Source of the DNA: Cruoricaptor ignavus
GTDB taxonomy: Bacteria; Bacteroidota; Bacteroidia; Flavobacteriales; Weeksellaceae
DNA: 64,000 bases
Direction of reading: 5' to 3'
Assembly (NCBI RefSeq): GCF_900141665.1
Contig: NZ_FQYI01000002.1
Span: 124,001-188,000, forward strand
The position numbers and the translations under genes were made by a program. Under the pieces are notes generated by a model. The model had not been told where the DNA came from. It saw nothing but the letters and a program-made list of their open reading frames with translations, and made no database searches. Positions 1-64,000 of the stretch are shown piece after piece (position 1 is the stretch's first letter; each line of letters begins with the position of its first letter).

Positions 1-160
1 TCGCCGGGAAAGATTGGTAGCCGGTAACATCGCGCACCTGAACTTCCACCGTGGAAACCGGTTTTGGTGCATCCATCCTTGGTTGCTCTTTTTTGCAAGA
101 AATTAAAGAAATTGCGGCAATTAAAAGCGCGGAAAGATTTTTCTTCATTTGAATTTTCAT
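1..160 (-). CDS. RND efflux membrane-fusion (adaptor) lipoprotein, N-terminal fragment
   Basis: Reading frame on the minus strand that is cut by the window edge after about 53 codons. It starts at an ATG at 160 or, more likely, at the in-frame ATG at 148 (MKKNLSAL). A hydrophobic stretch ends in a lipobox-like LISC followed by KKEQ, so the product is probably a lipoprotein facing the periplasm. The next part (KPVSTVEVQVRDVTGYQSFP) matches the opening of HlyD/AcrA-type adaptor proteins, where the mature protein begins with a beta strand leading into the barrel domain. In that family the adaptor joins an inner-membrane RND pump to an outer-membrane channel; the pump gene would lie outside the window. 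The family call rests on about 50 residues only. Confidence 0.6.
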   Translation of the reverse strand, partial: MKIQMKKNLSALLIAAISLISCKKEQPRMDAPKPVSTVEVQVRDVTGYQSFPA

Positions 161-188
161 TAACAGAAAAATTTCAAGTATGCAAAAT

Positions 189-214
189 AAAAAAAGTCCG
201 GTAGAAACCGAACT
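189..214 (-). terminator. Intrinsic terminator after the pst operon
   Basis: On the minus strand an 8-bp stem (AGTTCGGT / ACCGGACT, one G-U pair) with a TTCT loop is followed by a run of T. It lies about 120 bases beyond the pstB stop and before the adaptor gene. The interval 215-332 holds no gene; it has a second weaker hairpin (258-279, GGCGTA / TACGCC) without a T-run. Confidence 0.65.
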
Positions 215-332
215 GTTTAACCAACTTTAAGAAAACTTAATACTATTTAAAGGTTGTTTTGGGCGTATTTATTACGCCAAGTATTGTGAATCGCGTCGTC
301 TTGAAATAGCTTCTGGTTCTTACATCTAGACT

Positions 333-1091
333 CTACCCAAAAGCTCCGCGAATATAATTTTTGGTGAGCTCGTGTTGCGGATTTTCGAAAATCTGTTTGG
401 TATCGCCAAATTCGATGACCTCCCCTAGATACATAAACGCCGTTTTGTCCGCCACACGCTGAGCCTGCTGCATATTGTGCGTTACGATTACGATGGTGAA
501 ATCCTTTTTCAGCTCGTTAATCAGGTCTTCCACCTTTATCGTGGAAATCGGGTCCAATGCAGAGCACGGCTCATCCATAAGAATAACTTCCGGGCGAAGT
601 GCCACGGTTCTTGCGATGCAGAGCCTTTGCTGCTGCCCGCCAGACATTCTTGTTGCTGGCTTTTTCAGGTCGTCCTTCACCTCGTCCCAAATGTAGCTTT
701 CCTTTAGAGATTGCTCGATGATTGCTGGGCGGTCTTTTTCCGGTACGCCGTTGATTTTCAGGCCGTAATTGATGTTTTCGTAAATGCTTTTCGGGAAAGG
801 GTTTGCCTTTTGGAAAACCATCCCGATTCTGCGGCGAAATTCTGTAACTGGAACTTTCGGATCGTAGATGTTCGTACCGTCAAGTCTAAAATCTCCCTCC
901 ACTCTGGCTTCTGTATTAAGATCGTGCATACGGTTGAAGCAGCGCAAAAGGGTGGATTTGCCGCAACCTGAAGGGCCGATAAGCGCCGTTACTTCATGCT
1001 CTCTGAAATCTACGCTTGCATTTTTCAGCACTTGTTTTTCGCCAAACCAAAGATTGACATTATGACCAAAAAGTTTTATTTTATCGCTCAT
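333..1091 (-). CDS. pstB: Phosphate ABC transporter, ATP-binding protein PstB
   Basis: ATPase of the high-affinity phosphate importer, acting at the cytoplasmic face of the inner membrane with PstA and PstC. The 252 residues carry a Walker A (GPSGCGKST, 39-47), the ABC signature (SGGQQ, 150-154), a Walker B (VILMDEP, 169-175) and the switch histidine (H205). Length and motifs are those of normal PstB. The start at 1091 overlaps the end of pstA by 11 bases, which points to translational coupling in a pstS-pstC-pstA-pstB operon. No phoU follows, although phoU is commonly the last gene of such operons; a terminator lies about 120 bases downstream. Confidence 0.97.
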
Positions 1092-1926
1092 TTTTCGTGT
1101 ATTTGTGACGGATGTAAAAGGCAGTAAGGCTCAGCAGGAATACTACGATGATAAGAACCAGCGCGGTGCCGTATGCCAGTGGCCGCACCTGCTCAATTGC
1201 CTGATGCTGGGTGGAAAGCATATAAAGGTGATATGGCAAAGCCATAAATTCCTGGTTAATATTTCCTGAATGCCCGGTGATGTAGAAGGCAACACCTGTA
1301 AAAAGTATCGGCGCAGTCTCCCCTGCTGCGCGGGAGAGAGTAAGCACCACACCGGTTAAAATCCCCGGCAGTGCTGAGGGAAGTACAACATCGCGGATGC
1401 TTTCAAACTGCGTGGAGCCGATGCCGAGCGCTGCTTCTCGCATTGAGTTGGGGATTCTTCTCAGGGCTTCTTCCGTGGTAGTAATGATGTATGGCAACGA
1501 CAGCAGCCCCAGCGTAAGCCCTGCGGAAAGCATAGAGGTGCCGAACCTTAGCCCCTGAACGAAAAGTGCCAGACCAAAAAGTCCGTAGATGATGGATGGC
1601 ACGCCGGACAGATTCCTTATCGATGCGCGGATGATTCTGGTGAGCCAGCCATCGTTTGCATATTCATTAAGGTAAATGGCGCAGCAAATTCCGAAGGGAA
1701 TACAGAAAACCGCTGTAAGTAAGGTGAGGAATACGGTACCCATTATTGCCGGCCATATTCCGCCGGCAGTCATAGCCTGTTTGGGAGTATCGGTTATAAA
1801 TTCCCAAGACAGTGCAGGAGCACCTTTGGTTACCAAATCCCAAACTATAATACCGAGGAAAAAAAGTACGGTTCCGGTGCAGAAAAGAAGCAGAAACCAC
1901 TCAAAAAATTTACTGAAAGCCTTCAT
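1081..1926 (-). CDS. pstA: Phosphate ABC transporter permease PstA
   Basis: One of the two inner-membrane permeases of the phosphate importer. The 281-residue protein starts with a membrane segment ([20 protein letters not shown]), has a periplasmic stretch with the PstA-type sequence WEFITDTP, and then about five more hydrophobic helices. The EAA-type loop that contacts the ATPase is visible as [11 protein letters not shown] followed by [11 protein letters not shown]. It begins immediately after the pstC stop and overlaps pstB by 11 bases. Complete and normal in length for the family. Confidence 0.95.
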
Positions 1927-2820
1927 CTATACTGCCTGATATTTTCTGAATTTTTGAACAAATCTTTCTCCTAACACATTCACTACGAGAGTCATAATAA
2001 AAAGTACTGCAGCAATAGCGAATAGTGCAAAATAGTGGGTGGTATTGTATGGCACCTCCCCCATTTCTATTGCGATGGTAGCGGTAATGGTGCGCACAGA
2101 ATCCAGGAAGCTGGTTGGAAACGCGCCCGCATTCCCGGTAGCCATCAGTACCGTCATGGTCTCGCCAATTGCCCTACCCACACCAAGCATTACTGCAGCT
2201 ATGATCCCGGGTGCAGCTGCAGGTATTACGATCTTGCGTACGGTCTGCCATTTATCAGCGCCAATGCCGAGGCTAGCCTCCCGGTAGGTTTTTGGCACGG
2301 CATTTATCGCATCTTCACTTACAGTAATGATTGTAGGCAGCGCCATTATGGCCAGCAAAAGAGAGCCGTTAATTGCATTAAGTCCGTTGGGCTGGTTTGT
2401 CAGTTCGGCAATCTCCGGTCCTGCCAGTACTATCCCTAGAAATCCTATGGCTACAGACGGCACCGCAGCGAGCATCTCGATAGCCGGCTTTAGAAAGGCT
2501 TTAAGTTTTGGAGGGCAATATTCTGAGAGAAATGTAGCAGTTCCGATTCCCAAAGGGATGGCAATAAGCATAGAGCCCAGGGTAACTATAAGTGTGGAAA
2601 CCAGCAGCGGAAGGATGCCGTAAAGATCCGAAGAAGGATTCCATTGCATACCTGTTACAAAATCCAGCGGGGAAGTGTGGGCGAAAAATGCGAAAGTATT
2701 GTATATCAGCATGAAAAAAATCCCCGACAATATGGAAATTACAAGGAAGCCTGTAATTTTAAACAACCATCGGAATGCGGTATTCTGCCGCTCGCGGCTT
2801 TGGGTCTTGGTCGTACTCAT
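1927..2820 (-). CDS. pstC: Phosphate ABC transporter permease PstC
   Basis: Second permease subunit of the phosphate importer (297 residues). Six hydrophobic helices can be picked out. The ATPase-contacting loop reads REASLGIGADKWQT followed by IPAAAPGIIAAVMLG, and the neighbouring GRAIGETMTVLM is typical of PstC. The start codon is 2 bases from the pstS stop, and the pstA start adjoins the pstC stop, so the three are surely co-transcribed and probably translationally coupled. Confidence 0.95.
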   Translation of the reverse strand: MSTTKTQSRERQNTAFRWLFKITGFLVISILSGIFFMLIYNTFAFFAHTSPLDFVTGMQWNPSSDLYGILPLLVSTLIVTLGSMLIAIPLGIGTATFLSEYCPPKLKAFLKPAIEMLAAVPSVAIGFLGIVLAGPEIAELTNQPNGLNAINGSLLLAIMALPTIITVSEDAINAVPKTYREASLGIGADKWQTVRKIVIPAAAPGIIAAVMLGVGRAIGETMTVLMATGNAGAFPTSFLDSVRTITATIAIEMGEVPYNTTHYFALFAIAAVLFIMTLVVNVLGERFVQKFRKYQAV

Positions 2821-2822
2821 AT

Positions 2823-3668
2823 CTAATCCTCTATAGTGTAATAGCCTGATTTACTGATGATTTCTTTGCCCTCATCTGTTTTTTCAAAATCTATAAAAGG
2901 TTTTACTTTCTCCCAGGAGTTTTTCTGGATGAACTGGTAAAGCGGTCTCTGAAAAAAATATTCTTTCTTTGAAATCGCTTCTTTATCCAACGGCGAAACG
3001 GGCATCGCGTCAGAAGTCTCTTTTATTTTCAGAGGCTTCACGGCATCAGCGGCCTCCCCCTGGTTCAGCAGATAGCCCGCGCCTACATAGCCGATCCCGG
3101 AAGGATCTACTTTTATTCCTTCCATTATCTGCGCATTACCGTTCATTTCCTTTGCCTTCGGCGTAAACTTAATTTTTAGTTTTTTCTGTACGAAAGAGTG
3201 CGTTCCCGAACTGCTTTGACGCCCATAGATATTAATCGGAATATCCCTGCCGGTGATGGATTGCCAATTGGTAATTTCACCAGAAAAAATCTTCGCGAGC
3301 GTGGGTACATCGATGTCTTCAAGCGGGATATTGCTGTTCACTACAAATGCGGTGGCATCTTCCGCGAATACATTGGTTACGATTTCTATACCCTTTTCCT
3401 TAAACATTCGTTCCTCATCATCGGATAGGGGCCGGGAAGAGTTTGCAATATCAGTCTGGCCGTTGATTAGGGAAGCTATTCCCATCCCGGAACCGCCGCC
3501 GGAAACCGCAAGACTATAATCCTGATTCTTCTCCCGGAATTTTTCGGCAAGCTCTACAGTGAGGTTTACTTCTGTGTCGGAGCCCTTTATCTTTACAGGC
3601 TTCTCGCCGTACCCGCAGGACAGCATTACCGAAGCTGAAAAAAGTAGCCAAACCTTCCTTACTTTCAT
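2823..3668 (-). CDS. pstS: Phosphate-binding lipoprotein PstS
   Basis: Periplasmic phosphate receptor of the importer, first gene of the operon. The N-terminus has a signal peptide ending in a lipobox (VMLSC), so it is lipid-anchored as expected without a tethering partner. Family features: KGSDTEVNLTVELAEKF at the start of the mature part, SGGGSGMGIASLINGQTDIANSSRP (the phosphate-binding loop region, here split for brevity), and GRQSSSGTHSFV. The 281-residue length is normal for the short Bacteroidota form. A complete promoter lies upstream at 3686-3713. No PHO-box type operator was recognised. Confidence 0.94.
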   Translation of the reverse strand: MKVRKVWLLFSASVMLSCGYGEKPVKIKGSDTEVNLTVELAEKFREKNQDYSLAVSGGGSGMGIASLINGQTDIANSSRPLSDDEERMFKEKGIEIVTNVFAEDATAFVVNSNIPLEDIDVPTLAKIFSGEITNWQSITGRDIPINIYGRQSSSGTHSFVQKKLKIKFTPKAKEMNGNAQIMEGIKVDPSGIGYVGAGYLLNQGEAADAVKPLKIKETSDAMPVSPLDKEAISKKEYFFQRPLYQFIQKNSWEKVKPFIDFEKTDEGKEIISKSGYYTIED

Positions 3669-3685
3669 GCCGAGATTTTAGTGCC

Positions 3686-3713
3686 CAAATATAAGAAGCC
3701 TTTTTTTATTCAA
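3686..3713 (-). promoter_or_regulatory. Promoter of the pst operon (Bacteroidota type)
   Basis: On the minus strand TTG (3713-3711), a 17-base spacer and TATATTTG (3693-3686) match the Bacteroidota -33 TTTG / -7 TAnnTTTG promoter. The -7 element is exact. The pstS start is 18 bases further on. Confidence 0.65.
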
Positions 3714-3763
3714 TGTTAACGAATTGTTAATTCCACCAATAAAAAATCGGAATTTAATTTTTT

Positions 3764-3788
3764 AAAAAAAACGCACCAAAAAGTGCGC
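3764..3788 (-). terminator. Intrinsic terminator of the pyrB-carA-carB operon
   Basis: On the minus strand GCGCAC, a TTTTTG loop and GTGCGT are followed by a T-run. It lies about 35 bases after the carB stop and before the pst promoter, closing the pyrimidine operon. Confidence 0.75.
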
Positions 3789-3822
3789 TTTCAATTTCAA
3801 ACTTTGAACTTTAAACACTGAT

Positions 3823-6800
3823 TTACATTGCCCGCATTTCAAAGCTCATACTTTCCACCACTTTCAGAATTGCTTCCACCGTATCCATCGATGTAAGGCA
3901 CGGCACGCCGTTTTCCACGGACATCCGCCGAATCTGGAAGCCGTCCCTTTCAGCCTGCTTGCCTTTCGTAGTGGTATTCACCAAATATTGAACCTTCCCC
4001 TTCTGAATGAGGTTGAGCAAATTCTCCTCCGGATTTTCCGTGATTTTATAGCCGATTTTCACCGGAATGCCCTTCTCGCTGAAAAATTTCGCCGTGCCTT
4101 CCGTAGCCCAGATTTTAAACCCAACATCGTGGAACCTCTGTGCAAATTCCGCGGCTTCCTCCTTGTGCTTATCAGCCACGGTGAAAAGTATCGAGCCAAA
4201 TAGCGGCAGCTTCCTTCCGGCAGCAATGAAGCCTTTGTACAAGGCCTTCTCCAGCGTCTGATCTTTACCCATCACTTCTCCGGTGGATTTCATTTCCGGA
4301 CCGAGCGAAGTATCCACCTTCGTTAATTTCGAGAACGAGAACACCGGCACTTTCACGAACACGCCGCTTTTCTGCGGCACCAGTCCGTTTTCCCAGCCAA
4401 GCTCTTTCAGGTTTTTTCCGAGGATGGCCTTCGTTGCCAAGTTAGCCATCGGAACATCCGTGATTTTTGATAAAAACGGCACCGTTCTGGAACTTCGCGG
4501 GTTCACCTCAATCACATAAACCTGGTTCTCAAACAGCACATACTGTATGTTCATCAGTCCGATGACATTCAGTCCGCGTGCTAATTTTTCCGTGTATTCC
4601 ACAAGCTGTGCCAGGCATTTTTCATTGATATTCTGCGGCGGATAAACCGCGATGGAATCGCCGGAATGCACACCCGCTCTTTCGATGTGCTCCATAATTC
4701 CAGGAATTACCACCGTTTCTCCATCGCAGATTGCATCTACTTCTACTTCCTTGCCCACCATATATTTGTCCACCAGCACCGGTTTTTCCGGGTCCACTTC
4801 CACGGCGTGCTCCATATAGTACGCCAGTTCGTCCTCGTTGTAAACAATCTCCATCGCCCTTCCTCCCAAAACATAAGACGGCCGAACCAGCACAGGATAG
4901 CCGATTTCGTTGGCAATTTTTATCGCCTCTTCTTTCGAGAAAGAAGTCTTGCCCTTTGGCTGCGGAATTCCCAGTTCTTGAAGAGATTTCTCGAATTTAT
5001 CGCGGTTTTCCGCCCTGTCCAAATCTTCGAGCGATGTACCCAAAATCTGCACACCGTGTGCCGCCAGTTTATCGGCAAGGTTAATGGCAGTCTGCCCGCC
5101 GAATTGTACGATGACGCCCTTTGGTTTCTCCAGTTCCACGATGTTCATCACATCTTCCTCCGTCAAAGGCTCGAAGTAAAGTTTGTCTGAAATCGAAAAA
5201 TCGGTGGACACGGTTTCCGGATTATTGTTGATGATAATCGCCTCATAGCCCAGCTCTTTGATCGCCCAGACGCAATGCACCGTGGCATAATCAAACTCCA
5301 CACCCTGCCCAATTCTTATCGGCCCGGAACCAAGCACGATGATTTTCTCTTTGTCGGTAACGATGCTCTCGTTTTCCTCTTCGTAAGTGCCGTAGAAATA
5401 AGGCGTTTCGCTCTCAAATTCCGCAGCGCAGGTATCCACCATTTTGTAAACCGGCATTATGCCGTGCCGCTTCCTGAACTCGAAAACTTCCTTTTGCGAA
5501 ACTTCCCAGAAGTGCGCAATATTCAAATCGGCAAAGCCTAATTTTTTGGCTTCGCGAATTAATTCAATCTGCTCATTTTCGTCAAGATTTTTAAGTTCGG
5601 AAAGCTTCTGCTCAAAATCTACCAGCTTTTTGATTTTCCAGATGAAAAACTTGTCAATCTTGCTCCATTCCACGATTTGCTGCCAATCGAAGCCGCGGCG
5701 CAAGGCATCACCAATGATGAACAGCCTTTCGTCATCTGCCGTTTTGATGCGCCTTTCCACTTCTTCCGGATTTTGGAAAAGGGCTTCCGCCTGTTTAGAT
5801 TTCAAGCCTAAATGCCTTAGCCCAGTTTCTAGCGACCGAATGGCTTTCTGTAGGGATTCCTCGAAATTTCTTCCAATCGCCATCACCTCACCCGTTGCCT
5901 TCATTTGTGTGGAAAGCCTGCGGTCTGCCGTTTCAAATTTGTCGAAAGGAAAGCGCGGGAACTTCGTCACCACATAATCGAGCGCCGGTTCAAAGCAGGC
6001 GTAGGTTTTTCCGGTTACAGGATTCAGGATTTCGTCGAGCGTTAATCCCACAGCGATTTTCGCCGCGATTTTCGCAATCGGGTAGCCGGTGGCCTTGCTT
6101 GCCAAAGCTGATGAGCGCGAAACTCTTGGGTTCACTTCGATGACATAGTATTTGAAAGAGTACGGATCCAGGGCCAGCTGAACATTGCAGCCGCCCTGAA
6201 TTCCAAGTGCCCGAATGATTTTCAGCGAAGCATTGCGCAGCATCTGATATTCCCTGTCCGAAAGCGTTTGAGATGGCGCCACCACGATGGAATCTCCCGT
6301 GTGAATGCCCACCGGATCGATGTTTTCCATATTGCAAACCACGATGGCATTATCGTTCGCATCCCGCATTACTTCGTACTCTATTTCCTTGTAGCCTGCG
6401 ATGGATTTTTCGATAAGGCACTGTGTCACTGGTGAATGTTTCAGGCCAAGCTCTGCAATTTCGCGCAGTTCCGCTTCGTTCGAGGCTATGCCACCGCCAG
6501 TCCCCCCCATCGTAAACGCAGGGCGCACAATCACCGGATAGCCGATGTTCTGGGCAAATTCCAGCGCACCTTCCACGGTGTTCACGATGTCAGAATCGGG
6601 CACAGGTTCGCCGAGCTCGTTCATCAGCGCACGGAACAAATCGCGGTCTTCCGCCTGATTAATCGCCGATAGTTTCGTGCCGAGAACTTCCACGCCGTAT
6701 TCATCCAGGATGCCGGAATTCTGCAGTTCCACCGCCATATTCAGTCCGGTTTGTCCGCCAAGTGTCGGCAGCAAAGCATCGGGCCTTTCTTTGCGGATAA

Positions 6801-7026
6801 TCTGGCTTACGAACGGCAACGAAATCGGCTCGATGTATACTTTATCGGCGATTTCCACATCAGTCATTATCGTTGCTGGATTGCTGTTAATGAGTATCAC
6901 GCGGTATCCTTCTTCCTTCAGGGAAAGGCAGGCCTGCGTGCCGGCATAATCAAATTCGGCAGCCTGCCCAATGATTATCGGCCCGGAACCTATTACCAAA
7001 ATGGTTTTTATGTCTGTGCGTTTCAT
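3823..7026 (-). CDS. carB: Carbamoyl-phosphate synthase large subunit
   Basis: Makes carbamoyl phosphate from bicarbonate, ATP and the ammonia delivered by CarA; it feeds both pyrimidine and arginine synthesis. The 1067 residues show the internal duplication of the family: the carboxy-phosphate half begins [20 protein letters not shown] and the carbamoyl-phosphate half repeats this as [18 protein letters not shown]. Each half has its ATP-grasp domain ([12 protein letters not shown] and [11 protein letters not shown]). The last ~130 residues ([12 protein letters not shown]...) form the MGS-like allosteric domain, which binds UMP and ornithine in characterised enzymes. Full length. It is separated from carA by the four-helix-bundle gene. 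Confidence 0.98.
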
Positions 7027-7038
7027 TTTTTTAGATTT

Positions 7039-7058
7039 GAGATTTGAGAACCAAGATT
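7039..7058 (+). repeat. Left copy of a 20-bp inverted repeat beside the four-helix-bundle gene
   Basis: This copy ends one base before the four-helix-bundle stop codon. It pairs with 7416-7435 in inverted orientation, 19 of 20 bases identical, with a perfect 13-bp core GAGAACCAAGATT. A related solo copy (18 of 20) is at 49712-49731. Confidence 0.75.
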
Positions 7059-7409
7059 TTACAGCAGGTTGTTTTTAAATTTGTAAATCATTTTCTGAAT
7101 TTCAATTAAATCTGAAAGCAATTTATCCACGCAATCTTCGTTCAATAATTGTAATTCCTTTGCTAAAATTAATTGTGTTTGAAGTTCAAAAGCAGAGCCC
7201 ATCGCAATACCAAGAAAGTGATTGAATTCCTTGTTGTTGTTTCTGCCGCTCCCTTCTGCAATGTTTGAAGGTATTGAAACCGAGTTTCTCTTCATCTGAG
7301 AAATTAGCCCATACTTTTCTTCAGCAGAAATATTGTCACAGTTCAGGTAAATTTCTTTTGCCAAATTGATTGATTTCTGCCAAAAAAGTAACCTCTCGAA
7401 ATTATGCAT
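7059..7409 (-). CDS. Four-helix-bundle protein (S23 / 23S intervening-sequence family)
   Basis: A 116-residue all-helical protein. [15 protein letters not shown], the [20 protein letters not shown] segment and the [20 protein letters not shown] segment are the hallmarks of the family first seen as ORFs in 23S rRNA intervening sequences and common in Bacteroidota chromosomes. Its cellular role is not established; structural relatives include the Avd accessory protein of diversity-generating retroelements. It sits between carA and carB, starts 8 bases inside the end of carA, and is bracketed directly outside the reading frame by an inverted repeat (7039-7058, 7416-7435). That suggests it arrived as a cassette. 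No role in carbamoyl phosphate synthesis is implied. Confidence 0.88.
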
Positions 7410-8514
7410 ATCTATAATCTTGGTTCTCGAATCTCGGTTCTCGGTTCCTAAACTCCGCCATCATCTCAATAAACTCATCAAACAAATAATTCCCATCTTC
7501 AGGGCCTGGGCTTGCTTCAGGGTGGTACTGCACGGAAAAGCACGGGTGAATCTTGTGCCGCACGCCTTCGTTCGTTCTGTCATTCAGCGCGATGTGCGTT
7601 TCTTCCAGGTCGGTAGTTTTCAGGCTTTCCTGATCCACCGCATAGCCGTGGTTTTGTGATGTGATGATCACCTTGTTCGTCCTTAAATCCAGCACGGGAT
7701 GATTGCCGCCACGATGACCGAATTTTAGCTTGAAAGTTTTCGCGCCGCAAGCCAATGAAATCAGCTGATGACCAAGGCAAATGCCGAAAATTGGCACCTT
7801 GCCCAAAATTCCGCGGATCATTTCCTGTGCCGTTCCCACATCTTCCGGATTTCCCGGGCCGTTCGTCAGCATCACACCATCCGGTGCCAAAAGCAGGATG
7901 TCTTCCGCCGAAATTTGGTGGCCTACTACCGTTACATCGCAATCCCGGCGGTTTAGTTCGCGCAGGATGCCGTTCTTCGAGCCGAAATCTACCAACACTA
8001 CTTTGAAACCGCGACCAGGACTTGCATAGGTGCCTTTTGTGGAAACCGCCGCCACTTGATTATTTGGCAAAACTGCAGATTTCAGTTCCGCTAAAACCTG
8101 CTGTTCATCGGCATCGGCATTCACGATTTTCCCTTTCACGGTGCCGCTGCTGCGCAGAATTTTCGTCAGCCTTCTTGTATCCACCCCGGAAATTCCGCTA
8201 AGGCCTTTTTTTTCAAAAAATTCCTGTACGCTCAGTTGGCTACGGAAATTGGACGGAAAATCGCAGAGCTCCTTCACCACAAGGCCTTTGATGGCAGGCT
8301 CGATGGATTCGTAATCATCACGGTTGATGCCGTAGTTTCCAATCAGCGGATAAGTCATACAAATGATTTGCCCGAAGTACGAAGGATCGGACACAACTTC
8401 CTGATAACCAGTCATTCCCGTATTGAAAACCACTTCGCCAAGCGTATCATTTTCTGCACCGAAACCTTCACCGTGGAAGATTTCGCCCGTTTCTAATATG
8501 AGTTTCTTTTTCAT
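7402..8514 (-). CDS. carA: Carbamoyl-phosphate synthase small (glutaminase) subunit
   Basis: Hydrolyses glutamine and channels ammonia to CarB. The start is taken at the ATG at 8514 (MKKKLILETGEIFHGEG), since that aligns with the usual CarA N-terminus; an in-frame ATG at 8526 would add four residues. Class I glutaminase triad: Cys246 (FGICLGHQ), His331 and Glu333 (YHPEASPGP). The family C-terminus should end near FDEFIEMM. Here it runs on through about 15 odd residues ending [10 protein letters not shown], which are encoded by the repeat bordering the four-helix-bundle cassette. The stop lies 8 bases inside that gene. Confidence 0.97.
   Translation of the reverse strand: MKKKLILETGEIFHGEGFGAENDTLGEVVFNTGMTGYQEVVSDPSYFGQIICMTYPLIGNYGINRDDYESIEPAIKGLVVKELCDFPSNFRSQLSVQEFFEKKGLSGISGVDTRRLTKILRSSGTVKGKIVNADADEQQVLAELKSAVLPNNQVAAVSTKGTYASPGRGFKVVLVDFGSKNGILRELNRRDCDVTVVGHQISAEDILLLAPDGVMLTNGPGNPEDVGTAQEMIRGILGKVPIFGICLGHQLISLACGAKTFKLKFGHRGGNHPVLDLRTNKVIITSQNHGYAVDQESLKTTDLEETHIALNDRTNEGVRHKIHPCFSVQYHPEASPGPEDGNYLFDEFIEMMAEFRNREPRFENQDYRYA
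7416..7435 (-). repeat. Right copy of the 20-bp inverted repeat beside the four-helix-bundle gene
   Basis: Begins 7 bases upstream of the four-helix-bundle start and encodes part of the extra C-terminal tail of CarA. Inverted partner of 7039-7058. The flank 7436-7447 continues with a further partial copy (GAACCGAGAACC on the minus strand). Confidence 0.75.
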
Positions 8515-8535
8515 TTTAATAGACATAAGATTTTG

Positions 8536-9488
<953 letters not shown>

Positions 9489-9611
9489 CTAAGTTTTTAG
9501 GCAAAAAAAAACGAAGTCTGAAACTTCGTAACAAGGAAACAATTCATCACCGAAAACATCAGCGCTGCTGATTAACCGAAAAAAAACCAATGAATTTTTG
9601 CGCGTTTCCAT
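9489..9611 (-). CDS. Putative pyrL-like leader peptide (40 codons)
   Basis: Small reading frame in the pyrB leader. It starts at the ATG at 9611 (METRKNSLVFFRLISS...), runs through both hairpins and the terminator, and ends at TAG (9491-9489), three bases before the pyrB ATG and in the same frame. The U8 tract is read as VFF and the terminator U-run as FVFF. Arrangement and size recall the 44-codon pyrL of enteric pyrBI, where leader translation coupled to UTP-dependent pausing decides whether the terminator forms. The ATG is only about 8 bases after the -7 element, so the mRNA would be nearly leaderless. No homology to pyrL is claimed; this is a positional analogy. Confidence 0.5.
   Translation of the reverse strand: METRKNSLVFFRLISSADVFGDELFPCYEVSDFVFFCLKT
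9503..9529 (-). terminator. Attenuator-type terminator in front of pyrB
   Basis: On the minus strand ACGAAGT, loop TTCAG, ACTTCGT and then nine T. The T-run ends about 17 bases before the pyrB start codon, so it lies within the leader of its own operon and not after a gene. That placement is expected for premature-termination control. Confidence 0.8.
9558..9572 (-). promoter_or_regulatory. Middle hairpin of the pyrB leader
   Basis: ATCAGC, a three-base loop AGC, and GCTGAT form a perfect 6-bp stem between the first U8 tract and the terminator. It could be a pause or spacing hairpin; the role is inferred from position. Confidence 0.4.
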
Positions 9612-9614
9612 TGG
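9579..9614 (-). promoter_or_regulatory. First hairpin plus U8 tract of the pyrB leader
   Basis: On the minus strand CCAATG pairs with CATTGG (9614-9609 with 9592-9587), directly followed by eight T (9586-9579). The leader ATG is within the 5' arm. A hairpin followed by a U-rich tract where polymerase would pause at low UTP is what the enteric pyrBI leader has ahead of its terminator. Confidence 0.5.
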
Positions 9615-9618
9615 GATG

Positions 9619-9626
9619 CAAAGATA
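9619..9626 (-). promoter_or_regulatory. Promoter -7 element of the pyrB operon
   Basis: TATCTTTG on the minus strand is an exact match to the Bacteroidota -7 element TAnnTTTG. Transcription would begin near 9612-9616, giving a leader of about 130 bases ahead of pyrB. No clear -33 TTTG was seen. Confidence 0.6.
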
Positions 9627-9695
9627 ATAAAAATCATTAATTTAAAATTGCTTCCTGTCTGAGTTTTTGTCTAAATTCACATAAAATTTAAAGTA

Positions 9696-11036
9696 ATGAT
9701 GTGGCTCCATAAAACCAAGACTTTGCTTGGATTTCTAACGCTCAGTAGTTCAGTCATTTATGCGCAGAAAGACAGCATTGAAAATCGCCAATTCGTAAAC
9801 GAAGAATTGCTGAAACGCATTGAGGAACTTGAAAACAAGCAGAATCCGAAGAAGACTTCAGTGGTTGATTTTTACGGTTTCATCCGCACGGATTTTTCCT
9901 ACGACAGCCGGCAGGTAGCCTACACGCGGGAATACTTGATGAACCTCTACCCTCTGGACGAAAAACTAGATGCCAATGGTGATGATATAAATGCCAGCGG
10001 CGGGAGCAATTTCCTCGCGATCGGCACCCGGCTCGGCGCAAGGGTGAGCGGTCCGGAAATCTGGGGTGCGAAATCATATGCATTGGCGGAGGCGGATTTT
10101 GTGGGGAATACGGAGATCAACCGCGCCTCGGGCGGCTCCGGCACCATCGGGATGCTGCGGCTGCGCCAGGCACATTTTACGCTTGCCTGGCAAAAAACTT
10201 CGCTGAATGTTGGGCAGTCGTGGTACCCGGCGGTGATTCCCGAAGTGATGCCAAGCGTCGCCGATTTTAATGCCGGCGTGATGTTCACGCCCTTCGGATG
10301 GGGCACGCAGATCCGTGTAAATCATCAGTTTAACACAAACATCACCGCGAGCATCACCGCCTACAAGGATCGGGAATTCCCGACGGCTACGGCTGGGGGC
10401 GCGTATACCAATTCAGCGAGTTTAAATTCTTCCATCCCGATTTTTAACGCTCAGATACAATTCAAAAATGAGCACATCATCACAGGAATCGGCGGTGAAT
10501 ATCAGTCGCTAAAACCCGTAACAGAATCCAACAATCTGAAAAGCAGCAACAAGGTAAATGCGGGTGCGGGATATGCTTACTTCCGGTATTCCGACAGTAA
10601 ATTTATAGGGAAATTTTACGGAATGCACGGCGGAAATCTTCACCATTATGTGATGAACAGCGGCTTTGGAGGATACCTTTCCGATGACGGGACGGAGGCT
10701 TACAAGCCAGTACGAACGACCTCCCTGTGGACAGATTTTTCAGCCGGCAACGCCAAGATCACTCCCGGAATATTTTTTGGATATACGAAAAACCACGGCG
10801 CCGGCGGCGACATCAGCAATCTTTATATGCGGGGTGGGGATGCAAGGCGAGTTCTTGACAATGTATGGCGGGCATCCGGCAGAGTGGAATTTAAACAAAA
10901 TAAATTTAATTTAGCGCCGGAAGTAGAATATACTGCTGCAAAGTGGGCAGATACCGACAGCAACGGCGCGGCTGGCGGCAACGGGAAGTCCGTAGGAAGC
11001 TTGAGAATACTCGCCAGAGCCATCTACTCATTTTAG
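9696..11036 (+). CDS. Outer-membrane porin, DcaP-like
   Basis: A 446-residue protein with a signal peptide ending SSSVIYAQ, a short predicted coiled segment (NEELLKRIEELENKQN), and then beta-strand-rich sequence starting VVDFYGFIRTDFSYDSRQ and ending in an aromatic residue (RILARAIYSF), as outer-membrane barrels do. The coiled N-terminus followed by a YGFI strand resembles DcaP-type trimeric porins. The substrate cannot be read from the sequence. It is transcribed away from the pyr operon and lies 20 bases upstream of the rel gene, so the two may be co-transcribed. Its GC content is visibly higher than in the nearby spacers. Confidence 0.7.
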   Translation: MMWLHKTKTLLGFLTLSSSVIYAQKDSIENRQFVNEELLKRIEELENKQNPKKTSVVDFYGFIRTDFSYDSRQVAYTREYLMNLYPLDEKLDANGDDINASGGSNFLAIGTRLGARVSGPEIWGAKSYALAEADFVGNTEINRASGGSGTIGMLRLRQAHFTLAWQKTSLNVGQSWYPAVIPEVMPSVADFNAGVMFTPFGWGTQIRVNHQFNTNITASITAYKDREFPTATAGGAYTNSASLNSSIPIFNAQIQFKNEHIITGIGGEYQSLKPVTESNNLKSSNKVNAGAGYAYFRYSDSKFIGKFYGMHGGNLHHYVMNSGFGGYLSDDGTEAYKPVRTTSLWTDFSAGNAKITPGIFFGYTKNHGAGGDISNLYMRGGDARRVLDNVWRASGRVEFKQNKFNLAPEVEYTAAKWADTDSNGAAGGNGKSVGSLRILARAIYSF

Positions 11037-11056
11037 CCAGAAGGAAAATATCAGAG

Positions 11057-13276
11057 ATGACAGAAATCGACATAGAAAAAGAAAACAAGGAGATAGCCGC
11101 CAGATATAAAGACCTGATTACCAATACCTACCGCGAGCTGAATGAGGAACACAACCGCCTGATCCGCAAGGCATTTGATGTGGCGCTGGATGCCCACAAG
11201 GAACAGCGGCGAAAGAGCGGGGAGCCCTACATCTACCACCCTATCGCGGTGGCGAAAATCGTGGCGGACGAGATCGGGCTCGGGGCTACATCCATAGCCT
11301 CTGCCCTGCTGCACGATGTAATAGAAGATTCTGAGTACACCTACGAAGACATCGAGAATATTTTTGGGAAAAAAATCGCGGATATAGTGCAAGGGCTTAC
11401 CAAAATTTCCGTGATTAACCAGCAGAATGTCTCTGCGCAATCAGAAAACTATAGGAAACTACTTTTTACACTTTCGGAAGATTTCAGGGTAATCCTTATC
11501 AAAATCGCAGACCGGCTACACAATATGCGGACGCTGGAAAGTATGCGCCCGGACAAGCAGAAGAAAATCGCCTCGGAAACGGTGTACATCTACGCTCCGC
11601 TGGCGCACCGCTTTGGTCTTTACAATATAAAATCCGAACTGGAGGACCTCTCACTGAAGTACAACAATCCCGAAGTTTACAATGACATCTGCCAGAAGCT
11701 GGAACTGGAGCAGGAGCAGCGGGAGCGGTATGTGCAGGAATTTACGACAGAAGTATCCCACAGGCTTGAGGAGGAAGGGCTGAATTTCAAGATAAAGGGA
11801 AGGGCAAAAGCTATCTCCTCAATCTATCGCAAAATGCTGAAACAGGGCGTAAGTTTCGAGGAAGTTTTTGATAATTATGCGATAAGGATTATTTATAAAT
11901 CCGACCAAAAAAATGAAAAATTCTTAGCCTGGAAAATCTACTCCATTATTACAGACATCTACCACAGCAATCCTGCGCGGATGCGCGACTGGATCTCCCA
12001 GCCGCGATCCACGGGATACGAAAGCCTCCACCTTACGGTGCTGGGGCCCGATAAAAAATGGATCGAGGTGCAGATCCGCTCTGAAAGGATGGATGATATT
12101 GCGGAGAAAGGCGTAGCGGCGCATTACAAATATAAGGAGGGCTACAACAAAAATCCCAACCAGGATATAGATGATAAGAACTTTGAGAAATGGCTGTCAG
12201 AAATAAGGGATGTTCTTGAAAATCAATCTATTACATCCACTTCAGAGCTTCTGGACAACATTAAGATGAACCTTTACTCCAAGGAGGTTTTCGTTTTTAC
12301 CCCAAAGGGAGAAATCAAAATTTTACCGAAAGGATCCACCGCGCTGGATTTCGCCTTCTCCGTTCATACCGACCTGGGAATGAAGTGTGTAGGCGCGAAA
12401 ATCAACGGGAAGCTGATGCCCATTTCCTATGTTCTGAAAAACGGTGAGCAGGTGGAAATCATCTCCTCCGCCAATCAGAAACCCAAGCAGGACTGGCTGG
12501 AGGTGGTGGGCACATCCAAAGCCAAAGCCAAGATAAAAGCCTACATGAATCACGAAAAAAGCAGGCTTTCCAGGGAGGGTAAGGATATTCTGCAGAGAAA
12601 GATGCGCTCTGCTAAGCTGAATTTTAATGAAGAAGAAATCAACGGGCTCCAGAGGTTTTTAGGATTGAAAAATTCTCAGGAATTGTTTTTAAAATTTGAA
12701 AATAATACATTCGACAGTGGTGATCTGAAACGCTATGCCGACAGTAAGAGCGGGCTGAACCGTTTCCTTTCAAGATTCCGAAAAAAGGAAATAAAAACCG
12801 ACGAGGAACATCTGGCGCCAAAAACAACATTGGATACCATAGTGTTCGGGAAGGATGAGGAAAAACTGAATTACAGCTTCGCGAAGTGCTGCAATGTGCT
12901 CCCCGGTGATAAGATTTTTGGATTTATTACCATTTCCGAAGGGATTAAGGTGCATAATGACAACTGCCCGAACGCGATTAATCTCCGCGCGCAGTACGAT
13001 TACCGCGTGATTCCCGCCAGGTGGGTGAATGCGGAGAGCTTTAAAAACCGCGTGAAAATAGAGGTGGAAGGTATTGACAGAATCGGCATCATTAGTGATA
13101 TTTCCGAAATCATTTCGAGAAGTATGAATATGGATATGAAAGGGATGACCATCAATTCGGACGACAGCATTTTTCTCGGCACCATCATACTTGAGGCAAA
13201 AAGTAAAGATCAGCTGGAAAACACGCTGCAGCAGCTGAAAAAAATCAAGGGTATTTCTAAAGTTAGAAGAATTTAA
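11057..13276 (+). CDS. rel: Bifunctional (p)ppGpp synthetase/hydrolase, RelA/SpoT family
   Basis: Makes and degrades the stringent-response alarmone. The start is set at the ATG at 11057 (MTEIDIEKENKEIAARY, 739 residues), since an upstream in-frame start would run into the porin gene. The hydrolase HD domain is intact (LLHDVIED near residue 85, then KIADRLHNMRTL). The synthetase domain has the GYESLHLTV signature and VQIRS. TGS (KEVFVFTPKGEIKILPKG) and a C-terminal ACT domain (VEGIDRIGIISDISEIIS) follow. Where typical bifunctional enzymes read RFKD the sequence has RMRD. As the only long Rel seen, it is taken to be bifunctional. Confidence 0.94.
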   Translation: MTEIDIEKENKEIAARYKDLITNTYRELNEEHNRLIRKAFDVALDAHKEQRRKSGEPYIYHPIAVAKIVADEIGLGATSIASALLHDVIEDSEYTYEDIENIFGKKIADIVQGLTKISVINQQNVSAQSENYRKLLFTLSEDFRVILIKIADRLHNMRTLESMRPDKQKKIASETVYIYAPLAHRFGLYNIKSELEDLSLKYNNPEVYNDICQKLELEQEQRERYVQEFTTEVSHRLEEEGLNFKIKGRAKAISSIYRKMLKQGVSFEEVFDNYAIRIIYKSDQKNEKFLAWKIYSIITDIYHSNPARMRDWISQPRSTGYESLHLTVLGPDKKWIEVQIRSERMDDIAEKGVAAHYKYKEGYNKNPNQDIDDKNFEKWLSEIRDVLENQSITSTSELLDNIKMNLYSKEVFVFTPKGEIKILPKGSTALDFAFSVHTDLGMKCVGAKINGKLMPISYVLKNGEQVEIISSANQKPKQDWLEVVGTSKAKAKIKAYMNHEKSRLSREGKDILQRKMRSAKLNFNEEEINGLQRFLGLKNSQELFLKFENNTFDSGDLKRYADSKSGLNRFLSRFRKKEIKTDEEHLAPKTTLDTIVFGKDEEKLNYSFAKCCNVLPGDKIFGFITISEGIKVHNDNCPNAINLRAQYDYRVIPARWVNAESFKNRVKIEVEGIDRIGIISDISEIISRSMNMDMKGMTINSDDSIFLGTIILEAKSKDQLENTLQQLKKIKGISKVRRI

Positions 13277-13290
13277 CTTAAATTTGAAGC

Positions 13291-14457
13291 ATGAATTTAA
13301 CCAAATATTTTACTAATTTCCTTAAAAGCTCCCAGGCAGGCGGCATATTATTGATGATCTGCGTGGCCGTCTCGATGCTCATTGCAAACTCACAATTTGC
13401 TGAACCGTTCCAAAACCTGATAGATACAGAAATTGGGTCCGAGGCACTGCATTTGAGATACCCTCTGTCAGTCTGGATCAATGACGGGCTGATGGCGATA
13501 TTCTTCCTGCTGGTAGGTCTGGAAATAAAGCGGGAATTTTTAGAAGGCGAGCTTTCCTCGTTCAAGAGTGCCTCGCTTCCAGTTTTTGCTGCGGTGGGCG
13601 GGATAATAGTCCCGGCATTAATATATTTCGCACTAAACCACGGCACTGAATATGCCTCGGGCTGGGCAATACCGATGGCTACGGACATCGCCTTCTCCCT
13701 TGCGGTGATTTCCATGCTCGGCAGCCGTGTGCCGCCGGCGGTGAAGATTTTCCTTGCCGCACTCGCCATTGTGGATGATTTGGGCGCTATACTTGTGATC
13801 GCGCTCTTCTACTCCGACAGCCTAGAATGGACATATCTTCTTATAGCCTTCGGAATCGTGCTTCTCCTTGCGGTTCTGAACTATTTTAAAGTGAAAAACC
13901 TGGCGCTGTATCTTATACCGGGTGCCTTTCTTTGGTATTTTATGCACCACTCCGGCATCCACGCCACCATTGCGGGTGTGCTGCTCGCATTTACCATCCC
14001 AACAAATGAATCTGATACGGTAACCTCCCCTCTGGAAAAACTGGAGCACGCACTGGGGAAACCTGTTAATTTCTTCATAATGCCGGTTTTTGCCCTTGCT
14101 AATACCAATATTACTCTTCAGCCAGAGATGGTGGAAGCGCTCTTCACCCGTTTTGGTCTCGGGATACTTCTCGGCCTGTGCGTGGGTAAGGTTTTAGGGA
14201 TAAATCTATTCTCTTGGCTTGCTATTAAACTGAAAATCAGCGATATGCCTGCGGATAGTTCCTGGAAGGATATGATTGGCGCGGGGATGCTCGCCGGGAT
14301 TGGCTTTACGATGTCGATCTTCATCGCTCTACTCTCCTTCAGCGAGCCCCTTTATCAGGAAGAGGCGAAGTTTACCGTTTTGCTGGCATCAATCCTTTCC
14401 GGTATTATCGGTTTCCTCATCCTGCGCTCCGGGACGGGAGCTAGGGCTCGGGAGTAG
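13291..14457 (+). CDS. nhaA: Na+/H+ antiporter NhaA
   Basis: Inner-membrane antiporter that exports Na+ in exchange for protons. The 388 residues comprise about a dozen hydrophobic helices. The two adjacent aspartates of the ion site are in ALAIVDDLGAI, and the helix IV region reads MATDIAFSLAVISMLG. NDGLMAIFFLLVGLEIKRE is a strong family signature. It follows rel by 14 bases and probably shares its transcript. The 3' end overlaps the convergent YihY-family gene by 17 bases. Confidence 0.96.
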   Translation: MNLTKYFTNFLKSSQAGGILLMICVAVSMLIANSQFAEPFQNLIDTEIGSEALHLRYPLSVWINDGLMAIFFLLVGLEIKREFLEGELSSFKSASLPVFAAVGGIIVPALIYFALNHGTEYASGWAIPMATDIAFSLAVISMLGSRVPPAVKIFLAALAIVDDLGAILVIALFYSDSLEWTYLLIAFGIVLLLAVLNYFKVKNLALYLIPGAFLWYFMHHSGIHATIAGVLLAFTIPTNESDTVTSPLEKLEHALGKPVNFFIMPVFALANTNITLQPEMVEALFTRFGLGILLGLCVGKVLGINLFSWLAIKLKISDMPADSSWKDMIGAGMLAGIGFTMSIFIALLSFSEPLYQEEAKFTVLLASILSGIIGFLILRSGTGARARE

Positions 14458-15370
14458 CAGGATCGGAATGCTCGATTTTTACCTTAGTGTTCTTCATCTT
14501 CCGTACGGAAAGGTTCAGCTCGTTTCCGAGGAGAATGATAATGATGTTTAAATTTACCCAGACCATCAGCGCTATCATAGTCCCGATGGAGCCGTAGAGT
14601 ACATTGTAGCGTGCGAAATTTTTGAGAAAAATTGCGAAAAGATAAGTTACAAGCATAAAGAGAACCGTGGTGAGAAGCGCCCCTGGCAATGCGTGTACCC
14701 AGCGATGGATCCTCTCCGTCCCAAGCCAGTAAAAACCTGATAGCAGAAGGAAGTAAAACAGGGGGAAGGATACAAAGCTTATGATCGCTGTTAGGTTTTC
14801 TGCAATCCACGAAAGATTTTTTTCCGAATTTAGCAGTTTTGTAACCACCTCAGCATAATAAATCCCGAGAATCGAAAGAATTAAAGCAGCAATAAATAAG
14901 CTGGTAATAAGCAGGGACACAGAGTAGTCCTTTATGAAGGAACGCCTTACTCGGTTATGATTAAAGCCGTCAACCAGCTGGTGCGTCCCGTTCGTCGCGA
15001 AGATAAGGGAGAACAAAACGGTAAGCGGGCTTAGGTTTTCTATATTCGGGATGAAAGTTTCCACAATGTAGCTGCGCACCTGTCCATACACATTTTCTGG
15101 GAGAATATTGCTGAGCAAAACCGTGAGGATATATTCCTGAAGTTCCTCATAATGAGGAAGATAGGGCAAAAGAGAGAGAAGAAATAAAATCAGCGGAAAA
15201 AGGCTCATAAAAAAAGCCCAGGAAATCCCGGCTGCCATCTTGCCAATTTTAATATCTGAAATCCCGCCGCTATAAATTCTGAAAAACTCTGCGAATGAAA
15301 TACCGAAGGCGGGCACAGGTGTACTTTCCAAGAATTCTTTTGTTTTCGAAATAAATTGAGGAGTTTTCAA
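14441..15370 (-). CDS. YihY/BrkB-type inner-membrane protein
   Basis: A 309-residue protein with about six membrane helices and the family signature KMAAGISWAFFMSLFPLILFLLSLLPYL near residues 43-70 (quoted here in parts: AAGISWAFFMSLFP, then LILFLLSLLPYL). Members were once annotated as ribonuclease BN; the true function is unsettled. The only possible start that keeps the conserved N-terminus is TTG at 15370 (MKTPQFISK), since the next Met is at residue 44. A minus-strand TATCTTTG 23 bases upstream supports a short leader. It converges on nhaA with a 17-base overlap. Confidence 0.82.
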   Translation of the reverse strand: MKTPQFISKTKEFLESTPVPAFGISFAEFFRIYSGGISDIKIGKMAAGISWAFFMSLFPLILFLLSLLPYLPHYEELQEYILTVLLSNILPENVYGQVRSYIVETFIPNIENLSPLTVLFSLIFATNGTHQLVDGFNHNRVRRSFIKDYSVSLLITSLFIAALILSILGIYYAEVVTKLLNSEKNLSWIAENLTAIISFVSFPLFYFLLLSGFYWLGTERIHRWVHALPGALLTTVLFMLVTYLFAIFLKNFARYNVLYGSIGTMIALMVWVNLNIIIILLGNELNLSVRKMKNTKVKIEHSDPATPEP

Positions 15371-15380
15371 TCCTGAAGTA

Positions 15381-15388
15381 TAATTTTG
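15381..15388 (+). promoter_or_regulatory. -7 element for rlmH
   Basis: TAATTTTG, an exact TAnnTTTG, 17 bases before the rlmH ATG. It is only 4 bases from the oppositely directed element at 15393-15400. Confidence 0.6.
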
Positions 15389-15392
15389 CGGC

Positions 15393-15400
15393 CAAAGATA
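15393..15400 (-). promoter_or_regulatory. -7 element for the YihY-family gene
   Basis: TATCTTTG on the minus strand, an exact TAnnTTTG, 22 bases before the TTG start at 15370. The two promoters face away from each other and overlap, so the polymerases would compete. Confidence 0.6.
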
Positions 15401-15405
15401 CTAAA

Positions 15406-15879
15406 ATGCGCATCAAACTTCTGTGCGTGGGCAAAACTGATGACCCACGCCTCCGGGAATTGATAACATACTACACAGCCCGCCTGCCGCGCCATTGGAA
15501 TTTTGAACTCACGGAAATTCCCGATGTGAAAAATGCGGGTCATCTTTCTGTCGAAAATTTGAAAAAGGAAGAAGCAAAACTTTTCCTGCAACATATTGAT
15601 TCAGCGGACTTTACGATCTTGCTTGATGAAAAGGGCAAGCAATACACAAGCCGAGAATTTTCACAGAAGATTTTATCGTGGCAGAATACTTCTTTGAAAA
15701 AAGTCAACTTTCTGATTGGCGGTGCCTACGGTTTCTCAGACGAAATTTATGCTATGGCAGCTGAAAAATTGTCGCTCTCAAAAATGACCTTCACGCATCA
15801 GATGATACGGCTCTTTTTTGTGGAGCAGCTATACCGAGCCGATCAAATTTTGCGAGGCAAGCCCTATCACAATGATTGA
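15406..15879 (+). CDS. rlmH: 23S rRNA pseudouridine-1915 N3-methyltransferase RlmH
   Basis: SPOUT-class methyltransferase that modifies pseudouridine 1915 in helix 69 of 23S rRNA. The 157 residues match the family length. FTILLDEKGKQYTSREFS and the SAM-knot sequence FLIGGAYGFSDEIY are diagnostic, as is the C-terminal FTHQMIRLFFVEQLYRA followed by ILRGKPYHND. Complete. It is the last gene before the tRNA-Arg gene and the restriction island. Confidence 0.96.
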   Translation: MRIKLLCVGKTDDPRLRELITYYTARLPRHWNFELTEIPDVKNAGHLSVENLKKEEAKLFLQHIDSADFTILLDEKGKQYTSREFSQKILSWQNTSLKKVNFLIGGAYGFSDEIYAMAAEKLSLSKMTFTHQMIRLFFVEQLYRADQILRGKPYHND

Positions 15880-15912
15880 ATTCCGCGGAATTTCTTAATT
15901 TTGCAAACGCAA

Positions 15913-15984
15913 GGCCTCATAGTTCAACGGATAGAATAGAAGTTTCCTAAACTTTAGATCCAAGTTCGATTCTTGGTGAGGCTA
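15913..15984 (+). tRNA. tRNA-Arg (anticodon CCT)
   Basis: Folds as a full cloverleaf: acceptor GGCCTCA / TGAGGCT, D-stem GTTC / GAAT, anticodon stem GAAGT / ACTTT around the loop TTCCTAA (anticodon CCT at 15946-15948), T-stem CCAAG / CTTGG around TTCGATT, discriminator A at 15984. CCA is not encoded. It reads AGG codons. The 3' end (from TTCGATTCTTGG) is repeated in degenerate form at 22238-22262, so the gene looks like the integration site of the following island. Confidence 0.92.
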
Positions 15985-15996
15985 CAAACTCGCAAC

Positions 15997-16026
15997 AAGA
16001 CGCTACCAAACAATAGCGTCTTTTTT
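15997..16026 (+). terminator. Terminator after tRNA-Arg
   Basis: AAGACGCTA and TAGCGTCTT form a 9-bp stem with an 8-base loop, followed by TTTTATT. It closes the rlmH/tRNA side. Beyond it, 16027-16135 is AT-rich and holds a run of 11 T (16103-16113) and no gene. Confidence 0.85.
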
Positions 16027-16135
16027 ATTACAATCCCTTTATTCATAAAGAAAATAAAAAAATAGAAAATAAAAAAGAATATATTAAGTCGAAAAATTTT
16101 GATTTTTTTTTTTGAACTAGCTTCTTTAGGAGCAA

Positions 16136-16228
16136 TGAGGCGAAGGCTGGAGCGAACGCACCGTAGATGGCATTCTAAGCAAACTTGTACCGGATTATTT
16201 GGAGAAGCCCAAGGATGGATTTTTATAG
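16136..16228 (+). pseudogene. Possible C-terminal remnant of an unknown gene
   Basis: After a stop at 16135 a frame stays open for about 30 codons and ends at TAG (16226-16228). It has no start codon. It reads GEGWSERTVDGILSKLV and then PDYLEKPKDGFL, which looks more like real protein than spacer and is richer in GC than the surrounding AT tract. It lies just inside the island next to the tRNA, where decayed ends are expected. I do not recognise the parent family. Confidence 0.3.
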
Positions 16229-16234
16229 GAAACT

Positions 16235-16522
16235 ATGAAAAAATATAAGGCAAAATTATTATCTTTGGAAATTTCGGAATTATTTTCATTGGGTATGCAG
16301 CTTTTTAGAGAAGTTGAAGAAAAATTTACCTTTTACAAATGTCTTGTTGAAGGAAAAAAAATTATTACTGAAGGCACTGTTAGCATTATTAATCCAAGCA
16401 ATAACTATGCAGAATTGGAATCCACCACTATCGTTGCTCCCGAATCAGATGATTTACAAGATATTTCATTGCTAATTACAGTTAGTAAAAGAAACCACGG
16501 TAATTACAAAGACAGGTTCTGA
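16235..16522 (+). CDS. Small hypothetical protein upstream of mod
   Basis: A 95-residue frame starting MKKYKAKLLSLEISELF. It is not recognised. The sequence alternates charged and hydrophobic residues, and part of it reads like a small beta-rich domain (FYKCLVEGKKIITEGTVSI). The end (SKRNHGNYKDRF) could be a truncated or frameshifted tail. AT-rich like the rest of the island. It lies 66 bases before mod in the same direction and may be a passenger of the island. It could also be an unrelated decayed gene. Confidence 0.45.
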   Translation: MKKYKAKLLSLEISELFSLGMQLFREVEEKFTFYKCLVEGKKIITEGTVSIINPSNNYAELESTTIVAPESDDLQDISLLITVSKRNHGNYKDRF

Positions 16523-16588
16523 TATTGTACCATGGAGCCGCAAAAAAGGACTAATTTCAATTTTTAACAAATTTTCAAGTTTGAATTT

Positions 16589-18529
16589 ATGATACAGGAC
16601 ATACTCGCTAACAACGACAATATACATAGCAACGACAAGCAGATGGCGATGCTGAAAGAGCATTTCCCAGCCTGTTTCTCCAAAGACGGTGCGTTTGATA
16701 TAGAACGCTTTAAGGAAGAAATAAAGGATAAAACCGACATCACCGCCGAAGGCTACGAACTGAAATTTCTGGGAAAATCCTACGCCAAACTGTTAGCATC
16801 TACAGAAACTACCACCGTAATAGTACCGGATGAGGAACACAACCAAAAGCCCGAAAACAAAAACAGCGAAAACATCTACATCAGCGGGGATAATCTTGAC
16901 GGGCTGAAACACCTGCTGCACTCTTACCAGAAGAAGATAAAATGCATCTATATAGACCCGCCTTACAATACCGGTTCGGATGGTTTTGTGTACAACGATT
17001 CTTTTAACTACACCTCGGAGGAACTGCAGGAAAAACTGAGCATTGGCGAAAAAGAAGCCCAGCGCATTCTGGACCTTACCAAGAGAGGTTCTGCCTCGCA
17101 CTCTGCATGGCTCATGTTTATGTACCCGCGTTTGCTTTTGGCAAGGGATTTAATGACGGACGACGGCGTTATTTTTATTTCCATTGATGATAACGAACAG
17201 GCCAACCTGAAACTGCTTTGCGATGATATTTTTGGGGAGGAGAATTTTATAGCAACTTATAAGTGGAATAAAACTTCCACGCCTCCCGCACTTTCAGATA
17301 AGGTTAGAGGAAAATATGAATATATTTTATGTTTTGAAAAAAAACGAAATTCAATAAAGTATTCAGGCGGTATTATTGAAGGCGGTGATATGCCATTATT
17401 AAATGAGGGAAACCCTATAAAAGAAATAAAATTTAATAAAGATGCGGTGATATTTAAAATTGATGGAAGGTTTCAAAAAGGGAAATATGATCGTGTTATA
17501 TTAAAAAATGATATAATAATTAAAAATGGCAAATCAGATGTTGATATAGTTTTAGAAGGTCCTTTTAAATGGTCGCAAGAAACTGTTATTAATGAAACAA
17601 ATGAAGGAACAATATTTTTTATAAAGACAAATAAATTTGCAATTAGATATGCGAGAGAAGGAGAAAGGATAAAAAGACCTTCTGATGTAATTTCTAAAGT
17701 TGAATGCGAAGTTGGTACTAATGAAGATGGTGCGAAGGAATTGAATATCCTATTTAATGAAAGAATATTTGAGTATCCAAAAACAATTTCACTCATTAGT
17801 TATCTTATTAACTTTAATGCTATTACGTCAAGCGATAATATTGTTCTTGATTTTTTCTCTGGCTCCGCTTCAACAGCCCACGCTGTTTTAAAGCTAAATG
17901 CGGAGGATGGGGGTAACAGAAAATTTATCGCCGTGCAATTGCCGGAAGTGTTAAACGACAGAGATGATTCTCAAAAGAATGCTTATAATTTCCTAAAAGA
18001 AAACAAATACCCAACAACATTAGACTATATCGGCATTGAAAGAATAAAACGGGCAGCGGCTAAAATAAAAGAAGAAAATCCGGACAAAGCATTGGATTTA
18101 GGTTTCAAGCATTTCACTCTACAAGAGCCTGAGCAGAATACCCTGGATAAACTGGAGCGTTTTGATAAGTCTGCACTAATTGCAGATACCACCGTGCTGG
18201 ATGATTTTGGCGCAGAAACAGTACTGGCCACCTGGCTAAATGATGACGGCTACGGTCTTACGGCTACTGCTGAAGAAACAGATCTGGCAGGCTACAAAGC
18301 CTATTACAAAGACAAGCACCTGTACTTCATCTATCCGGGCTTTACGCAGGAAGCCTTGCAGGCACTCATCACCAGGTTTGATACAGACGGCAGTTTCAAC
18401 CCAGAAAACATTGTGCTGTTTGGCTACAGTTTCCCGGATTGGTCGGTAAACGAAATGCTGGAGAAAAATCTAAAAATACTGAACGATTCGGAGAAGAATC
18501 TGAAGATTAATTACGCAGTAAGATATTAG
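16589..18529 (+). CDS. mod: Type III restriction-modification system, DNA adenine methyltransferase (Mod)
   Basis: Modifies one strand of a short asymmetric site (N6-adenine) and provides sequence specificity for the restriction complex. The 646 residues have the beta-class order: catalytic DPPYNTGSDGF (from residue 123) before the SAM motif VLDFFSGSASTAHAVLKL (about residue 418). The stretch between, roughly residues 225-415, is the target recognition domain. It is much richer in A/T (genomic 17240-17850) than the two ends, which suggests that domain was exchanged by recombination. The res gene follows after two bases. No simple-sequence repeat that could cause phase variation was seen in the frame. 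Confidence 0.95.
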   Translation: MIQDILANNDNIHSNDKQMAMLKEHFPACFSKDGAFDIERFKEEIKDKTDITAEGYELKFLGKSYAKLLASTETTTVIVPDEEHNQKPENKNSENIYISGDNLDGLKHLLHSYQKKIKCIYIDPPYNTGSDGFVYNDSFNYTSEELQEKLSIGEKEAQRILDLTKRGSASHSAWLMFMYPRLLLARDLMTDDGVIFISIDDNEQANLKLLCDDIFGEENFIATYKWNKTSTPPALSDKVRGKYEYILCFEKKRNSIKYSGGIIEGGDMPLLNEGNPIKEIKFNKDAVIFKIDGRFQKGKYDRVILKNDIIIKNGKSDVDIVLEGPFKWSQETVINETNEGTIFFIKTNKFAIRYAREGERIKRPSDVISKVECEVGTNEDGAKELNILFNERIFEYPKTISLISYLINFNAITSSDNIVLDFFSGSASTAHAVLKLNAEDGGNRKFIAVQLPEVLNDRDDSQKNAYNFLKENKYPTTLDYIGIERIKRAAAKIKEENPDKALDLGFKHFTLQEPEQNTLDKLERFDKSALIADTTVLDDFGAETVLATWLNDDGYGLTATAEETDLAGYKAYYKDKHLYFIYPGFTQEALQALITRFDTDGSFNPENIVLFGYSFPDWSVNEMLEKNLKILNDSEKNLKINYAVRY

Positions 18530-18531
18530 TT

Positions 18532-21495
18532 ATGGAATTGATTTTAAAAAACGGTCTAGAACATCAGGTGAAAGGTTTCACGGCTATTGCAGATGTCTTT
18601 ACGGAAGATAGTTTCAGCAGAAATAATTTCTATTACGAGAATCCTTCTCTTATCCGTGATAAGGAACAACTGGCAGAAAACATCAAAATTGTTCAGAAAA
18701 GAAATGAAATTCCGAAAGAATACCGTGCGCAAAATGGAATTGGCAATCACCTGAATCTGGATATCAAGATGGAAACAGGCACAGGTAAAACCTATGTTTA
18801 TACCTCTGCTATTTATGAACTGCACAAAAGATTTAAGATAAACAAGTTTATCATTGTAGTGCCAACCTTAGCGATAAAGGCAGGTACAAAACAGTTTATA
18901 GAAGACCCTTATGCCAAACGGCATTTTAGAGATGTTTGCGGTTATGGTTCGGAAATAGAATTGCTCACCCTGGAAGCCGCCAAAAAAAAGAAAGGCAAAC
19001 AGTATTTTCCAAGTGTGGTGAGGGAATTTGTAACAGGTTCCAGCCAAAACACCAATAAAATTTATGTACTGCTCACGAATATGTCTTTGCTCACAGGTTC
19101 CAATATGCTTACCCGTGATGATTATGATTACGGCGTGGAAGGTTTCTATCGTCCTGTAGATGCGTTACGGGCAACAAAGCCATTTGTAATCATAGATGAA
19201 CCACACCGATTTAGTAAAACACAGAAAGCATTTCAGTTTATAGAGAATGAATTTCAGCCACAGGCACTGATTCGTTTCGGTGCAACATTCCCGCAAGTTA
19301 CAACAGGCAGAGGTGCAAATAAAATCACAAAAAGTGACTATCAAAACCTGCTGTATGACTTAAATGCGTATCAATCATTCAACCAAAACCTGATAAAAGG
19401 AATTGCTAAAGAACACTTTGAACCCATTTCCAAAAAAGAAAGCAAAATAAAGATTCTGTCTGTTGAAAGTAAATCTTCCGCAAGATTACAATTCATCGAA
19501 AAGGACAGGCCAAATAGATCTTTTACTCTATCAAAAGGCGATAGTTTAGGCATCATTTCTCAGGAGTTAGAAGGTATTGTTATTGATGCTGTAGGTACTA
19601 ATTTTATTGAACTGTCTAACGGGCAGACTAAATTTTCAGGCGAAGAATTTACGACAGACATCTATTCAGAATCCTATCAGGAATCTATGCTGCGGTTGGC
19701 ATTAGACCGCCATTTTGAGATAGAAAGACGCAATTTTGACCGAAGGTTTAAGATTAAAACATTAGCCCTGTTTTTTATAGATGATATTTATTCCTACAGA
19801 ACAGACGAAAAAACAGATAAGCAGCCTTATCTGAAAGAAACCTTTGAACGGCTGTTAATTGAAAAAATTGATAGTTTGCTGCCTGCATTGGCAGAACAGG
19901 AAAATGAGTATAAAGAATATCTATTAGCAACCAAAGCAAATCCTGGAGCCTCGCACGCTGGGTATTTCGCTCAAGACAATTCTAATTCTGACGAAGCCAT
20001 TGCGGCAGAGGTCAGCGAAATATTGTTTGAGAAGAAGAAACTGCTTTCAATAAAACATCCTGATGGCACTTTAAATACCCGCCGCTTTTTATTTTCAAAA
20101 TGGACACTGAAAGAAGGTTGGGATAATCCAAATGTATTTACCATTGCAAAACTTCGTTCAAGCGGCAGCGAGAGCAGCAAGATTCAGGAAGTAGGCAGAG
20201 GGTTAAGACTGCCGGTGGATGAGCACGGCAACCGTATCTCCAATGAGGAATTTAAACTCAACTATATCATTGATTTTACCGAGGCAGATTTTGCCAGAAA
20301 ACTCATTGATGAGATTAATAAAGAACTTCCAAAAGGGTTTGCAATAACAGAAAATAAATTAGATGAAGTGGCAAAAAAACTTTCAGTAGATGCAGATGAT
20401 TTATTTATTGAGTTAATTACTAAAAAATACATCGATAGAAATTACAATGTTAATGCAGAAAATTTAGATAAATTCTTTGAAGAATATCCGGATTTTACCA
20501 TTGGCTTAAATTCAGGAAAAGTAGAAGACCGCAATAAGAAAACAGATAAAAAAATAAAAATCCGAAAAGACGTTTATGAAGAACTGAAAACATTGTGGGA
20601 AGCCATTAATCAGAAATACATTTTGTACTATGACCGTATTGAAGATTGCGGCTATTTAAAAGACGAATTGCTTAAAATCTTTCAGCAGGGTGTCTTTGCG
20701 GATGTTTACATGTCCAGTAAAAGAGAAGATGTAAGAATGAATGGTGAAGGTGCAATGATTGTGGGTGAAGATTCAGGCATGCAATATCTGATAAAAAAGC
20801 CGATACCATATTCTGATTTTCTGAAAAGGATAAACAGACAAACCAATATCCCAATCCAACTGTTGCACGAAACACTTTCCGAATACGCTTCAACAAACAA
20901 TATTGATAACGACAAAATAAATGACATTAGTGCAGCTAATTTTGTTAAAGCATTCGTTGAATGGAAAAACACCCACCTGGAAGGCAGGTTCAGTTATTCA
21001 AAAGGCAATATAAAACCAAGAGAAACTGCTTTGACATATAGCGATGGCTCACCAAAAGAGGAAATTGCACAGGGAAGAATCGGTACAAAATTCATTGATG
21101 GTACACCCACTACAAAATATCTTTATGATGTATATGCATATGATTCTCCATTGGAAAAAGAAAATATTTTAGTTGATAATATTGATGAAATTATCGTTTA
21201 TGGTAAAATACCGAGAAACAGCATTTCGATTCCCACCGTTACTGGTCAAACCTACAGCCCGGACTTTATGTATGTTGTAAAAAAAGCAGACGGTCAAAAA
21301 GTTTTGAATATCATAGTTGAGACAAAGGATGTAGAAAATAAAACCGATTTACGGGGAACAGAACACGCTAAAATAGAAAGCGCTAAAAAGTTTTTTGATC
21401 AACTTACAATAGACGGTTACAAAGTAGAATTTCACACCCAACTTAATAATAAAAAGATAAGATCTATCATTGATGAGGTTCTTGCATACGATTAA
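18532..21495 (+). CDS. res: Type III restriction endonuclease subunit (Res)
   Basis: ATP-dependent translocase/nuclease that, with Mod, cuts DNA carrying two unmodified sites. The 987 residues show Walker A (ETGTGKT, 81-87), a DEAD-like motif II (IIDEPHRF, near 220), motif VI (QEVGRGLRLP, near 552) and a C-terminal PD-(D/E)xK nuclease (PDFMYVV near 910, IIVETKD near 929). All catalytic motifs look intact, so the system is probably active. The start is two bases after the mod stop, so translation is likely coupled. AT-rich compared with flanking core genes. Confidence 0.95.
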   Translation: MELILKNGLEHQVKGFTAIADVFTEDSFSRNNFYYENPSLIRDKEQLAENIKIVQKRNEIPKEYRAQNGIGNHLNLDIKMETGTGKTYVYTSAIYELHKRFKINKFIIVVPTLAIKAGTKQFIEDPYAKRHFRDVCGYGSEIELLTLEAAKKKKGKQYFPSVVREFVTGSSQNTNKIYVLLTNMSLLTGSNMLTRDDYDYGVEGFYRPVDALRATKPFVIIDEPHRFSKTQKAFQFIENEFQPQALIRFGATFPQVTTGRGANKITKSDYQNLLYDLNAYQSFNQNLIKGIAKEHFEPISKKESKIKILSVESKSSARLQFIEKDRPNRSFTLSKGDSLGIISQELEGIVIDAVGTNFIELSNGQTKFSGEEFTTDIYSESYQESMLRLALDRHFEIERRNFDRRFKIKTLALFFIDDIYSYRTDEKTDKQPYLKETFERLLIEKIDSLLPALAEQENEYKEYLLATKANPGASHAGYFAQDNSNSDEAIAAEVSEILFEKKKLLSIKHPDGTLNTRRFLFSKWTLKEGWDNPNVFTIAKLRSSGSESSKIQEVGRGLRLPVDEHGNRISNEEFKLNYIIDFTEADFARKLIDEINKELPKGFAITENKLDEVAKKLSVDADDLFIELITKKYIDRNYNVNAENLDKFFEEYPDFTIGLNSGKVEDRNKKTDKKIKIRKDVYEELKTLWEAINQKYILYYDRIEDCGYLKDELLKIFQQGVFADVYMSSKREDVRMNGEGAMIVGEDSGMQYLIKKPIPYSDFLKRINRQTNIPIQLLHETLSEYASTNNIDNDKINDISAANFVKAFVEWKNTHLEGRFSYSKGNIKPRETALTYSDGSPKEEIAQGRIGTKFIDGTPTTKYLYDVYAYDSPLEKENILVDNIDEIIVYGKIPRNSISIPTVTGQTYSPDFMYVVKKADGQKVLNIIVETKDVENKTDLRGTEHAKIESAKKFFDQLTIDGYKVEFHTQLNNKKIRSIIDEVLAYD

Positions 21496-21531
21496 ATAAA
21501 AGTGTTAAAATAAACCTATAGGTTGATTTTT

Positions 21532-21708
21532 ATGAAAATAATTGATTTATTTGCCCCCATATTTAATGACGCTATAGATGATGAACTCTTAAACTTCATA
21601 GACGGCAAACTGTCTCTGTACAACAAACTCACAGAAGACTGCGTGAACAAAGAATTCAAGTGCCTTTGGTTCAATGAAATTTATGATAGGACGGTGAGAG
21701 GAATATGA
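21532..21708 (+). CDS. Small acidic hypothetical protein downstream of res
   Basis: A 58-residue frame from the ATG at 21532 (MKIIDLFAPIFNDAIDDELL). Not recognised. It is acidic at the N-terminus with an aromatic C-terminal half (KCLWFNEIYDRTVRGI). Its stop overlaps the ATG of a further 30-codon frame (about 21704-21796, MRNSKLSTSQLDELQELAKK...). The pair could be one gene split by a frameshift, or two tiny genes. Being 36 bases after res, it may belong to the island operon. Confidence 0.35.
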   Translation: MKIIDLFAPIFNDAIDDELLNFIDGKLSLYNKLTEDCVNKEFKCLWFNEIYDRTVRGI

Positions 21709-22235
21709 GAAATTCAAAACTAAGTACCTCACAGCTTGACGAACTACAAGAATTAGCCAAAAAGTTAACCAAAAGTTACTCATTAGTTAACCATTAGTTA
21801 ATCAAAAGTTAGCCATTTTGGTGCAGAAAAAATTGCCGTTTTTCGCATCGGTGGCATCGTGGTGGGCATCCCGAAACGCCAAACAGAAATCCTGATTTCA
21901 TTGCCGATTTTGTGCGGACGCAATCCTTCGTAGCATCGCGCATTAGATGTCCCCAAAGTTGAGGAAACCTCCGCCCTTTATCTTCGCGTCATTTCCGCAG
22001 ATGCTGATCCTATCCTTTTTTCTTTGGCGCTGATAGTATGGCAAGCGTTCGAAGCGTTTATTTCCTGCTCAGATTTGTGGGCAAAAATTTGGAATAAACC
22101 GCTTCCTAAAACCGTTCAAAACCCCACTAAAATCACAGCCTAAAAAATGTTTAATCTTGTTGCACGTTCTAAAATCCGTTCCAAAATTATTTTATAAATT
22201 CATAAATAATTGACTACCAATGTTTTGCAAAGTTA
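21709..22235. other. Gene-poor right end of the restriction island
   Basis: Holds the 30-codon frame noted with the previous entry, then a short run of related words (AGTTAACC, AAAAGTTA, AGTTAATC) at 21761-21812. From about 21920 to 22143 a plus-strand frame without a start codon stays open for some 68 codons (ending WNKPLPKTVQNPTKITA). It may be a gene remnant. No transposase or integrase sequence was recognised. Confidence 0.4.
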
Positions 22236-22262
22236 GTTTCGATTCTTGGCGGGGCTACCAAA
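22236..22262 (+). repeat. att-like degenerate copy of the tRNA-Arg 3' end
   Basis: TTCGATTCTTGGcGgGGCTAC at 22238-22258 matches the end of tRNA-Arg (15965-15985, TTCGATTCTTGGtGaGGCTAC) at 19 of 21 positions. The two copies bracket the type III restriction genes in direct orientation, as expected for an element integrated into the 3' end of a tRNA gene. Confidence 0.65.
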
Positions 22263-22270
22263 AAATAAAA

Positions 22271-22294
22271 AACCGCCGCAAAACTGAGGCGGTT
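22271..22294 (-). terminator. Terminator of the M36 peptidase gene
   Basis: AACCGCC and GGCGGTT form a 7-bp stem with a 10-base loop. On the minus strand it is followed by TTTTTATTTTT and lies 20 bases after the peptidase stop; on the plus strand it would also stop read-through from the island. Confidence 0.8.
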
Positions 22295-22313
22295 CTTTAT
22301 TTTTAGCATATCC

Positions 22314-24899
22314 CTATTGGGTGATTACAATTTTTTTTGTGTATTTCCCGGCGAGATTCTCAGCTTTCAGTATATACACACCTGGCTGTAGTCTTGCCAC
22401 ATCTATCCCATCTTTCAAGTGATCTGTTTGGTCTTGAAGTACCAGTTTTCCAGATGCGTCGAAGATCTTTATATCTGTTTTTCCTGCATACCCCGCTGTA
22501 AAGCGAATAGAAATTTTGTCCTTCGCAGGGTTCGGATAAACTGAAAACGATGCCGTAGCGGCGGTATCTGCAGCTGATAATATGCAGCTTTCAGGAAGCG
22601 TGAAATCTTCCTTTTGATCGTTCAGTGCTGCCATTACATCCTCCGCGGTATCAGAATTGGGTTGGGTAACACCCGGGTCTGCTTTTACTCCAAGGCCCCT
22701 TTTGGCAAAAACCTCCCATATCAAACATTTATTTTCACCTTTTGTGGCAATTTCATCCGCAGCAATAAGCGCATCCCTGCCGGATACGAAGTTCGGATAA
22801 TTGCCCTGAATCTTCATACCGTCCATCACCAGCTGAAACACGCGCGCGCTTCCGGAGTTTTTATCGGCAAGAACATTGGACTGATACCCGTATTTTTCGG
22901 CATATTTCCAATGTAAATCCCAAAGCATAGTACCCCATACAAAACCGATGGCGTGCACATCCGGCACTGTTTTTCCAGCCGCGTTTTTGTAATACATACC
23001 GTTTGTCTTGCCATAGGTGAAATTATTAACACTGAAATCCGGGGAATATTTCGCGGGGCGTATTCCGCCACCGTTCACGCCTTCTCCGTTGACATAAGTA
23101 CCAACCGAGCGGGCTACGGAAGCAGTAGCGCCCGGGCGGTTGGTGAGCATCAGCGTGAAGAAATCAGACCAGCCCTCGCCCATCTGCTCATTGGCATAGG
23201 CGGTGCTTAGCGCGCCCACCCCGCTGCCGGTAAGCCGGTTGGAGACGCCGTGCGCATATTCGTGGGCGATGATACCATTGTCAAAATCGCTGTCGCGGTA
23301 GATGTAGGTGCTTTTATCATCCTTAATGGTTACATTCACCGGAGATTTTTTCAGCTGCTCCAGGATTGCCGCTCCCTCGCCGGCCTGCACCATCACCGCG
23401 GGGATGGTTATTGTATCATCAGAACCGCCCATACCACCCCAGGATCCTGTAGCTGTGTTATAGATCATCACTGCCACGGCTCCTTTATTCTGGGCGTTTT
23501 TTACTTTTTCCGTAAAGTTGCACGAGCCCCTTTCTATTAGGGCAATGCTGCCTGATAAATCATTGGTAATTTCTCCGCAGCCATTTTTCGGTTCTGCAGG
23601 GACGATGCCGGCGGTAACGCCCTCCGCAGTAAGCGCAGGCCCGAAGCTTGCCGTTTGGGTTACCGGCTTTCTTGTTTTAAAATTCTCCGGGCTGTTATAG
23701 AACACTCTGTCTATCTTGGTTGGCGACCAGAGGTACATCTGCATTCTGCCACTGAAGCCATCCCGTGGCGAGGAAAAGTTTGCATTGTTTAACTTGTCAG
23801 ATGCGCCGTTACCATCCCGGGCTTCCGCCAGTACATGATCCAGCCCCTTCCCTTCCCCTGTGAAGTTGGTGTACTGGAAGTTCCGCGCGCTTTCTGTAAA
23901 GCCGAAGCGGTAGGTGATGTCGTGCATCATATTCGTCATATAAAACACATTGGTGATGGCTGCGTCCGCATAGGTGCTGTGGTGCTGATTAAGATCCAGC
24001 GGGAAATCAAAAACGCGCTCTGCACCGCCATCTGCGGTAGTCTGCCCCAAGGTAGGGTTTACAGAATCCAGGTCGAGATAAGCGAAAACATTGTTCCCGC
24101 GTGCCGTGGTATATTTTCTCCCACCGTCCTCGTGCCAGCCCTTAGGGGATGCTTCCAAATCCCAGGGATTAGTCACCAGCGTTCTTCCGCCGAAGGTGGG
24201 CGCCTCTAAAGGTAGCGCAAATACCCGATAGGAAGCACTTTCAGCAGCGAAAAGATTAGATTTCCCGGAGGGCTTATTTTCCGGGAGGATGCGATTTTGA
24301 GAATTGTGAAATTCCTGGTGAGCATCTTCATCGGCAAAACTGCAGGAATAAGTAAGGCTGTCTTTCAGGAGGATTTTCCCCGAAGAGGCATCGGCAACAA
24401 CATTCCACACCTGCCCACTTTTTTCCTCAAATTCAAAATTGTAGGCAAGGACAAGACTGTTTTTTACGGGGAAATACACTTCTTCTGCAAGATTCCCATT
24501 ATGAATTTTTAGAATATCTCCTTCCTGCAGCTGCATTTTATTCAAAACGGAGGAGTAGGCAGCCTCCTTGGAAATTTTCCTGTTTCGCTGCGCCTCCGTA
24601 GGCGTGCCCTTGCTGAAATTCCCGCTAAAATGCGCCACTTCCCCATCTTTTACCACGGCAGAGGCACCGGCGCCGTAAACAGGAATTCCGCCAAATGTCT
24701 GCTGCACATACAGCACCGTCCCGCCAAGGCTCTCAGATTTGTCCTGGTTACCGATTTGAAACTGCCTGTTTTCAAGGTTTGAATACCTAAAGTCCTCATT
24801 TTTATCAAGATAATTCTGAATAATTTCTGAATAATCCTGAGCTTGAAGCGCAGCACTCAGGAAGAGGGCTGCCACAGCAATTCTGTAATTTCTCTTCAT
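22314..24899 (-). CDS. Secreted M36-family (fungalysin-type) metallopeptidase with type IX sorting domain
   Basis: An 861-residue secreted zinc peptidase. In order: signal peptide (ALFLSAALQAQ), FTP-type propeptide (LGGTVLYVQQTFGGIPVYGA), catalytic domain with HEYAHG near residue 545 and the second zinc ligand region GEGWSDFF, and a PA insert (residues about 420-520, including GSIALIERGSCNFTEKV). The C-terminal type A secretion domain reads YPNPAKDKISI and LQPGVYILKAEN and ends KIVITQ. The last domain sends the protein through the type IX secretion system found only in Bacteroidota. Probably a degradative or nutritional protease. Single gene with its own terminator. Confidence 0.93.
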   Translation of the reverse strand: MKRNYRIAVAALFLSAALQAQDYSEIIQNYLDKNEDFRYSNLENRQFQIGNQDKSESLGGTVLYVQQTFGGIPVYGAGASAVVKDGEVAHFSGNFSKGTPTEAQRNRKISKEAAYSSVLNKMQLQEGDILKIHNGNLAEEVYFPVKNSLVLAYNFEFEEKSGQVWNVVADASSGKILLKDSLTYSCSFADEDAHQEFHNSQNRILPENKPSGKSNLFAAESASYRVFALPLEAPTFGGRTLVTNPWDLEASPKGWHEDGGRKYTTARGNNVFAYLDLDSVNPTLGQTTADGGAERVFDFPLDLNQHHSTYADAAITNVFYMTNMMHDITYRFGFTESARNFQYTNFTGEGKGLDHVLAEARDGNGASDKLNNANFSSPRDGFSGRMQMYLWSPTKIDRVFYNSPENFKTRKPVTQTASFGPALTAEGVTAGIVPAEPKNGCGEITNDLSGSIALIERGSCNFTEKVKNAQNKGAVAVMIYNTATGSWGGMGGSDDTITIPAVMVQAGEGAAILEQLKKSPVNVTIKDDKSTYIYRDSDFDNGIIAHEYAHGVSNRLTGSGVGALSTAYANEQMGEGWSDFFTLMLTNRPGATASVARSVGTYVNGEGVNGGGIRPAKYSPDFSVNNFTYGKTNGMYYKNAAGKTVPDVHAIGFVWGTMLWDLHWKYAEKYGYQSNVLADKNSGSARVFQLVMDGMKIQGNYPNFVSGRDALIAADEIATKGENKCLIWEVFAKRGLGVKADPGVTQPNSDTAEDVMAALNDQKEDFTLPESCILSAADTAATASFSVYPNPAKDKISIRFTAGYAGKTDIKIFDASGKLVLQDQTDHLKDGIDVARLQPGVYILKAENLAGKYTKKIVITQ

Positions 24900-24985
24900 T
24901 TTTGTTGAATAATTAAAAGTTTCGTTAAAATGTTCTTATACAAATTTAAATAAAAGTTTCAATCACACAACATTAAAGATTTATT

Positions 24986-25810
24986 TTACAAAAGGCGGAT
25001 TTTATCTTCCAATAGTTCAATTTTCTTCTCTTTGTAAAGACTGCCTACAGCTTTTTTAAAATTTTTTTTGCTCATCTGTAATTCATCCTTTATTTCTTCG
25101 GGAGAGGATCTATCCGAAAGATATAGCAAGCCGTAGTTTTCTTCCAGTTTTTTAAGGATTTTGGTTTTAAATTCATCTACATTTTCGAAACCCGCCGGCT
25201 GCAGAGTTACATCAATCTTGCCGTCCTCACGGATCTCTTTTATGTAGCCTGCCTCCTCCGACAACGGCCTTAGATCTTTATAGACATCAGAGAAATAGAT
25301 CAGCCCGAGATATTTCTGGTTGATGACCACATTCCAGCCCAGATCCCCCTGTCCAATTATGATGAGCTCCACTTTTTCCCCGCGTCTTAGATTTGGGTTT
25401 TTGTATGTGGCATTTCGTTTGAATTTCGCGGTGCCCGTTACCAGGCCGGTATCTTCGTCGAGGTAAACATACACGAGATACTTTCTCCCCTCTACCATTT
25501 TCATTTTTTGCTGGGTGTACGGCACGAAGAGGTCTTTTATGATCCCCCAATCGAGGAATGCCCCGCTCGGTAATGTCTGCACGCAGGTCATCACCGCAAA
25601 CTCACCTACCTCGGCAAAGGGTTTCTCGTTGGTTACCTTCAGCTCACCATCATCCTGGTAAATGAATACCTCGGTTTCGTCACCGGCTTCCAGAGTAACC
25701 TCGGCAAAAAATTTTGGGAGGAAAACCGCCTGCCCGGCAGCGTCCTGAAGGAGGAAACCGCCATTATTTTTTTCTATAACTTTAAGAGTTTGTGTTTTTC
25801 CCGGTTCCAT
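24986..25810 (-). CDS. CvfB-like S1 RNA-binding protein
   Basis: A 274-residue protein built like CvfB (YitL): tandem S1-like barrels (GKTQTLKVIEKNNGGFLLQD and PSGAFLDWGIIKDLFVPYTQ), a third RNA-binding segment (GWNVVINQKYLGLIYFSDVY), and a C-terminal winged helix (SSPEEIKDELQMSKKNFKKA). The family binds RNA and affects virulence gene expression in Gram-positives; its role in Bacteroidota is unclear. Its 3' end is 86 bases from the M36 gene start, and lpdA ends upstream behind a strong terminator, so it is probably transcribed alone. Confidence 0.85.
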   Translation of the reverse strand: MEPGKTQTLKVIEKNNGGFLLQDAAGQAVFLPKFFAEVTLEAGDETEVFIYQDDGELKVTNEKPFAEVGEFAVMTCVQTLPSGAFLDWGIIKDLFVPYTQQKMKMVEGRKYLVYVYLDEDTGLVTGTAKFKRNATYKNPNLRRGEKVELIIIGQGDLGWNVVINQKYLGLIYFSDVYKDLRPLSEEAGYIKEIREDGKIDVTLQPAGFENVDEFKTKILKKLEENYGLLYLSDRSSPEEIKDELQMSKKNFKKAVGSLYKEKKIELLEDKIRLL

Positions 25811-25821
25811 TTTTTAAAATT

Positions 25822-25856
25822 AAAAAAGACCTAACGAGCCGAAGCTCATCAGGCCT
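25822..25856 (-). terminator. Terminator of lpdA
   Basis: On the minus strand a 13-bp imperfect stem (AGGCCTGATGAGC / GCTCGTTAGGTCT) with a TTCG tetraloop is followed by six T. It is 24 bases after the lpdA stop. Confidence 0.88.
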
Positions 25857-25879
25857 GTTGCTTATTTATTTGAAATTTT

Positions 25880-27283
25880 TTACATATTCAGAGCGCGCTT
25901 GCCGGTAGCGTCTAGCGCTGCCTCCATCACCGCCTCGGCGTAGGTTGGGTGTGCGTGGGAAATTCTTGCCAGATCCTCTGCGCTGGCGCGGAACTCCATA
26001 GCTACCACCGCCTCTGCCACCATATCCGCAGCGCGTGCGCCAATCATATGGAAGCCGAGAATTTCGTCGGTTTTTTCATCTGCGAGAATTTTTACGAGTC
26101 CGTCCGTATCGCCCGAAGCACGGCTCCTGCCGAGTGCGCGCATTGGGAAAGAGCCCACTTTGTAAGCTATGCCTTCCTCCTTCAGCTGCTCTTCAGTTTT
26201 CCCAACTCCTGCCACTTCCGGCCAGGTATATACTACTCCAGGGATCAGGTTGTAATCTATGTGCGGCTTCTGTCCTGCGAGGTATTCCGCGACGAGGACG
26301 CCTTCCTCAGATGCTTTGTGGGCCAGCATTGCTCCGCGGACCACATCGCCAATTGCATAGATATTCTGAACATTGGTCTGCAGATGGTCATTTACCTTTA
26401 CCCTGCCGCGCTCATCCAGCTCCACCCCGGCATTTTCCAGCCCAAGCCCTTCCGTGTAAGGCTTCCTGCCCACGGCAACAAGTACATAATCGCCCTCGAA
26501 GCTAAGCTCCTCGCCTTTTTTATCCTTCGCTGTTACCTTTACGGTTTCGCCACTTCTCTCCACGGAAGAAACCGCGGTCTGAAGGTTAAATTTCATCCCC
26601 TGTTTCTTCAGGACTTTTTGAAGTTCCTTGGACAGCGTGCCATCCATTCCCGGGATAATGCGGTCAGCATATTCAACGACCGTAACTTCTGACCCTAATC
26701 TTTTGTAAACAGAACCAAGTTCAAGACCGATAACGCCGCCGCCGATGATGATGAGATGCTTAGGGATTTCCTTCAGCTCTAGTGCTTCTGTAGAAGTGAT
26801 GATCCTCTCGCCATCGCACTGGGCAAAGGGCAAAGAACTAGCCTGAGAACCGGACGCTATGATGGTATACTTTGCTTCGATGGTCTCGGAAGATCCATCT
26901 TCCTTGCTGACTTTGATTTTATTCGAATTTTCAAAACTGCCCAAGCCGTAATAAACCGTGATTTTATTCTTATCCATCAGGAACTCTACGCCTTTAGTTA
27001 CCTGATCCACCACACTGTTTTTCCTGGCAATCATTTTTGCCAAATCCGCCCTTGGCTCACCGATTTCGATACCGAATTCCGCAAAATTATGCTTTGCATT
27101 TTCGAAATGCTCAGATGCATCCAGAAGGGCTTTGCTCGGGATACAGCCCACATTCAGGCAGGTGCCGCCCAGCTTGCTGTGCTTCTCCACGATTGCAGTT
27201 TTAAAACCAAGCTGTGCACAGCGGATCGCGGAAATATATCCGCCGGGGCCTGCGCCAATCACCACAACATCATATTTACTCAT
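25880..27283 (-). CDS. lpdA: Dihydrolipoyl dehydrogenase
   Basis: E3 flavoprotein of the pyruvate and 2-oxoglutarate dehydrogenase complexes; reoxidises dihydrolipoamide with NAD+. The 467 residues have the FAD-binding GAGPGGYISAIR, the redox disulfide GGTCLNVGCIPSK, the NAD-binding GGGVIGLELGSV, the second FAD motif NIYAIGDVV and the catalytic His/Glu near HAHPTYAEAVMEAA. Full length, alone on its transcript, closed by a strong terminator. Confidence 0.97.
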   Translation of the reverse strand: MSKYDVVVIGAGPGGYISAIRCAQLGFKTAIVEKHSKLGGTCLNVGCIPSKALLDASEHFENAKHNFAEFGIEIGEPRADLAKMIARKNSVVDQVTKGVEFLMDKNKITVYYGLGSFENSNKIKVSKEDGSSETIEAKYTIIASGSQASSLPFAQCDGERIITSTEALELKEIPKHLIIIGGGVIGLELGSVYKRLGSEVTVVEYADRIIPGMDGTLSKELQKVLKKQGMKFNLQTAVSSVERSGETVKVTAKDKKGEELSFEGDYVLVAVGRKPYTEGLGLENAGVELDERGRVKVNDHLQTNVQNIYAIGDVVRGAMLAHKASEEGVLVAEYLAGQKPHIDYNLIPGVVYTWPEVAGVGKTEEQLKEEGIAYKVGSFPMRALGRSRASGDTDGLVKILADEKTDEILGFHMIGARAADMVAEAVVAMEFRASAEDLARISHAHPTYAEAVMEAALDATGKRALNM

Positions 27284-27352
27284 TGTATTATTTTTATTAA
27301 AATTTTTGGGCTAATTTAGGAATTTATTGCAAAACTTCAGAAGGGCAAGTAC

Positions 27353-28423
27353 TTAAAATTGAGACAGCACATCTTCATATTTTTGCATTATCACATCCTT
27401 AGAAAATCTGGATTTTATAGAGTTTTTAATAATTTCAGGGTTTTTATGAATTTTTAGACATTCAACTAATTTTCTTGCAAAATTTATATCATCCGTAATA
27501 TCAGATATTTCACCATTAATGTGCGGCTGTATGATCTCATTAATACCTCCGGGGCAATTATTAGCGAGAGAATAAATTCCGCAGGCTCCCGCTTCCAAAA
27601 GCACATTCGGAAAACCTTCATAGCGGGATGACAGCACGAATAAATCGGCAAATTTTAAATATCGGTAGGGATTTTCCTGCCTGCCGTGAAAAGTTATATT
27701 TACCAACTTAAGCTCATCTTTCAATGCGAGCAGAGCTTCTCGGTCCCTACCATCACCAAGTATGTGCAGCATAATTTTTTCATCTCTTAAATGTGTAAAA
27801 ACTTTTAAGAGATTATCGAAACCCTTTCGTGGAGATAGATTTCCGATGGCAACTACATTCCTATAGTCCTCTTTGAAACTTTCCGGCTTTTCTGAGCAGG
27901 CAAGTTTATTCTCGATAAAATCTATATCAACAGGATTATTAATTTTAATTAACTTTTCAGGTTTTACCCCAATTTCCTGAATTAAATCCATCCGCATATC
28001 ATCGCTCTGGCATATAATTTTATCAAAATTATTGTAGAAATTATAAAAAAAACGAATTTCGGGGCGGGTTACATGCTTTGAAACCACATTGGTTTCTCTT
28101 GCAATAAATTTGGTTTTCGGAAAAAATTTTACGAAGAGCGAAAGGTATGCATTCACTTCTCCAAAGCCCGTGAAAACTATGTCCGGACGGCGTTTCTGTA
28201 TTTCCCTAAATATTGGGAAGAGTGCATTTCTTATTCGCTGCGTTTTTAGGTCTATTACTTCTACATCATTTTTTAAAAGTTTTAGATATGCGCCTTCCTT
28301 TCGCAGCAGCATTATTTTTGGTGAAAACTTTTCTCGTGGGAGGGCGTTTGCGATGGTCGTCACCACCCTTTCAGCACCGCCGGATTCCAAGTCGGGCAGA
28401 ATGAAAATGATGCTTTTTTTCAT
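27353..28423 (-). CDS. Glycosyltransferase, GT4 family
   Basis: A 356-residue GT-B enzyme. The N-terminus reads ILPDLESGGAERVVTTIANAL, typical of GT4 enzymes that act in surface-glycan synthesis. The second Rossmann half has VVAIGNLSPRKGFDNLLKVF and the sugar-nucleotide site EGFPNVLLEAGACG. Acceptor and donor cannot be deduced. It starts 3 bases after recQ ends, so it is probably transcribed with recQ, but no other glycan gene is next to it. AT-rich compared with recQ, which may indicate a different origin. Confidence 0.85.
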   Translation of the reverse strand: MKKSIIFILPDLESGGAERVVTTIANALPREKFSPKIMLLRKEGAYLKLLKNDVEVIDLKTQRIRNALFPIFREIQKRRPDIVFTGFGEVNAYLSLFVKFFPKTKFIARETNVVSKHVTRPEIRFFYNFYNNFDKIICQSDDMRMDLIQEIGVKPEKLIKINNPVDIDFIENKLACSEKPESFKEDYRNVVAIGNLSPRKGFDNLLKVFTHLRDEKIMLHILGDGRDREALLALKDELKLVNITFHGRQENPYRYLKFADLFVLSSRYEGFPNVLLEAGACGIYSLANNCPGGINEIIQPHINGEISDITDDINFARKLVECLKIHKNPEIIKNSIKSRFSKDVIMQKYEDVLSQF

Positions 28424-28426
28424 CTG

Positions 28427-30619
28427 TTAGTTTGCCACATCACTTATAAACTTGATTCTCAGCATCCTAAGTTCTTCGTCACTGAGGTCTTCGCCAAATT
28501 CTGCGGTGAGCACCTTCATACTGTCGCTCTCGCTATCCTTCATAAAATCCATAAATTCCTCCACAAGATCCTCGTCTATATTTTCCTCGATATAATAGTC
28601 GATATTGAGCTTAGTACCCTGATATACAATGCGTTCCATCTCCTTAAGCAGCTCATCCATACTCAGATGCTTGGCGCGCGCTATATCTTCCAGATCTATT
28701 TTTTTATCCGTATTCTGAATAATGAAAACCTTGTGGGAAGATTTGTTGGCAACCTGCCGTAGAACAAGATCCTGTGTACGCTCTATATCATTTTCCGCCA
28801 CATATTTTGCTATAAAATCGGCGAATTCCTTTCCATATTTTTTTGCCTTCCCGTCTCCTACTCCATAGATTTTGGAAATTTCCTCCACGGTTACGGGATA
28901 TTGTACCGTCATATCCTCCAGGCTCGGGTCCATAAAGACTGTATAAGGCGGTATCCCGTGTTTTTTTGCTACCGACTTCGTAAGCTCTTTCAGCTGTTGG
29001 AAGAGATTTTCATCCAGCCCGCTGCTCTGCATTAGTGTCGGCTCTTCTACCTTTTTCTGTTCCACATCAAATTTCCTGTCCTCGGCGATGGCAAACTCAG
29101 GGTTTTCTTTACCCTGCAATACCTTTTCTCCTTTTTCTGAGAGTTTTAAAACGCCGTAGGATTCTATGTCTTTCTGAAGGAAATTCTGTACCGTCGCCTG
29201 GCGGATTACGGTTTTCCAGAAATTCTCCCCGTGCTTGCTACCGCTCCCGAAGAGCTTGTGCGACTCCAGTTTGTAAGACTTCGTCACCGGGCTCTCCTTC
29301 CCAACCAGGACATTTATAAGATCCTTGGTGCGGAATTTCTGGTCGAGCTTTTTCACCATTTCCAGAACTTTGCGAAGCTCTTCAGATGCATCCTCCATCA
29401 CCGGCGGATTTAGGGAATTGTCGTCCATCTTCGCGCCTGCCCCGTTTTTTGGATCGTATTCTTCCCCAAAATAACAAAGGATATACTGCCGCCTGCTCAT
29501 CGAGGTTTCCGCATAGCCCACGACTTCATTCAGCAGCTGCAGCCCGATTTCTCTTTCGGATACCGGTTTCTGGGCAAGGAATTTTTCAAGTTTCTCAATG
29601 TCTTTAGGGTCGTAAAATGCAAGGCAGTAGCCCTCGCCGCCATCCCTGCCTGCGCGGCCGGTTTCCTGGTAATAGCTCTCCAGCGACTTTGGAAAATCAT
29701 AATGAATTACGAAGCGCACATCCGGCTTATCTATTCCCATTCCGAAGGCAATGGTGGCAACGATTACATCGCATTCCTCCATCAGGAATTTATCCTGATT
29801 GGCTATACGAGTCTTCTGATCAAGGCCGGCGTGGTAAGGCAGTGCATTAATGCCGTTCACCTGCAGCAGCTGCGCAAACTCCTCCACCTTTCTTCGGCTC
29901 AGGCAGTACACGATCCCGGATTTACCCTTATTTTGGTGGATGAATCTTACAATCTCCTTGTCCACATTCACTTTGGGCCGTACCTCATAAAAAAGATTTG
30001 GCCTGTTGAAGCTTTCTTTAAAAACCACTGCATCCGGCATGCCCAGCGTTTTTTGAATATCATCCTGCACCTTCGGCGTCGCAGTGGCAGTTAATGCGAT
30101 TACAGGCACATTAGCAATCTGCTCAATGATGTACTTCAGGTTGCGGTATTCCGGGCGGAAGTCGTGCCCCCATTCAGAGATGCAGTGTGCCTCATCTATC
30201 GCGACAAATGAGATATTGACTGTCTTCAGAAAATCTACATACTCTTCCTTTACCAAAGACTCTGGGGCTACATAAAGCAATTTCGTGATTCCGGAGCGTA
30301 TATCATTGTAAACCTGCGAGATCTGGGCTTTATTTAAAGAAGAATTTAGCACATGCGCTACCCCTTCATTTGCAGAAATACCGTTCACTGCATCCACCTG
30401 GTTTTTCATAAGTGCGATGAGTGGCGAGACCACAATGGCAGTACCTTCGGATATCAGTGCCGGCAGCTGGTAGCACAGGGACTTTCCGCCGCCGGTAGGC
30501 ATCAATACAAAAACATCATTCCCGCGGAGAAGCGAGGAGATTATCTGCTCCTGCTGACCTTTGAATGCCGAAAACCCGAAGTGTCTTTTAAGTTCTTTCT
30601 TTAAATCTAAACTCTTCAT
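28427..30619 (-). CDS. recQ: ATP-dependent DNA helicase RecQ
   Basis: 3'-5' helicase for recombination repair. The 730 residues contain Walker A (PTGGGKSLCYQLP), DEAH (FVAIDEAHCISEWGHDFRPEY), motif VI (QETGRAGRDG), an RQC winged helix and an HRDC domain (KYVAENDIERTQ region is within the C-terminal helical part). The zinc module, normally four cysteines, reads ILCYFGEEYDPKNGAGAKMD: only the first cysteine remains. A similar change occurs in other flavobacterial RecQ proteins as far as I know. A -7 element lies 41 bases upstream, divergent from kdsD. Confidence 0.94.
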   Translation of the reverse strand: MKSLDLKKELKRHFGFSAFKGQQEQIISSLLRGNDVFVLMPTGGGKSLCYQLPALISEGTAIVVSPLIALMKNQVDAVNGISANEGVAHVLNSSLNKAQISQVYNDIRSGITKLLYVAPESLVKEEYVDFLKTVNISFVAIDEAHCISEWGHDFRPEYRNLKYIIEQIANVPVIALTATATPKVQDDIQKTLGMPDAVVFKESFNRPNLFYEVRPKVNVDKEIVRFIHQNKGKSGIVYCLSRRKVEEFAQLLQVNGINALPYHAGLDQKTRIANQDKFLMEECDVIVATIAFGMGIDKPDVRFVIHYDFPKSLESYYQETGRAGRDGGEGYCLAFYDPKDIEKLEKFLAQKPVSEREIGLQLLNEVVGYAETSMSRRQYILCYFGEEYDPKNGAGAKMDDNSLNPPVMEDASEELRKVLEMVKKLDQKFRTKDLINVLVGKESPVTKSYKLESHKLFGSGSKHGENFWKTVIRQATVQNFLQKDIESYGVLKLSEKGEKVLQGKENPEFAIAEDRKFDVEQKKVEEPTLMQSSGLDENLFQQLKELTKSVAKKHGIPPYTVFMDPSLEDMTVQYPVTVEEISKIYGVGDGKAKKYGKEFADFIAKYVAENDIERTQDLVLRQVANKSSHKVFIIQNTDKKIDLEDIARAKHLSMDELLKEMERIVYQGTKLNIDYYIEENIDEDLVEEFMDFMKDSESDSMKVLTAEFGEDLSDEELRMLRIKFISDVAN

Positions 30620-30659
30620 CTTATGAAGGCAAATTTGATTTTCTAAATTTGCACTATTC

Positions 30660-30667
30660 CAAAGTTA
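30660..30667 (-). promoter_or_regulatory. -7 element for recQ
   Basis: TAACTTTG on the minus strand, an exact TAnnTTTG, about 40 bases before the recQ start. It shares a 110-base divergent spacer with the kdsD promoter. Confidence 0.55.
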
Positions 30668-30702
30668 ATAAAAAATTAAATTATCAGAAAAATTTTCCAT
30701 AT

Positions 30703-30710
30703 TAATTTTG
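30703..30710 (+). promoter_or_regulatory. -7 element for kdsD
   Basis: TAATTTTG, an exact TAnnTTTG, 19 bases before the kdsD ATG, giving a short leader of about 14 bases. Confidence 0.6.
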
Positions 30711-30729
30711 GTTAATGTAAAAAAATTGC

Positions 30730-31689
30730 ATGAAAGAATATGAAATTTTAGATGAAGCAAAGAAGGCCATCCAGACTGAAATCTCAGAACTCGAGAAGCT
30801 AGTGAAAAGACTGGATGGCAGCTTTGCCCGTGCCGCTCTGATGATCGCCGGTAACGCGGGAAAGCTCGTGGTGGTAGGGATCGGGAAGTCCGCACATGTG
30901 GCTGCGAAAATCGTTGCCACACTCAATTCCACCGGCACCCCCTCCCAGTTCCTGCACGCTGCGGAAGCCATCCACGGGGACCTTGGCATCATCCAGCCGC
31001 AGGATGTGGTGCTCTGCATCTCCAACTCCGGCAACTCTCCGGAGATCGTCAATATTTTGCCGTATTTGAAGGCCTATTCTTCTGCATTGATCGGTATGAC
31101 GGGCAATTTACAGAGCAAACTTGCGGAAGCCTCGGACATCATCCTTGATACTTTTGTGGAAAAAGAGGCCTGCCCGAACAGCCTTGCGCCCACAAGCTCC
31201 ACCACCGTGCAGATGGCTCTTGGCGATGCCCTCGCAGCCGTCCTGATGAAGATGAAAAATTTTGGAAATGAGGATTTTGCAAAATTCCATCCTGGGGGCA
31301 GCCTTGGGAAAAATTTAACGGCAAAAGTCGCCCAGTTTCTCTCTGGAAACAAGCCTCAGGTGGAAGAATCTGCGCCCGTCAGGGATGTGATCATCGCAAT
31401 AAGCAGTTCGCGGCACGGCATCACCGCCGTTACCTATGAGGGGAAAATTACTGGGGTGATCACAGACGGAGATTTGCGCCGTATGCTGCTGAATAACAGG
31501 GAGATAACTAATATAACTGCATCAGACATCATGAGCAGAAAACCGAAAACCATCGAGTCTGGCGAGCTTGCCAAAACCGCCCTGAGGATACTGAAGGAAT
31601 ATAACATCGGGCAGTTGCTCGTTACAGAAAATGGCGAGTACAAAGGCATTATAGACCTTCATCGCCTTCTGGACGAGGGCATAAATTAA
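30730..31689 (+). CDS. kdsD: Arabinose-5-phosphate isomerase (KpsF/GutQ family)
   Basis: Converts ribulose-5-phosphate to arabinose-5-phosphate, the first step to Kdo for lipopolysaccharide. The 319 residues have an SIS sugar-isomerase domain (VVVGIGKSAHVAAKIVATLNS, in parts GKSAHVAAKIVATL; LCISNSGNSPEIV; CPNSLAPTSSTTVQMALGDAL read in parts) followed by two CBS domains (from about residue 205, ending IIDLHRLLDEGI). Normal length. It heads a plus-strand group with tatC and an M1 peptidase, and is divergent from recQ. Confidence 0.93.
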   Translation: MKEYEILDEAKKAIQTEISELEKLVKRLDGSFARAALMIAGNAGKLVVVGIGKSAHVAAKIVATLNSTGTPSQFLHAAEAIHGDLGIIQPQDVVLCISNSGNSPEIVNILPYLKAYSSALIGMTGNLQSKLAEASDIILDTFVEKEACPNSLAPTSSTTVQMALGDALAAVLMKMKNFGNEDFAKFHPGGSLGKNLTAKVAQFLSGNKPQVEESAPVRDVIIAISSSRHGITAVTYEGKITGVITDGDLRRMLLNNREITNITASDIMSRKPKTIESGELAKTALRILKEYNIGQLLVTENGEYKGIIDLHRLLDEGIN

Positions 31690-31718
31690 TTTGTAAATTC
31701 GCACTCTAATTCCTGAAT

Positions 31719-32558
31719 GTGAACGAGGATAAAGAAATGTCCTTCATGGGGCATATCGGAGAGCTGCGCGGACATCTGATCCGCTGCATTATTGCCATAG
31801 TGATTGGAGGTATTTTGGTGGGTTTCAATATTGAATGGATTATGGATTCCATTTTCTTCGGGCCTACGCGCCAGGATTTCCCTACATTCCGGCTTGTGAA
31901 CGCGCTATCCAGGAAATTCACGGGGCAAGACAGCGTCACGATTCCTGGGACCTTTGCCATACAGCAGAAAACGCTCCTGCAGCAGTTTAATGTAATGATG
32001 GCGGTATCCGTCTTCGGCGGAATGGTGGCGGCATTTCCGTACATTGTTTGGGAAATCTGGCGCTTCGTAAGCCCTGCCCTGCATGAAAATGAGCGGAAAA
32101 ACTCTACCTTTTTAATCAACTTTGTCTGGATACTTTTTATCTGCGGCGTTCTGTGCGGGTATTTTCTCATCCTGCCTTTTGCCATTAATTTTGGGCTAAT
32201 GTTCTCAGTATCAGACAGGATCACGCAGCTTTTTGACCTCTCGGACTACACCACGCTTTTCCTTCAGATTGTGCTCGGGATGGGGTTGCTGTTTCTCTTC
32301 CCGATCCTGGTCTACTTCCTCGTAAACATCGGCATCCTCACCCCAAAATTTCTCAAAACCTACCGCCGTCACGCCATCGTCTTGATTATGGTAGTGGCTG
32401 CAATAGTGACGCCTGCGGATGTCCTCAGCATGCTGGCGGCGGCGTTCCCGCTGCTGGTGCTTTACGAGTTCAGCATTTTAATGGCAAGCCGAACTTACAG
32501 AAAAGTTCAAAAGCGGGAGATAGCAGAAAGAGCAAAGCTTTCCACCACTAATCAATAA
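31719..32558 (+). CDS. tatC: Sec-independent translocase subunit TatC
   Basis: Membrane receptor of the twin-arginine pathway that exports folded proteins. About six membrane helices. The family N-terminus MSFMGHIGELRGHLIRC and VWEIWRFVSPALHENER, with the conserved Glu and Pro, are present. The start is GTG at 31719 (279 residues) or, more conventionally, the ATG at 31737; the latter aligns better with TatC of other bacteria. kdsD ends 29 or 47 bases upstream. No tatA is visible beside it. Confidence 0.95.
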   Translation: MNEDKEMSFMGHIGELRGHLIRCIIAIVIGGILVGFNIEWIMDSIFFGPTRQDFPTFRLVNALSRKFTGQDSVTIPGTFAIQQKTLLQQFNVMMAVSVFGGMVAAFPYIVWEIWRFVSPALHENERKNSTFLINFVWILFICGVLCGYFLILPFAINFGLMFSVSDRITQLFDLSDYTTLFLQIVLGMGLLFLFPILVYFLVNIGILTPKFLKTYRRHAIVLIMVVAAIVTPADVLSMLAAAFPLLVLYEFSILMASRTYRKVQKREIAERAKLSTTNQ

Positions 32559-32573
32559 TTTTTATCCGAAAAA

Positions 32574-34259
32574 ATGCATTTCACCAAAAAGCATTTTACA
32601 GCTTTAGTATTAATCTCCAAACTGGTTTTTGCGCAAAATTTCACGAAGACAGACAGTCTGAAGGGCTCCAATACGCGTTTCCGGGATTTTTGGGATGTGA
32701 AAAAATACGAGGTAACCGTAGAGCCTGATTTTCAGAATAAAAGTCTGAAAGGGAAAAATATTATCACTTTTGAAATTGAGAAAAATGTGAAAAATCCAGT
32801 CTTTCAGATCGATCTTATGCAGCCGATGAGGTACAAACTAATAACAGCGGACAAAAAATTCAGCCACCGGCGCGAGGGAGATTTTATTTTCATAGAAAGT
32901 ACAGGAAATTTTAAGAAAGGAGAAAAATTTATCATCGAAATTGAATTTTCTGGAAAACCTAAAAATTCGGAAAATGCTCCGTGGGACAGCGGCTGGGTTT
33001 TTAGCCAGGATTCTAATGGGTTGCCTTTTATCGGAGTAGCCCAGGAAGCAGCGGGAGCATCACTTTGGCTCCCCATAAAGGATATCTGGAGCGATGAACC
33101 GGATAACGGGCTGATTATTAATATTTTAACTCCAAAAAATTTAGTAGGCATAGGGAATGGAAGACTTATAAAAACTTCCGAGACAAGGGATAAGAAAATC
33201 TGGAGCTGGCAGGTAAAAAATCCCATCAACGCCTATTCCATCGCGCCTTCTGTGGGAGATTATGTAAACTTTAAAGATGAGTTTTTTGGCGAAAAAGGAA
33301 AACTGGACTTAGATTTCTGGGTGCTGCGCGAGAATTTAGAAAAGGCGAAAAAACAGTTTCAGCAGGTGAAACCTATGCTCGCAGCTATGGAATTCTGGTT
33401 TGGTCTGTATCCATTTTATGAAGATTCCTACAAACTCGTGGAGACGCCATTTCTTGGGATGGAACACCAAAGCAATGTGGCGTACGGAAATGGGTACAAA
33501 AACGGCTACCTTGGCAAGGATTGGAGCGGTACGGGGGTAGGCAATCTCTGGGATTTCATCATCGTTCACGAAAGCGGTCACGAATGGTTTGCCAATAGCG
33601 TAACTGCCAGCGACCCTGCGGATATGTGGATTCACGAGGCTTTTACCTGCTACTCCGAAACGCTTTTTATCGAGAAAAATTTCTCTAAAGATGATGCCCG
33701 CAAGTACATCCTCGGAATTCGGAAAAACATTCTGAACGACAGGCCGATACAGGGACGGTTCGGAGTGAGAAATTCCGGCAGCAGCGATATGTACTGGAAG
33801 GGGGCCGCAATGCTGCATACCATTAGGACGGCAATAGATGATGATGAAAATTTCAGGACTATTCTTCGAGGAATTAGCAAGAAATTTCATCACAAAACCG
33901 TTAGTGGAAAGGAAATTGAAAAATACATTAGCGAAAATTCAGGCATAGATTTTTCCAAAGTTTTCGATCAATATCTCAGAACCACCGACATCCCCGTGCT
34001 TGAATTTTTCACTAAAGAAGGCAGACTGTACTACCGCTATCAGAATGTGGTTCAAGGATTTAATTTACCTCTGCAACTAAATGAAAATCAATGGATAAGC
34101 CCAAATGAAAATTGGCAGCACATTCGTATTATAGATGGAAAATCTACAAGGTTTAACACGGAGAATCTCGTAGAATTCCGGCAGGTAAAAGAACCTGTTT
34201 TTTTAAACCTAAAAGCAGGACATGATTGTATTAATTCAGGAAAACAGATAAAGCAATAA
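32574..34259 (+). CDS. Secreted M1-family aminopeptidase-type metallopeptidase
   Basis: A 561-residue zinc peptidase with a signal peptide (TALVLISKLVFAQ). The active site is HESGHEWF (H332, E333, H336) with the third ligand E355 in MWIHEAFTCYSE, 18 residues after the second His as in M1. The N-terminal beta domain (YEVTVEPDFQNKSLKGKNII) is typical. It lacks the long C-terminal helical domain of full-length aminopeptidase N, giving the short Bacteroidota form. Located 15 bases after tatC but not obviously functionally linked; it has no type IX sorting domain and no Tat motif. Confidence 0.9.
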   Translation: MHFTKKHFTALVLISKLVFAQNFTKTDSLKGSNTRFRDFWDVKKYEVTVEPDFQNKSLKGKNIITFEIEKNVKNPVFQIDLMQPMRYKLITADKKFSHRREGDFIFIESTGNFKKGEKFIIEIEFSGKPKNSENAPWDSGWVFSQDSNGLPFIGVAQEAAGASLWLPIKDIWSDEPDNGLIINILTPKNLVGIGNGRLIKTSETRDKKIWSWQVKNPINAYSIAPSVGDYVNFKDEFFGEKGKLDLDFWVLRENLEKAKKQFQQVKPMLAAMEFWFGLYPFYEDSYKLVETPFLGMEHQSNVAYGNGYKNGYLGKDWSGTGVGNLWDFIIVHESGHEWFANSVTASDPADMWIHEAFTCYSETLFIEKNFSKDDARKYILGIRKNILNDRPIQGRFGVRNSGSSDMYWKGAAMLHTIRTAIDDDENFRTILRGISKKFHHKTVSGKEIEKYISENSGIDFSKVFDQYLRTTDIPVLEFFTKEGRLYYRYQNVVQGFNLPLQLNENQWISPNENWQHIRIIDGKSTRFNTENLVEFRQVKEPVFLNLKAGHDCINSGKQIKQ

Positions 34260-34309
34260 GGTCAAAACTGGAAAATGATATAAAATTCTGTATCAATAAT
34301 TAATGGCAA

Positions 34310-35467
34310 TCACCTGATTCTCAGCACAATTCTAAAAGTAGTTCCTTTCCCAATTTCAGTTTGTAAGACTTTAAGCTCGCCCTTGTGATATTCATTAATA
34401 ACGCGGCGGGCCAGACTTAAACCGAGGCCCCACCCCCGCTTCTTGGTAGTGAATCCCGGACGAAAAACCGACCTCGCCTGCCGGCGCGACATACCGCAGC
34501 CTGAATCTGTAAAATCTATAAAAATTTTATTATTTTTTGAGGATATGATAATTTTCAGAACACCGCTGCCTTTCATAGCGTCAACGGCATTTTTCACCAA
34601 GTTTTCAATGACCCAACTCATTAGAATTCTGCTATGCGGAACAAGTATTTCATCAGCGGGCATATGTAGTTGAAAATCAATTTTTGCCGAAATCCGCCTT
34701 TTTAAATATTCATAATTTTGCGAAATTGTTTCTGAAAGATTTAAATCGTTTATCTCCGGTACTGAGCCAATTTTTGAAAATCTCTCCGTAATAGTCGTCA
34801 GCCGGTCGATATCCTTCTCAATCTCGTTAGCTGCTTCATTTTCAGGGCTTTCCAGTCGGAGAATCTCAATCCAGCCAATCATTGATGATAATGGCGTGCC
34901 GATTTGGTGCGCCGTCTCCTTTGCCAGGCCTGCCCAAAGAAATCCCTCATCAGTTTTCTTCACAGTGCTGAGGAACCAAAATGTAAAAATTAGATATCCT
35001 AAACCGATGATACTCAAGTAGATAGGTGTGTATCGGAGAGCATTCAGCAGCAAGGAATTATTGTAATATACATACTGATTACCTTCCGGAAGAGAGATGA
35101 TAAAAGGGGGATAAGTCTTTTTCATTTTCGCAAGCAGCTGCTGTATTTTTTGTGGATCCCGCATCGCATCCGCCGGTATATTTTTCATCATATCTTCCCC
35201 CAAAGGGTTCCCGGAAGCATCCGTAACAATCACCGGTATGGTGGTATTGCTGTTGGAAATTTCAAGAATAAGGTCGAGGGCAGCCGGGTCAAGATTTTCC
35301 TCCTGCTGATATTTCATCGCCTTGGCGAAAAGCTGTATGCGCCGGGTCTCTTCTTTTCGTAAATAATCGATCAGAAACTGGCTCGCCAAGATGACGCCCC
35401 CAATGATAGCCGTAAGGACGAGGAAAACAAGCCAACTGCCGATTCTTGAATAAAACCGCGGTTTCAT
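34310..35467 (-). CDS. Membrane sensor histidine kinase
   Basis: A 385-residue kinase with two membrane helices (LVFLVLTAIIGGVILASQFL and YLSIIGLGYLIFTFWFLST) around a periplasmic domain of roughly 110 residues. The H-box reads KETAHQIGTPLSSMIGWIEI, unusual in having IGTPL where HisKA proteins have LRTPL; this form is common in Bacteroidota. N-box VIENLVKNAVDAMKG, G1 FTDSGCGM, G2 GWGLGLSLARRVI. No response regulator lies next to it, so it is an orphan here. Its ATG overlaps the dacB stop (ATGA), so it is translated with PBP4, which could mean a cell-wall related signal. Confidence 0.88.
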   Translation of the reverse strand: MKPRFYSRIGSWLVFLVLTAIIGGVILASQFLIDYLRKEETRRIQLFAKAMKYQQEENLDPAALDLILEISNSNTTIPVIVTDASGNPLGEDMMKNIPADAMRDPQKIQQLLAKMKKTYPPFIISLPEGNQYVYYNNSLLLNALRYTPIYLSIIGLGYLIFTFWFLSTVKKTDEGFLWAGLAKETAHQIGTPLSSMIGWIEILRLESPENEAANEIEKDIDRLTTITERFSKIGSVPEINDLNLSETISQNYEYLKRRISAKIDFQLHMPADEILVPHSRILMSWVIENLVKNAVDAMKGSGVLKIIISSKNNKIFIDFTDSGCGMSRRQARSVFRPGFTTKKRGWGLGLSLARRVINEYHKGELKVLQTEIGKGTTFRIVLRIR

Positions 35468-36822
35468 TTCAAATTATATAAAATCTTTAGTAGCGATTCC
35501 GAAGCATTTCCTTGGTAATTATTCACAATGATTGAAAATACATATCCATTGTGGTATCCAGCGTAGGATTTAGTATTCCTCATCGTGCCGCTTTTGGCCT
35601 TTATGCCAATCCCGTGTGTTGGCAATGCTTCATAAAAGGTTGCGAACCACGGCTGTTTTTTTGTCCAGAGAAGTGCCTGTACTTCCGCCCTTGCCGAGGC
35701 ATAGTTCTGCGGCGAAAGCCCAGAGCCATCAGCGAAGTTGATCATCTGTGGTTTGATACCTTTGGCTTTCCAGAAATCCTTAAGCCACTCCACCCCGGAA
35801 GAAAAACTGCCCTCGCCTTTATTTTCCTTGCCAAAAGTTTTTACTAAGGTTTCGCCATACATATTCACACTTTTCCGCAAAAACCAATAAACAATTTTTT
35901 CCATCGGGGGCGATGGGTAGGTCAATATTATTTTTGCATCAGGATATTTGGTAACCTTTTGATTTGCAATCCTTTGAGCGCTTGCTGAAATAATTTCACC
36001 GCCAAATTCTATCTTGCTCTCCTTTAACCAATTACTTATTTCATTCCCCAAAGTAAGCGGGGGATTTGGCATGGCGCCCGCTACGGTAATCGCCTTGTTC
36101 GGCAGGGTGCCCGATATGTGCGCCACCGGCGAGTGCGGCGCGGTATAGATGATGCTGCGGTCCGAGGAGCCTGCGGTTTTCAAATCATTGACCCATACCA
36201 CATTGGGCAGCTCTACATTCGTGCCCAAAATATGGCTGCCGCGTAGGTTCAGGTCAAACTGGTTCTCCCGCCAGTTGATGCCCCAAACGCCCGGCCCGTA
36301 ATAATTGCCCATATCATTCCAGGGCCAGCCTCCAGGGACAACCTGGAAATCAAAAAAAGAATCATCAAGAAAGATATTGCCATCAATTCTTGTAACCCCC
36401 TGATTTTTAATAGCTTCTATAATTTTTTTTTGAAAATCCTTGGGTCTGTAGCCCTCGTACCTCCAGCTGCCGAGCGTAGGATCGCCGTTGGAAGATAAAA
36501 TTAAATCTCCCTTCAGCACGCCCTGCACCACCCTGCCGCTTATGCTCACGGTAGTCTCGTAACGGTAGTCTTTGCCAAGGCTTTCCAGAGCGGCTGCCGC
36601 AGTGAAAATTTTCTGCGTAGATGCCGTGGTAAGACCTTTATTCCCCTGATATTCATAGATCATCTTCCCGCTATCATCGCTTACATAAAATGAAAGATTC
36701 GATGCATAAGCGGCATCAGCAGAGAGAAAGGTTTTTACCGCCTGATCCAGTTTCTGAGGTAAATTTTGTGCAGAAATACTGGCGGTAGCAAATATGAATA
36801 ATAAATTCGATGAAAATTTCAT
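35464..36822 (-). CDS. dacB: D-alanyl-D-alanine carboxypeptidase/endopeptidase (PBP4 family)
   Basis: Periplasmic enzyme that trims or cuts peptidoglycan cross-links. The start is taken at the ATG at 36822 (MKFSSNLLFIFATASISAQ), which gives a clean signal peptide; an upstream in-frame ATG at 36849 would precede it with nine residues. Penicillin-binding motifs: STQK (TTASTQKIFTAAAALESLG, residues about 70), SVN (FLRKSVNMYGE) and KSG (IKAKSGTMRN). The insert between the first two motifs is that of class C PBP4. Stop overlaps the kinase start by four bases. Confidence 0.93.
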   Translation of the reverse strand: MKFSSNLLFIFATASISAQNLPQKLDQAVKTFLSADAAYASNLSFYVSDDSGKMIYEYQGNKGLTTASTQKIFTAAAALESLGKDYRYETTVSISGRVVQGVLKGDLILSSNGDPTLGSWRYEGYRPKDFQKKIIEAIKNQGVTRIDGNIFLDDSFFDFQVVPGGWPWNDMGNYYGPGVWGINWRENQFDLNLRGSHILGTNVELPNVVWVNDLKTAGSSDRSIIYTAPHSPVAHISGTLPNKAITVAGAMPNPPLTLGNEISNWLKESKIEFGGEIISASAQRIANQKVTKYPDAKIILTYPSPPMEKIVYWFLRKSVNMYGETLVKTFGKENKGEGSFSSGVEWLKDFWKAKGIKPQMINFADGSGLSPQNYASARAEVQALLWTKKQPWFATFYEALPTHGIGIKAKSGTMRNTKSYAGYHNGYVFSIIVNNYQGNASESLLKILYNLK

Positions 36823-36847
36823 AGCATAAACATAGTAAAATTCAAAC

Positions 36848-36878
36848 AAAAAATCCCTCCGCCAAAGGCAGAAGGATT
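36848..36878 (-). terminator. Terminator after the eRF1-like gene
   Basis: On the minus strand AATCC-TTCTGCC, loop TTT, GGCGGAG-GGATT followed by T-run. It is 26 bases after the stop at 36904 and ahead of the dacB start. Confidence 0.75.
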
Positions 36879-36903
36879 ATTTTTTTAAATGGCTTGAATC
36901 TTA

Positions 36904-37281
36904 TTATTCTCCAAAATGTTCCTTTACGGCATCCAAAACCTGCTGATCATTCATATTGCTGGCAGTTCCGAGAGAGACCTTCAAATTTTTAAACTGAGCA
37001 GTCTCGTGCAAATGTTTTTTTAATTCTTCCTGCGCAGTGCCGGGACCCGTAACCCAAAGCTCCTCAGTATTGGTGAGCAGTTTTTCTATTTCTTTGAAAA
37101 ATTTATTTTTAGATGTCTGCTCGTGGTTGTTGGCGGCATTCTCGTTGGAATTTCCGTGCTGTACATCCCTCTTCACAGGATCACAAAGGAAAAATTTGAA
37201 CGCACTCTGCGCGTCGTGATTTTTTACTACAATAGCCTTTTGCCCATCCAGCCATACACCGGCCAATCTTTTTTCTTGCAT
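36904..37281 (-). CDS. Small eRF1-domain-like (translational machinery) protein
   Basis: A 125-residue protein resembling the short bacterial proteins annotated as translational machinery proteins, which look like domain 3 of archaeal/eukaryotic release factor eRF1. The N-terminal strand reads LAGVWLDGQKAIVV. A low-complexity Asn/His linker (HGNSNENAANNHEQ) follows, and then the conserved half: FFKEIEKLLTNTEELWVTGP, GTAQEELKKHLHET and MNDQQVLDAVKEHF. Its role in bacteria is not known to me; it has no GGQ motif, so it cannot terminate translation itself. It is followed by its own terminator. Confidence 0.6.
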   Translation of the reverse strand: MQEKRLAGVWLDGQKAIVVKNHDAQSAFKFFLCDPVKRDVQHGNSNENAANNHEQTSKNKFFKEIEKLLTNTEELWVTGPGTAQEELKKHLHETAQFKNLKVSLGTASNMNDQQVLDAVKEHFGE

Positions 37282-37329
37282 ATCAAAAATTTTAAGTGTT
37301 GCAAATTAAGCAATTTTTATGCTAAAAAA

Positions 37330-38028
37330 TCACTTCCCGATTACGAATATCGCAGGAATTTTATGGTAGTCTGCCCTGGCCTCTTTCCAGTGGCTAATTT
37401 TTTTTGTAAGGATAAGTTCCTCCGTCGGGTGATTTATATTTGCAGCTATGCAGAGCTGTGTTCCTGGCCCCAGAGTTTTTACTAGTTCCTCTATCAGCTG
37501 GTTGTTTCGGTAAGGTGTCTCCATAAATATCTGCGAATAGCCGGTTTTATCCACTTGATTTTCAATATTTTGTATGATTTTTCGGCGCTCAGATCTATCT
37601 ATCGGGAGGTAGCCGTGAAAAGTGAAATTCTGCCCGTTGAGTCCGCTGGCAATTAAGGCAAGAATAATGGAAGATGGCCCGTTTACCGGCACTACCTTTA
37701 CGGAATTCTGGTGGCACCATCTTACGATAATGCTGCCTGGATCGGCAATGCAAGGCAAACCCGCCTCTGAAAGTAAACCGAAATCTTCGCCTTCCAACAT
37801 CAACTGTTGGGCCTCCTTTAGGTCGGTGGTTTCAGTGTATTTGTTAAGGAGAAAAAGCTTTAGCTCGGACTGTTTTTTTTCAGGACAATAAAACTTGATA
37901 ACTTTTCTTGCAGTTTTCTCATTTTCAACAAGAAAAAAACTGGTTTTTTCAATTATTTCTGAAATTACCGGCGCAAAAAAATCTCTTGGCGATGTGTCCG
38001 AAAGATAGGCGGGAAGAAGGTAAAGCAT
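37330..38028 (-). CDS. SAM-dependent methyltransferase, RsmI/tetrapyrrole methylase fold
   Basis: A 232-residue methyltransferase. The start is set at the ATG at 38028 (MLYLLPAYLSDTSPRDFF), one base after the upstream phosphatase stop; a longer frame would overlap that gene without similarity. Features: FFLVENEKTARKVIKF, GLLSEAGLPCIADPG (the SAM-binding loop), VNGPSSIILALIASGLNGQNFTFHGYLP (in parts), and FMETPYRNNQ. This is the RsmI family, which methylates C1402 of 16S rRNA, but the protein is shorter than E. coli RsmI. It may be a paralogue with another target. Part of the dnaA-phosphatase-methyltransferase run. Confidence 0.82.
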   Translation of the reverse strand: MLYLLPAYLSDTSPRDFFAPVISEIIEKTSFFLVENEKTARKVIKFYCPEKKQSELKLFLLNKYTETTDLKEAQQLMLEGEDFGLLSEAGLPCIADPGSIIVRWCHQNSVKVVPVNGPSSIILALIASGLNGQNFTFHGYLPIDRSERRKIIQNIENQVDKTGYSQIFMETPYRNNQLIEELVKTLGPGTQLCIAANINHPTEELILTKKISHWKEARADYHKIPAIFVIGK

Positions 38029-38029
38029 A

Positions 38030-38461
38030 TTATCCCAAAAGCTCCGCGGCGATTTTATCTGTAGCTTCGTCCAGCTGGGCATAAACTTTTTCAAAACCCT
38101 CCATACCCCCGAAATACGGATCCGGGACCTCCCCATCTGCGACAATTAGGCTCACTTTTTCCCTTTGTTCATCATTCTCGGCGAGTGCCAGCACATCCCG
38201 GAAATTGTTTTTGTCCATACAATATATCCTGTCAAAGTACTCGAAATCAGAAGCACTTATCGGTCTTGATTTTTGCTGGGAGATATCGAGGCCATATTTC
38301 CGTGCAGTTTCCACGCTGCGTTTATCAGGATTTTCTCCTTCGTGCTGGCCGCTCGTGCCCGCGGAATCCACCTCAAAACTTTCCGGCACTTTTTTCTTCA
38401 GAAGCCCTTCCGCTAGCGGGCTGCGGCAAATGTTCCCAAGACATACCATCAGGATTTTCAT
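38030..38461 (-). CDS. Low-molecular-weight protein-tyrosine phosphatase
   Basis: A 143-residue phosphatase. The active site CLGNICRSP begins at Cys7 (C-x5-R-S) at the very N-terminus, and the general acid is in VPDPYFGG near the C-terminus. SRPISASDFEYFDRIYCMD matches the family. Such enzymes often dephosphorylate tyrosine kinases of capsule export, but no such kinase is nearby. It lies 36 bases after dnaA and one base before the methyltransferase, so co-transcription with both is likely. Confidence 0.93.
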   Translation of the reverse strand: MKILMVCLGNICRSPLAEGLLKKKVPESFEVDSAGTSGQHEGENPDKRSVETARKYGLDISQQKSRPISASDFEYFDRIYCMDKNNFRDVLALAENDEQREKVSLIVADGEVPDPYFGGMEGFEKVYAQLDEATDKIAAELLG

Positions 38462-38497
38462 AGTAAAAAATTTACATAAATTAAATTGTTATGCGGA

Positions 38498-39946
38498 TCA
38501 CCGCTTGATCCGGTCATTCAAATCCTTCACATACTTTCTTACCTCTTTATCTACCTTGGAAATATCCTTGATGGTGTCGCAGGCGTACATCACGGTGCTG
38601 TGGTCTTTGCCTCCCATTTCCTCGCCGATTTTCGAAAAAGTAGCGTTGGTGTACTCCTTCGCGAAATACATCGCAAGCTGTCGCGGCAGCGCTATATCCC
38701 TTTTCCGGGATTTCGAGAGCAGATCTTCTCTGCGGATTCCGAAATACTCGCACACAACTTCCTGGATGTAAGGGATATTGATGACCTTTTTCTGGCTGGA
38801 AGTAATTTTGTTGATAGTATCCTTCAGCAGCTCCAGGCTCAGGTCCGATTTGTAAATGGTGGAATAAGCGATCACGGAATTGATGACGCCCACCAGCTCC
38901 CGCACATTGGAATTCACCTCCCCGGCTAGGTAGTCCACCATGTCATCGGTCAATACAATGCCGTCGCGGCTGAGCTTATCGACAATTATCTTGCGGCGGG
39001 TCTCGAAATCAGGAGACCTCACCTCCGCGGAAAGCCCCCACTTGAAACGGGAGACGATACGCTCCTGGATGTCCTGGATATCCACCGGCGCCTTGTCCGA
39101 TGTAAGGATGATCTGCTTGCCGTTCTGGTGGAGATAATCAAAAATATGGAAAAAACTGTCCTGCGTAGCCGCCTTTCCGGAGAGGAACTGAATATCATCG
39201 ATGATCAGAGTATCCACCATCTGGTAAAAATTCTGAAAATCCGTTTTATTCTGAGCCTTCGCCGCGGAGATAAACTGCTGGATGAATTTTTCAGAAGACA
39301 GGTACAGCACCACTTTATCCGGAAAATTATTTTTGATTTCCAGCCCAATGGCATGCGCGAGGTGCGTCTTGCCCACGCCCACCCCTCCGTGAACGAACAG
39401 CGGGTTAAACGCTGTAGCCCCCGGTCTTTTCGCAATCGATTTCGCAACAGTGGAGGCAAACTTATTGCTCTCTCCTTCTACAAAATTCTCAAAAGACAGG
39501 CTGTTGTTCAGGTTGGATTCTATTTGTATTTTCCGTATGCCGGGCGCAGCGAAGGGGTTCACAGGAGATTTTGGCACAGGCATCACTTCCTGTAGCTTCG
39601 GCGCCGGAGTAGAAATTCCCTTAAAGTTCTGCGTTATCGGCCGCCCCTCGCCTGAGGGCTTATTTTCCATCACCGAATACCAGAGCTTCACCCCGCGGCC
39701 TATATATTTCCGTAGGGCGGCGCCCAGCAGAGAAATGTAATTATCCTCAATATACTCCTTATAAAAATCAGAGGGTACCAGCAGCGTGAGGTTGCCGTTC
39801 ACGAGTGATACGGGTTTCACTTTATCAAAAAGCAAATCGAAAGACTTCTCAAGCCTGCGCAAGTCGTCGTCAGCTTCGGACGCGTTCAGGTTGTCCCGCA
39901 TAAATGCCAGACACCTGTCCCAAATCAAATCTAATTCCTGATCCAT
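38498..39946 (-). CDS. dnaA: Chromosomal replication initiator protein DnaA
   Basis: AAA+ initiator that binds DnaA boxes and opens oriC. The start at 39946 (MDQELDLIWDRCLAFM) gives 482 residues; an in-frame ATG three codons earlier is less likely. Domain I covers about the first 110 residues, domain III has Walker A (HGGVGVGKTHLAHAI) and Walker B (TLIIDDIQFL), and domain IV has the DNA-binding signature KDHSTVMYACDTIK. The upstream spacer (39947-40079) is very AT-rich but contains no DnaA boxes I could recognise, so oriC is probably elsewhere. Confidence 0.97.
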   Translation of the reverse strand: MDQELDLIWDRCLAFMRDNLNASEADDDLRRLEKSFDLLFDKVKPVSLVNGNLTLLVPSDFYKEYIEDNYISLLGAALRKYIGRGVKLWYSVMENKPSGEGRPITQNFKGISTPAPKLQEVMPVPKSPVNPFAAPGIRKIQIESNLNNSLSFENFVEGESNKFASTVAKSIAKRPGATAFNPLFVHGGVGVGKTHLAHAIGLEIKNNFPDKVVLYLSSEKFIQQFISAAKAQNKTDFQNFYQMVDTLIIDDIQFLSGKAATQDSFFHIFDYLHQNGKQIILTSDKAPVDIQDIQERIVSRFKWGLSAEVRSPDFETRRKIIVDKLSRDGIVLTDDMVDYLAGEVNSNVRELVGVINSVIAYSTIYKSDLSLELLKDTINKITSSQKKVINIPYIQEVVCEYFGIRREDLLSKSRKRDIALPRQLAMYFAKEYTNATFSKIGEEMGGKDHSTVMYACDTIKDISKVDKEVRKYVKDLNDRIKR

Positions 39947-40023
39947 ACCGCCCAAAATTCTGCTAAAAGACTTTCACTTTTCGATGCCACAAATATGAAA
40001 GATTAATCTCATCAAAAAAAGTT

Positions 40024-40055
40024 TTTGCGGTATTGATTTTTAAAAAATATATTTG
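40024..40055 (+). promoter_or_regulatory. Full promoter of the thioesterase gene
   Basis: TTTG (40024-40027), a 20-base spacer and TATATTTG (40048-40055): both Bacteroidota promoter elements are exact and at a normal distance. The gene starts 24 bases later. Confidence 0.7.
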
Positions 40056-40079
40056 TATGTAGGATTAAAATAATATTAA

Positions 40080-40502
40080 ATGATAAGCGCAACTGCCACA
40101 TTACGAGTAAGATACAGCGAAGTAGATTCTATGAAGTATGTATACTATGGCAACTATGCCGAGTATTTTGAGATTGGCCGGGTGGAGCTCCTCCGGAGCC
40201 TCGGGCTACCCTATTCGGGGCTGGAGGAGCGCGGCATCTGGCTGCCCGTTTCGGAGTTCAGAATCAAGTATTTAAGGCCGGCTTTTTATGATGATATTCT
40301 GTACATCCATACCAGAATACCAAAAAAGCCCGGCGTGAAAATCGAGTTCGAGTATGAGATTTTTAATCAAAAAAATGAAAAAATCACCGAGGCGCAGACC
40401 ACACTTTTTTTCTTCAGTTCGGAAAAGAAAAAAATCATCCGCTGTCCGCAATTTATTTTTGATGTGATTGAGGAAAACTGGGGCAAAGATTTTACGCTTT
40501 GA
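40080..40502 (+). CDS. Acyl-CoA thioesterase, YbgC/4HBT hot-dog family
   Basis: A 140-residue hot-dog fold thioesterase. The N-terminal strand and helix RYSEVDSMKYVYYGNYAEYF carry the conserved Asp region (usually DxxGHVNNxxY). KIEFEYEIFNQKNEKITEAQ is the paired strand. In this family the usual substrate is a short or medium acyl-CoA. It is followed by pepE with its own promoter. Confidence 0.87.
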   Translation: MISATATLRVRYSEVDSMKYVYYGNYAEYFEIGRVELLRSLGLPYSGLEERGIWLPVSEFRIKYLRPAFYDDILYIHTRIPKKPGVKIEFEYEIFNQKNEKITEAQTTLFFFSSEKKKIIRCPQFIFDVIEENWGKDFTL

Positions 40503-40513
40503 TTTTTTACATC

Positions 40514-40521
40514 TAAATTTG
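40514..40521 (+). promoter_or_regulatory. -7 element for pepE
   Basis: TAAATTTG, an exact TAnnTTTG, 16 bases before the pepE ATG. The upstream TTTG (40498-40501) is too near for a -33 box. Confidence 0.5.
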
Positions 40522-40537
40522 AATAAACTTTTCCAGA

Positions 40538-41230
40538 ATGAATTTTTTGCTTGCCTCCACTTCTACCCTGTTTGGCGGAAATTATCTCGAATACATTAAA
40601 AACGAAATCGCGTACCTTTTCGAAGGACTGGATGAAATAATCTTTATACCCTATGCCCGCGCCTCCGGGCTCTCCCACGAGGAATATACCGCGAAGGCAC
40701 AGAAATTTTTCGCTGAGCTGGGCATCAGTGCCAGAGGCCTTCACGAGTTTGATAAACCTGCGGAAGCGCTCAATTCCGCGCAGGGGTATTTCACCGGCGG
40801 CGGCAATACTTTTTTGCTGGTAAAAACGATGCACGAACACGGCCTGATGGAGGTTTTAAAACAAAATATCAGGAGCGGGAAAGCCTATCTCGGGGCGAGC
40901 GCCGGCAGCAACCTCGCGGGGGTGAGTATGAAAACCACCAACGATATGCCCATCGTGTACCCGCCAAGCTTCGATTGCATGGGGATTATTCCTTATAATC
41001 TGAACCCGCATTACCTCGATCCCAACCCAGAACTTAAACATAACGGCGAGACCAGGGAGACCAGGATCAAAGAATTTTTAACACAAAACGACACCACCGT
41101 TATCGGTCTTCGGGAAGGCAACTGGCTGCGGCAACGGGGGGAGAGCCTAACCGTGGAAGGCCCGCATACTACCAGAATTTTTGAGAAAAATAAGCCGCCT
41201 TACGAAATTGTAAGCGGTACAAGGCTTTAA
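40538..41230 (+). CDS. pepE: Dipeptidase E (aspartyl dipeptidase)
   Basis: Cytoplasmic serine peptidase of family S51 that hydrolyses dipeptides with N-terminal aspartate. The 230 residues include the nucleophile Ser121 in LGASAGSNLAG, Asp136 and His158 (NLNPHYLDP), matching the known catalytic set at nearly the same positions. QGYFTGGGNTFLLVK is the other family signature. Complete. It converges on lgt with only 5 bases between stops. Confidence 0.92.
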   Translation: MNFLLASTSTLFGGNYLEYIKNEIAYLFEGLDEIIFIPYARASGLSHEEYTAKAQKFFAELGISARGLHEFDKPAEALNSAQGYFTGGGNTFLLVKTMHEHGLMEVLKQNIRSGKAYLGASAGSNLAGVSMKTTNDMPIVYPPSFDCMGIIPYNLNPHYLDPNPELKHNGETRETRIKEFLTQNDTTVIGLREGNWLRQRGESLTVEGPHTTRIFEKNKPPYEIVSGTRL

Positions 41231-41235
41231 TCTGG

Positions 41236-42534
41236 TTATCGTTCGCGCGTTTGTGCCGGGTATTCGGGTTTAGCGGTTTCCTCCGGAGTGGTAGGGAATT
41301 TTCTGGACATTATCAGAACTGCCAGGCCTGCCAGCATAAACGGCAGGGAAAGCACCTGCCCCGTATTCAGCCCGCCAAAAGTAATAAACTCCTCGCCCTG
41401 GGGCTCCTTTAAAAATTCTATAAGGAACCGGATAGACCAGAGCACGAGGAAAAAGAAACCGAAAAGCCAGCCCTGCTGATATTTTTTCCCGGTGAATCGG
41501 TAAATTAGCCAGAGAACGAGGAACAGGCAAAAGTACCCGAAGGCTTCGAACAGCTGCGTTGGGTAGCGCGGCACCGTGAGCCCGTATTCGTCGCTCATTT
41601 GCGGGAAAAGTACTGCAAATGGTGAGGACGCCGCCACCGGCTTACCGATGATTTCCGAATTGAAGAAATTCCCAAGACGCACAAAACCTCCGCCTAGCGC
41701 CACTACAAGCCCTATCCTGTCGCATACCCACAGCGGGTTTTTCTTAATGATTTTAAATGCATAATAAAGCGTAGTGCCTATCAGCGCAATGGCTGCACCG
41801 TGACTCGCAAGCCCGGAAAACCCGGTGAATTTAAACTCGGGCTTAGTTTGAATTGGCAAAAAAACAGACCAGAAATCTTGTTTAAAAAGTTCTGGCTGGT
41901 AGAAAATTACATGCCCAAGCCTAGCACCGAAAATAGTGCCGAGCAGGGTGAGCGTAAAAAGCGGCTCCAGATATTTTTCATTCACATTCTCCCGGCGGTA
42001 AATTCTGCTGAAAATCCAGTAACCAAGACCAAAGGCGATGATGAACATCAGGCTGTAATAATGGATACTGACAGGCCCGAAGCTAAAACTTTTTTTCGGA
42101 TCCCAGATTTTGTACTCAGTTTCCAAGTGCAAATTCGACCCTGGAGAAATTACTTTGTCCGTATTAATCAGATATTTTACCTGCTGAAGACCTTCTGCTG
42201 AAAGGTCTTTACCAAGAAAATTAAAATCTTTTGAGAGAGGCTGAAAACCTTTAACATAGAAATTCTCAAAAACGCGCGAAGTGTATGCTAAATTCTCCTC
42301 ACTTCCCAAAAACAAATTGTCCTCATTCACGATCACCAGCGCATTCCGCGTCTCTTCATTCGGGAAATCGCTAAAGCGCGAATAATTTGTTGTAGAGAAA
42401 ATTTTCACCGGAACCGTCTGATTATCAACAATGAGCCGGCCATCAGAAACACCTTCGGGATAAAGCTGCGCGGTAACTTTCAGGGAAAATACAATGCAGA
42501 ATGCGGAAAGAAGTTTGAAGAGGAAATTTCTCAT
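41236..42534 (-). CDS. lgt: Prolipoprotein diacylglyceryl transferase with an extra secreted N-terminal domain
   Basis: Adds diacylglycerol to the lipobox cysteine of prolipoproteins in the inner membrane. The Lgt core (about residues 160-420) has HYYSLMFIIAFGLGYWI, GARLGHVIFYQ, SGLASHGAAIALIG and GGGFVRLGNFFNSEIIGKP, with the conserved His, Arg and Asn of the family. The start at 42534 (MRNFLFKLLSAFCIVFSLKV) begins a signal-like helix followed by about 135 residues of non-membrane sequence (LYPEGVSDGRLIVDNQTVPV...). Ordinary Lgt proteins of about 270 residues lack this. The extra part would face the periplasm; its function is unknown to me. Confidence 0.9.
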   Translation of the reverse strand: MRNFLFKLLSAFCIVFSLKVTAQLYPEGVSDGRLIVDNQTVPVKIFSTTNYSRFSDFPNEETRNALVIVNEDNLFLGSEENLAYTSRVFENFYVKGFQPLSKDFNFLGKDLSAEGLQQVKYLINTDKVISPGSNLHLETEYKIWDPKKSFSFGPVSIHYYSLMFIIAFGLGYWIFSRIYRRENVNEKYLEPLFTLTLLGTIFGARLGHVIFYQPELFKQDFWSVFLPIQTKPEFKFTGFSGLASHGAAIALIGTTLYYAFKIIKKNPLWVCDRIGLVVALGGGFVRLGNFFNSEIIGKPVAASSPFAVLFPQMSDEYGLTVPRYPTQLFEAFGYFCLFLVLWLIYRFTGKKYQQGWLFGFFFLVLWSIRFLIEFLKEPQGEEFITFGGLNTGQVLSLPFMLAGLAVLIMSRKFPTTPEETAKPEYPAQTRER

Positions 42535-42544
42535 TTTCAGTGGT

Positions 42545-42784
42545 TTAATTTTTTGGAGGCACAGGATCATAGCCTTCCTTTCCGAAGGGGTGGCAGCGCG
42601 AAATGCGTTTCAGCCCAAGCCAAAATCCGCGGAAAGGCCCGTGAATCTCCACAGCCTGTAGCATATATTGCGAGCAGGTTGGCGTAAAGCGGCAGTTTTT
42701 CCCGAGCAAAGGCGATAGGAAAATCTGATAACCGCGAACAGCGGCTATAAGCGGAAAAGCGATAATTTTATTCAGTCGTTCCAA
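42545..42784 (-). CDS. yidD: Membrane protein insertion efficiency factor YidD
   Basis: A 79-residue membrane-associated protein that helps YidC insert membrane proteins. The signature [20 protein letters not shown] (with its three cysteines) and [20 protein letters not shown] is unmistakable. Lgt starts 10 bases downstream of its stop, so both envelope-assembly genes are on one transcript. In many bacteria yidD lies with rpmH-rnpA-yidC; here it is separate. Confidence 0.96.
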
Positions 42785-42907
42785 TGCTTTGCAAAAATAA
42801 ATTTTTCGGCGGAAATGGAAATTCCGAGTTTCGCGGGCTTTAAACTTGACTTAAATTCAGCCTTCAAAATTTCATTCGGCAAATATTCCGAAAATTTTAA
42901 AAAGCAA

Positions 42908-42915
42908 TAATTTTG
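42908..42915 (+). promoter_or_regulatory. -7 element for rarA
   Basis: TAATTTTG, an exact TAnnTTTG, 20 bases before the proposed TTG start of rarA. Confidence 0.55.
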
Positions 42916-42935
42916 CTCAGTTTTAAATTCAGGTT

Positions 42936-44210
42936 TTGAGCAATATTCCTTTGGCAGAGCAGCTTCGGCCGAAATCTCTCGATGAAGTTATCGGGCAGGA
43001 ACATTTGACGGGGAAAAGCGGCACCATCCGCAGAATGCTGGAAGGCGGCACGCTGAATTCGCTGATTTTCTGGGGTCCGCCGGGAACTGGAAAAACCACT
43101 CTGGCGGAAATAATTTCCGAACAATCGGGCAGGAAGTTTTTCAAACTTTCCGCGGTTTCCAGCGGCGTGAAGGATGTTCGCGATGTCATCGAGGAAGCCA
43201 AAAAGCAGAACCTTTTCTCAGGGCAGTCGCCAATTTTATTCATCGATGAAATTCATCGGTTCAACAAATCTCAGCAAGATTCCCTGCTGCACGCCGTGGA
43301 AAAGGGCTGGATCGTGCTCATAGGTGCCACTACGGAAAACCCGAGTTTTGAGATGGTATCCGCACTTTTATCGAGGTCGCAGGTTTACATCCTTAAATCG
43401 CTTTCGTATGAAAATCTGGAAGAGGTGGCGGAAAAAGCACTGGAAAAATTTAACCAAAATGAAAATTCGGCGTTTGTTTTAAGCGAAAAAGAAGCGCTGA
43501 TCCAGGCTTCCGGCGGAGATGCACGGAAACTCATCAATTCCGTGGAACTAGTGCTGAACCAGTATAAAAATTCTAGCAAAAGGGAAATATCCAACGATGA
43601 TGTGCTGGCGGTGCTGCATGAAACGATGGCGCTGTATGACAAAAACGGCGAGATGCACTACGATATAATTTCGGCGTTCATAAAATCCATCCGCGGTTCC
43701 GATCCGAACGCTGCGGTGTACTGGCTGGCACGGATGATTGCTGGCGGCGAAGACATTAAATTTATTGCGAGAAGGCTGGTAATTCTGGCGGCGGAAGACA
43801 TCGGGCTTGCCAATCCTGATGCTTTGGTAATGGCCAACTCCTGTTTCCAGGCGGTGAATGTAATCGGCAATCCGGAAGCCCGGATTATCCTGAGCGAAAC
43901 GGCGGTGTACCTTGCGGTTTCCCCGAAATCCAATTCCACCTACGCTGCGATAAACGAAGCCTTGGCATTTGTGAAAAAAACAGGAAATCTGCCAGTGCCG
44001 CTGCACCTGAGAAATGCGCCAACCAAGCTGATGAAGGATCTAGACTACGGCAAAAATTACAAGTATGCCCACGCACACGAAGGCAATTTCGTGGAGCAGG
44101 AATTTTTGCCAGGCGAAATTTCCGGCACGAAATTCTATGAGCCTGGAAATAATTCTAAGGAACTGAAAATCAAAGAAATGCTGGAAAGGAAATGGAAGGG
44201 TAAGTATTGA
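42936..44210 (+). CDS. rarA: Replication-associated recombination protein A (RarA/MgsA AAA+ ATPase)
   Basis: AAA+ ATPase that acts at stalled replication forks, related to clamp-loader subunits. 424 residues: Walker A (WGPPGTGKTTLAEI), Walker B (ILFIDEIHRFNKSQQD), arginine finger region (LLSRSQVYIL) and the MgsA C-terminal domain (KSIRGSDPNAAVYWLARM). The frame begins at TTG (42936, MSNIPLAEQLRPKSLDEV); a stop codon lies four codons upstream and no ATG fits before the conserved N-terminus, so a TTG start is close to certain. A -7 element 20 bases upstream agrees with that start. Confidence 0.94.
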   Translation: MSNIPLAEQLRPKSLDEVIGQEHLTGKSGTIRRMLEGGTLNSLIFWGPPGTGKTTLAEIISEQSGRKFFKLSAVSSGVKDVRDVIEEAKKQNLFSGQSPILFIDEIHRFNKSQQDSLLHAVEKGWIVLIGATTENPSFEMVSALLSRSQVYILKSLSYENLEEVAEKALEKFNQNENSAFVLSEKEALIQASGGDARKLINSVELVLNQYKNSSKREISNDDVLAVLHETMALYDKNGEMHYDIISAFIKSIRGSDPNAAVYWLARMIAGGEDIKFIARRLVILAAEDIGLANPDALVMANSCFQAVNVIGNPEARIILSETAVYLAVSPKSNSTYAAINEALAFVKKTGNLPVPLHLRNAPTKLMKDLDYGKNYKYAHAHEGNFVEQEFLPGEISGTKFYEPGNNSKELKIKEMLERKWKGKY

Positions 44211-44235
44211 GGAAGAATAATTGATAAATGATGAG
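44211..44235 (+). repeat. Degenerate TGATAAATGAT-type repeat
   Basis: TTGATAAATGATGAG after the rarA stop resembles the longer copies at 46434-46518 and 57786-57818. These AT-rich words occur only between genes in this window. Confidence 0.4.
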
Positions 44236-44365
44236 TGTTTTTTGAAAACACGATGACACAATATTTTTTAATCAGATAATTCGGTAAAACACTCTGACAT
44301 AGAAAATTATAATGACTGATAAATATTCTGCTTAACCAAAAAACTCAGCCTTGTTTTTTACTTTG

Positions 44366-44373
44366 TAATTTTG
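44366..44373 (+). promoter_or_regulatory. -7 element for the Vsr-like gene
   Basis: TAATTTTG, an exact TAnnTTTG, 19 bases before the start at 44393. Confidence 0.5.
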
Positions 44374-44392
44374 CTTCGGCTATTAAATTAAA

Positions 44393-45052
44393 ATGGACAT
44401 CCTGAATCCGGAACAGCGGCGGAAAGCGATGCAAGGCAATAAAGCGACGGGCACCAAGATTGAAGTGCTGCTCGGTAAGGCAATGTGGGCGCAGGGCTTG
44501 TGGTACAGGAAGAATAACCGAAAAATAATCGGAACGCCAGACTTTACTTTTGCAAAATATAAAGTCGCGGTGTTTGCAGACGGGGATTTCTGGCACGGCA
44601 AAGATTGGGAAAAAAGGCGAAATAAAGTAGGTGCAAATGCCGGATTTTGGTACGATAAAATAGAGCGCAATATTGAGCGGGATTACAAGGTGACGAAGCA
44701 ACTTTGCGAAAATGGATGGACGGTGCTGCGGTTTTGGGAAACGGAAATTCGGCAGGATGCTGATGAATGCGCACGAAAAGTAAAGGCCGCGATAGATTTG
44801 GCCAAAGAAAAAATAGCGGAAGAAAAACGGCTCTCGAAAATTTACCATAAAAAAATTTCCATACCGAACGAATGTGAGAAAAATGTGGTGCAGGAATTTC
44901 TCTCCACGGAAACTGAATTAAAGAAACGAGCCCTGAAAAAGAAGGCGGCGAAAAAAATGAAAACGCTGCTGCAGTACAAATATCCGGAAGAAAACATCAC
45001 GATGGCTGTGGCGGAAGATGTGCTGAAATATGCGGTGCGAAAGGAAAAGTAG
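44393..45052 (+). CDS. Vsr-like DNA mismatch endonuclease
   Basis: A 219-residue protein whose first ~135 residues match the very-short-patch repair nuclease Vsr: [40 protein letters not shown], and [17 protein letters not shown]. In E. coli Vsr the zinc site reads HGCFWHGHHC; here it reads [10 protein letters not shown], so the zinc cysteines and the first His are replaced while Asp (PDF) and FWH remain. This variant is seen in other Bacteroidota Vsr-like proteins as far as I recall. About 75 lysine-rich residues are added at the C-terminus. No cytosine-5 methyltransferase is near it. Confidence 0.8.
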
Positions 45053-45054
45053 GC

Positions 45055-45062
45055 TATCTTTG
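45055..45062 (+). promoter_or_regulatory. -7 element for the transaldolase-family gene
   Basis: TATCTTTG, an exact TAnnTTTG, directly after the Vsr-like stop codon and 13 bases before the next start. Confidence 0.6.
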
Positions 45063-45075
45063 CAAAAAATCTGCT

Positions 45076-45732
45076 ATGAAATTTTTTATCGATACGGCAA
45101 ATCTTGAGCAAATCCGTGAAGCGCAGGAACTGGGAATCTTGGACGGCGTAACCACCAATCCTAGCCTGATGGCAAAGGAGGGCATCCAGGGAAAGGCCGC
45201 CATTCTGCAGCGTTACAAAGATATTTGCGAAATTGTGGACGGCGATATTTCTGCCGAAGTGCTTTCCGTAGATTTCGACGGAATGGTGCGTGAAGGCGAA
45301 GAACTTGCCGCACTTCATGAAAATATCGTGGTGAAAATCCCAATGGTGAAGGACGGCATTAAGGCGCTGAAATATTTTTCGGACAAAGGCATCCGCACGA
45401 ACTGCACCCTGATTTTTTCGCCCGGGCAGGCACTTCTTGCCGCGAAAGCCGGTGCCAGCTATGTTTCGCCGTTTATGGGTAGGCTGGACGATATTTCGGT
45501 GGATAGCCTGAAACTGATTGAAGACATCCGGCTGATTTACGACAATTATTATTTCGAAACGGAGATTCTTGCAGCGTCCATTAGAAACCCGATGCACATC
45601 ATCCACTGTGCGAAAATCGGTGCAGATGTGATTACATCGCCGCTGCAATCGATATTGGCATTGCTTGCCCATCCTCTTACAGACAACGGTTTGGCAACTT
45701 TCGTGGCAGATTCCAAGAAGCTGGATTTTTAG
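45076..45732 (+). CDS. Transaldolase / fructose-6-phosphate aldolase family protein
   Basis: A 218-residue class I aldolase of the small transaldolase family. [20 protein letters not shown] and [15 protein letters not shown] are signature sequences. The Schiff-base lysine is in [10 protein letters not shown], with [20 protein letters not shown] and [10 protein letters not shown] following. Family members act either as transaldolase in the pentose phosphate pathway or as fructose-6-phosphate aldolase. The sequence alone does not decide between them; a Tyr/Phe switch near the active site is the discriminating residue. Converges on the methyltransferase gene with 6 bases between stops. Confidence 0.9.
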
Positions 45733-45738
45733 CGAAAA

Positions 45739-46431
45739 TCACTTCCGTACCAGCGAAGCGAGATACTGGAAATTCCCATCTTCCAAAATGATTTCGGGTT
45801 TCCAGCCGCATTTTTCGGCAATGTGGCTCATCATTTTTTTATCGATGTAGAGCCAACTGAACCAATCGGTAAACTGCGCGGCATATTCGTAGCGCACCGA
45901 TGCCTGGCCGTAATAATGCGTGGGAAGCGGCGCCGTTTCGTACATATAAAGAATGTCGCAAGAATCAAAGAGGATTTTTCCGCCGCGTTCCAGCAGGCTT
46001 TCCGCTTTTTGCAGAAATTTCCGGAAACCTTCTAAATCACCGCAAATTCCGATGCCGTTCATCAGCAATAATATGGTGCCGAATTTTTCGGTGGGATTGA
46101 TGCGGAAGAAATCTTCGCAAAGCACATTCCGAACGCCACGCCTTCTCATCACTTCGCAGGAATTTGGCGAAATTTCCAACGCTGAAACATCCGCAGAATT
46201 TTCCTGCAAATGTAGAGCGTGCGAGCCTGCACCTGCACCCACATCCAAGATTTTGCCGCTGCAAAGTTCCAGCGCCTTCTGCTCTATTTCAGGCATTTCA
46301 TCGAATTTGCGGAAGTAAATTTCCACCGGCATTTCCGTAGGCACGCCAAATTTATCGTGCACGAAAAGTTCGGATTGCAAATTATTTTCGTAAAAATCTC
46401 TGATGGCAATTCCTGGGAGATCGGTTTTCAT
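45739..46431 (-). CDS. Class I SAM-dependent methyltransferase
   Basis: A 230-residue methyltransferase. The start is taken at the ATG at 46431 (MKTDLPGIAIRDFYENN), since the longer frame to 46500 is encoded by an AT-rich intergenic repeat and gives junk residues (LLIKYWQLIIYQ). Motif I is ILDVGAGAGSHALHL, motif II region VSALEISPNSCEVM, and FGTILLLMNGIGICGDLEG follows. The substrate is unknown; small molecule or protein are both possible. It has a -7 element at 46525-46532, about 95 bases upstream, so the repeat would lie in its leader. Confidence 0.8.
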   Translation of the reverse strand: MKTDLPGIAIRDFYENNLQSELFVHDKFGVPTEMPVEIYFRKFDEMPEIEQKALELCSGKILDVGAGAGSHALHLQENSADVSALEISPNSCEVMRRRGVRNVLCEDFFRINPTEKFGTILLLMNGIGICGDLEGFRKFLQKAESLLERGGKILFDSCDILYMYETAPLPTHYYGQASVRYEYAAQFTDWFSWLYIDKKMMSHIAEKCGWKPEIILEDGNFQYLASLVRK

Positions 46432-46433
46432 AA

Positions 46434-46518
46434 GTGATAGCTGATAAATGATAAGTTGCCAATATTTGATTAAGAGGAAAGTTCTCAGATCAATTATCAA
46501 TCATCACTTATCAATTAT
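46434..46518. repeat. Inverted pair of AT-rich repeats upstream of the methyltransferase
   Basis: ATAAGTGATAGCTGATAA (about 46434-46452) and, in inverted orientation, CATCACTTATCAATTAT (46502-46518) bracket about 40 bases. The two arms match at roughly 15 of 18 positions. Similar words occur at 44213 and 57786. Confidence 0.5.
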
Positions 46519-46524
46519 AAAGTG

Positions 46525-46532
46525 CAAAGATA
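46525..46532 (-). promoter_or_regulatory. -7 element for the methyltransferase gene
   Basis: TATCTTTG on the minus strand, an exact TAnnTTTG, back to back with the uvrA element. Confidence 0.55.
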
Positions 46533-46537
46533 ATGCG

Positions 46538-46545
46538 TAATTTTG
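46538..46545 (+). promoter_or_regulatory. -7 element for uvrA
   Basis: TAATTTTG, an exact TAnnTTTG, only 5 bases from the minus-strand element at 46525-46532. It lies inside the longest possible uvrA frame, so the true uvrA start must be downstream, at 46563. Confidence 0.6.
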
Positions 46546-46562
46546 CAAGTCTTACTCACACA

Positions 46563-49355
46563 ATGGCAGCACCGAAAGCAATCGATATTAAAAAGGAAAT
46601 CTTCGTAAAGAATGCGCACCTTAACAACCTGAAACACATAGATGTACGCATCCCGAAGAACAAATTAATCGTGATAACCGGCGTTTCCGGTTCGGGAAAA
46701 TCTTCCCTGGCTTTCGATACCATTTACGCCGAAGGCCAGCGCAGATATGTGGAAAGCCTGAGCTCTTATGCTCGGCAGTTTTTAGGCAAGCTGGAAAAAC
46801 CGAAGGTAGATGACATCAAAGGCCTGGCACCGTCCATCGCCATTCAGCAGAAGGTCATTTCTTCCAATCCGCGCTCTACGGTGGGCACTTCCACGGAAAT
46901 CTATGATTATCTGAAACTGCTTTTCGCAAGGATTGGGCGTACTTTCTCGCCAATTTCCGGTGAAGAGGTTCGGAAGGATTCTGTGAGCGATGTGATTGAT
47001 TTCATCAAAAAATCGAAGGGTGAAAATTTCCTATTGAGAGCGCCGCTAAACTACGATGCCAAGGATTTTAAAACCACGCTGAACTCGCTGAAAGTGTCAG
47101 GTTTCACACGGCTGGAAATTGGGGGAAACATTGCCGGAATTGAAGACCTCGAAAGTTTCGGCTTCGTTCCAGAGGATGGGATGGAAATCCATTTGGTGAT
47201 TGACCGGTTTTCTTTCGAAGAGGATGAAAATTTCCTGCAAAGGCTTGCCGATTCCATCCAAATGGCGTTCTACGAAGGCAGAGGCTTTCTCTCGCTGAAA
47301 AATGTGGAAAGCGGAAAAGTAACGGAATTTTCCAACAAATTTGAGCGCGACGGAATGGAATTTCTTGAGCCGAATGTTCATTTTTTCTCGTTCAACAATC
47401 CGTACGGTGCGTGTCCAACCTGCGAAGGCTACGGCAAAGTGATAGGCATAGATGAGGATCTGGTAATCCCGAACAAAAACCTTTCGGTGTATGAAGATGC
47501 GGTGGCTGCGTGGCGCGGCGAAACAATGAGCGAATGGAAAAGGGCGTTCATCCGAAAGGCTAAGGACTTCCCTATTCATAAGCCTTACCACGAATTAACA
47601 AAAGAGCAGAAACAGTTTCTTTGGCGTGGCGATAATTCAAGGAACTTCCCTTCGGTGAACAATTTCTTCAAAATGCTGGAAGAAAATTTGTACAAAATAC
47701 AATACAGGGTAATGCTTTCGCGCTACCGCGGAAAAACGGAATGCCCTGATTGTGAAGGCCTTAGGCTGCGCAAAGAAACCGAATGGGTAAAAGTGGACGG
47801 GCACAACATCCAAAGCCTGATAGAACTGCCGCTAGATGAGCTTCAGCCCGTAATCCAAAATTTGAAACTCACAAGACACGAGCAGGAAATAGCGAAAAGG
47901 CTACTCTACGAAATCACCACACGGCTTGATTTTATGCTGAAAGTTGGGCTGGGCTACCTTACTTTGAACCGCACTTCCAACACGCTTTCCGGCGGAGAAT
48001 CTCAGCGCATCAACCTTGCCACTTCGCTCGGAAGTTCGCTCGTCGGTTCCATCTACATCCTGGATGAGCCGTCGATTGGGCTGCATTCCCGTGACACAGA
48101 AAACCTGATTTCTGTGCTGAAAAGCCTGCGGGATTTGGGCAATACGGTGATTGTGGTGGAGCACGATGAAGATGTGATGCGTGCTGCAGATTACATCATT
48201 GACATTGGTCCGGAAGCTGGATATTTAGGCGGCGAACTGGTTTTTTCCGGAAATTTTTCTGAACTGAAAAAAGCGGACACGCTCACTTCAAAATATCTGA
48301 ACGGCGAGCTGGAAATAGAGGTGCCGAAAAAGCGTCGGAAACCGAAGGATTTTATCACGATAAAAGGCGCGCGGCAAAACAACCTGAAGAATGTGGGCGT
48401 GGAAATTCCGCTTCAGGTTTTTACCGTGGTAAGCGGCGTTTCGGGTTCAGGAAAATCTACGCTGATAAGGGAGGTGCTCACCAATGCCGTGAAAATTCAG
48501 CTGGGATTAGGCGGCAAGAAGACGGACTATGATTCGGTGGAATTCCCGAAAAACCTGGTGAAAAACCTGGAGGTTATCGACCAAAACCCAATCGGGAAAT
48601 CTTCGCGTTCCAACCCGGTGACTTACCTGAAGGCCTATGATGAAATTCGGGACCTTTTCGCAAAGCAGAAATCGGCGAAACTTCTGGGACTGAAGGCGAA
48701 GCATTTCTCTTTCAATGTAGACGGCGGGCGGTGCGACGAGTGCAAAGGCGAAGGCGTAATAACCGTACCGATGCAGTTTATGGCGGATATTGAGCTGGAA
48801 TGCGAAAGCTGCAAGGGTACGAGATTTAAAAGCGAAATTCTGGAGGTGAAGCTGGACGGGAAAAACATCGCCGAAATTTTGGATATGACAGTGAACGAAG
48901 CGCTGGAATTTTTCGCGGATTTGCAGGAAGAAAAAATCGTGACGAAACTGAGACCTCTGCAGGAAGTTGGGTTGGGCTACCTGAAATTAGGGCAAAGTTC
49001 CAGCACGCTTTCCGGCGGTGAAGCGCAGCGCGTAAAGCTGGCATCCTTCCTGGTGAAAGGCGTAACGACGGAGAAGACGCTGTTTATTTTCGACGAGCCT
49101 TCTACCGGGCTGCATTTTCACGACATTCAGAAACTGCTGAAATCGCTGCAGGCTCTGGTGGATTTAGGGCATTCAGTGGTGGTGATTGAGCATCATCCGG
49201 ATATTATTAAATCGGCAGATTTTGTGATTGACATAGGGCCTGAAGCCGGAAAGCACGGCGGCGAAATTGTTTTCGAAGGGACGCCGGAAGATTTGGCGAA
49301 GGATAAAAAATCTCTGACGGCAAAATATATTTTGGAGAAATTAAAAGACAAATAG
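46563..49355 (+). CDS. uvrA: Excinuclease ABC subunit A (UvrA)
   Basis: Damage-recognition ATPase of nucleotide excision repair. The start is set at ATG 46563 (MAAPKAIDIKKEIFVKN, 930 residues), because an ATG 30 bases earlier would include the promoter. Two ABC modules: Walker A GVSGSGKSSLAFDTIYAEG and later GVSGSGKSTLIREVL, each with its signature (NTLSGGESQRI and STLSGGEAQRV). The zinc modules read CPTCEGYGKV and CDECKGEGVITVPM, followed by CESCKGTRF. Complete. No LexA-like operator was recognised. Confidence 0.97.
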   Translation: MAAPKAIDIKKEIFVKNAHLNNLKHIDVRIPKNKLIVITGVSGSGKSSLAFDTIYAEGQRRYVESLSSYARQFLGKLEKPKVDDIKGLAPSIAIQQKVISSNPRSTVGTSTEIYDYLKLLFARIGRTFSPISGEEVRKDSVSDVIDFIKKSKGENFLLRAPLNYDAKDFKTTLNSLKVSGFTRLEIGGNIAGIEDLESFGFVPEDGMEIHLVIDRFSFEEDENFLQRLADSIQMAFYEGRGFLSLKNVESGKVTEFSNKFERDGMEFLEPNVHFFSFNNPYGACPTCEGYGKVIGIDEDLVIPNKNLSVYEDAVAAWRGETMSEWKRAFIRKAKDFPIHKPYHELTKEQKQFLWRGDNSRNFPSVNNFFKMLEENLYKIQYRVMLSRYRGKTECPDCEGLRLRKETEWVKVDGHNIQSLIELPLDELQPVIQNLKLTRHEQEIAKRLLYEITTRLDFMLKVGLGYLTLNRTSNTLSGGESQRINLATSLGSSLVGSIYILDEPSIGLHSRDTENLISVLKSLRDLGNTVIVVEHDEDVMRAADYIIDIGPEAGYLGGELVFSGNFSELKKADTLTSKYLNGELEIEVPKKRRKPKDFITIKGARQNNLKNVGVEIPLQVFTVVSGVSGSGKSTLIREVLTNAVKIQLGLGGKKTDYDSVEFPKNLVKNLEVIDQNPIGKSSRSNPVTYLKAYDEIRDLFAKQKSAKLLGLKAKHFSFNVDGGRCDECKGEGVITVPMQFMADIELECESCKGTRFKSEILEVKLDGKNIAEILDMTVNEALEFFADLQEEKIVTKLRPLQEVGLGYLKLGQSSSTLSGGEAQRVKLASFLVKGVTTEKTLFIFDEPSTGLHFHDIQKLLKSLQALVDLGHSVVVIEHHPDIIKSADFVIDIGPEAGKHGGEIVFEGTPEDLAKDKKSLTAKYILEKLKDK

Positions 49356-49491
49356 TTGGAAATCAGATTGTTGCAAATCTGTACAAGAATTTCTTAATTT
49401 CCCATTTTTCAATCATTTAATGTAAAATCCTGAAAATCAGTTATTAACAAATTTTTGTGGAAAAGCTGTGAAACTTAACATTCCGTTTATA
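49356..49491. other. AT-rich spacer after uvrA with one DnaA-box-like word
   Basis: No gene seen. TTTTCCACA on the minus strand (49456-49464) fits the DnaA-box consensus, and TTATTAACA is 7 bases away at 49441-49449 with two mismatches. A single good match is too little to call an origin. Confidence 0.3.
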
Positions 49492-49519
49492 TTGGATTGG
49501 AAATTTATACCTACCTTTA
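49492..49519 (+). promoter_or_regulatory. Promoter of a mini transcription unit
   Basis: TTG (49492-49494), a 17-base spacer and TACCTTTA (49512-49519, one mismatch to TAnnTTTG). A terminator follows about 80 bases later. Confidence 0.45.
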
Positions 49520-49627
49520 CGATGTAAAAAATTGAGAAGGTGAAAGCCATTCCGATTTCTAAGTTTGAAACAGCGTTTAAATTTAGCATAAAAATTTAAG
49601 GGAAGCATCGTCGGCTTCCCTTTTTTC
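49520..49627 (+). ncRNA. Candidate small RNA or mini-mRNA of about 100 bases
   Basis: The interval has its own promoter-like sequence and a strong terminator and no ordinary gene. It could be a small RNA. It also contains a 19-codon frame from GTG 49540 to TAA 49599 (reads KAIPISKFETAFKFSIKI after the first codon), preceded by AGAAG and ending at the foot of the terminator stem. I do not recognise it as 4.5S, 6S or tmRNA. Confidence 0.4.
49598..49627 (+). terminator. Terminator of the mini transcription unit
   Basis: AAGGGAAGC and GCTTCCCTT form a perfect 9-bp stem with a 7-base loop, followed by TTTT. It is not near the end of any large gene on this strand (uvrA ends 240 bases earlier). Confidence 0.85.
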
Positions 49628-49639
49628 GTGGGTGTTTAA

Positions 49640-49976
49640 CTTTTAAAAAATGAGATGTTCTTATCTACCGAATCCGCCTGAATGGGCGGATTCTGGTTTT
49701 ATAGAGATACAAGATTTGAGAGCCTAGATTTAACCACAGAGCCATAGAGTTTGTTTTTTAATCCTCGTAATAAGAACACTGCAAATGACTTCTGTAATTT
49801 TTATTTCACCACTGATACACAGAGTTTGTTTTTTTAACCCTCGTAAAAACACTGAGAACACGGCGATTAACTCCTAAAATTTTTCAACACAGAGGCACAG
49901 TTTTTTTTAAACTCAACCTTAATCTTAAACTTAATCTTAACCTTAACCTCATTCCAAGCCTTTACCTAAAACTTCT
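49640..49976. repeat. Cluster of degenerate intergenic repeats
   Basis: Several low-complexity repeat types lie side by side. They include AGATTTGAGAGCCTAGATTT (49712-49731), 18 of 20 identical to the repeat at the four-helix-bundle gene. Two versions of CCACAGAGCCATAGAGTTTG / CACTGATACACAGAGTTTG follow (about 49735 and 49808), and then AACCTTAATCTTAAACTTAA-type hexamers (49915-49950). No coding sequence. Such words recur between genes in flavobacterial genomes. Confidence 0.6.
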
Positions 49977-49984
49977 TATTTTTG
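49977..49984 (+). promoter_or_regulatory. -7 element for the CcsBA gene
   Basis: TATTTTTG, an exact TAnnTTTG, 7 bases before the ATG at 49992. This implies a nearly leaderless message if used. Confidence 0.45.
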
Positions 49985-49991
49985 CAGTTCT

Positions 49992-52900
49992 ATGAAAAAA
50001 ATTCAGGAAATCCTTGTCTCTACAAGAACGATGGCGGTGCTTCTGGTAGTGTACGCCGTAGCAATGGCGGTGGCCACATTCATTGAAAACGATTACGGTA
50101 CGCCCACTGCAAAAGCGCTCATCTACGAAGCCAAATGGTTCGAATTTCTAATGCTGCTGCTCATCCTGAATTTCCTGGGCAACATCGGCCGCTACCAGCT
50201 TTGGCGGCGCGAAAAATGGCCTGTACTTGCCTTCCACCTTTCCTTCATACTGATATTTCTTGGCGGTGCCATCACTCGGTACATCAGCTATGAAGGTATT
50301 ATGCATATCCGTGAAGGCGAAACTTCCAACGAAATCATCACCGATAAACATTTCTTCAAAATACAGGTGGAAGAGAACGGCGATGTGCTGAATTACAAGG
50401 ACTTACATTACATAATGTCGCCGCTTCATCACAACTTCAAGGCGAAATACAATTTCCACGATAAAAAGATTTCCGTAAAGGCGCTGGATTATGTTCAGCG
50501 GAAAAAGGACAGTTTGCTGGCGGATAAGGATGGCATTGAATACCTGCACTTCGTGATTGCCGGCGAAAACGGCCGTGAAAATCATTACATCCGCAGCGGC
50601 GAAAGCCAAAGCGTGAACGGGATGCTCATCACTTACAACAGGCCGATTGACGGTGCGGTGGAATTCCGGAAGGACGGCGAAAACCTGATGATAAAAACGC
50701 CGCAGGATGCGCAATATATGGTGATGGCCACGCAAACTGAAGGTGCCACGAAGAAAGACGAATACCAGCCTTTGATGCTGCGAAGCCTCTACACCATAGG
50801 AGATTTGAGAATTGTGGTGCCGGAAGGCCTAAAGACTGGAACCGTGAAAGCCTTCGAAGGCGATAAGGTGAAGGATGCTAACCTGCCCGACCAACTGACG
50901 GTGGAAGTGAGCGGCCCGAAAAGCAAGCAAATCGTAAATCTTCCTGTGGAAAAGGGCAACCCAAATCTTTTCAAGCAAATCAACCTGGATGGGATGAATG
51001 TAATGCTGGGCTTCGGGCCGAAAGTTTACCACACACCATTTGCCATAAAGCTTGACGATTTCGTGATGGAAACCTACCCTGGCAGCAATTCGCCGAGCGC
51101 CTTTGAAAGCCACATCAAAGTCATTGACGAAGGCAAGGAAATGCCGTACAAAGTCTATATGAACAATGTGCTGGATTACAAGGGATACCGCTTCTTTCAG
51201 GCGAGCTTCGACAGCGACAGGAGAGGCACGGTGCTTTCCGTAAACCACGATTACTGGGGCACTTTGATAACCTACATTGGCTACGCCGTTTTATTTATTT
51301 CGATGTTTTTAATTTTCTTCTGGAAAGGCACGCAATTCTGGAAACTGAACAAGACGCTGAAAGACATCAGCCGGAAAAAAGCGGCAGCAGCACTGGCTTT
51401 GCTGATGAGCATCCAGCTTTCTGCACAAAAAATTGAAACGCACGGCACCGATGATGGCAGCGGCACATCCCGCATCGCAGAACGCGAACACACGCACACC
51501 GCACCTACAAATACTGCCCCACCACTGACGAAGCTGCGCACTATTTCTGCGGATGAAATTATACAGTCAGTGAGAATTCCGAAAGAACATGCGGACAAAT
51601 TTGGCTACCTGCTCGTTCAAAATATTGAAGGGAGAATCGTCCCTATCAACACACAGGCAATTGATGTTCTGAGAAAACTTTACAAAAAAGATAATTTTAA
51701 AGGTACGAATGGAAAAAAATTAACCCCAGAGCAGTGGTTCCTTTCTATAAATACAGACACGCCGAGCTGGACGATGGTGCCGATGATAAAAGTGGGCTCT
51801 AAAGGCGGCGAGGAACTGAGGAGAAAAACCCGCGCCAATGAGGAGGGCTACACCTCGCTTATGAACCTCTTCCCTACCGATGCGGAAGGGAATCTGCGCT
51901 ATGTTTTGGAAGATGATTACAACGCTGCTTTCCAAAAGAAGATGGCGGAGCAGAGCAATTATGACAAGGAAGTAATTGCGCTAAATGAGCGTGTGCAGAT
52001 TTTCAATGAATTTTTCAGCGGACAGCTAATGCGAATAGTTCCTGTGAAAAACGATCCCAACCATCGCTGGAACTCCTGGCTTGATGAGAAATTCGAGCCG
52101 GATATGGAATCCCAGCAAATTATGGGGCCGTATTTTGCTGAAATTCTTGAGGCGCAGAAAAGCGGCAGCTGGCAGCAGGCGGACATTGAATTAAAAAAAC
52201 TCTCTGACTATCAGCAGAAATGGGGGAAAAATGTAGTACCGGCAAAATCCAAAGTGGATTTGGAAGTTTTCCTGAACAAGGTGAACATTAATTTTAAACT
52301 GCTGATTTTCTACACCTTTGTTGCAATTCTTTTGGTGGTGCTCGGTTTTGTGGAATTATTCCACCCGTCGAAAATTTTGGATAAGGCGATTAAAACCATC
52401 ATCATCGTAGGCTGCATAGGCTATGTTCTGCAGTTTCTGGGGCTGATCGCACGGTGGTATATTTCCGGGCACGCACCTTGGTCGAACGGTTACGAAGCCA
52501 TCATCTTCATTTCGTGGGTTGGCATCACGGCAGGCCTGGTGCTTTACCGAAATTCCAACGCGCTAATTCCTGCGGCAGGATTTTTGGTAGCGGTAATTAT
52601 GATGGGCTTTGCGCACGGTGGCTCCGCTCTGGATCCGCAAATTACGCCGCTCGTTCCGGTGCTGAAATCGTACTGGCTCATCATCCATGTGGCGATAATC
52701 ACGGCAAGTTACGGTTTCTTCGGACTGTCCTTTGTGATTGCCATTATTTCCCTGATTTTCTACATTTTAGCAGATAAAAATTTGTTCAAAAAACACCACA
52801 GCACCACGATCCGCGAGCTGACGATAGTTTCGGAAATGTCACTAACCATCGGGCTTTACGCACTTACGGTCGGTACTTTTCTCGGCGGAATCTGGGCAAA

Positions 52901-53219
52901 TGAATCTTGGGGAAGGTATTGGTCTTGGGACCCTAAAGAAACCTGGGCTTTTATCTCCGTGATGGTTTACGCCTTCGTCCTGCATATGAGGCTGGTGCCC
53001 GGTTTGCGCGGCAGGTGGGCATTCCATGTAGCCTCAATGGTCGCGATTTCCTCAATCATTATGACTTATTTTGGGGTAAATTATTATCTCTCAGGGCTGC
53101 ATTCCTATGCCAAAGGCGATCCAGTGCCCGTGCCGCTCTGGGTATATCTGGGCATTGCCGGGATGATTTTGGTCACCATTTTTTCAGGGTTAAAATTCAG
53201 AAGATTGAATAACAAATAA
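49992..53219 (+). CDS. ccsBA: Cytochrome c biogenesis protein, ResB-CcsA fusion (CcsBA)
   Basis: Exports haem and joins it to apocytochrome c at the periplasmic side (system II). The 1075 residues combine a ResB part with an early helix pair (VLLVVYAVAMAVATFIENDYG and EFLMLLLILNFLGNIGRY, read in parts), a long periplasmic region of several hundred residues, and the C-terminal CcsA part. That part has the WWD-type haem-handling motif NESWGRYWSWDPKETWAFIS, and histidines are placed in IIHVAIITASYGFFG and YAFVLHMRLVPGLRG. Two-part fusion is usual in Bacteroidota and epsilon-proteobacteria. Stands alone with its own promoter; asnA follows after 19 bases. Confidence 0.95.
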   Translation: MKKIQEILVSTRTMAVLLVVYAVAMAVATFIENDYGTPTAKALIYEAKWFEFLMLLLILNFLGNIGRYQLWRREKWPVLAFHLSFILIFLGGAITRYISYEGIMHIREGETSNEIITDKHFFKIQVEENGDVLNYKDLHYIMSPLHHNFKAKYNFHDKKISVKALDYVQRKKDSLLADKDGIEYLHFVIAGENGRENHYIRSGESQSVNGMLITYNRPIDGAVEFRKDGENLMIKTPQDAQYMVMATQTEGATKKDEYQPLMLRSLYTIGDLRIVVPEGLKTGTVKAFEGDKVKDANLPDQLTVEVSGPKSKQIVNLPVEKGNPNLFKQINLDGMNVMLGFGPKVYHTPFAIKLDDFVMETYPGSNSPSAFESHIKVIDEGKEMPYKVYMNNVLDYKGYRFFQASFDSDRRGTVLSVNHDYWGTLITYIGYAVLFISMFLIFFWKGTQFWKLNKTLKDISRKKAAAALALLMSIQLSAQKIETHGTDDGSGTSRIAEREHTHTAPTNTAPPLTKLRTISADEIIQSVRIPKEHADKFGYLLVQNIEGRIVPINTQAIDVLRKLYKKDNFKGTNGKKLTPEQWFLSINTDTPSWTMVPMIKVGSKGGEELRRKTRANEEGYTSLMNLFPTDAEGNLRYVLEDDYNAAFQKKMAEQSNYDKEVIALNERVQIFNEFFSGQLMRIVPVKNDPNHRWNSWLDEKFEPDMESQQIMGPYFAEILEAQKSGSWQQADIELKKLSDYQQKWGKNVVPAKSKVDLEVFLNKVNINFKLLIFYTFVAILLVVLGFVELFHPSKILDKAIKTIIIVGCIGYVLQFLGLIARWYISGHAPWSNGYEAIIFISWVGITAGLVLYRNSNALIPAAGFLVAVIMMGFAHGGSALDPQITPLVPVLKSYWLIIHVAIITASYGFFGLSFVIAIISLIFYILADKNLFKKHHSTTIRELTIVSEMSLTIGLYALTVGTFLGGIWANESWGRYWSWDPKETWAFISVMVYAFVLHMRLVPGLRGRWAFHVASMVAISSIIMTYFGVNYYLSGLHSYAKGDPVPVPLWVYLGIAGMILVTIFSGLKFRRLNNK

Positions 53220-53238
53220 TATTTGTCGTGATCTGAAT

Positions 53239-54249
53239 ATGAAGCACATCATCATTCCTGAATCCTACAGGAGCGACACCGATCTTTACCGCACTCAGCA
53301 TCTTATCAAGCTGATTAAGGATTTTTTTCAGATCAATCTCGCCCACAATCTTAATCTGAAAAGGGTGAGTGCGCCGCTCTTCGTGGCGTCGGATTTAGGT
53401 TTAAATGACAATCTTAGCGGAAATGAGCAGCCTGTAAATTTCACACTGCCTAATGCCGGAGAGCAGTCGCTTGAGATTGTTCATTCCCTAGCAAAATGGA
53501 AGCGTGCCGCCCTGAAGCGTTATAATTTTCAACCGTACGAAGGGCTTTATACCGATATGAATGCCATACGCCGCTGCGAAATTCCGGACAATACCCATTC
53601 TTTTTATGTGGATCAATGGGATTGGGAAAAGATCATCCTGCCAGGTGACCGCAATTTGGATTTTCTTAAAAACACGGTGGACGCAATTTTCCGCACACTG
53701 AAAGCATTGGATGAATACCTGAACCATTTTGTGCCTGGTCGGAGAAAACTGCTTGATGACGAGATTTACTTCATCACGAGTGAGGAACTACTTCAGAAAT
53801 ACCCCAACCTTAGTCCCGAAAAGCGAGAGCGGGAAATTACAAAAGAAAAAAAGGCTGTATTCCTGATGCAGATCGGTGCACCGCTCAGCCACGGAGAGCC
53901 GCACGGCAGCCGCGCCCCAGACTACGACGATTGGCTGCTGAACGGAGACATTCTAGTATACAACCCCGTGCTGGACGATGTGCTGGAGCTTTCCTCTATG
54001 GGCATACGCGTAGACGGAGATTCTTTGAGCTATCAGCTGAAAGCAGGCGGAAACGAAGAACGAAAGAAACTGCCTTTCCACAGGGAACTCCTCCAAGGAT
54101 CATTGCCGCAGACTATCGGAGGCGGGATCGGGCAATCCCGGCTGTGTATGTTTTTCCTTCAGAAGGCGCACATCGGCGAAGTGCAGGCATCCTACTGGCC
54201 TGAGGAAATGCGCGAATATCTGGAAAAAAAGGGAATCTTGCTGCTTTAA
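53239..54249 (+). CDS. asnA: Aspartate--ammonia ligase (asparagine synthetase A)
   Basis: Makes asparagine from aspartate, ammonia and ATP. 336 residues, normal for AsnA. The class II aminoacyl-tRNA-synthetase-like fold shows EIVHSLAKWKRAALKRY, FYVDQWDWEKII, MQIGAPLSHGEPHGSRAPDY (a diagnostic stretch) and the motif 3 region GGGIGQSRLCMFFLQKAHIG. Its stop overlaps that of the convergent HAD gene by four bases (TTAA). Likely co-transcribed with ccsBA. Confidence 0.95.
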   Translation: MKHIIIPESYRSDTDLYRTQHLIKLIKDFFQINLAHNLNLKRVSAPLFVASDLGLNDNLSGNEQPVNFTLPNAGEQSLEIVHSLAKWKRAALKRYNFQPYEGLYTDMNAIRRCEIPDNTHSFYVDQWDWEKIILPGDRNLDFLKNTVDAIFRTLKALDEYLNHFVPGRRKLLDDEIYFITSEELLQKYPNLSPEKREREITKEKKAVFLMQIGAPLSHGEPHGSRAPDYDDWLLNGDILVYNPVLDDVLELSSMGIRVDGDSLSYQLKAGGNEERKKLPFHRELLQGSLPQTIGGGIGQSRLCMFFLQKAHIGEVQASYWPEEMREYLEKKGILLL

Positions 54250-54857
54250 AACCGGACACCGAGTTTTTTCAGTTCTGATTCCAGGTCCGTTTCAGGTTTA
54301 ATGTGAACGGTAAGGAATCCCAAGGCTTTTGCGGCAGCTATATTGGCTTCGTTATCATCGATGAACACCGATTCTTCCGCGGAAATATTGTAGCGGCTTA
54401 AAAGCAATTCCCAAATTTTCGGGTCGGGCTTTATCAGTTTTTCATCACCGGAAACCACGATTTTCCCGTCAAAAATTTTGAAAAAATCATAATTTTCAAG
54501 GGCGTACGGAAAAGTCTCGTTCGACCAATTTGTCAACCCAAATAACTGATAATCAGTATGTTTCAATTTTCTAAGGACTTCCACATTCTGCGGAATATCG
54601 GCTCTCAGCATCGTAGTCCAGTTATCATAATACGCCCGGATCTCCGCTTCCCACTCAGGATGCTGCGCCACCAGAAATTCCGTGCCTTCCTTCAGCGTTC
54701 GGCCCCTGTCCTGCTCCGCATTCCATTCATTATGAGCAACTTGCGTAAGGAAGTACTCCATTTTTTCATCATCATTAAAATGCGTCCGAAAAAAATATCG
54801 CGGATTCCAGTCCATCAGAACGCCGCCAAAATCGAAGATGATGTTTTTGATTGCCAT
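54246..54857 (-). CDS. HAD-family hydrolase (YihX-like phosphatase)
   Basis: A 203-residue haloacid-dehalogenase-type phosphatase. Motif I is IIFDFGGVLMDWNPRYFF (here with the second Asp replaced by the VLMDWN form typical of YihX-type sugar phosphatases), motif II is QLFGLTNWS, motif III KLIKPDPKIWELLL, motif IV VFIDDNEANIAAAKALGF. Cytoplasmic. Substrate unknown; alpha-glucose-1-phosphate is one known activity in the subfamily. It begins just downstream of the ppk2 terminator and may be transcribed on its own. Confidence 0.88.
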   Translation of the reverse strand: MAIKNIIFDFGGVLMDWNPRYFFRTHFNDDEKMEYFLTQVAHNEWNAEQDRGRTLKEGTEFLVAQHPEWEAEIRAYYDNWTTMLRADIPQNVEVLRKLKHTDYQLFGLTNWSNETFPYALENYDFFKIFDGKIVVSGDEKLIKPDPKIWELLLSRYNISAEESVFIDDNEANIAAAKALGFLTVHIKPETDLESELKKLGVRF

Positions 54858-54875
54858 AATTTCGTTTCTACAAAA

Positions 54876-54901
54876 TTAAAAAACCTTCCGTTTCCGGAAG
54901 G
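54876..54901 (-). terminator. Terminator of the ppk2 pair
   Basis: On the minus strand CCTTCCG, loop GAAA, CGGAAGG then TTTTTT. It lies 7 bases after the stop at 54908. Confidence 0.88.
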
Positions 54902-54907
54902 CTGATA

Positions 54908-55711
54908 TTACTCGAAAGGCTGATGTTTTATAGCCTCCAGATCTTTCACCTGGTACGGTATACTTTGCAGGATGTATTCCATAGCCTCCAGCCTTGCACG
55001 GCTTTTTCGATTGGCTTTCAGCACTTTCCACGGCGCAATTTCCGTGCTCGTCTGCTCAAACATCCGCTCCTTATACTCGGTGTATTTGTCCCAAAGTTCC
55101 AGCGCATTTCTGTCCACATCACTATACTTCCATTTTTTCAGCGGGCTATCGATGATTTCCGCAAAACGCTGTTCCTGTTCTTCCTTGGAAATCGAAAAAT
55201 AAAGTTTCAGGATGTAAATTCCTGAGCCGATAAGCATAGCCTCGAAATCATTCACCTGAGCCATAAAAGTTTCGTACTCTTCCTGCGTGCAGAAGCCGTT
55301 CACAGGCTCTACCACAGCACGGTTATACCAGCTTCGGTCGAAAAACACAATCTCTCCAGCCTTTGGCAATTGATTGATGTACCGCTGAAAATACCACTGC
55401 CCCTGCTCTACCTCGTCCGGTTTTGGCAGCGCTACGGTTCGGTGCTGCCTTGGGTTCAGGTTTTCGGTAATTCTTCGGATGGCTCCGCCCTTTCCGGCGG
55501 CATCTCGGCCTTCAAAGATGATGACTACTTTCTGCTGATTTTCCACCACCCAATTCAGCAGCTTGATCATTTCTTCCTGAAGCTTACCCAGCCGCTTTTC
55601 AAACTTCACGAAACGGACGGCTTTTTCTGCATCCAGTTTGGAATTCTGAAGCAAGGCATAAAGTCCTTTTTTTGAATGCAATATTTTGAATTGTTCTTCT
55701 GTAATATTCAT
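54908..55711 (-). CDS. ppk2: Polyphosphate kinase 2 family protein (second of a tandem pair)
   Basis: Transfers phosphate between polyphosphate and nucleotides. The 267-residue single-domain protein has a Walker A (EGRDAAGKGGAIRR), the Walker B/lid part IVFFDRSWYNRAVVEPVNGF, and LPKPDEVEQGQWYFQRYINQ. The sequence is clearly homologous to its upstream neighbour, with extensive matches through the catalytic centre. Length fits class I PPK2. Direction of catalysis and nucleotide (GDP, ADP or AMP) are not evident from the motifs. Ends in a strong terminator. Confidence 0.92.
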   Translation of the reverse strand: MNITEEQFKILHSKKGLYALLQNSKLDAEKAVRFVKFEKRLGKLQEEMIKLLNWVVENQQKVVIIFEGRDAAGKGGAIRRITENLNPRQHRTVALPKPDEVEQGQWYFQRYINQLPKAGEIVFFDRSWYNRAVVEPVNGFCTQEEYETFMAQVNDFEAMLIGSGIYILKLYFSISKEEQEQRFAEIIDSPLKKWKYSDVDRNALELWDKYTEYKERMFEQTSTEIAPWKVLKANRKSRARLEAMEYILQSIPYQVKDLEAIKHQPFE

Positions 55712-55728
55712 AATTGTTTGATAATCAG

Positions 55729-56580
55729 TTAGAAATCAATCTGCTGCACAGTCCTGAAATACCGCTGCACAACATTTGGATCAGGGTTTACATTCACCGG
55801 GCTCTCCGTTTTTCCGGTGTAAGGAAATTGTGACAAAACATAGCGAATGGCTTCCAGCCTGGCATCCAGCTTGTCATCAGATTTCACGATAACCCACGGT
55901 GAAAACGCATTGTGCGTTCTGCTGAACATTTGATCTTTGTAATAGGTAAAGGTATCCCAAAGTTCCTGCCCTTTTTCATCCACAGGGCTGTATTTCCAGC
56001 GTTTCAGCGGGTTTTTCAGCCTCCGGTTAAAACGGTAAAGCTGCTGATCTTTCGACACGGAAAACCAGAATTTGATAATCGTAGTTCCAGATTCGTACAG
56101 CATATGCTCAAACTCTGGAACCTGCACCATAAAGCTCTCGTATTGCTGTGGCGTGCAGAAGCCCATCACAGGTTCAACCACGGCACGGTTGTACCAGCTT
56201 CTGTCGAAAAACACGATTTCGCCTTCGTTCGGCAGCTCTTTGATGTAGCGGCTGAAGTACCACTGTCCGCGCTCCACATCGGTCGGCTTGTTCAGCGCCA
56301 CCAATCGCATTTGCCGCGGATTCAGGTGCTCCATAAACCGCTTGATTGTGCCGCCTTTTCCGGAGGCATCCCTCCCTTCAAAAATTATCGCGATTTTCCG
56401 CTTGTTTTCCGCCGCCCATTTTTGGAAATTCACCAGCTGAGCCTGCAGCAGCCTCAGTTCTTCCTCGTAGCGCACCTTTTCCAGGACTTCCCCGTAGGTG
56501 GGCTCGTTGCTGTGCATTTCCAGGAGATTTAGCAGATCCTGCCTATTCTGCACTTTTTTTAGTTCATTAAAATCTATCAT
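55729..56580 (-). CDS. ppk2: Polyphosphate kinase 2 family protein (first of a tandem pair)
   Basis: A 283-residue paralogue of the next gene. It has Walker A IIFEGRDASGKGGTIKRF, NPRQMRLVALNKPTDVERGQ, and IVFFDRSWYNRAVVEPVMGF. The main differences from its neighbour are at both ends. The two lie 17 bases apart in the same direction, so a tandem duplication with later divergence is likely; a division of labour (for example NDP versus NMP phosphorylation) is possible but unproven. A -7 like TAAATTTA lies shortly upstream on the minus strand, one mismatch from consensus. Confidence 0.92.
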   Translation of the reverse strand: MIDFNELKKVQNRQDLLNLLEMHSNEPTYGEVLEKVRYEEELRLLQAQLVNFQKWAAENKRKIAIIFEGRDASGKGGTIKRFMEHLNPRQMRLVALNKPTDVERGQWYFSRYIKELPNEGEIVFFDRSWYNRAVVEPVMGFCTPQQYESFMVQVPEFEHMLYESGTTIIKFWFSVSKDQQLYRFNRRLKNPLKRWKYSPVDEKGQELWDTFTYYKDQMFSRTHNAFSPWVIVKSDDKLDARLEAIRYVLSQFPYTGKTESPVNVNPDPNVVQRYFRTVQQIDF

Positions 56581-56690
56581 ACATTCAAAAAAATCAATGT
56601 ATAAATTTACGGAATCGCTTGCAGGAAATCAAATCCTTAAGTATGATTTATCGCAAGTTTAGGGCGAAACCTTTTAGACTCGGCCAGGTT

Positions 56691-57170
56691 TTAAAGGCCT
56701 CTATTGCGGTGCTTTTTAGCCTCATAAAGGGAATGCCCTCCCGTGAATACAACATCTGCTATGCGGAACAGCTCTTCTTCCAGCTCCTTTAGCTGGGGTG
56801 GCGCAAACCTGAATTTGGAGAGCTCGTCCATACTGTCATACACTGTAAACTGCGGCACAAGGTGCGAGGTGTATTCCACTGCCATCGGGGTATAGTACCA
56901 AATGCCGTAGCTGTCTATATTTCTTTCCGCTAAAAAATTATCCAATAAAGATGCAATGTTACCAGCATCAAAACCTTTATTTTCCGCATAAAATAGAGTA
57001 ACTATTACCACACCGTCCTTTTCCTCTGTTAAAACAGCCTCACGCTCTGCGGGTTTTGGTTCCTCGAAATAATATAGTTTATACTTAGAAGTAAACCGGC
57101 TTAGCAGATGCTGCGGTCTCTGATACACGAAATTCCAACCTAGGTGGCTGAAACAAAGTAAGGAAATCAT
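56691..57170 (-). pseudogene. Truncated GT-B glycosyltransferase
   Basis: The start at 57170 (MISLLCFSHLGWNFVYQRPQ) opens a typical GT-B glycosyltransferase N-terminal domain: LLSRFTSKYKLYYFEEPK, IWYYTPMAVEYTSHL, VYDSMDELSKF. The frame ends abruptly at VVFTGGHSLYEAKKHRNRGL, just where the donor-binding C-terminal domain of such enzymes (usually 350-400 residues) should begin. The sequence between its stop and the ppk2 start (56581-56690) does not continue the protein in any frame I could see. So the 3' half was lost by deletion, and the product is unlikely to be active. An in-frame ATG at 57266 precedes the chosen start. Confidence 0.7.
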
Positions 57171-57281
57171 ATAAGTTTCGTGAGAAATGTGGAAATTAAT
57201 TATTAAGCCTGCTGAAGTTGCCCTTTTAGAGAGCCCAAAGGTAGAAATTATTATTATTTTCCACAAGTTTTATATGAGCGA

Positions 57282-57340
57282 GAAACTTGCCAAAATGCGG
57301 TGTGAAAAACCTTCGCTTTTTGCGTGGAGGTTGATTGGCT
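57282..57340 (+). repeat. Left copy of a direct repeat around the HicB-like gene
   Basis: GAAACTTGCCAAAATGCGG and then AACCTTCGCTTTTTGCGTGG. A second copy about three quarters identical is at 57721-57778, on the other side of the small gene. Confidence 0.5.
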
Positions 57341-57483
57341 TTGCCAAATATAATAGCCTTCGAATGGCAAACTGTTAATAGCAATGAAAATTGTCCCACA
57401 AAAATGAGCTTCGTAGAAGCGAATCGAAACCCGATAGTTTTCAGTGAAAGTTTTATTTTAGCAAATGAAATTTTTGGGAAAAT

Positions 57484-57702
57484 ATGAAAGTAATCATTGA
57501 AGAAGCTGAAAGCGGTTTCTACGGTTTTGCGGAAGATGACAACATTGAGGATGCGCTTGCAACTTACGGTTGCACCGTCGAAGAATTGAAGGAAGATTTC
57601 AAAGAAGTTCTGGAAATAGTGATTCAGTCCAAAGAAAGGAATGGTGATTTGAAAGCCGCGGAATATTACAGAAACGCCGTTCCTGAATTTGTTTTTAAAT
57701 AG
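57484..57702 (+). CDS. Small HicB-like protein without a HicA partner
   Basis: A 72-residue protein (MKVIIEEAESGFYGFAEDDN, then CTVEELKEDFKEVLEIVI) resembling the N-terminal partial RNase-H fold of HicB antitoxins: a strand with charged residues, a loop, then the TVEE-x-KEDF helix. HicB usually pairs with the HicA toxin and has a DNA-binding C-terminal part. No hicA-like frame is seen on either side, and the C-terminal part (ERNGDLKAAEYYRNAVPEFV) is not an obvious HTH. It may be a solitary relic or a stand-alone family. Repeats flank it. Confidence 0.55.
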   Translation: MKVIIEEAESGFYGFAEDDNIEDALATYGCTVEELKEDFKEVLEIVIQSKERNGDLKAAEYYRNAVPEFVFK

Positions 57703-57778
57703 AAACTTTACCAAAGATTTGAAACTTTACCAAAGTGCGATTTAAAAACTTCGCGTTTTTGCGTGGAAATTTATCGGC
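57702..57778 (+). repeat. Right copy of the direct repeat, with a short tandem
   Basis: GAAACTTTACCAAAG occurs twice in tandem (57702-57716, 57721-57735). The second leads into AACTTCGCGTTTTTGCGTGG, matching the left copy at 57282-57340. An AT-rich word (TCACTTATCAATCATTAAT) follows at about 57796. Confidence 0.5.
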
Positions 57779-57910
57779 ACCCATCTCATCAATTTTCACT
57801 TATCAATCATTAATTATAAAAAAATCTGCCAATTTGTCATAAGATTTTGCTTGGTATTATTTTCGTAATTTGGGATAGCGTCGAAACGATAGATCGGCAA
57901 AGTGTTTTAA

Positions 57911-59845
<1,935 letters not shown>

Positions 59846-59866
59846 GTTAAGTAACCAATAATTACC

Positions 59867-59904
59867 AAATCGCTGTAAATAAAGCATTTACAGCGATTTT
59901 TAAT
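59867..59904 (+). terminator. Terminator of dnaK
   Basis: AAATCGCTGTAAAT and ATTTACAGCGATTT form a perfect 14-bp stem with a 5-base loop, followed by TTTAATT, 22 bases after the dnaK stop. Confidence 0.88.
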
Positions 59905-59933
59905 TATTAAGATCTAAAGGATAAGTTAATTAC

Positions 59934-59958
59934 AAAAAAACCGCAGGATTTTCTGCGG
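59934..59958 (-). terminator. Terminator of the gyrA-TPR transcript
   Basis: On the minus strand CCGCAG, loop AAAATC, CTGCGG then seven T, 25 bases after the TPR gene stop. It converges with the dnaK terminator. Confidence 0.88.
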
Positions 59959-59982
59959 CTTTAATGTTTTTAATTGGTGGGA

Positions 59983-61353
59983 CTACTTCTTTAGCGCTGC
60001 CTCTTTTTTCTTAAATTCTTCAAACTTCGCCTCATTCCGCGTTGATTGATATAGGCCTTTCAATGTAGTTACAACATCTAGGTTGTCCGGCTCCAGTTGA
60101 TACCATTTCTCCGCATAAGGAATTGCCTTTCTGAAATTTTCCCGTCTTTGGTCTAAAACTTTATTCGCCGCGTCAGTTTTTCCGGCTTTCTTAAGCGCGT
60201 TGTAATTATCTACTGCTTTCTCGTCATCGCCCATTGCAAGAAAAGTCATACTCTGCAGAGCGGGAAGATAGTTCGGATTAATCTGCAACGCCTTCTGGAA
60301 AGACTGCTCAGCATCGTTTTTCATCGCCGGATCGTTGCTTTGCATCACGCCAAGATTGTACCATTTTTCAGGATCGTTCGGATCCGCTTGAAGCTGCGTT
60401 TTCAGACTTTGAATAAACTCGCTGGATCTGCCGCTCTTGTAATAGGAAAGCCCCTGTAGATTCAGCAGAACACTGTCATTCGGGAACTTTTTTAGCCCTG
60501 CATCGGCAAGCTTTGCAGCTTCATCAAAGCGCTGTGCATCGTAAAGATTTTTCACATTAGCCTGATAAAGTTCTTTCTGGATGTTTGGAGTTTTTTCAAC
60601 TTTAAATTCTGTATAATCACTCTTGTCGGCAAGTTTTTTCTGTAGCTCAAAATTCGTCTTATCAAAGCTCTCTACCTTCCCAGATTTCTTATTCTTTGCA
60701 GTATAGATTGTGTTTTCTCCTGTATATCCAGACGCGATGAGGTCGTCGTAGATCTCTATGGCTGCATTATTGTTCCCCGCCGCGTTGTAAGAAACTGCTG
60801 CATTCATCAGATAAGTTTTATCATCGGAGCCCGCCGCTTTTAGCAAGTAGTAGGTTTCCTTAAATTTATCTCCTGCTACAGCATAGCTTTTATTGTTGTA
60901 AGCATCCACTGCAGCCTGGTTGGATTTGTTGAGCGCATCGTTTATTAGCGGTGCTACATTCATTTTCGGCTCGTAGGTTTCTTCTTTCAGCCCGGAAATT
61001 CCGGATCTGTCCGCAGCATCTTTTCCCACAAAATACACCCTATCCTTCCCGGATTTCCCGGCGTATATTTTGTTCGTTCTCAAATCATTGATTTTTGAAA
61101 GGTACTTTGCACCTTCTGCTGTTTTACCTTCATTCATCAGCGCGGAGCCCTTTGCGTAGTAGTACTGCTCCTGTACAGCCGGTTCTAGCATATAGATCCT
61201 GTCCCCCATTAATCCTTCAGCAGCGGAGATCTGCGCGCGGGCACCAGCAAAATCCTTGCTGTCCACACTTTTGGCAGCTGCCTGAATCTCTTTCTTTTGT
61301 CCGAAAGCCGTTGTCGCAGCCAGAACTGCGAGGCTTAAAAATGTTTTTTTCAT
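59983..61353 (-). CDS. Secreted or periplasmic tetratricopeptide-repeat protein
   Basis: A 456-residue protein with a cleavable signal peptide (LSLAVLAATTAFGQ) and then helical repeats. Clear TPR units are around YLMNAAVSYNAAGNNNAAIE, ANVKNLYDAQRFDEAAKLAD, PEKWYNLGVMQSNDPAMKND and AEQSFQKALQINPNYLPALQ. No enzymatic motif. Rich in Lys and Ala. It starts 18 bases after the gyrA stop, so it is on the gyrase transcript, which probably reflects position and not a shared job. Similar proteins occur next to gyrA in other flavobacteria as far as I recall. Function unknown. Confidence 0.85.
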   Translation of the reverse strand: MKKTFLSLAVLAATTAFGQKKEIQAAAKSVDSKDFAGARAQISAAEGLMGDRIYMLEPAVQEQYYYAKGSALMNEGKTAEGAKYLSKINDLRTNKIYAGKSGKDRVYFVGKDAADRSGISGLKEETYEPKMNVAPLINDALNKSNQAAVDAYNNKSYAVAGDKFKETYYLLKAAGSDDKTYLMNAAVSYNAAGNNNAAIEIYDDLIASGYTGENTIYTAKNKKSGKVESFDKTNFELQKKLADKSDYTEFKVEKTPNIQKELYQANVKNLYDAQRFDEAAKLADAGLKKFPNDSVLLNLQGLSYYKSGRSSEFIQSLKTQLQADPNDPEKWYNLGVMQSNDPAMKNDAEQSFQKALQINPNYLPALQSMTFLAMGDDEKAVDNYNALKKAGKTDAANKVLDQRRENFRKAIPYAEKWYQLEPDNLDVVTTLKGLYQSTRNEAKFEEFKKKEAALKK

Positions 61354-61371
61354 TGTTTAATATTTTGGTTG

Positions 61372-64000
61372 TTAATTTTCTTCGTTGCTATCCTGTTCAT
61401 TTTCAAGGCGTTTCAGCTCCTGCTCTTCCTCTTTTTCCGCCTTGCGAAGTTCTCTTTCGGTGCCTATGTTCGTCATCGAATTATCCCCAGTCATCGGCAA
61501 ATCCGAAAATTCCGGGTGGGAAGAATCCACATTGCTGATGCCGTCCGCATTGGTTTCATCCGCATCTTCTTCCACTTCCTTATCCATTTCCACTTTGGCA
61601 ATCGCCGCTATTTCATCGTCACCCTTCAGGTTGATGAGCCTCACGCCCTGGGTGTTTCTGCCCATCACGCGAAGTTCTTCCACGCCCATTCTTATTGCCA
61701 CGCCAGATTTGTTGATAATCATCAGCCCATCATCATCCATCACATTCTGGAGGGCGATAAGGTCGCCGGTTTTATCGGTAATATTCAGCGTGATGACGCC
61801 TTTTCCGCCACGGTTCGTAATGCGGTAGTCTTCCACCGCAGTTCGCTTGCCGTAGCCTTTTTCCGAAACCACAAGAACGGTTTCATTTTCAACATCTTTC
61901 ACAACAATCATACCAACCACAGCATCATCATCTTCCAACGAAATTCCGCGAACGCCGATGGAACCTCGGCCAACTTCCCGCACCTTTTCCTCAGGGAAGC
62001 GGATGCATTTTCCTTTCCGGGTGGCTATCATTATTTCGGATTCTCCGTTGGTAAGCCTTGCGCCAAGCAGTTCATCGCCCTCACGGATTTCAATCGCGTT
62101 AATTCCGTTCGTTCTCGGTCTGGAATAGGCTTCCAGCGAAGTTTTCTTGATGGTGCCGTTCTTGGTAATCATCACCACATTCATTTGGTTCACATATTCT
62201 GAATTGGTGAGATCGTCCGTCCTTATATAGGCCTTGATTTTATCGCCGGCCTCAATGTTGATAAGGTTCTGAATAGCCCTGCCCTTCGAAGTTTTCGAGC
62301 CTTCCGGGATTTCGAAGACTCTCAGCCAGTAGCATTTCCCTTTTTCGGTGAAGAACAGCATATACTGGTGGTTCGTCGCGGAAACGATGTATTCCAGGAA
62401 GTCTTCGTCCCGCGTTGTTGCGGCGCGGTTTCCTACGCCACCTCTGCTCTGGATTTTGTATTCCGAAAGCGATGTGCGCTTGATGTAGCCTGCGTGAGAA
62501 ATCGTGAGCACCACGGTTTCATTCGGGATGAAATCCTCGATGGACATATCTCCGCCGGAAAAATCAATATCCGTTCTTCTTTCGTCGCCATACTTCTCCT
62601 TGATTTCCAGAAGTTCATCCTTGATGATTTGGTAGCGCCTTGCTTCACTGCTAAGGATGTCCTCCAGATCTTTGATGAGCGCCATAATCTCCTCATATTC
62701 CGCCCGGATTTTATCAAGTTCCATTCCGGTTAATCTTGCCAGGCGAAGATCCAGAATGGCCTGAGCCTGAATGTCGGAAAGTTCAAACTCTGCCATCAGG
62801 CCTTCCTTCGCTTCCTGCGGCGTTGCGGAGTGGCGGATGATGTAGATGGCCCTGTCCAAAGTATCCTGCGTGGCTATTACCCGCATAAATCCTTCGAGGA
62901 TGTGGGCTCTTTCTTTGGCTTTTTTCAGTTCAAATTCCGTCCTTCTCGTCACAACTTCGTGGCGGTGTTCCACGAAGTGATGGATAATGTCCTTCAGGTT
63001 CAGCTGCTGTGGCCTGCCTTTTACCAGGGCAATATTATTCACGCTGAACGAAGTTTGCAGCGCGGTGTATTTAAAGAGAAGATTCAGCACAACATTTGGG
63101 ATGGCATCGTGCTTCAGTTCGTACACGATTCTCAGACCCATCCTGTCCGATTCATCACGGATTTCGTGAATGCCCGGGATTTTTTCCTCCTTTACCAAAT
63201 TGGAAGTGCGCTCAATCATTTCTGCCTTGTTCACCTGGTAAGGCACTTCGGTAACGATGATGGCATTTCTGCCGTGAACTTCCTCGAAGTTTACTTTGGC
63301 GCGCAGCACAATTCTTCCGCGCCCTGTGTGGAAGGCATCCCTCACACCATCGTAACCGTAGATGATTCCGCCGGTTGGGAAATCCGGTGCGATGATGTGC
63401 TTCATCAAATCATCGATGGAAATTTCGCGATCATCGATGTATGCGCAAATGGCATCTATGGATTCCGAAAGGTTGTGCGGCGCCATGTTGGTAGCCATAC
63501 CTACCGCAATTCCGGAAGTTCCGTTCACCAGAAGGTTCGGGATTTTTGTGGGAAGAACACTGGGCTCCGTAAGGGAATCGTCAAAATTATTCTGGAAATC
63601 CACCGTTTCCTTATCCAGATCGGCAAGGATTTCATCGGAAATCTTCTTTAGCCTTGCCTCGGTGTACCGCATTGCAGCTGGCGGATCGCCGTCCATCGAG
63701 CCAAAGTTACCCTGCCCGTCAACCTGCGGATAACGGAGGCTCCACGGCTGGGCCATACGCACCATAGCATCATAGACAGAAGAATCTCCGTGAGGATGGT
63801 ACTTACCGAGCACATCGCCCACGATTCTCGCCGATTTCAGATATTTCCTGTTGGAAAATACGCCAAGGCCATACATGCCGTACAAAACGCGGCGATGCAC
63901 CGGTTTCAGGCCGTCCCTCACATCGGGAAGTGCCCGAGATACAATGACCGACATTGAATAATCAATGTAGGACGACTTCATTTCATCTACAATGCTGATG
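61372..64000 (-). CDS. gyrA: DNA gyrase subunit A (5' end outside the window)
   Basis: Breaks and rejoins DNA during negative supercoiling. The visible part reads in frame from the window edge ([18 protein letters not shown]) and spans about 875 residues; only roughly 15 N-terminal residues should be missing. The quinolone region contains [20 protein letters not shown], and the catalytic Tyr is in [10 protein letters not shown]. The Ser before VYDA (position 83 in E. coli) is the wild-type residue and the Asp/Glu position 87 is D (DSSVYDAM). The C-terminal pinwheel has its GyrA-box region [11 protein letters not shown]. The tail is acidic and Glu-rich ([19 protein letters not shown]). Confidence 0.97.

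Follow-up and report, generated by a model that had tools for sequence, protein, structure and literature searches.

A putative pyrBI-type attenuator ahead of pyrB in Cruoricaptor ignavus and other Weeksellaceae

In a 64,000 nt stretch of the Cruoricaptor ignavus genome, referred to here as the window, the genes for aspartate carbamoyltransferase and carbamoyl-phosphate synthase are preceded by a promoter element, a short reading frame and an intrinsic terminator, which raises the question of how transcription of this operon is controlled. The original prediction was a leader-peptide attenuator in the style of pyrBI, placed before pyrB and carAB in a member of the Bacteroidota lacking PyrR. 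For E. coli pyrBI, PMC5021804 describes how coupling of transcription and translation across the pyrL leader prevents the terminator from forming, and PMC4824070 states that this terminator, situated within the leader gene, escapes repression when UTP is at its normal level. The -7 element, two hairpins, U8 tract, terminator and 40-codon frame from which the prediction was assembled are all present (Table 1), and a comparison extending over 25 genera lends it good support as a reading of the sequence.

The window locus

Table 1. Positions of leader elements and operon genes in the window
Feature	Position	Strand	Remarks
-7 promoter element TATCTTTG	9619..9626	-	consensus TAnnTTTG
Leader cistron, 40 codons + TAG	9489..9611	-	ATG 9611-9609, TAG 9491-9489; start codon roughly 3 nt from predicted 5' end
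Hairpin H1, CCAATGGA/TTCATTGG	9587..9614 (arms 9614-9607 / 9594-9587)	-	contains leader start codon
U8 tract	9586-9579	-	directly after H1
Hairpin H2, ATCAGC/GCTGAT	9558..9572	-	position is that of the relatives' hairpin preceding the U-rich stretch
U-rich stretch, H2 to terminator	9530..9557	-	proposed UTP-sensitive pause zone; without ATATTT motif
Intrinsic terminator H3 (putative attenuator), ACGAAGT/ACTTCGT	9503..9529 (hairpin 9529-9511, U to 9503)	-	7 bp + U tract
pyrB, aspartate carbamoyltransferase catalytic chain	8601..9485	-	Bacillus-like; ATG 9485
carA, carbamoyl-phosphate synthase small chain	7402..8526	-	
Small four-helix-bundle gene (TIGR02436)	7059-7409		between carA and carB
carB, carbamoyl-phosphate synthase large chain	3823..7026	-	

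The genes are arranged in the order pyrB, carA, the small four-helix-bundle gene and carB, followed by a pst cluster, and no terminator-like sites were found on the minus strand from pyrB to carB. The U tract of the leader terminator ends 17 bases upstream of pyrB, and three bases separate the leader TAG from the pyrB ATG. The neighbouring upstream frame (9696-11036) runs in the opposite direction, so the leader terminator does not mark where a neighbouring gene ends. An inverted repeat (GGAGCCAAGAGCCA / TGGCTCTTGTTTCC, window 8535-8632) spans the end of pyrB and the spacer between pyrB and carA.

Distribution and conservation of the leader

A search of genome contigs with PyrB returned Riemerella, Bergeyella, Chryseobacterium, Elizabethkingia, Cloacibacterium, Soonwooa, Epilithonimonas and Cruoricaptor among the named relatives; on the basis of these names, and with Riemerella placed in the Weeksellaceae, the family of the window (f1) was taken to be the Weeksellaceae. 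PyrB is present in 114 of the 148 family genomes. The other 34, without a match at E 1e-3 (G007, G009, G017, G020, G027 and others), may be pyrimidine auxotrophs or users of another route.

Upstream regions were read at 90 of the 115 listed pyrB places, including that of the window. In 85 of these, representing 25 genera, a TAnnTTTG box is followed by an AUG with a short leader frame and then by an intrinsic terminator, in most cases with a hairpin and a U-rich stretch ahead of it. The script behind this count accepts only regions with the box, an ATG 5-7 nt further on and a CGAA-like terminator, such that these features are present by construction. The box and the ATG are 5 nt apart in six leaders, 6 nt in 78 and 7 nt in one, that of the window, and a looser earlier scan, in which this spacing could be as much as 11 nt, gave the identical 5-7 nt in 84 of the 85 and missed one. 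The five regions without the element all belong to a single genus (g17), with a pyrB only 51-54% identical. As judged from sequence, a pyrL-like leader design is common to the Weeksellaceae, lying before nearly all pyrB genes of the main clade. At one locus (L118:393-474) a Flavo-1 RNA (RF01705, 51.2 bits) is found upstream of the pyrB leader on the opposite strand.

The specificity of this association was assessed with a covariance model, R1, built from 21 relatives with the window excluded. R1 has 108 matches in the 148 family genomes, 100 of them situated 12-122 nt before a pyrB, and precedes 100 of 105 main-clade pyrB copies (79 of 84 once the training sequences are removed). The five copies missed (the window, G015, G024, G031 and G050) show the element on direct reading, and none of nine g17 genomes has a match adjoining pyrB. 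Under strict filters, 295 genomes of the class yielded two family members and one weak site outside the family, the window's own genome lying below the threshold of that search. Nine R1 matches, eight in the family and one outside, are located away from pyrB; when read by eye, eight of these were dismissed as resembling gene-end terminators or chance matches. In G051, of genus g2, a leader precedes carB (C1:643183-643275, minus strand; L220/L228), with its own -7 box, an ATG and a 31-codon frame running through the terminator, and looks like the same device as the pyrB leader. No such leader was seen before carB in two other g2 genomes in which the carB start was covered (G065 and G085), a comparison that left out G001, G033 and G076, where the stretches missed the carB start. 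Among 44 upstream regions from outside the family, four terminators were detected, all in one family and reading as the 3' ends of upstream genes, with a detector that recovers only 45 of the 85 true leaders and hence provides just a weak negative.

The leader frame appears to be under constraint. As anticipated by the original prediction, it is kept open in relatives: in 79 of 85 leaders the open frame comes at least as close as 6 nt to the terminator core, against 18.8 expected from dinucleotide shuffles, and by genus it does so in 21 of 25 against 5.7. These shuffles were used in place of a control based on the other frames (2/85 open in frame +1, 22/85 in frame +2), which was dropped, ATGA having a built-in TGA. 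Relative to the terminator core, the stop codon ends at -6 to 0 nt in 74 leaders, lies inside or beyond the terminator in nine, including that of the window, and comes earlier in two. The predicted run of the frame through the terminator to just before pyrB thus holds for the window and for E. coli, and is the minority form in a family whose leaders mostly stop at the foot of the terminator. Conservation of the leader peptide was considered and set aside, with mixed pN/pS ratios and a value of 1.61 over 216 non-independent pairs: ratios of 3.5, 2.8, 2.9 and 0.73 were obtained for genera g20, g9, g5 and g26, and of 0.07 and 0.21 for g2 and g11, where there are few pairs. In some genera the peptide may nevertheless have a role.

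Of the RNA structures, the terminator shows the clearest covariation, five of its nine pairs having changed on both sides among 45 sequences. H2 is retained while its sequence varies widely (GGCA/TGCC, GGGC/GCCC, ATGGC/GCCAT, CAACTC/GAGTTG): a hairpin of at least four pairs occupies this place in 74 of 77 distinct leaders, the other three being without H2 by the criterion used. A p of 0.05 is reached by 36 of the 77 under simple shuffling, and the combined p, from one sequence per genus and dinucleotide shuffling, is about 2e-9, a value that serves as a guide since the sequences are related. Consensus folding of one alignment (A1) recovered the terminator alone, as the register of H2 shifts between genera. 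H1, the hairpin containing the AUG, was rejected as a family feature, with p <=0.05 in eight of 77 leaders and a Fisher p of 0.105 across genera. In a second alignment (A2), changes on both sides affect two of its six pairs and pairing holds in 75% of cells, suggesting that H1 may be a genuine structure in just a subset of genera. The expected covariation of hairpins in relatives was therefore borne out for the terminator and, in retained structure, for H2, with H1 patchy.

The U-rich sequence is likewise placed differently from the prediction, in which the AUG hairpin and the U8 tract formed the pause element; this arrangement is not family-wide, and the conserved U-rich stretch lies after the second hairpin. 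It contains the motif ATATTT ahead of the terminator in 77 of 85 leaders, mostly in frame 1 and also in frames 0 and 2, and this occurrence in all three frames points to RNA rather than peptide. A U-tract element begins 8-13 nt after H2 in 59 of 74 leaders, and the final 18 nt before the terminator contain a mean of 9.8 U, compared with 4.9 for the 18 nt at the frame start and 6.4 for codons 7-12. No antiterminator was evident in 77 leaders, the best ungapped pairing with the 5' arm of the terminator scoring 3.52 against 3.65 in shuffles. If none exists, the terminator has to be covered by something else, and the position of the stop codon would suit a ribosome for this task.

The window copy is among the most divergent in the family, its 40 codons crossing the terminator, its U-rich stretch lacking ATATTT, an extra U8 following H1, and a distance of 28 nt separating H2 from the terminator. 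Its terminator hairpin folds better than 200 of 200 shuffles and H2 better than 190 of 200; H1 alone (-5.9 kcal/mol) is better than 182, with 18 as good, and has a p of 0.037 in an anchored test. In the predicted fold of the whole leader (9504-9613; -26.5 kcal/mol, z -1.9), the start region does not form H1 but is paired with the bases immediately preceding the terminator. Against a covariance model built without it, the window leader scores 32.7 bits, with an E of 2e-5 in 1.2 kb. No other site in its own 2.2 Mb genome matches better: there its E is 0.04, which falls below the family search threshold, and the next match has an E of 9.8. Two further counts are weak when taken alone: a box with an ATG after 7 nt occurs twice in 64 kb, against 0.92 expected, and seven terminator-like sites were found in 3 kb, against 4.6 expected. 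The evidence from the family supports a function for this divergent copy.

PyrR and the origin of pyrB

Outside the Weeksellaceae, a different arrangement prevails. An order-wide search of 119 genomes gave PyrR matches of 1e-15 or better in 83, among which 76 reach about 1e-27 or better. For 76 of the 77 pyrB copies of the order outside the family, PyrR is encoded on the same strand, 45-610 nt ahead of the gene. The original prediction, which spoke of the Bacteroidota, accordingly describes a trait of the Weeksellaceae and not of the phylum at large, as the single weak R1 match outside the family also indicates. None of the 14 pyrB-bearing family members of the order sample matches at 1e-15 or better, and a Bacillus PyrR query against the 148 family genomes produced only weak matches (in 87 of the genomes at E 1e-3, the best at 32 bits), which were taken for other phosphoribosyltransferases.

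PyrR-binding RNA elements gave a similar picture. As a positive control, Rfam identified three PyrR elements around pyrB in each of two Bacillales loci, whereas three loci from the family and five from sister families had none at the gathering threshold. Searched at E 1 and 5, the window and nine family loci likewise gave other matches but no PyrR element. On the leaders themselves, nothing exceeded the Rfam threshold, with two weak matches to ncr1241 (E 0.29 and 0.87). Control of Weeksellaceae pyrB by PyrR was rejected on the basis of these weak protein matches and the lack of a PyrR element in the loci scanned. The leaders resemble the PyrR-dependent pyr attenuators of RF00515 in having a terminator before pyr genes, but differ in that neither the PyrR gene, sought throughout the Weeksellaceae, nor the RNA element, at threshold in the loci scanned, was found.

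The window pyrB is approximately 60% identical to that of Bacillales, nearer than to the pyrB of sister families, and pyrB genes outside the family are only 39-46% identical to it. These relationships would fit a replacement of pyrB accompanied by loss of PyrR. It is about as easy to believe as to doubt that the Weeksellaceae swapped regulators in this way, exchanging the PyrR-pyrB arrangement of their sister families for a Bacillus-like pyrB and a new, convergent attenuator of the pyrBI type with a leader cistron beginning very close to the mRNA 5' end.

A proposed mechanism and its alternatives

The sequence features suggest that the region ahead of pyrB-carA-carB is probably a transcription attenuator of the pyrBI type. 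They comprise the order of the elements, the constrained frame, a stop at or past the terminator, a U-rich tract falling in different frames, and the lack of a visible antiterminator and of PyrR; in three respects these agree with what defines the pyrBI type, namely a leader frame reaching or crossing an intrinsic terminator before pyrB, a U-rich region upstream of that terminator, and no antiterminator structure in the 77 leaders. According to a passage in PMC9723704, the -7 box region of Flavobacterium psychrophilum covers -12 to -5, which would set the leader AUG at +2 to +4 of the predicted transcript and make the cistron nearly leaderless; the same source gives leaderless mRNAs as 5.5% in that species, a minority. 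RNA polymerase would thus start 1-3 nt before the leader AUG, as estimated from the distance to the box, and the ribosome would have to load at the very 5' end. With no antiterminator to compete, the terminator before pyrB would form by default. When UTP is plentiful, polymerase would cross the U-rich stretch after H2 and terminate before a ribosome arrives; when UTP is short, it would pause there while the ribosome translating the leader closes up. The ribosome footprint would then cover the 5' arm of the terminator, either at the leader stop codon, as in most relatives, or while translating through the hairpin, as in the window and E. coli, and pyrB-carA-carB would be transcribed. A role for H2 as a pause hairpin is uncertain, given that the E. 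coli pyrL pause is described in PMC9291695 as independent of hairpin and NusA.

Comparison with enteric bacteria reveals both likenesses and differences. E. coli pyrL DNA matches this order of elements, with a hairpin, 10 nt, a U-rich stretch, the terminator, the stop and 3 nt leading up to pyrB, and both there and in the window the frame crosses the terminator and stops 3 nt before pyrB, unlike the 74 of 85 Weeksellaceae leaders that end at its foot. A further feature of pyrBI is a U-run at the transcript start that permits reiterative transcription, which the predicted transcript start here lacks. In addition, unlike in pyrBI, the leader AUG of the Weeksellaceae lies just 1-3 nt from the predicted 5' end; pyrB of the window is Bacillus-like, and no PyrI is present in its genome. 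A search for signs of common descent with the enteric leader-pyrBI unit found instead a Bacillales-like pyrB, no pyrI and a single weak model match outside the family, such that the attenuator would appear to work like the enteric unit rather than to descend from it.

Several alternatives would retain the terminator while changing what controls it. The ribosome could sense an amino acid through regulatory codons, for instance aspartate or glutamine as substrates of PyrB and CarAB. Bacteroid-trp (RF01692) has a leader-peptide role of this kind. It is entered in a table of PMC2864571 as a candidate cis-regulatory RNA of the same phylum, and clues to leader-peptide attenuation before amino-acid operons of F. 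psychrophilum are mentioned in PMC9723704; the pyrB leaders share with such systems a leader peptide and a terminator. They precede other genes, however, and have neither regulatory codons nor a visible antiterminator: no residue exceeds 12% of the leader peptides (one per genus), with F, I, L and N commonest, as U- and A-rich RNA would be expected to give. Their stop codons also lie at the terminator, whereas PMC4824070 describes, for amino-acid attenuators, a gap of more than 20 bp between leader gene and terminator. Amino-acid sensing was rejected on these three grounds as very unlikely. Less easily separated is a ribosome-controlled attenuator responding to growth state, through general ribosome loading or translation speed, instead of UTP. 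The sequence evidence for ribosome-dependent antitermination fits this equally, and the U-rich stretch could be a constitutive pause, but the element is tied to a pyrimidine gene, nearly all model matches preceding pyrB and one more carB, and U is enriched ahead of the terminator, which together make it rather unlikely.

The terminator might otherwise be controlled by a protein other than PyrR, or by a ligand, binding the leader RNA, with the short frame incidental. The hairpins could provide binding sites, and the structure of H2 is kept; yet its sequence and loop differ between genera, leaving no visible common recognition element, Rfam offered only the weak ncr1241 matches, and the leader frame is held open, so that this explanation is highly improbable. 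Extremely improbable is that the terminated leader acts as an independent small RNA, or that its cistron only boosts pyrB translation through reinitiation. An RNA of roughly 110 nt with its own promoter and terminator would suit the former, while the latter could draw on the proposal in PMC4833913 that leader genes near the next gene aid initiation, and on the leader stop of the window being so close to pyrB. In most relatives, however, the stop is at or before the terminator foot and so not beside pyrB, and both ideas leave the contact between stop and terminator, and the U-rich tract, unexplained.

The pyrBI-type reading, in which the response of the Weeksellaceae leader to UTP is inferred, would have consequences beyond this operon. 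No paper describing an attenuator of pyrB in Bacteroidota was found in the open-access literature, within which this would, if it works as proposed, be the first of the pyrBI type in the phylum, and the element stands before main-clade pyrB across the whole of a family with Chryseobacterium, Elizabethkingia and Riemerella among its members. The group to which C. ignavus belongs is largely without Shine-Dalgarno sequences, and to our knowledge the coupling of transcription and translation has been little studied in Flavobacterium. Were the mechanism correct, ribosomes would keep close behind RNA polymerase in this phylum, for which coupling, as well as initiation independent of Shine-Dalgarno sequences, is poorly understood, and the leader would provide a compact natural reporter for both. 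It would also mean that a UTP sensor can be made from near-leaderless initiation combined with coupling, and that one pathway has traded a protein sensor, PyrR, for a sensor based on coupling.

A second TAnnTTTG box with an ATG after 7 nt is located elsewhere in the window (49977-49994), directly before a frame of 1075 codons, which is possibly expressed from a near-leaderless mRNA.
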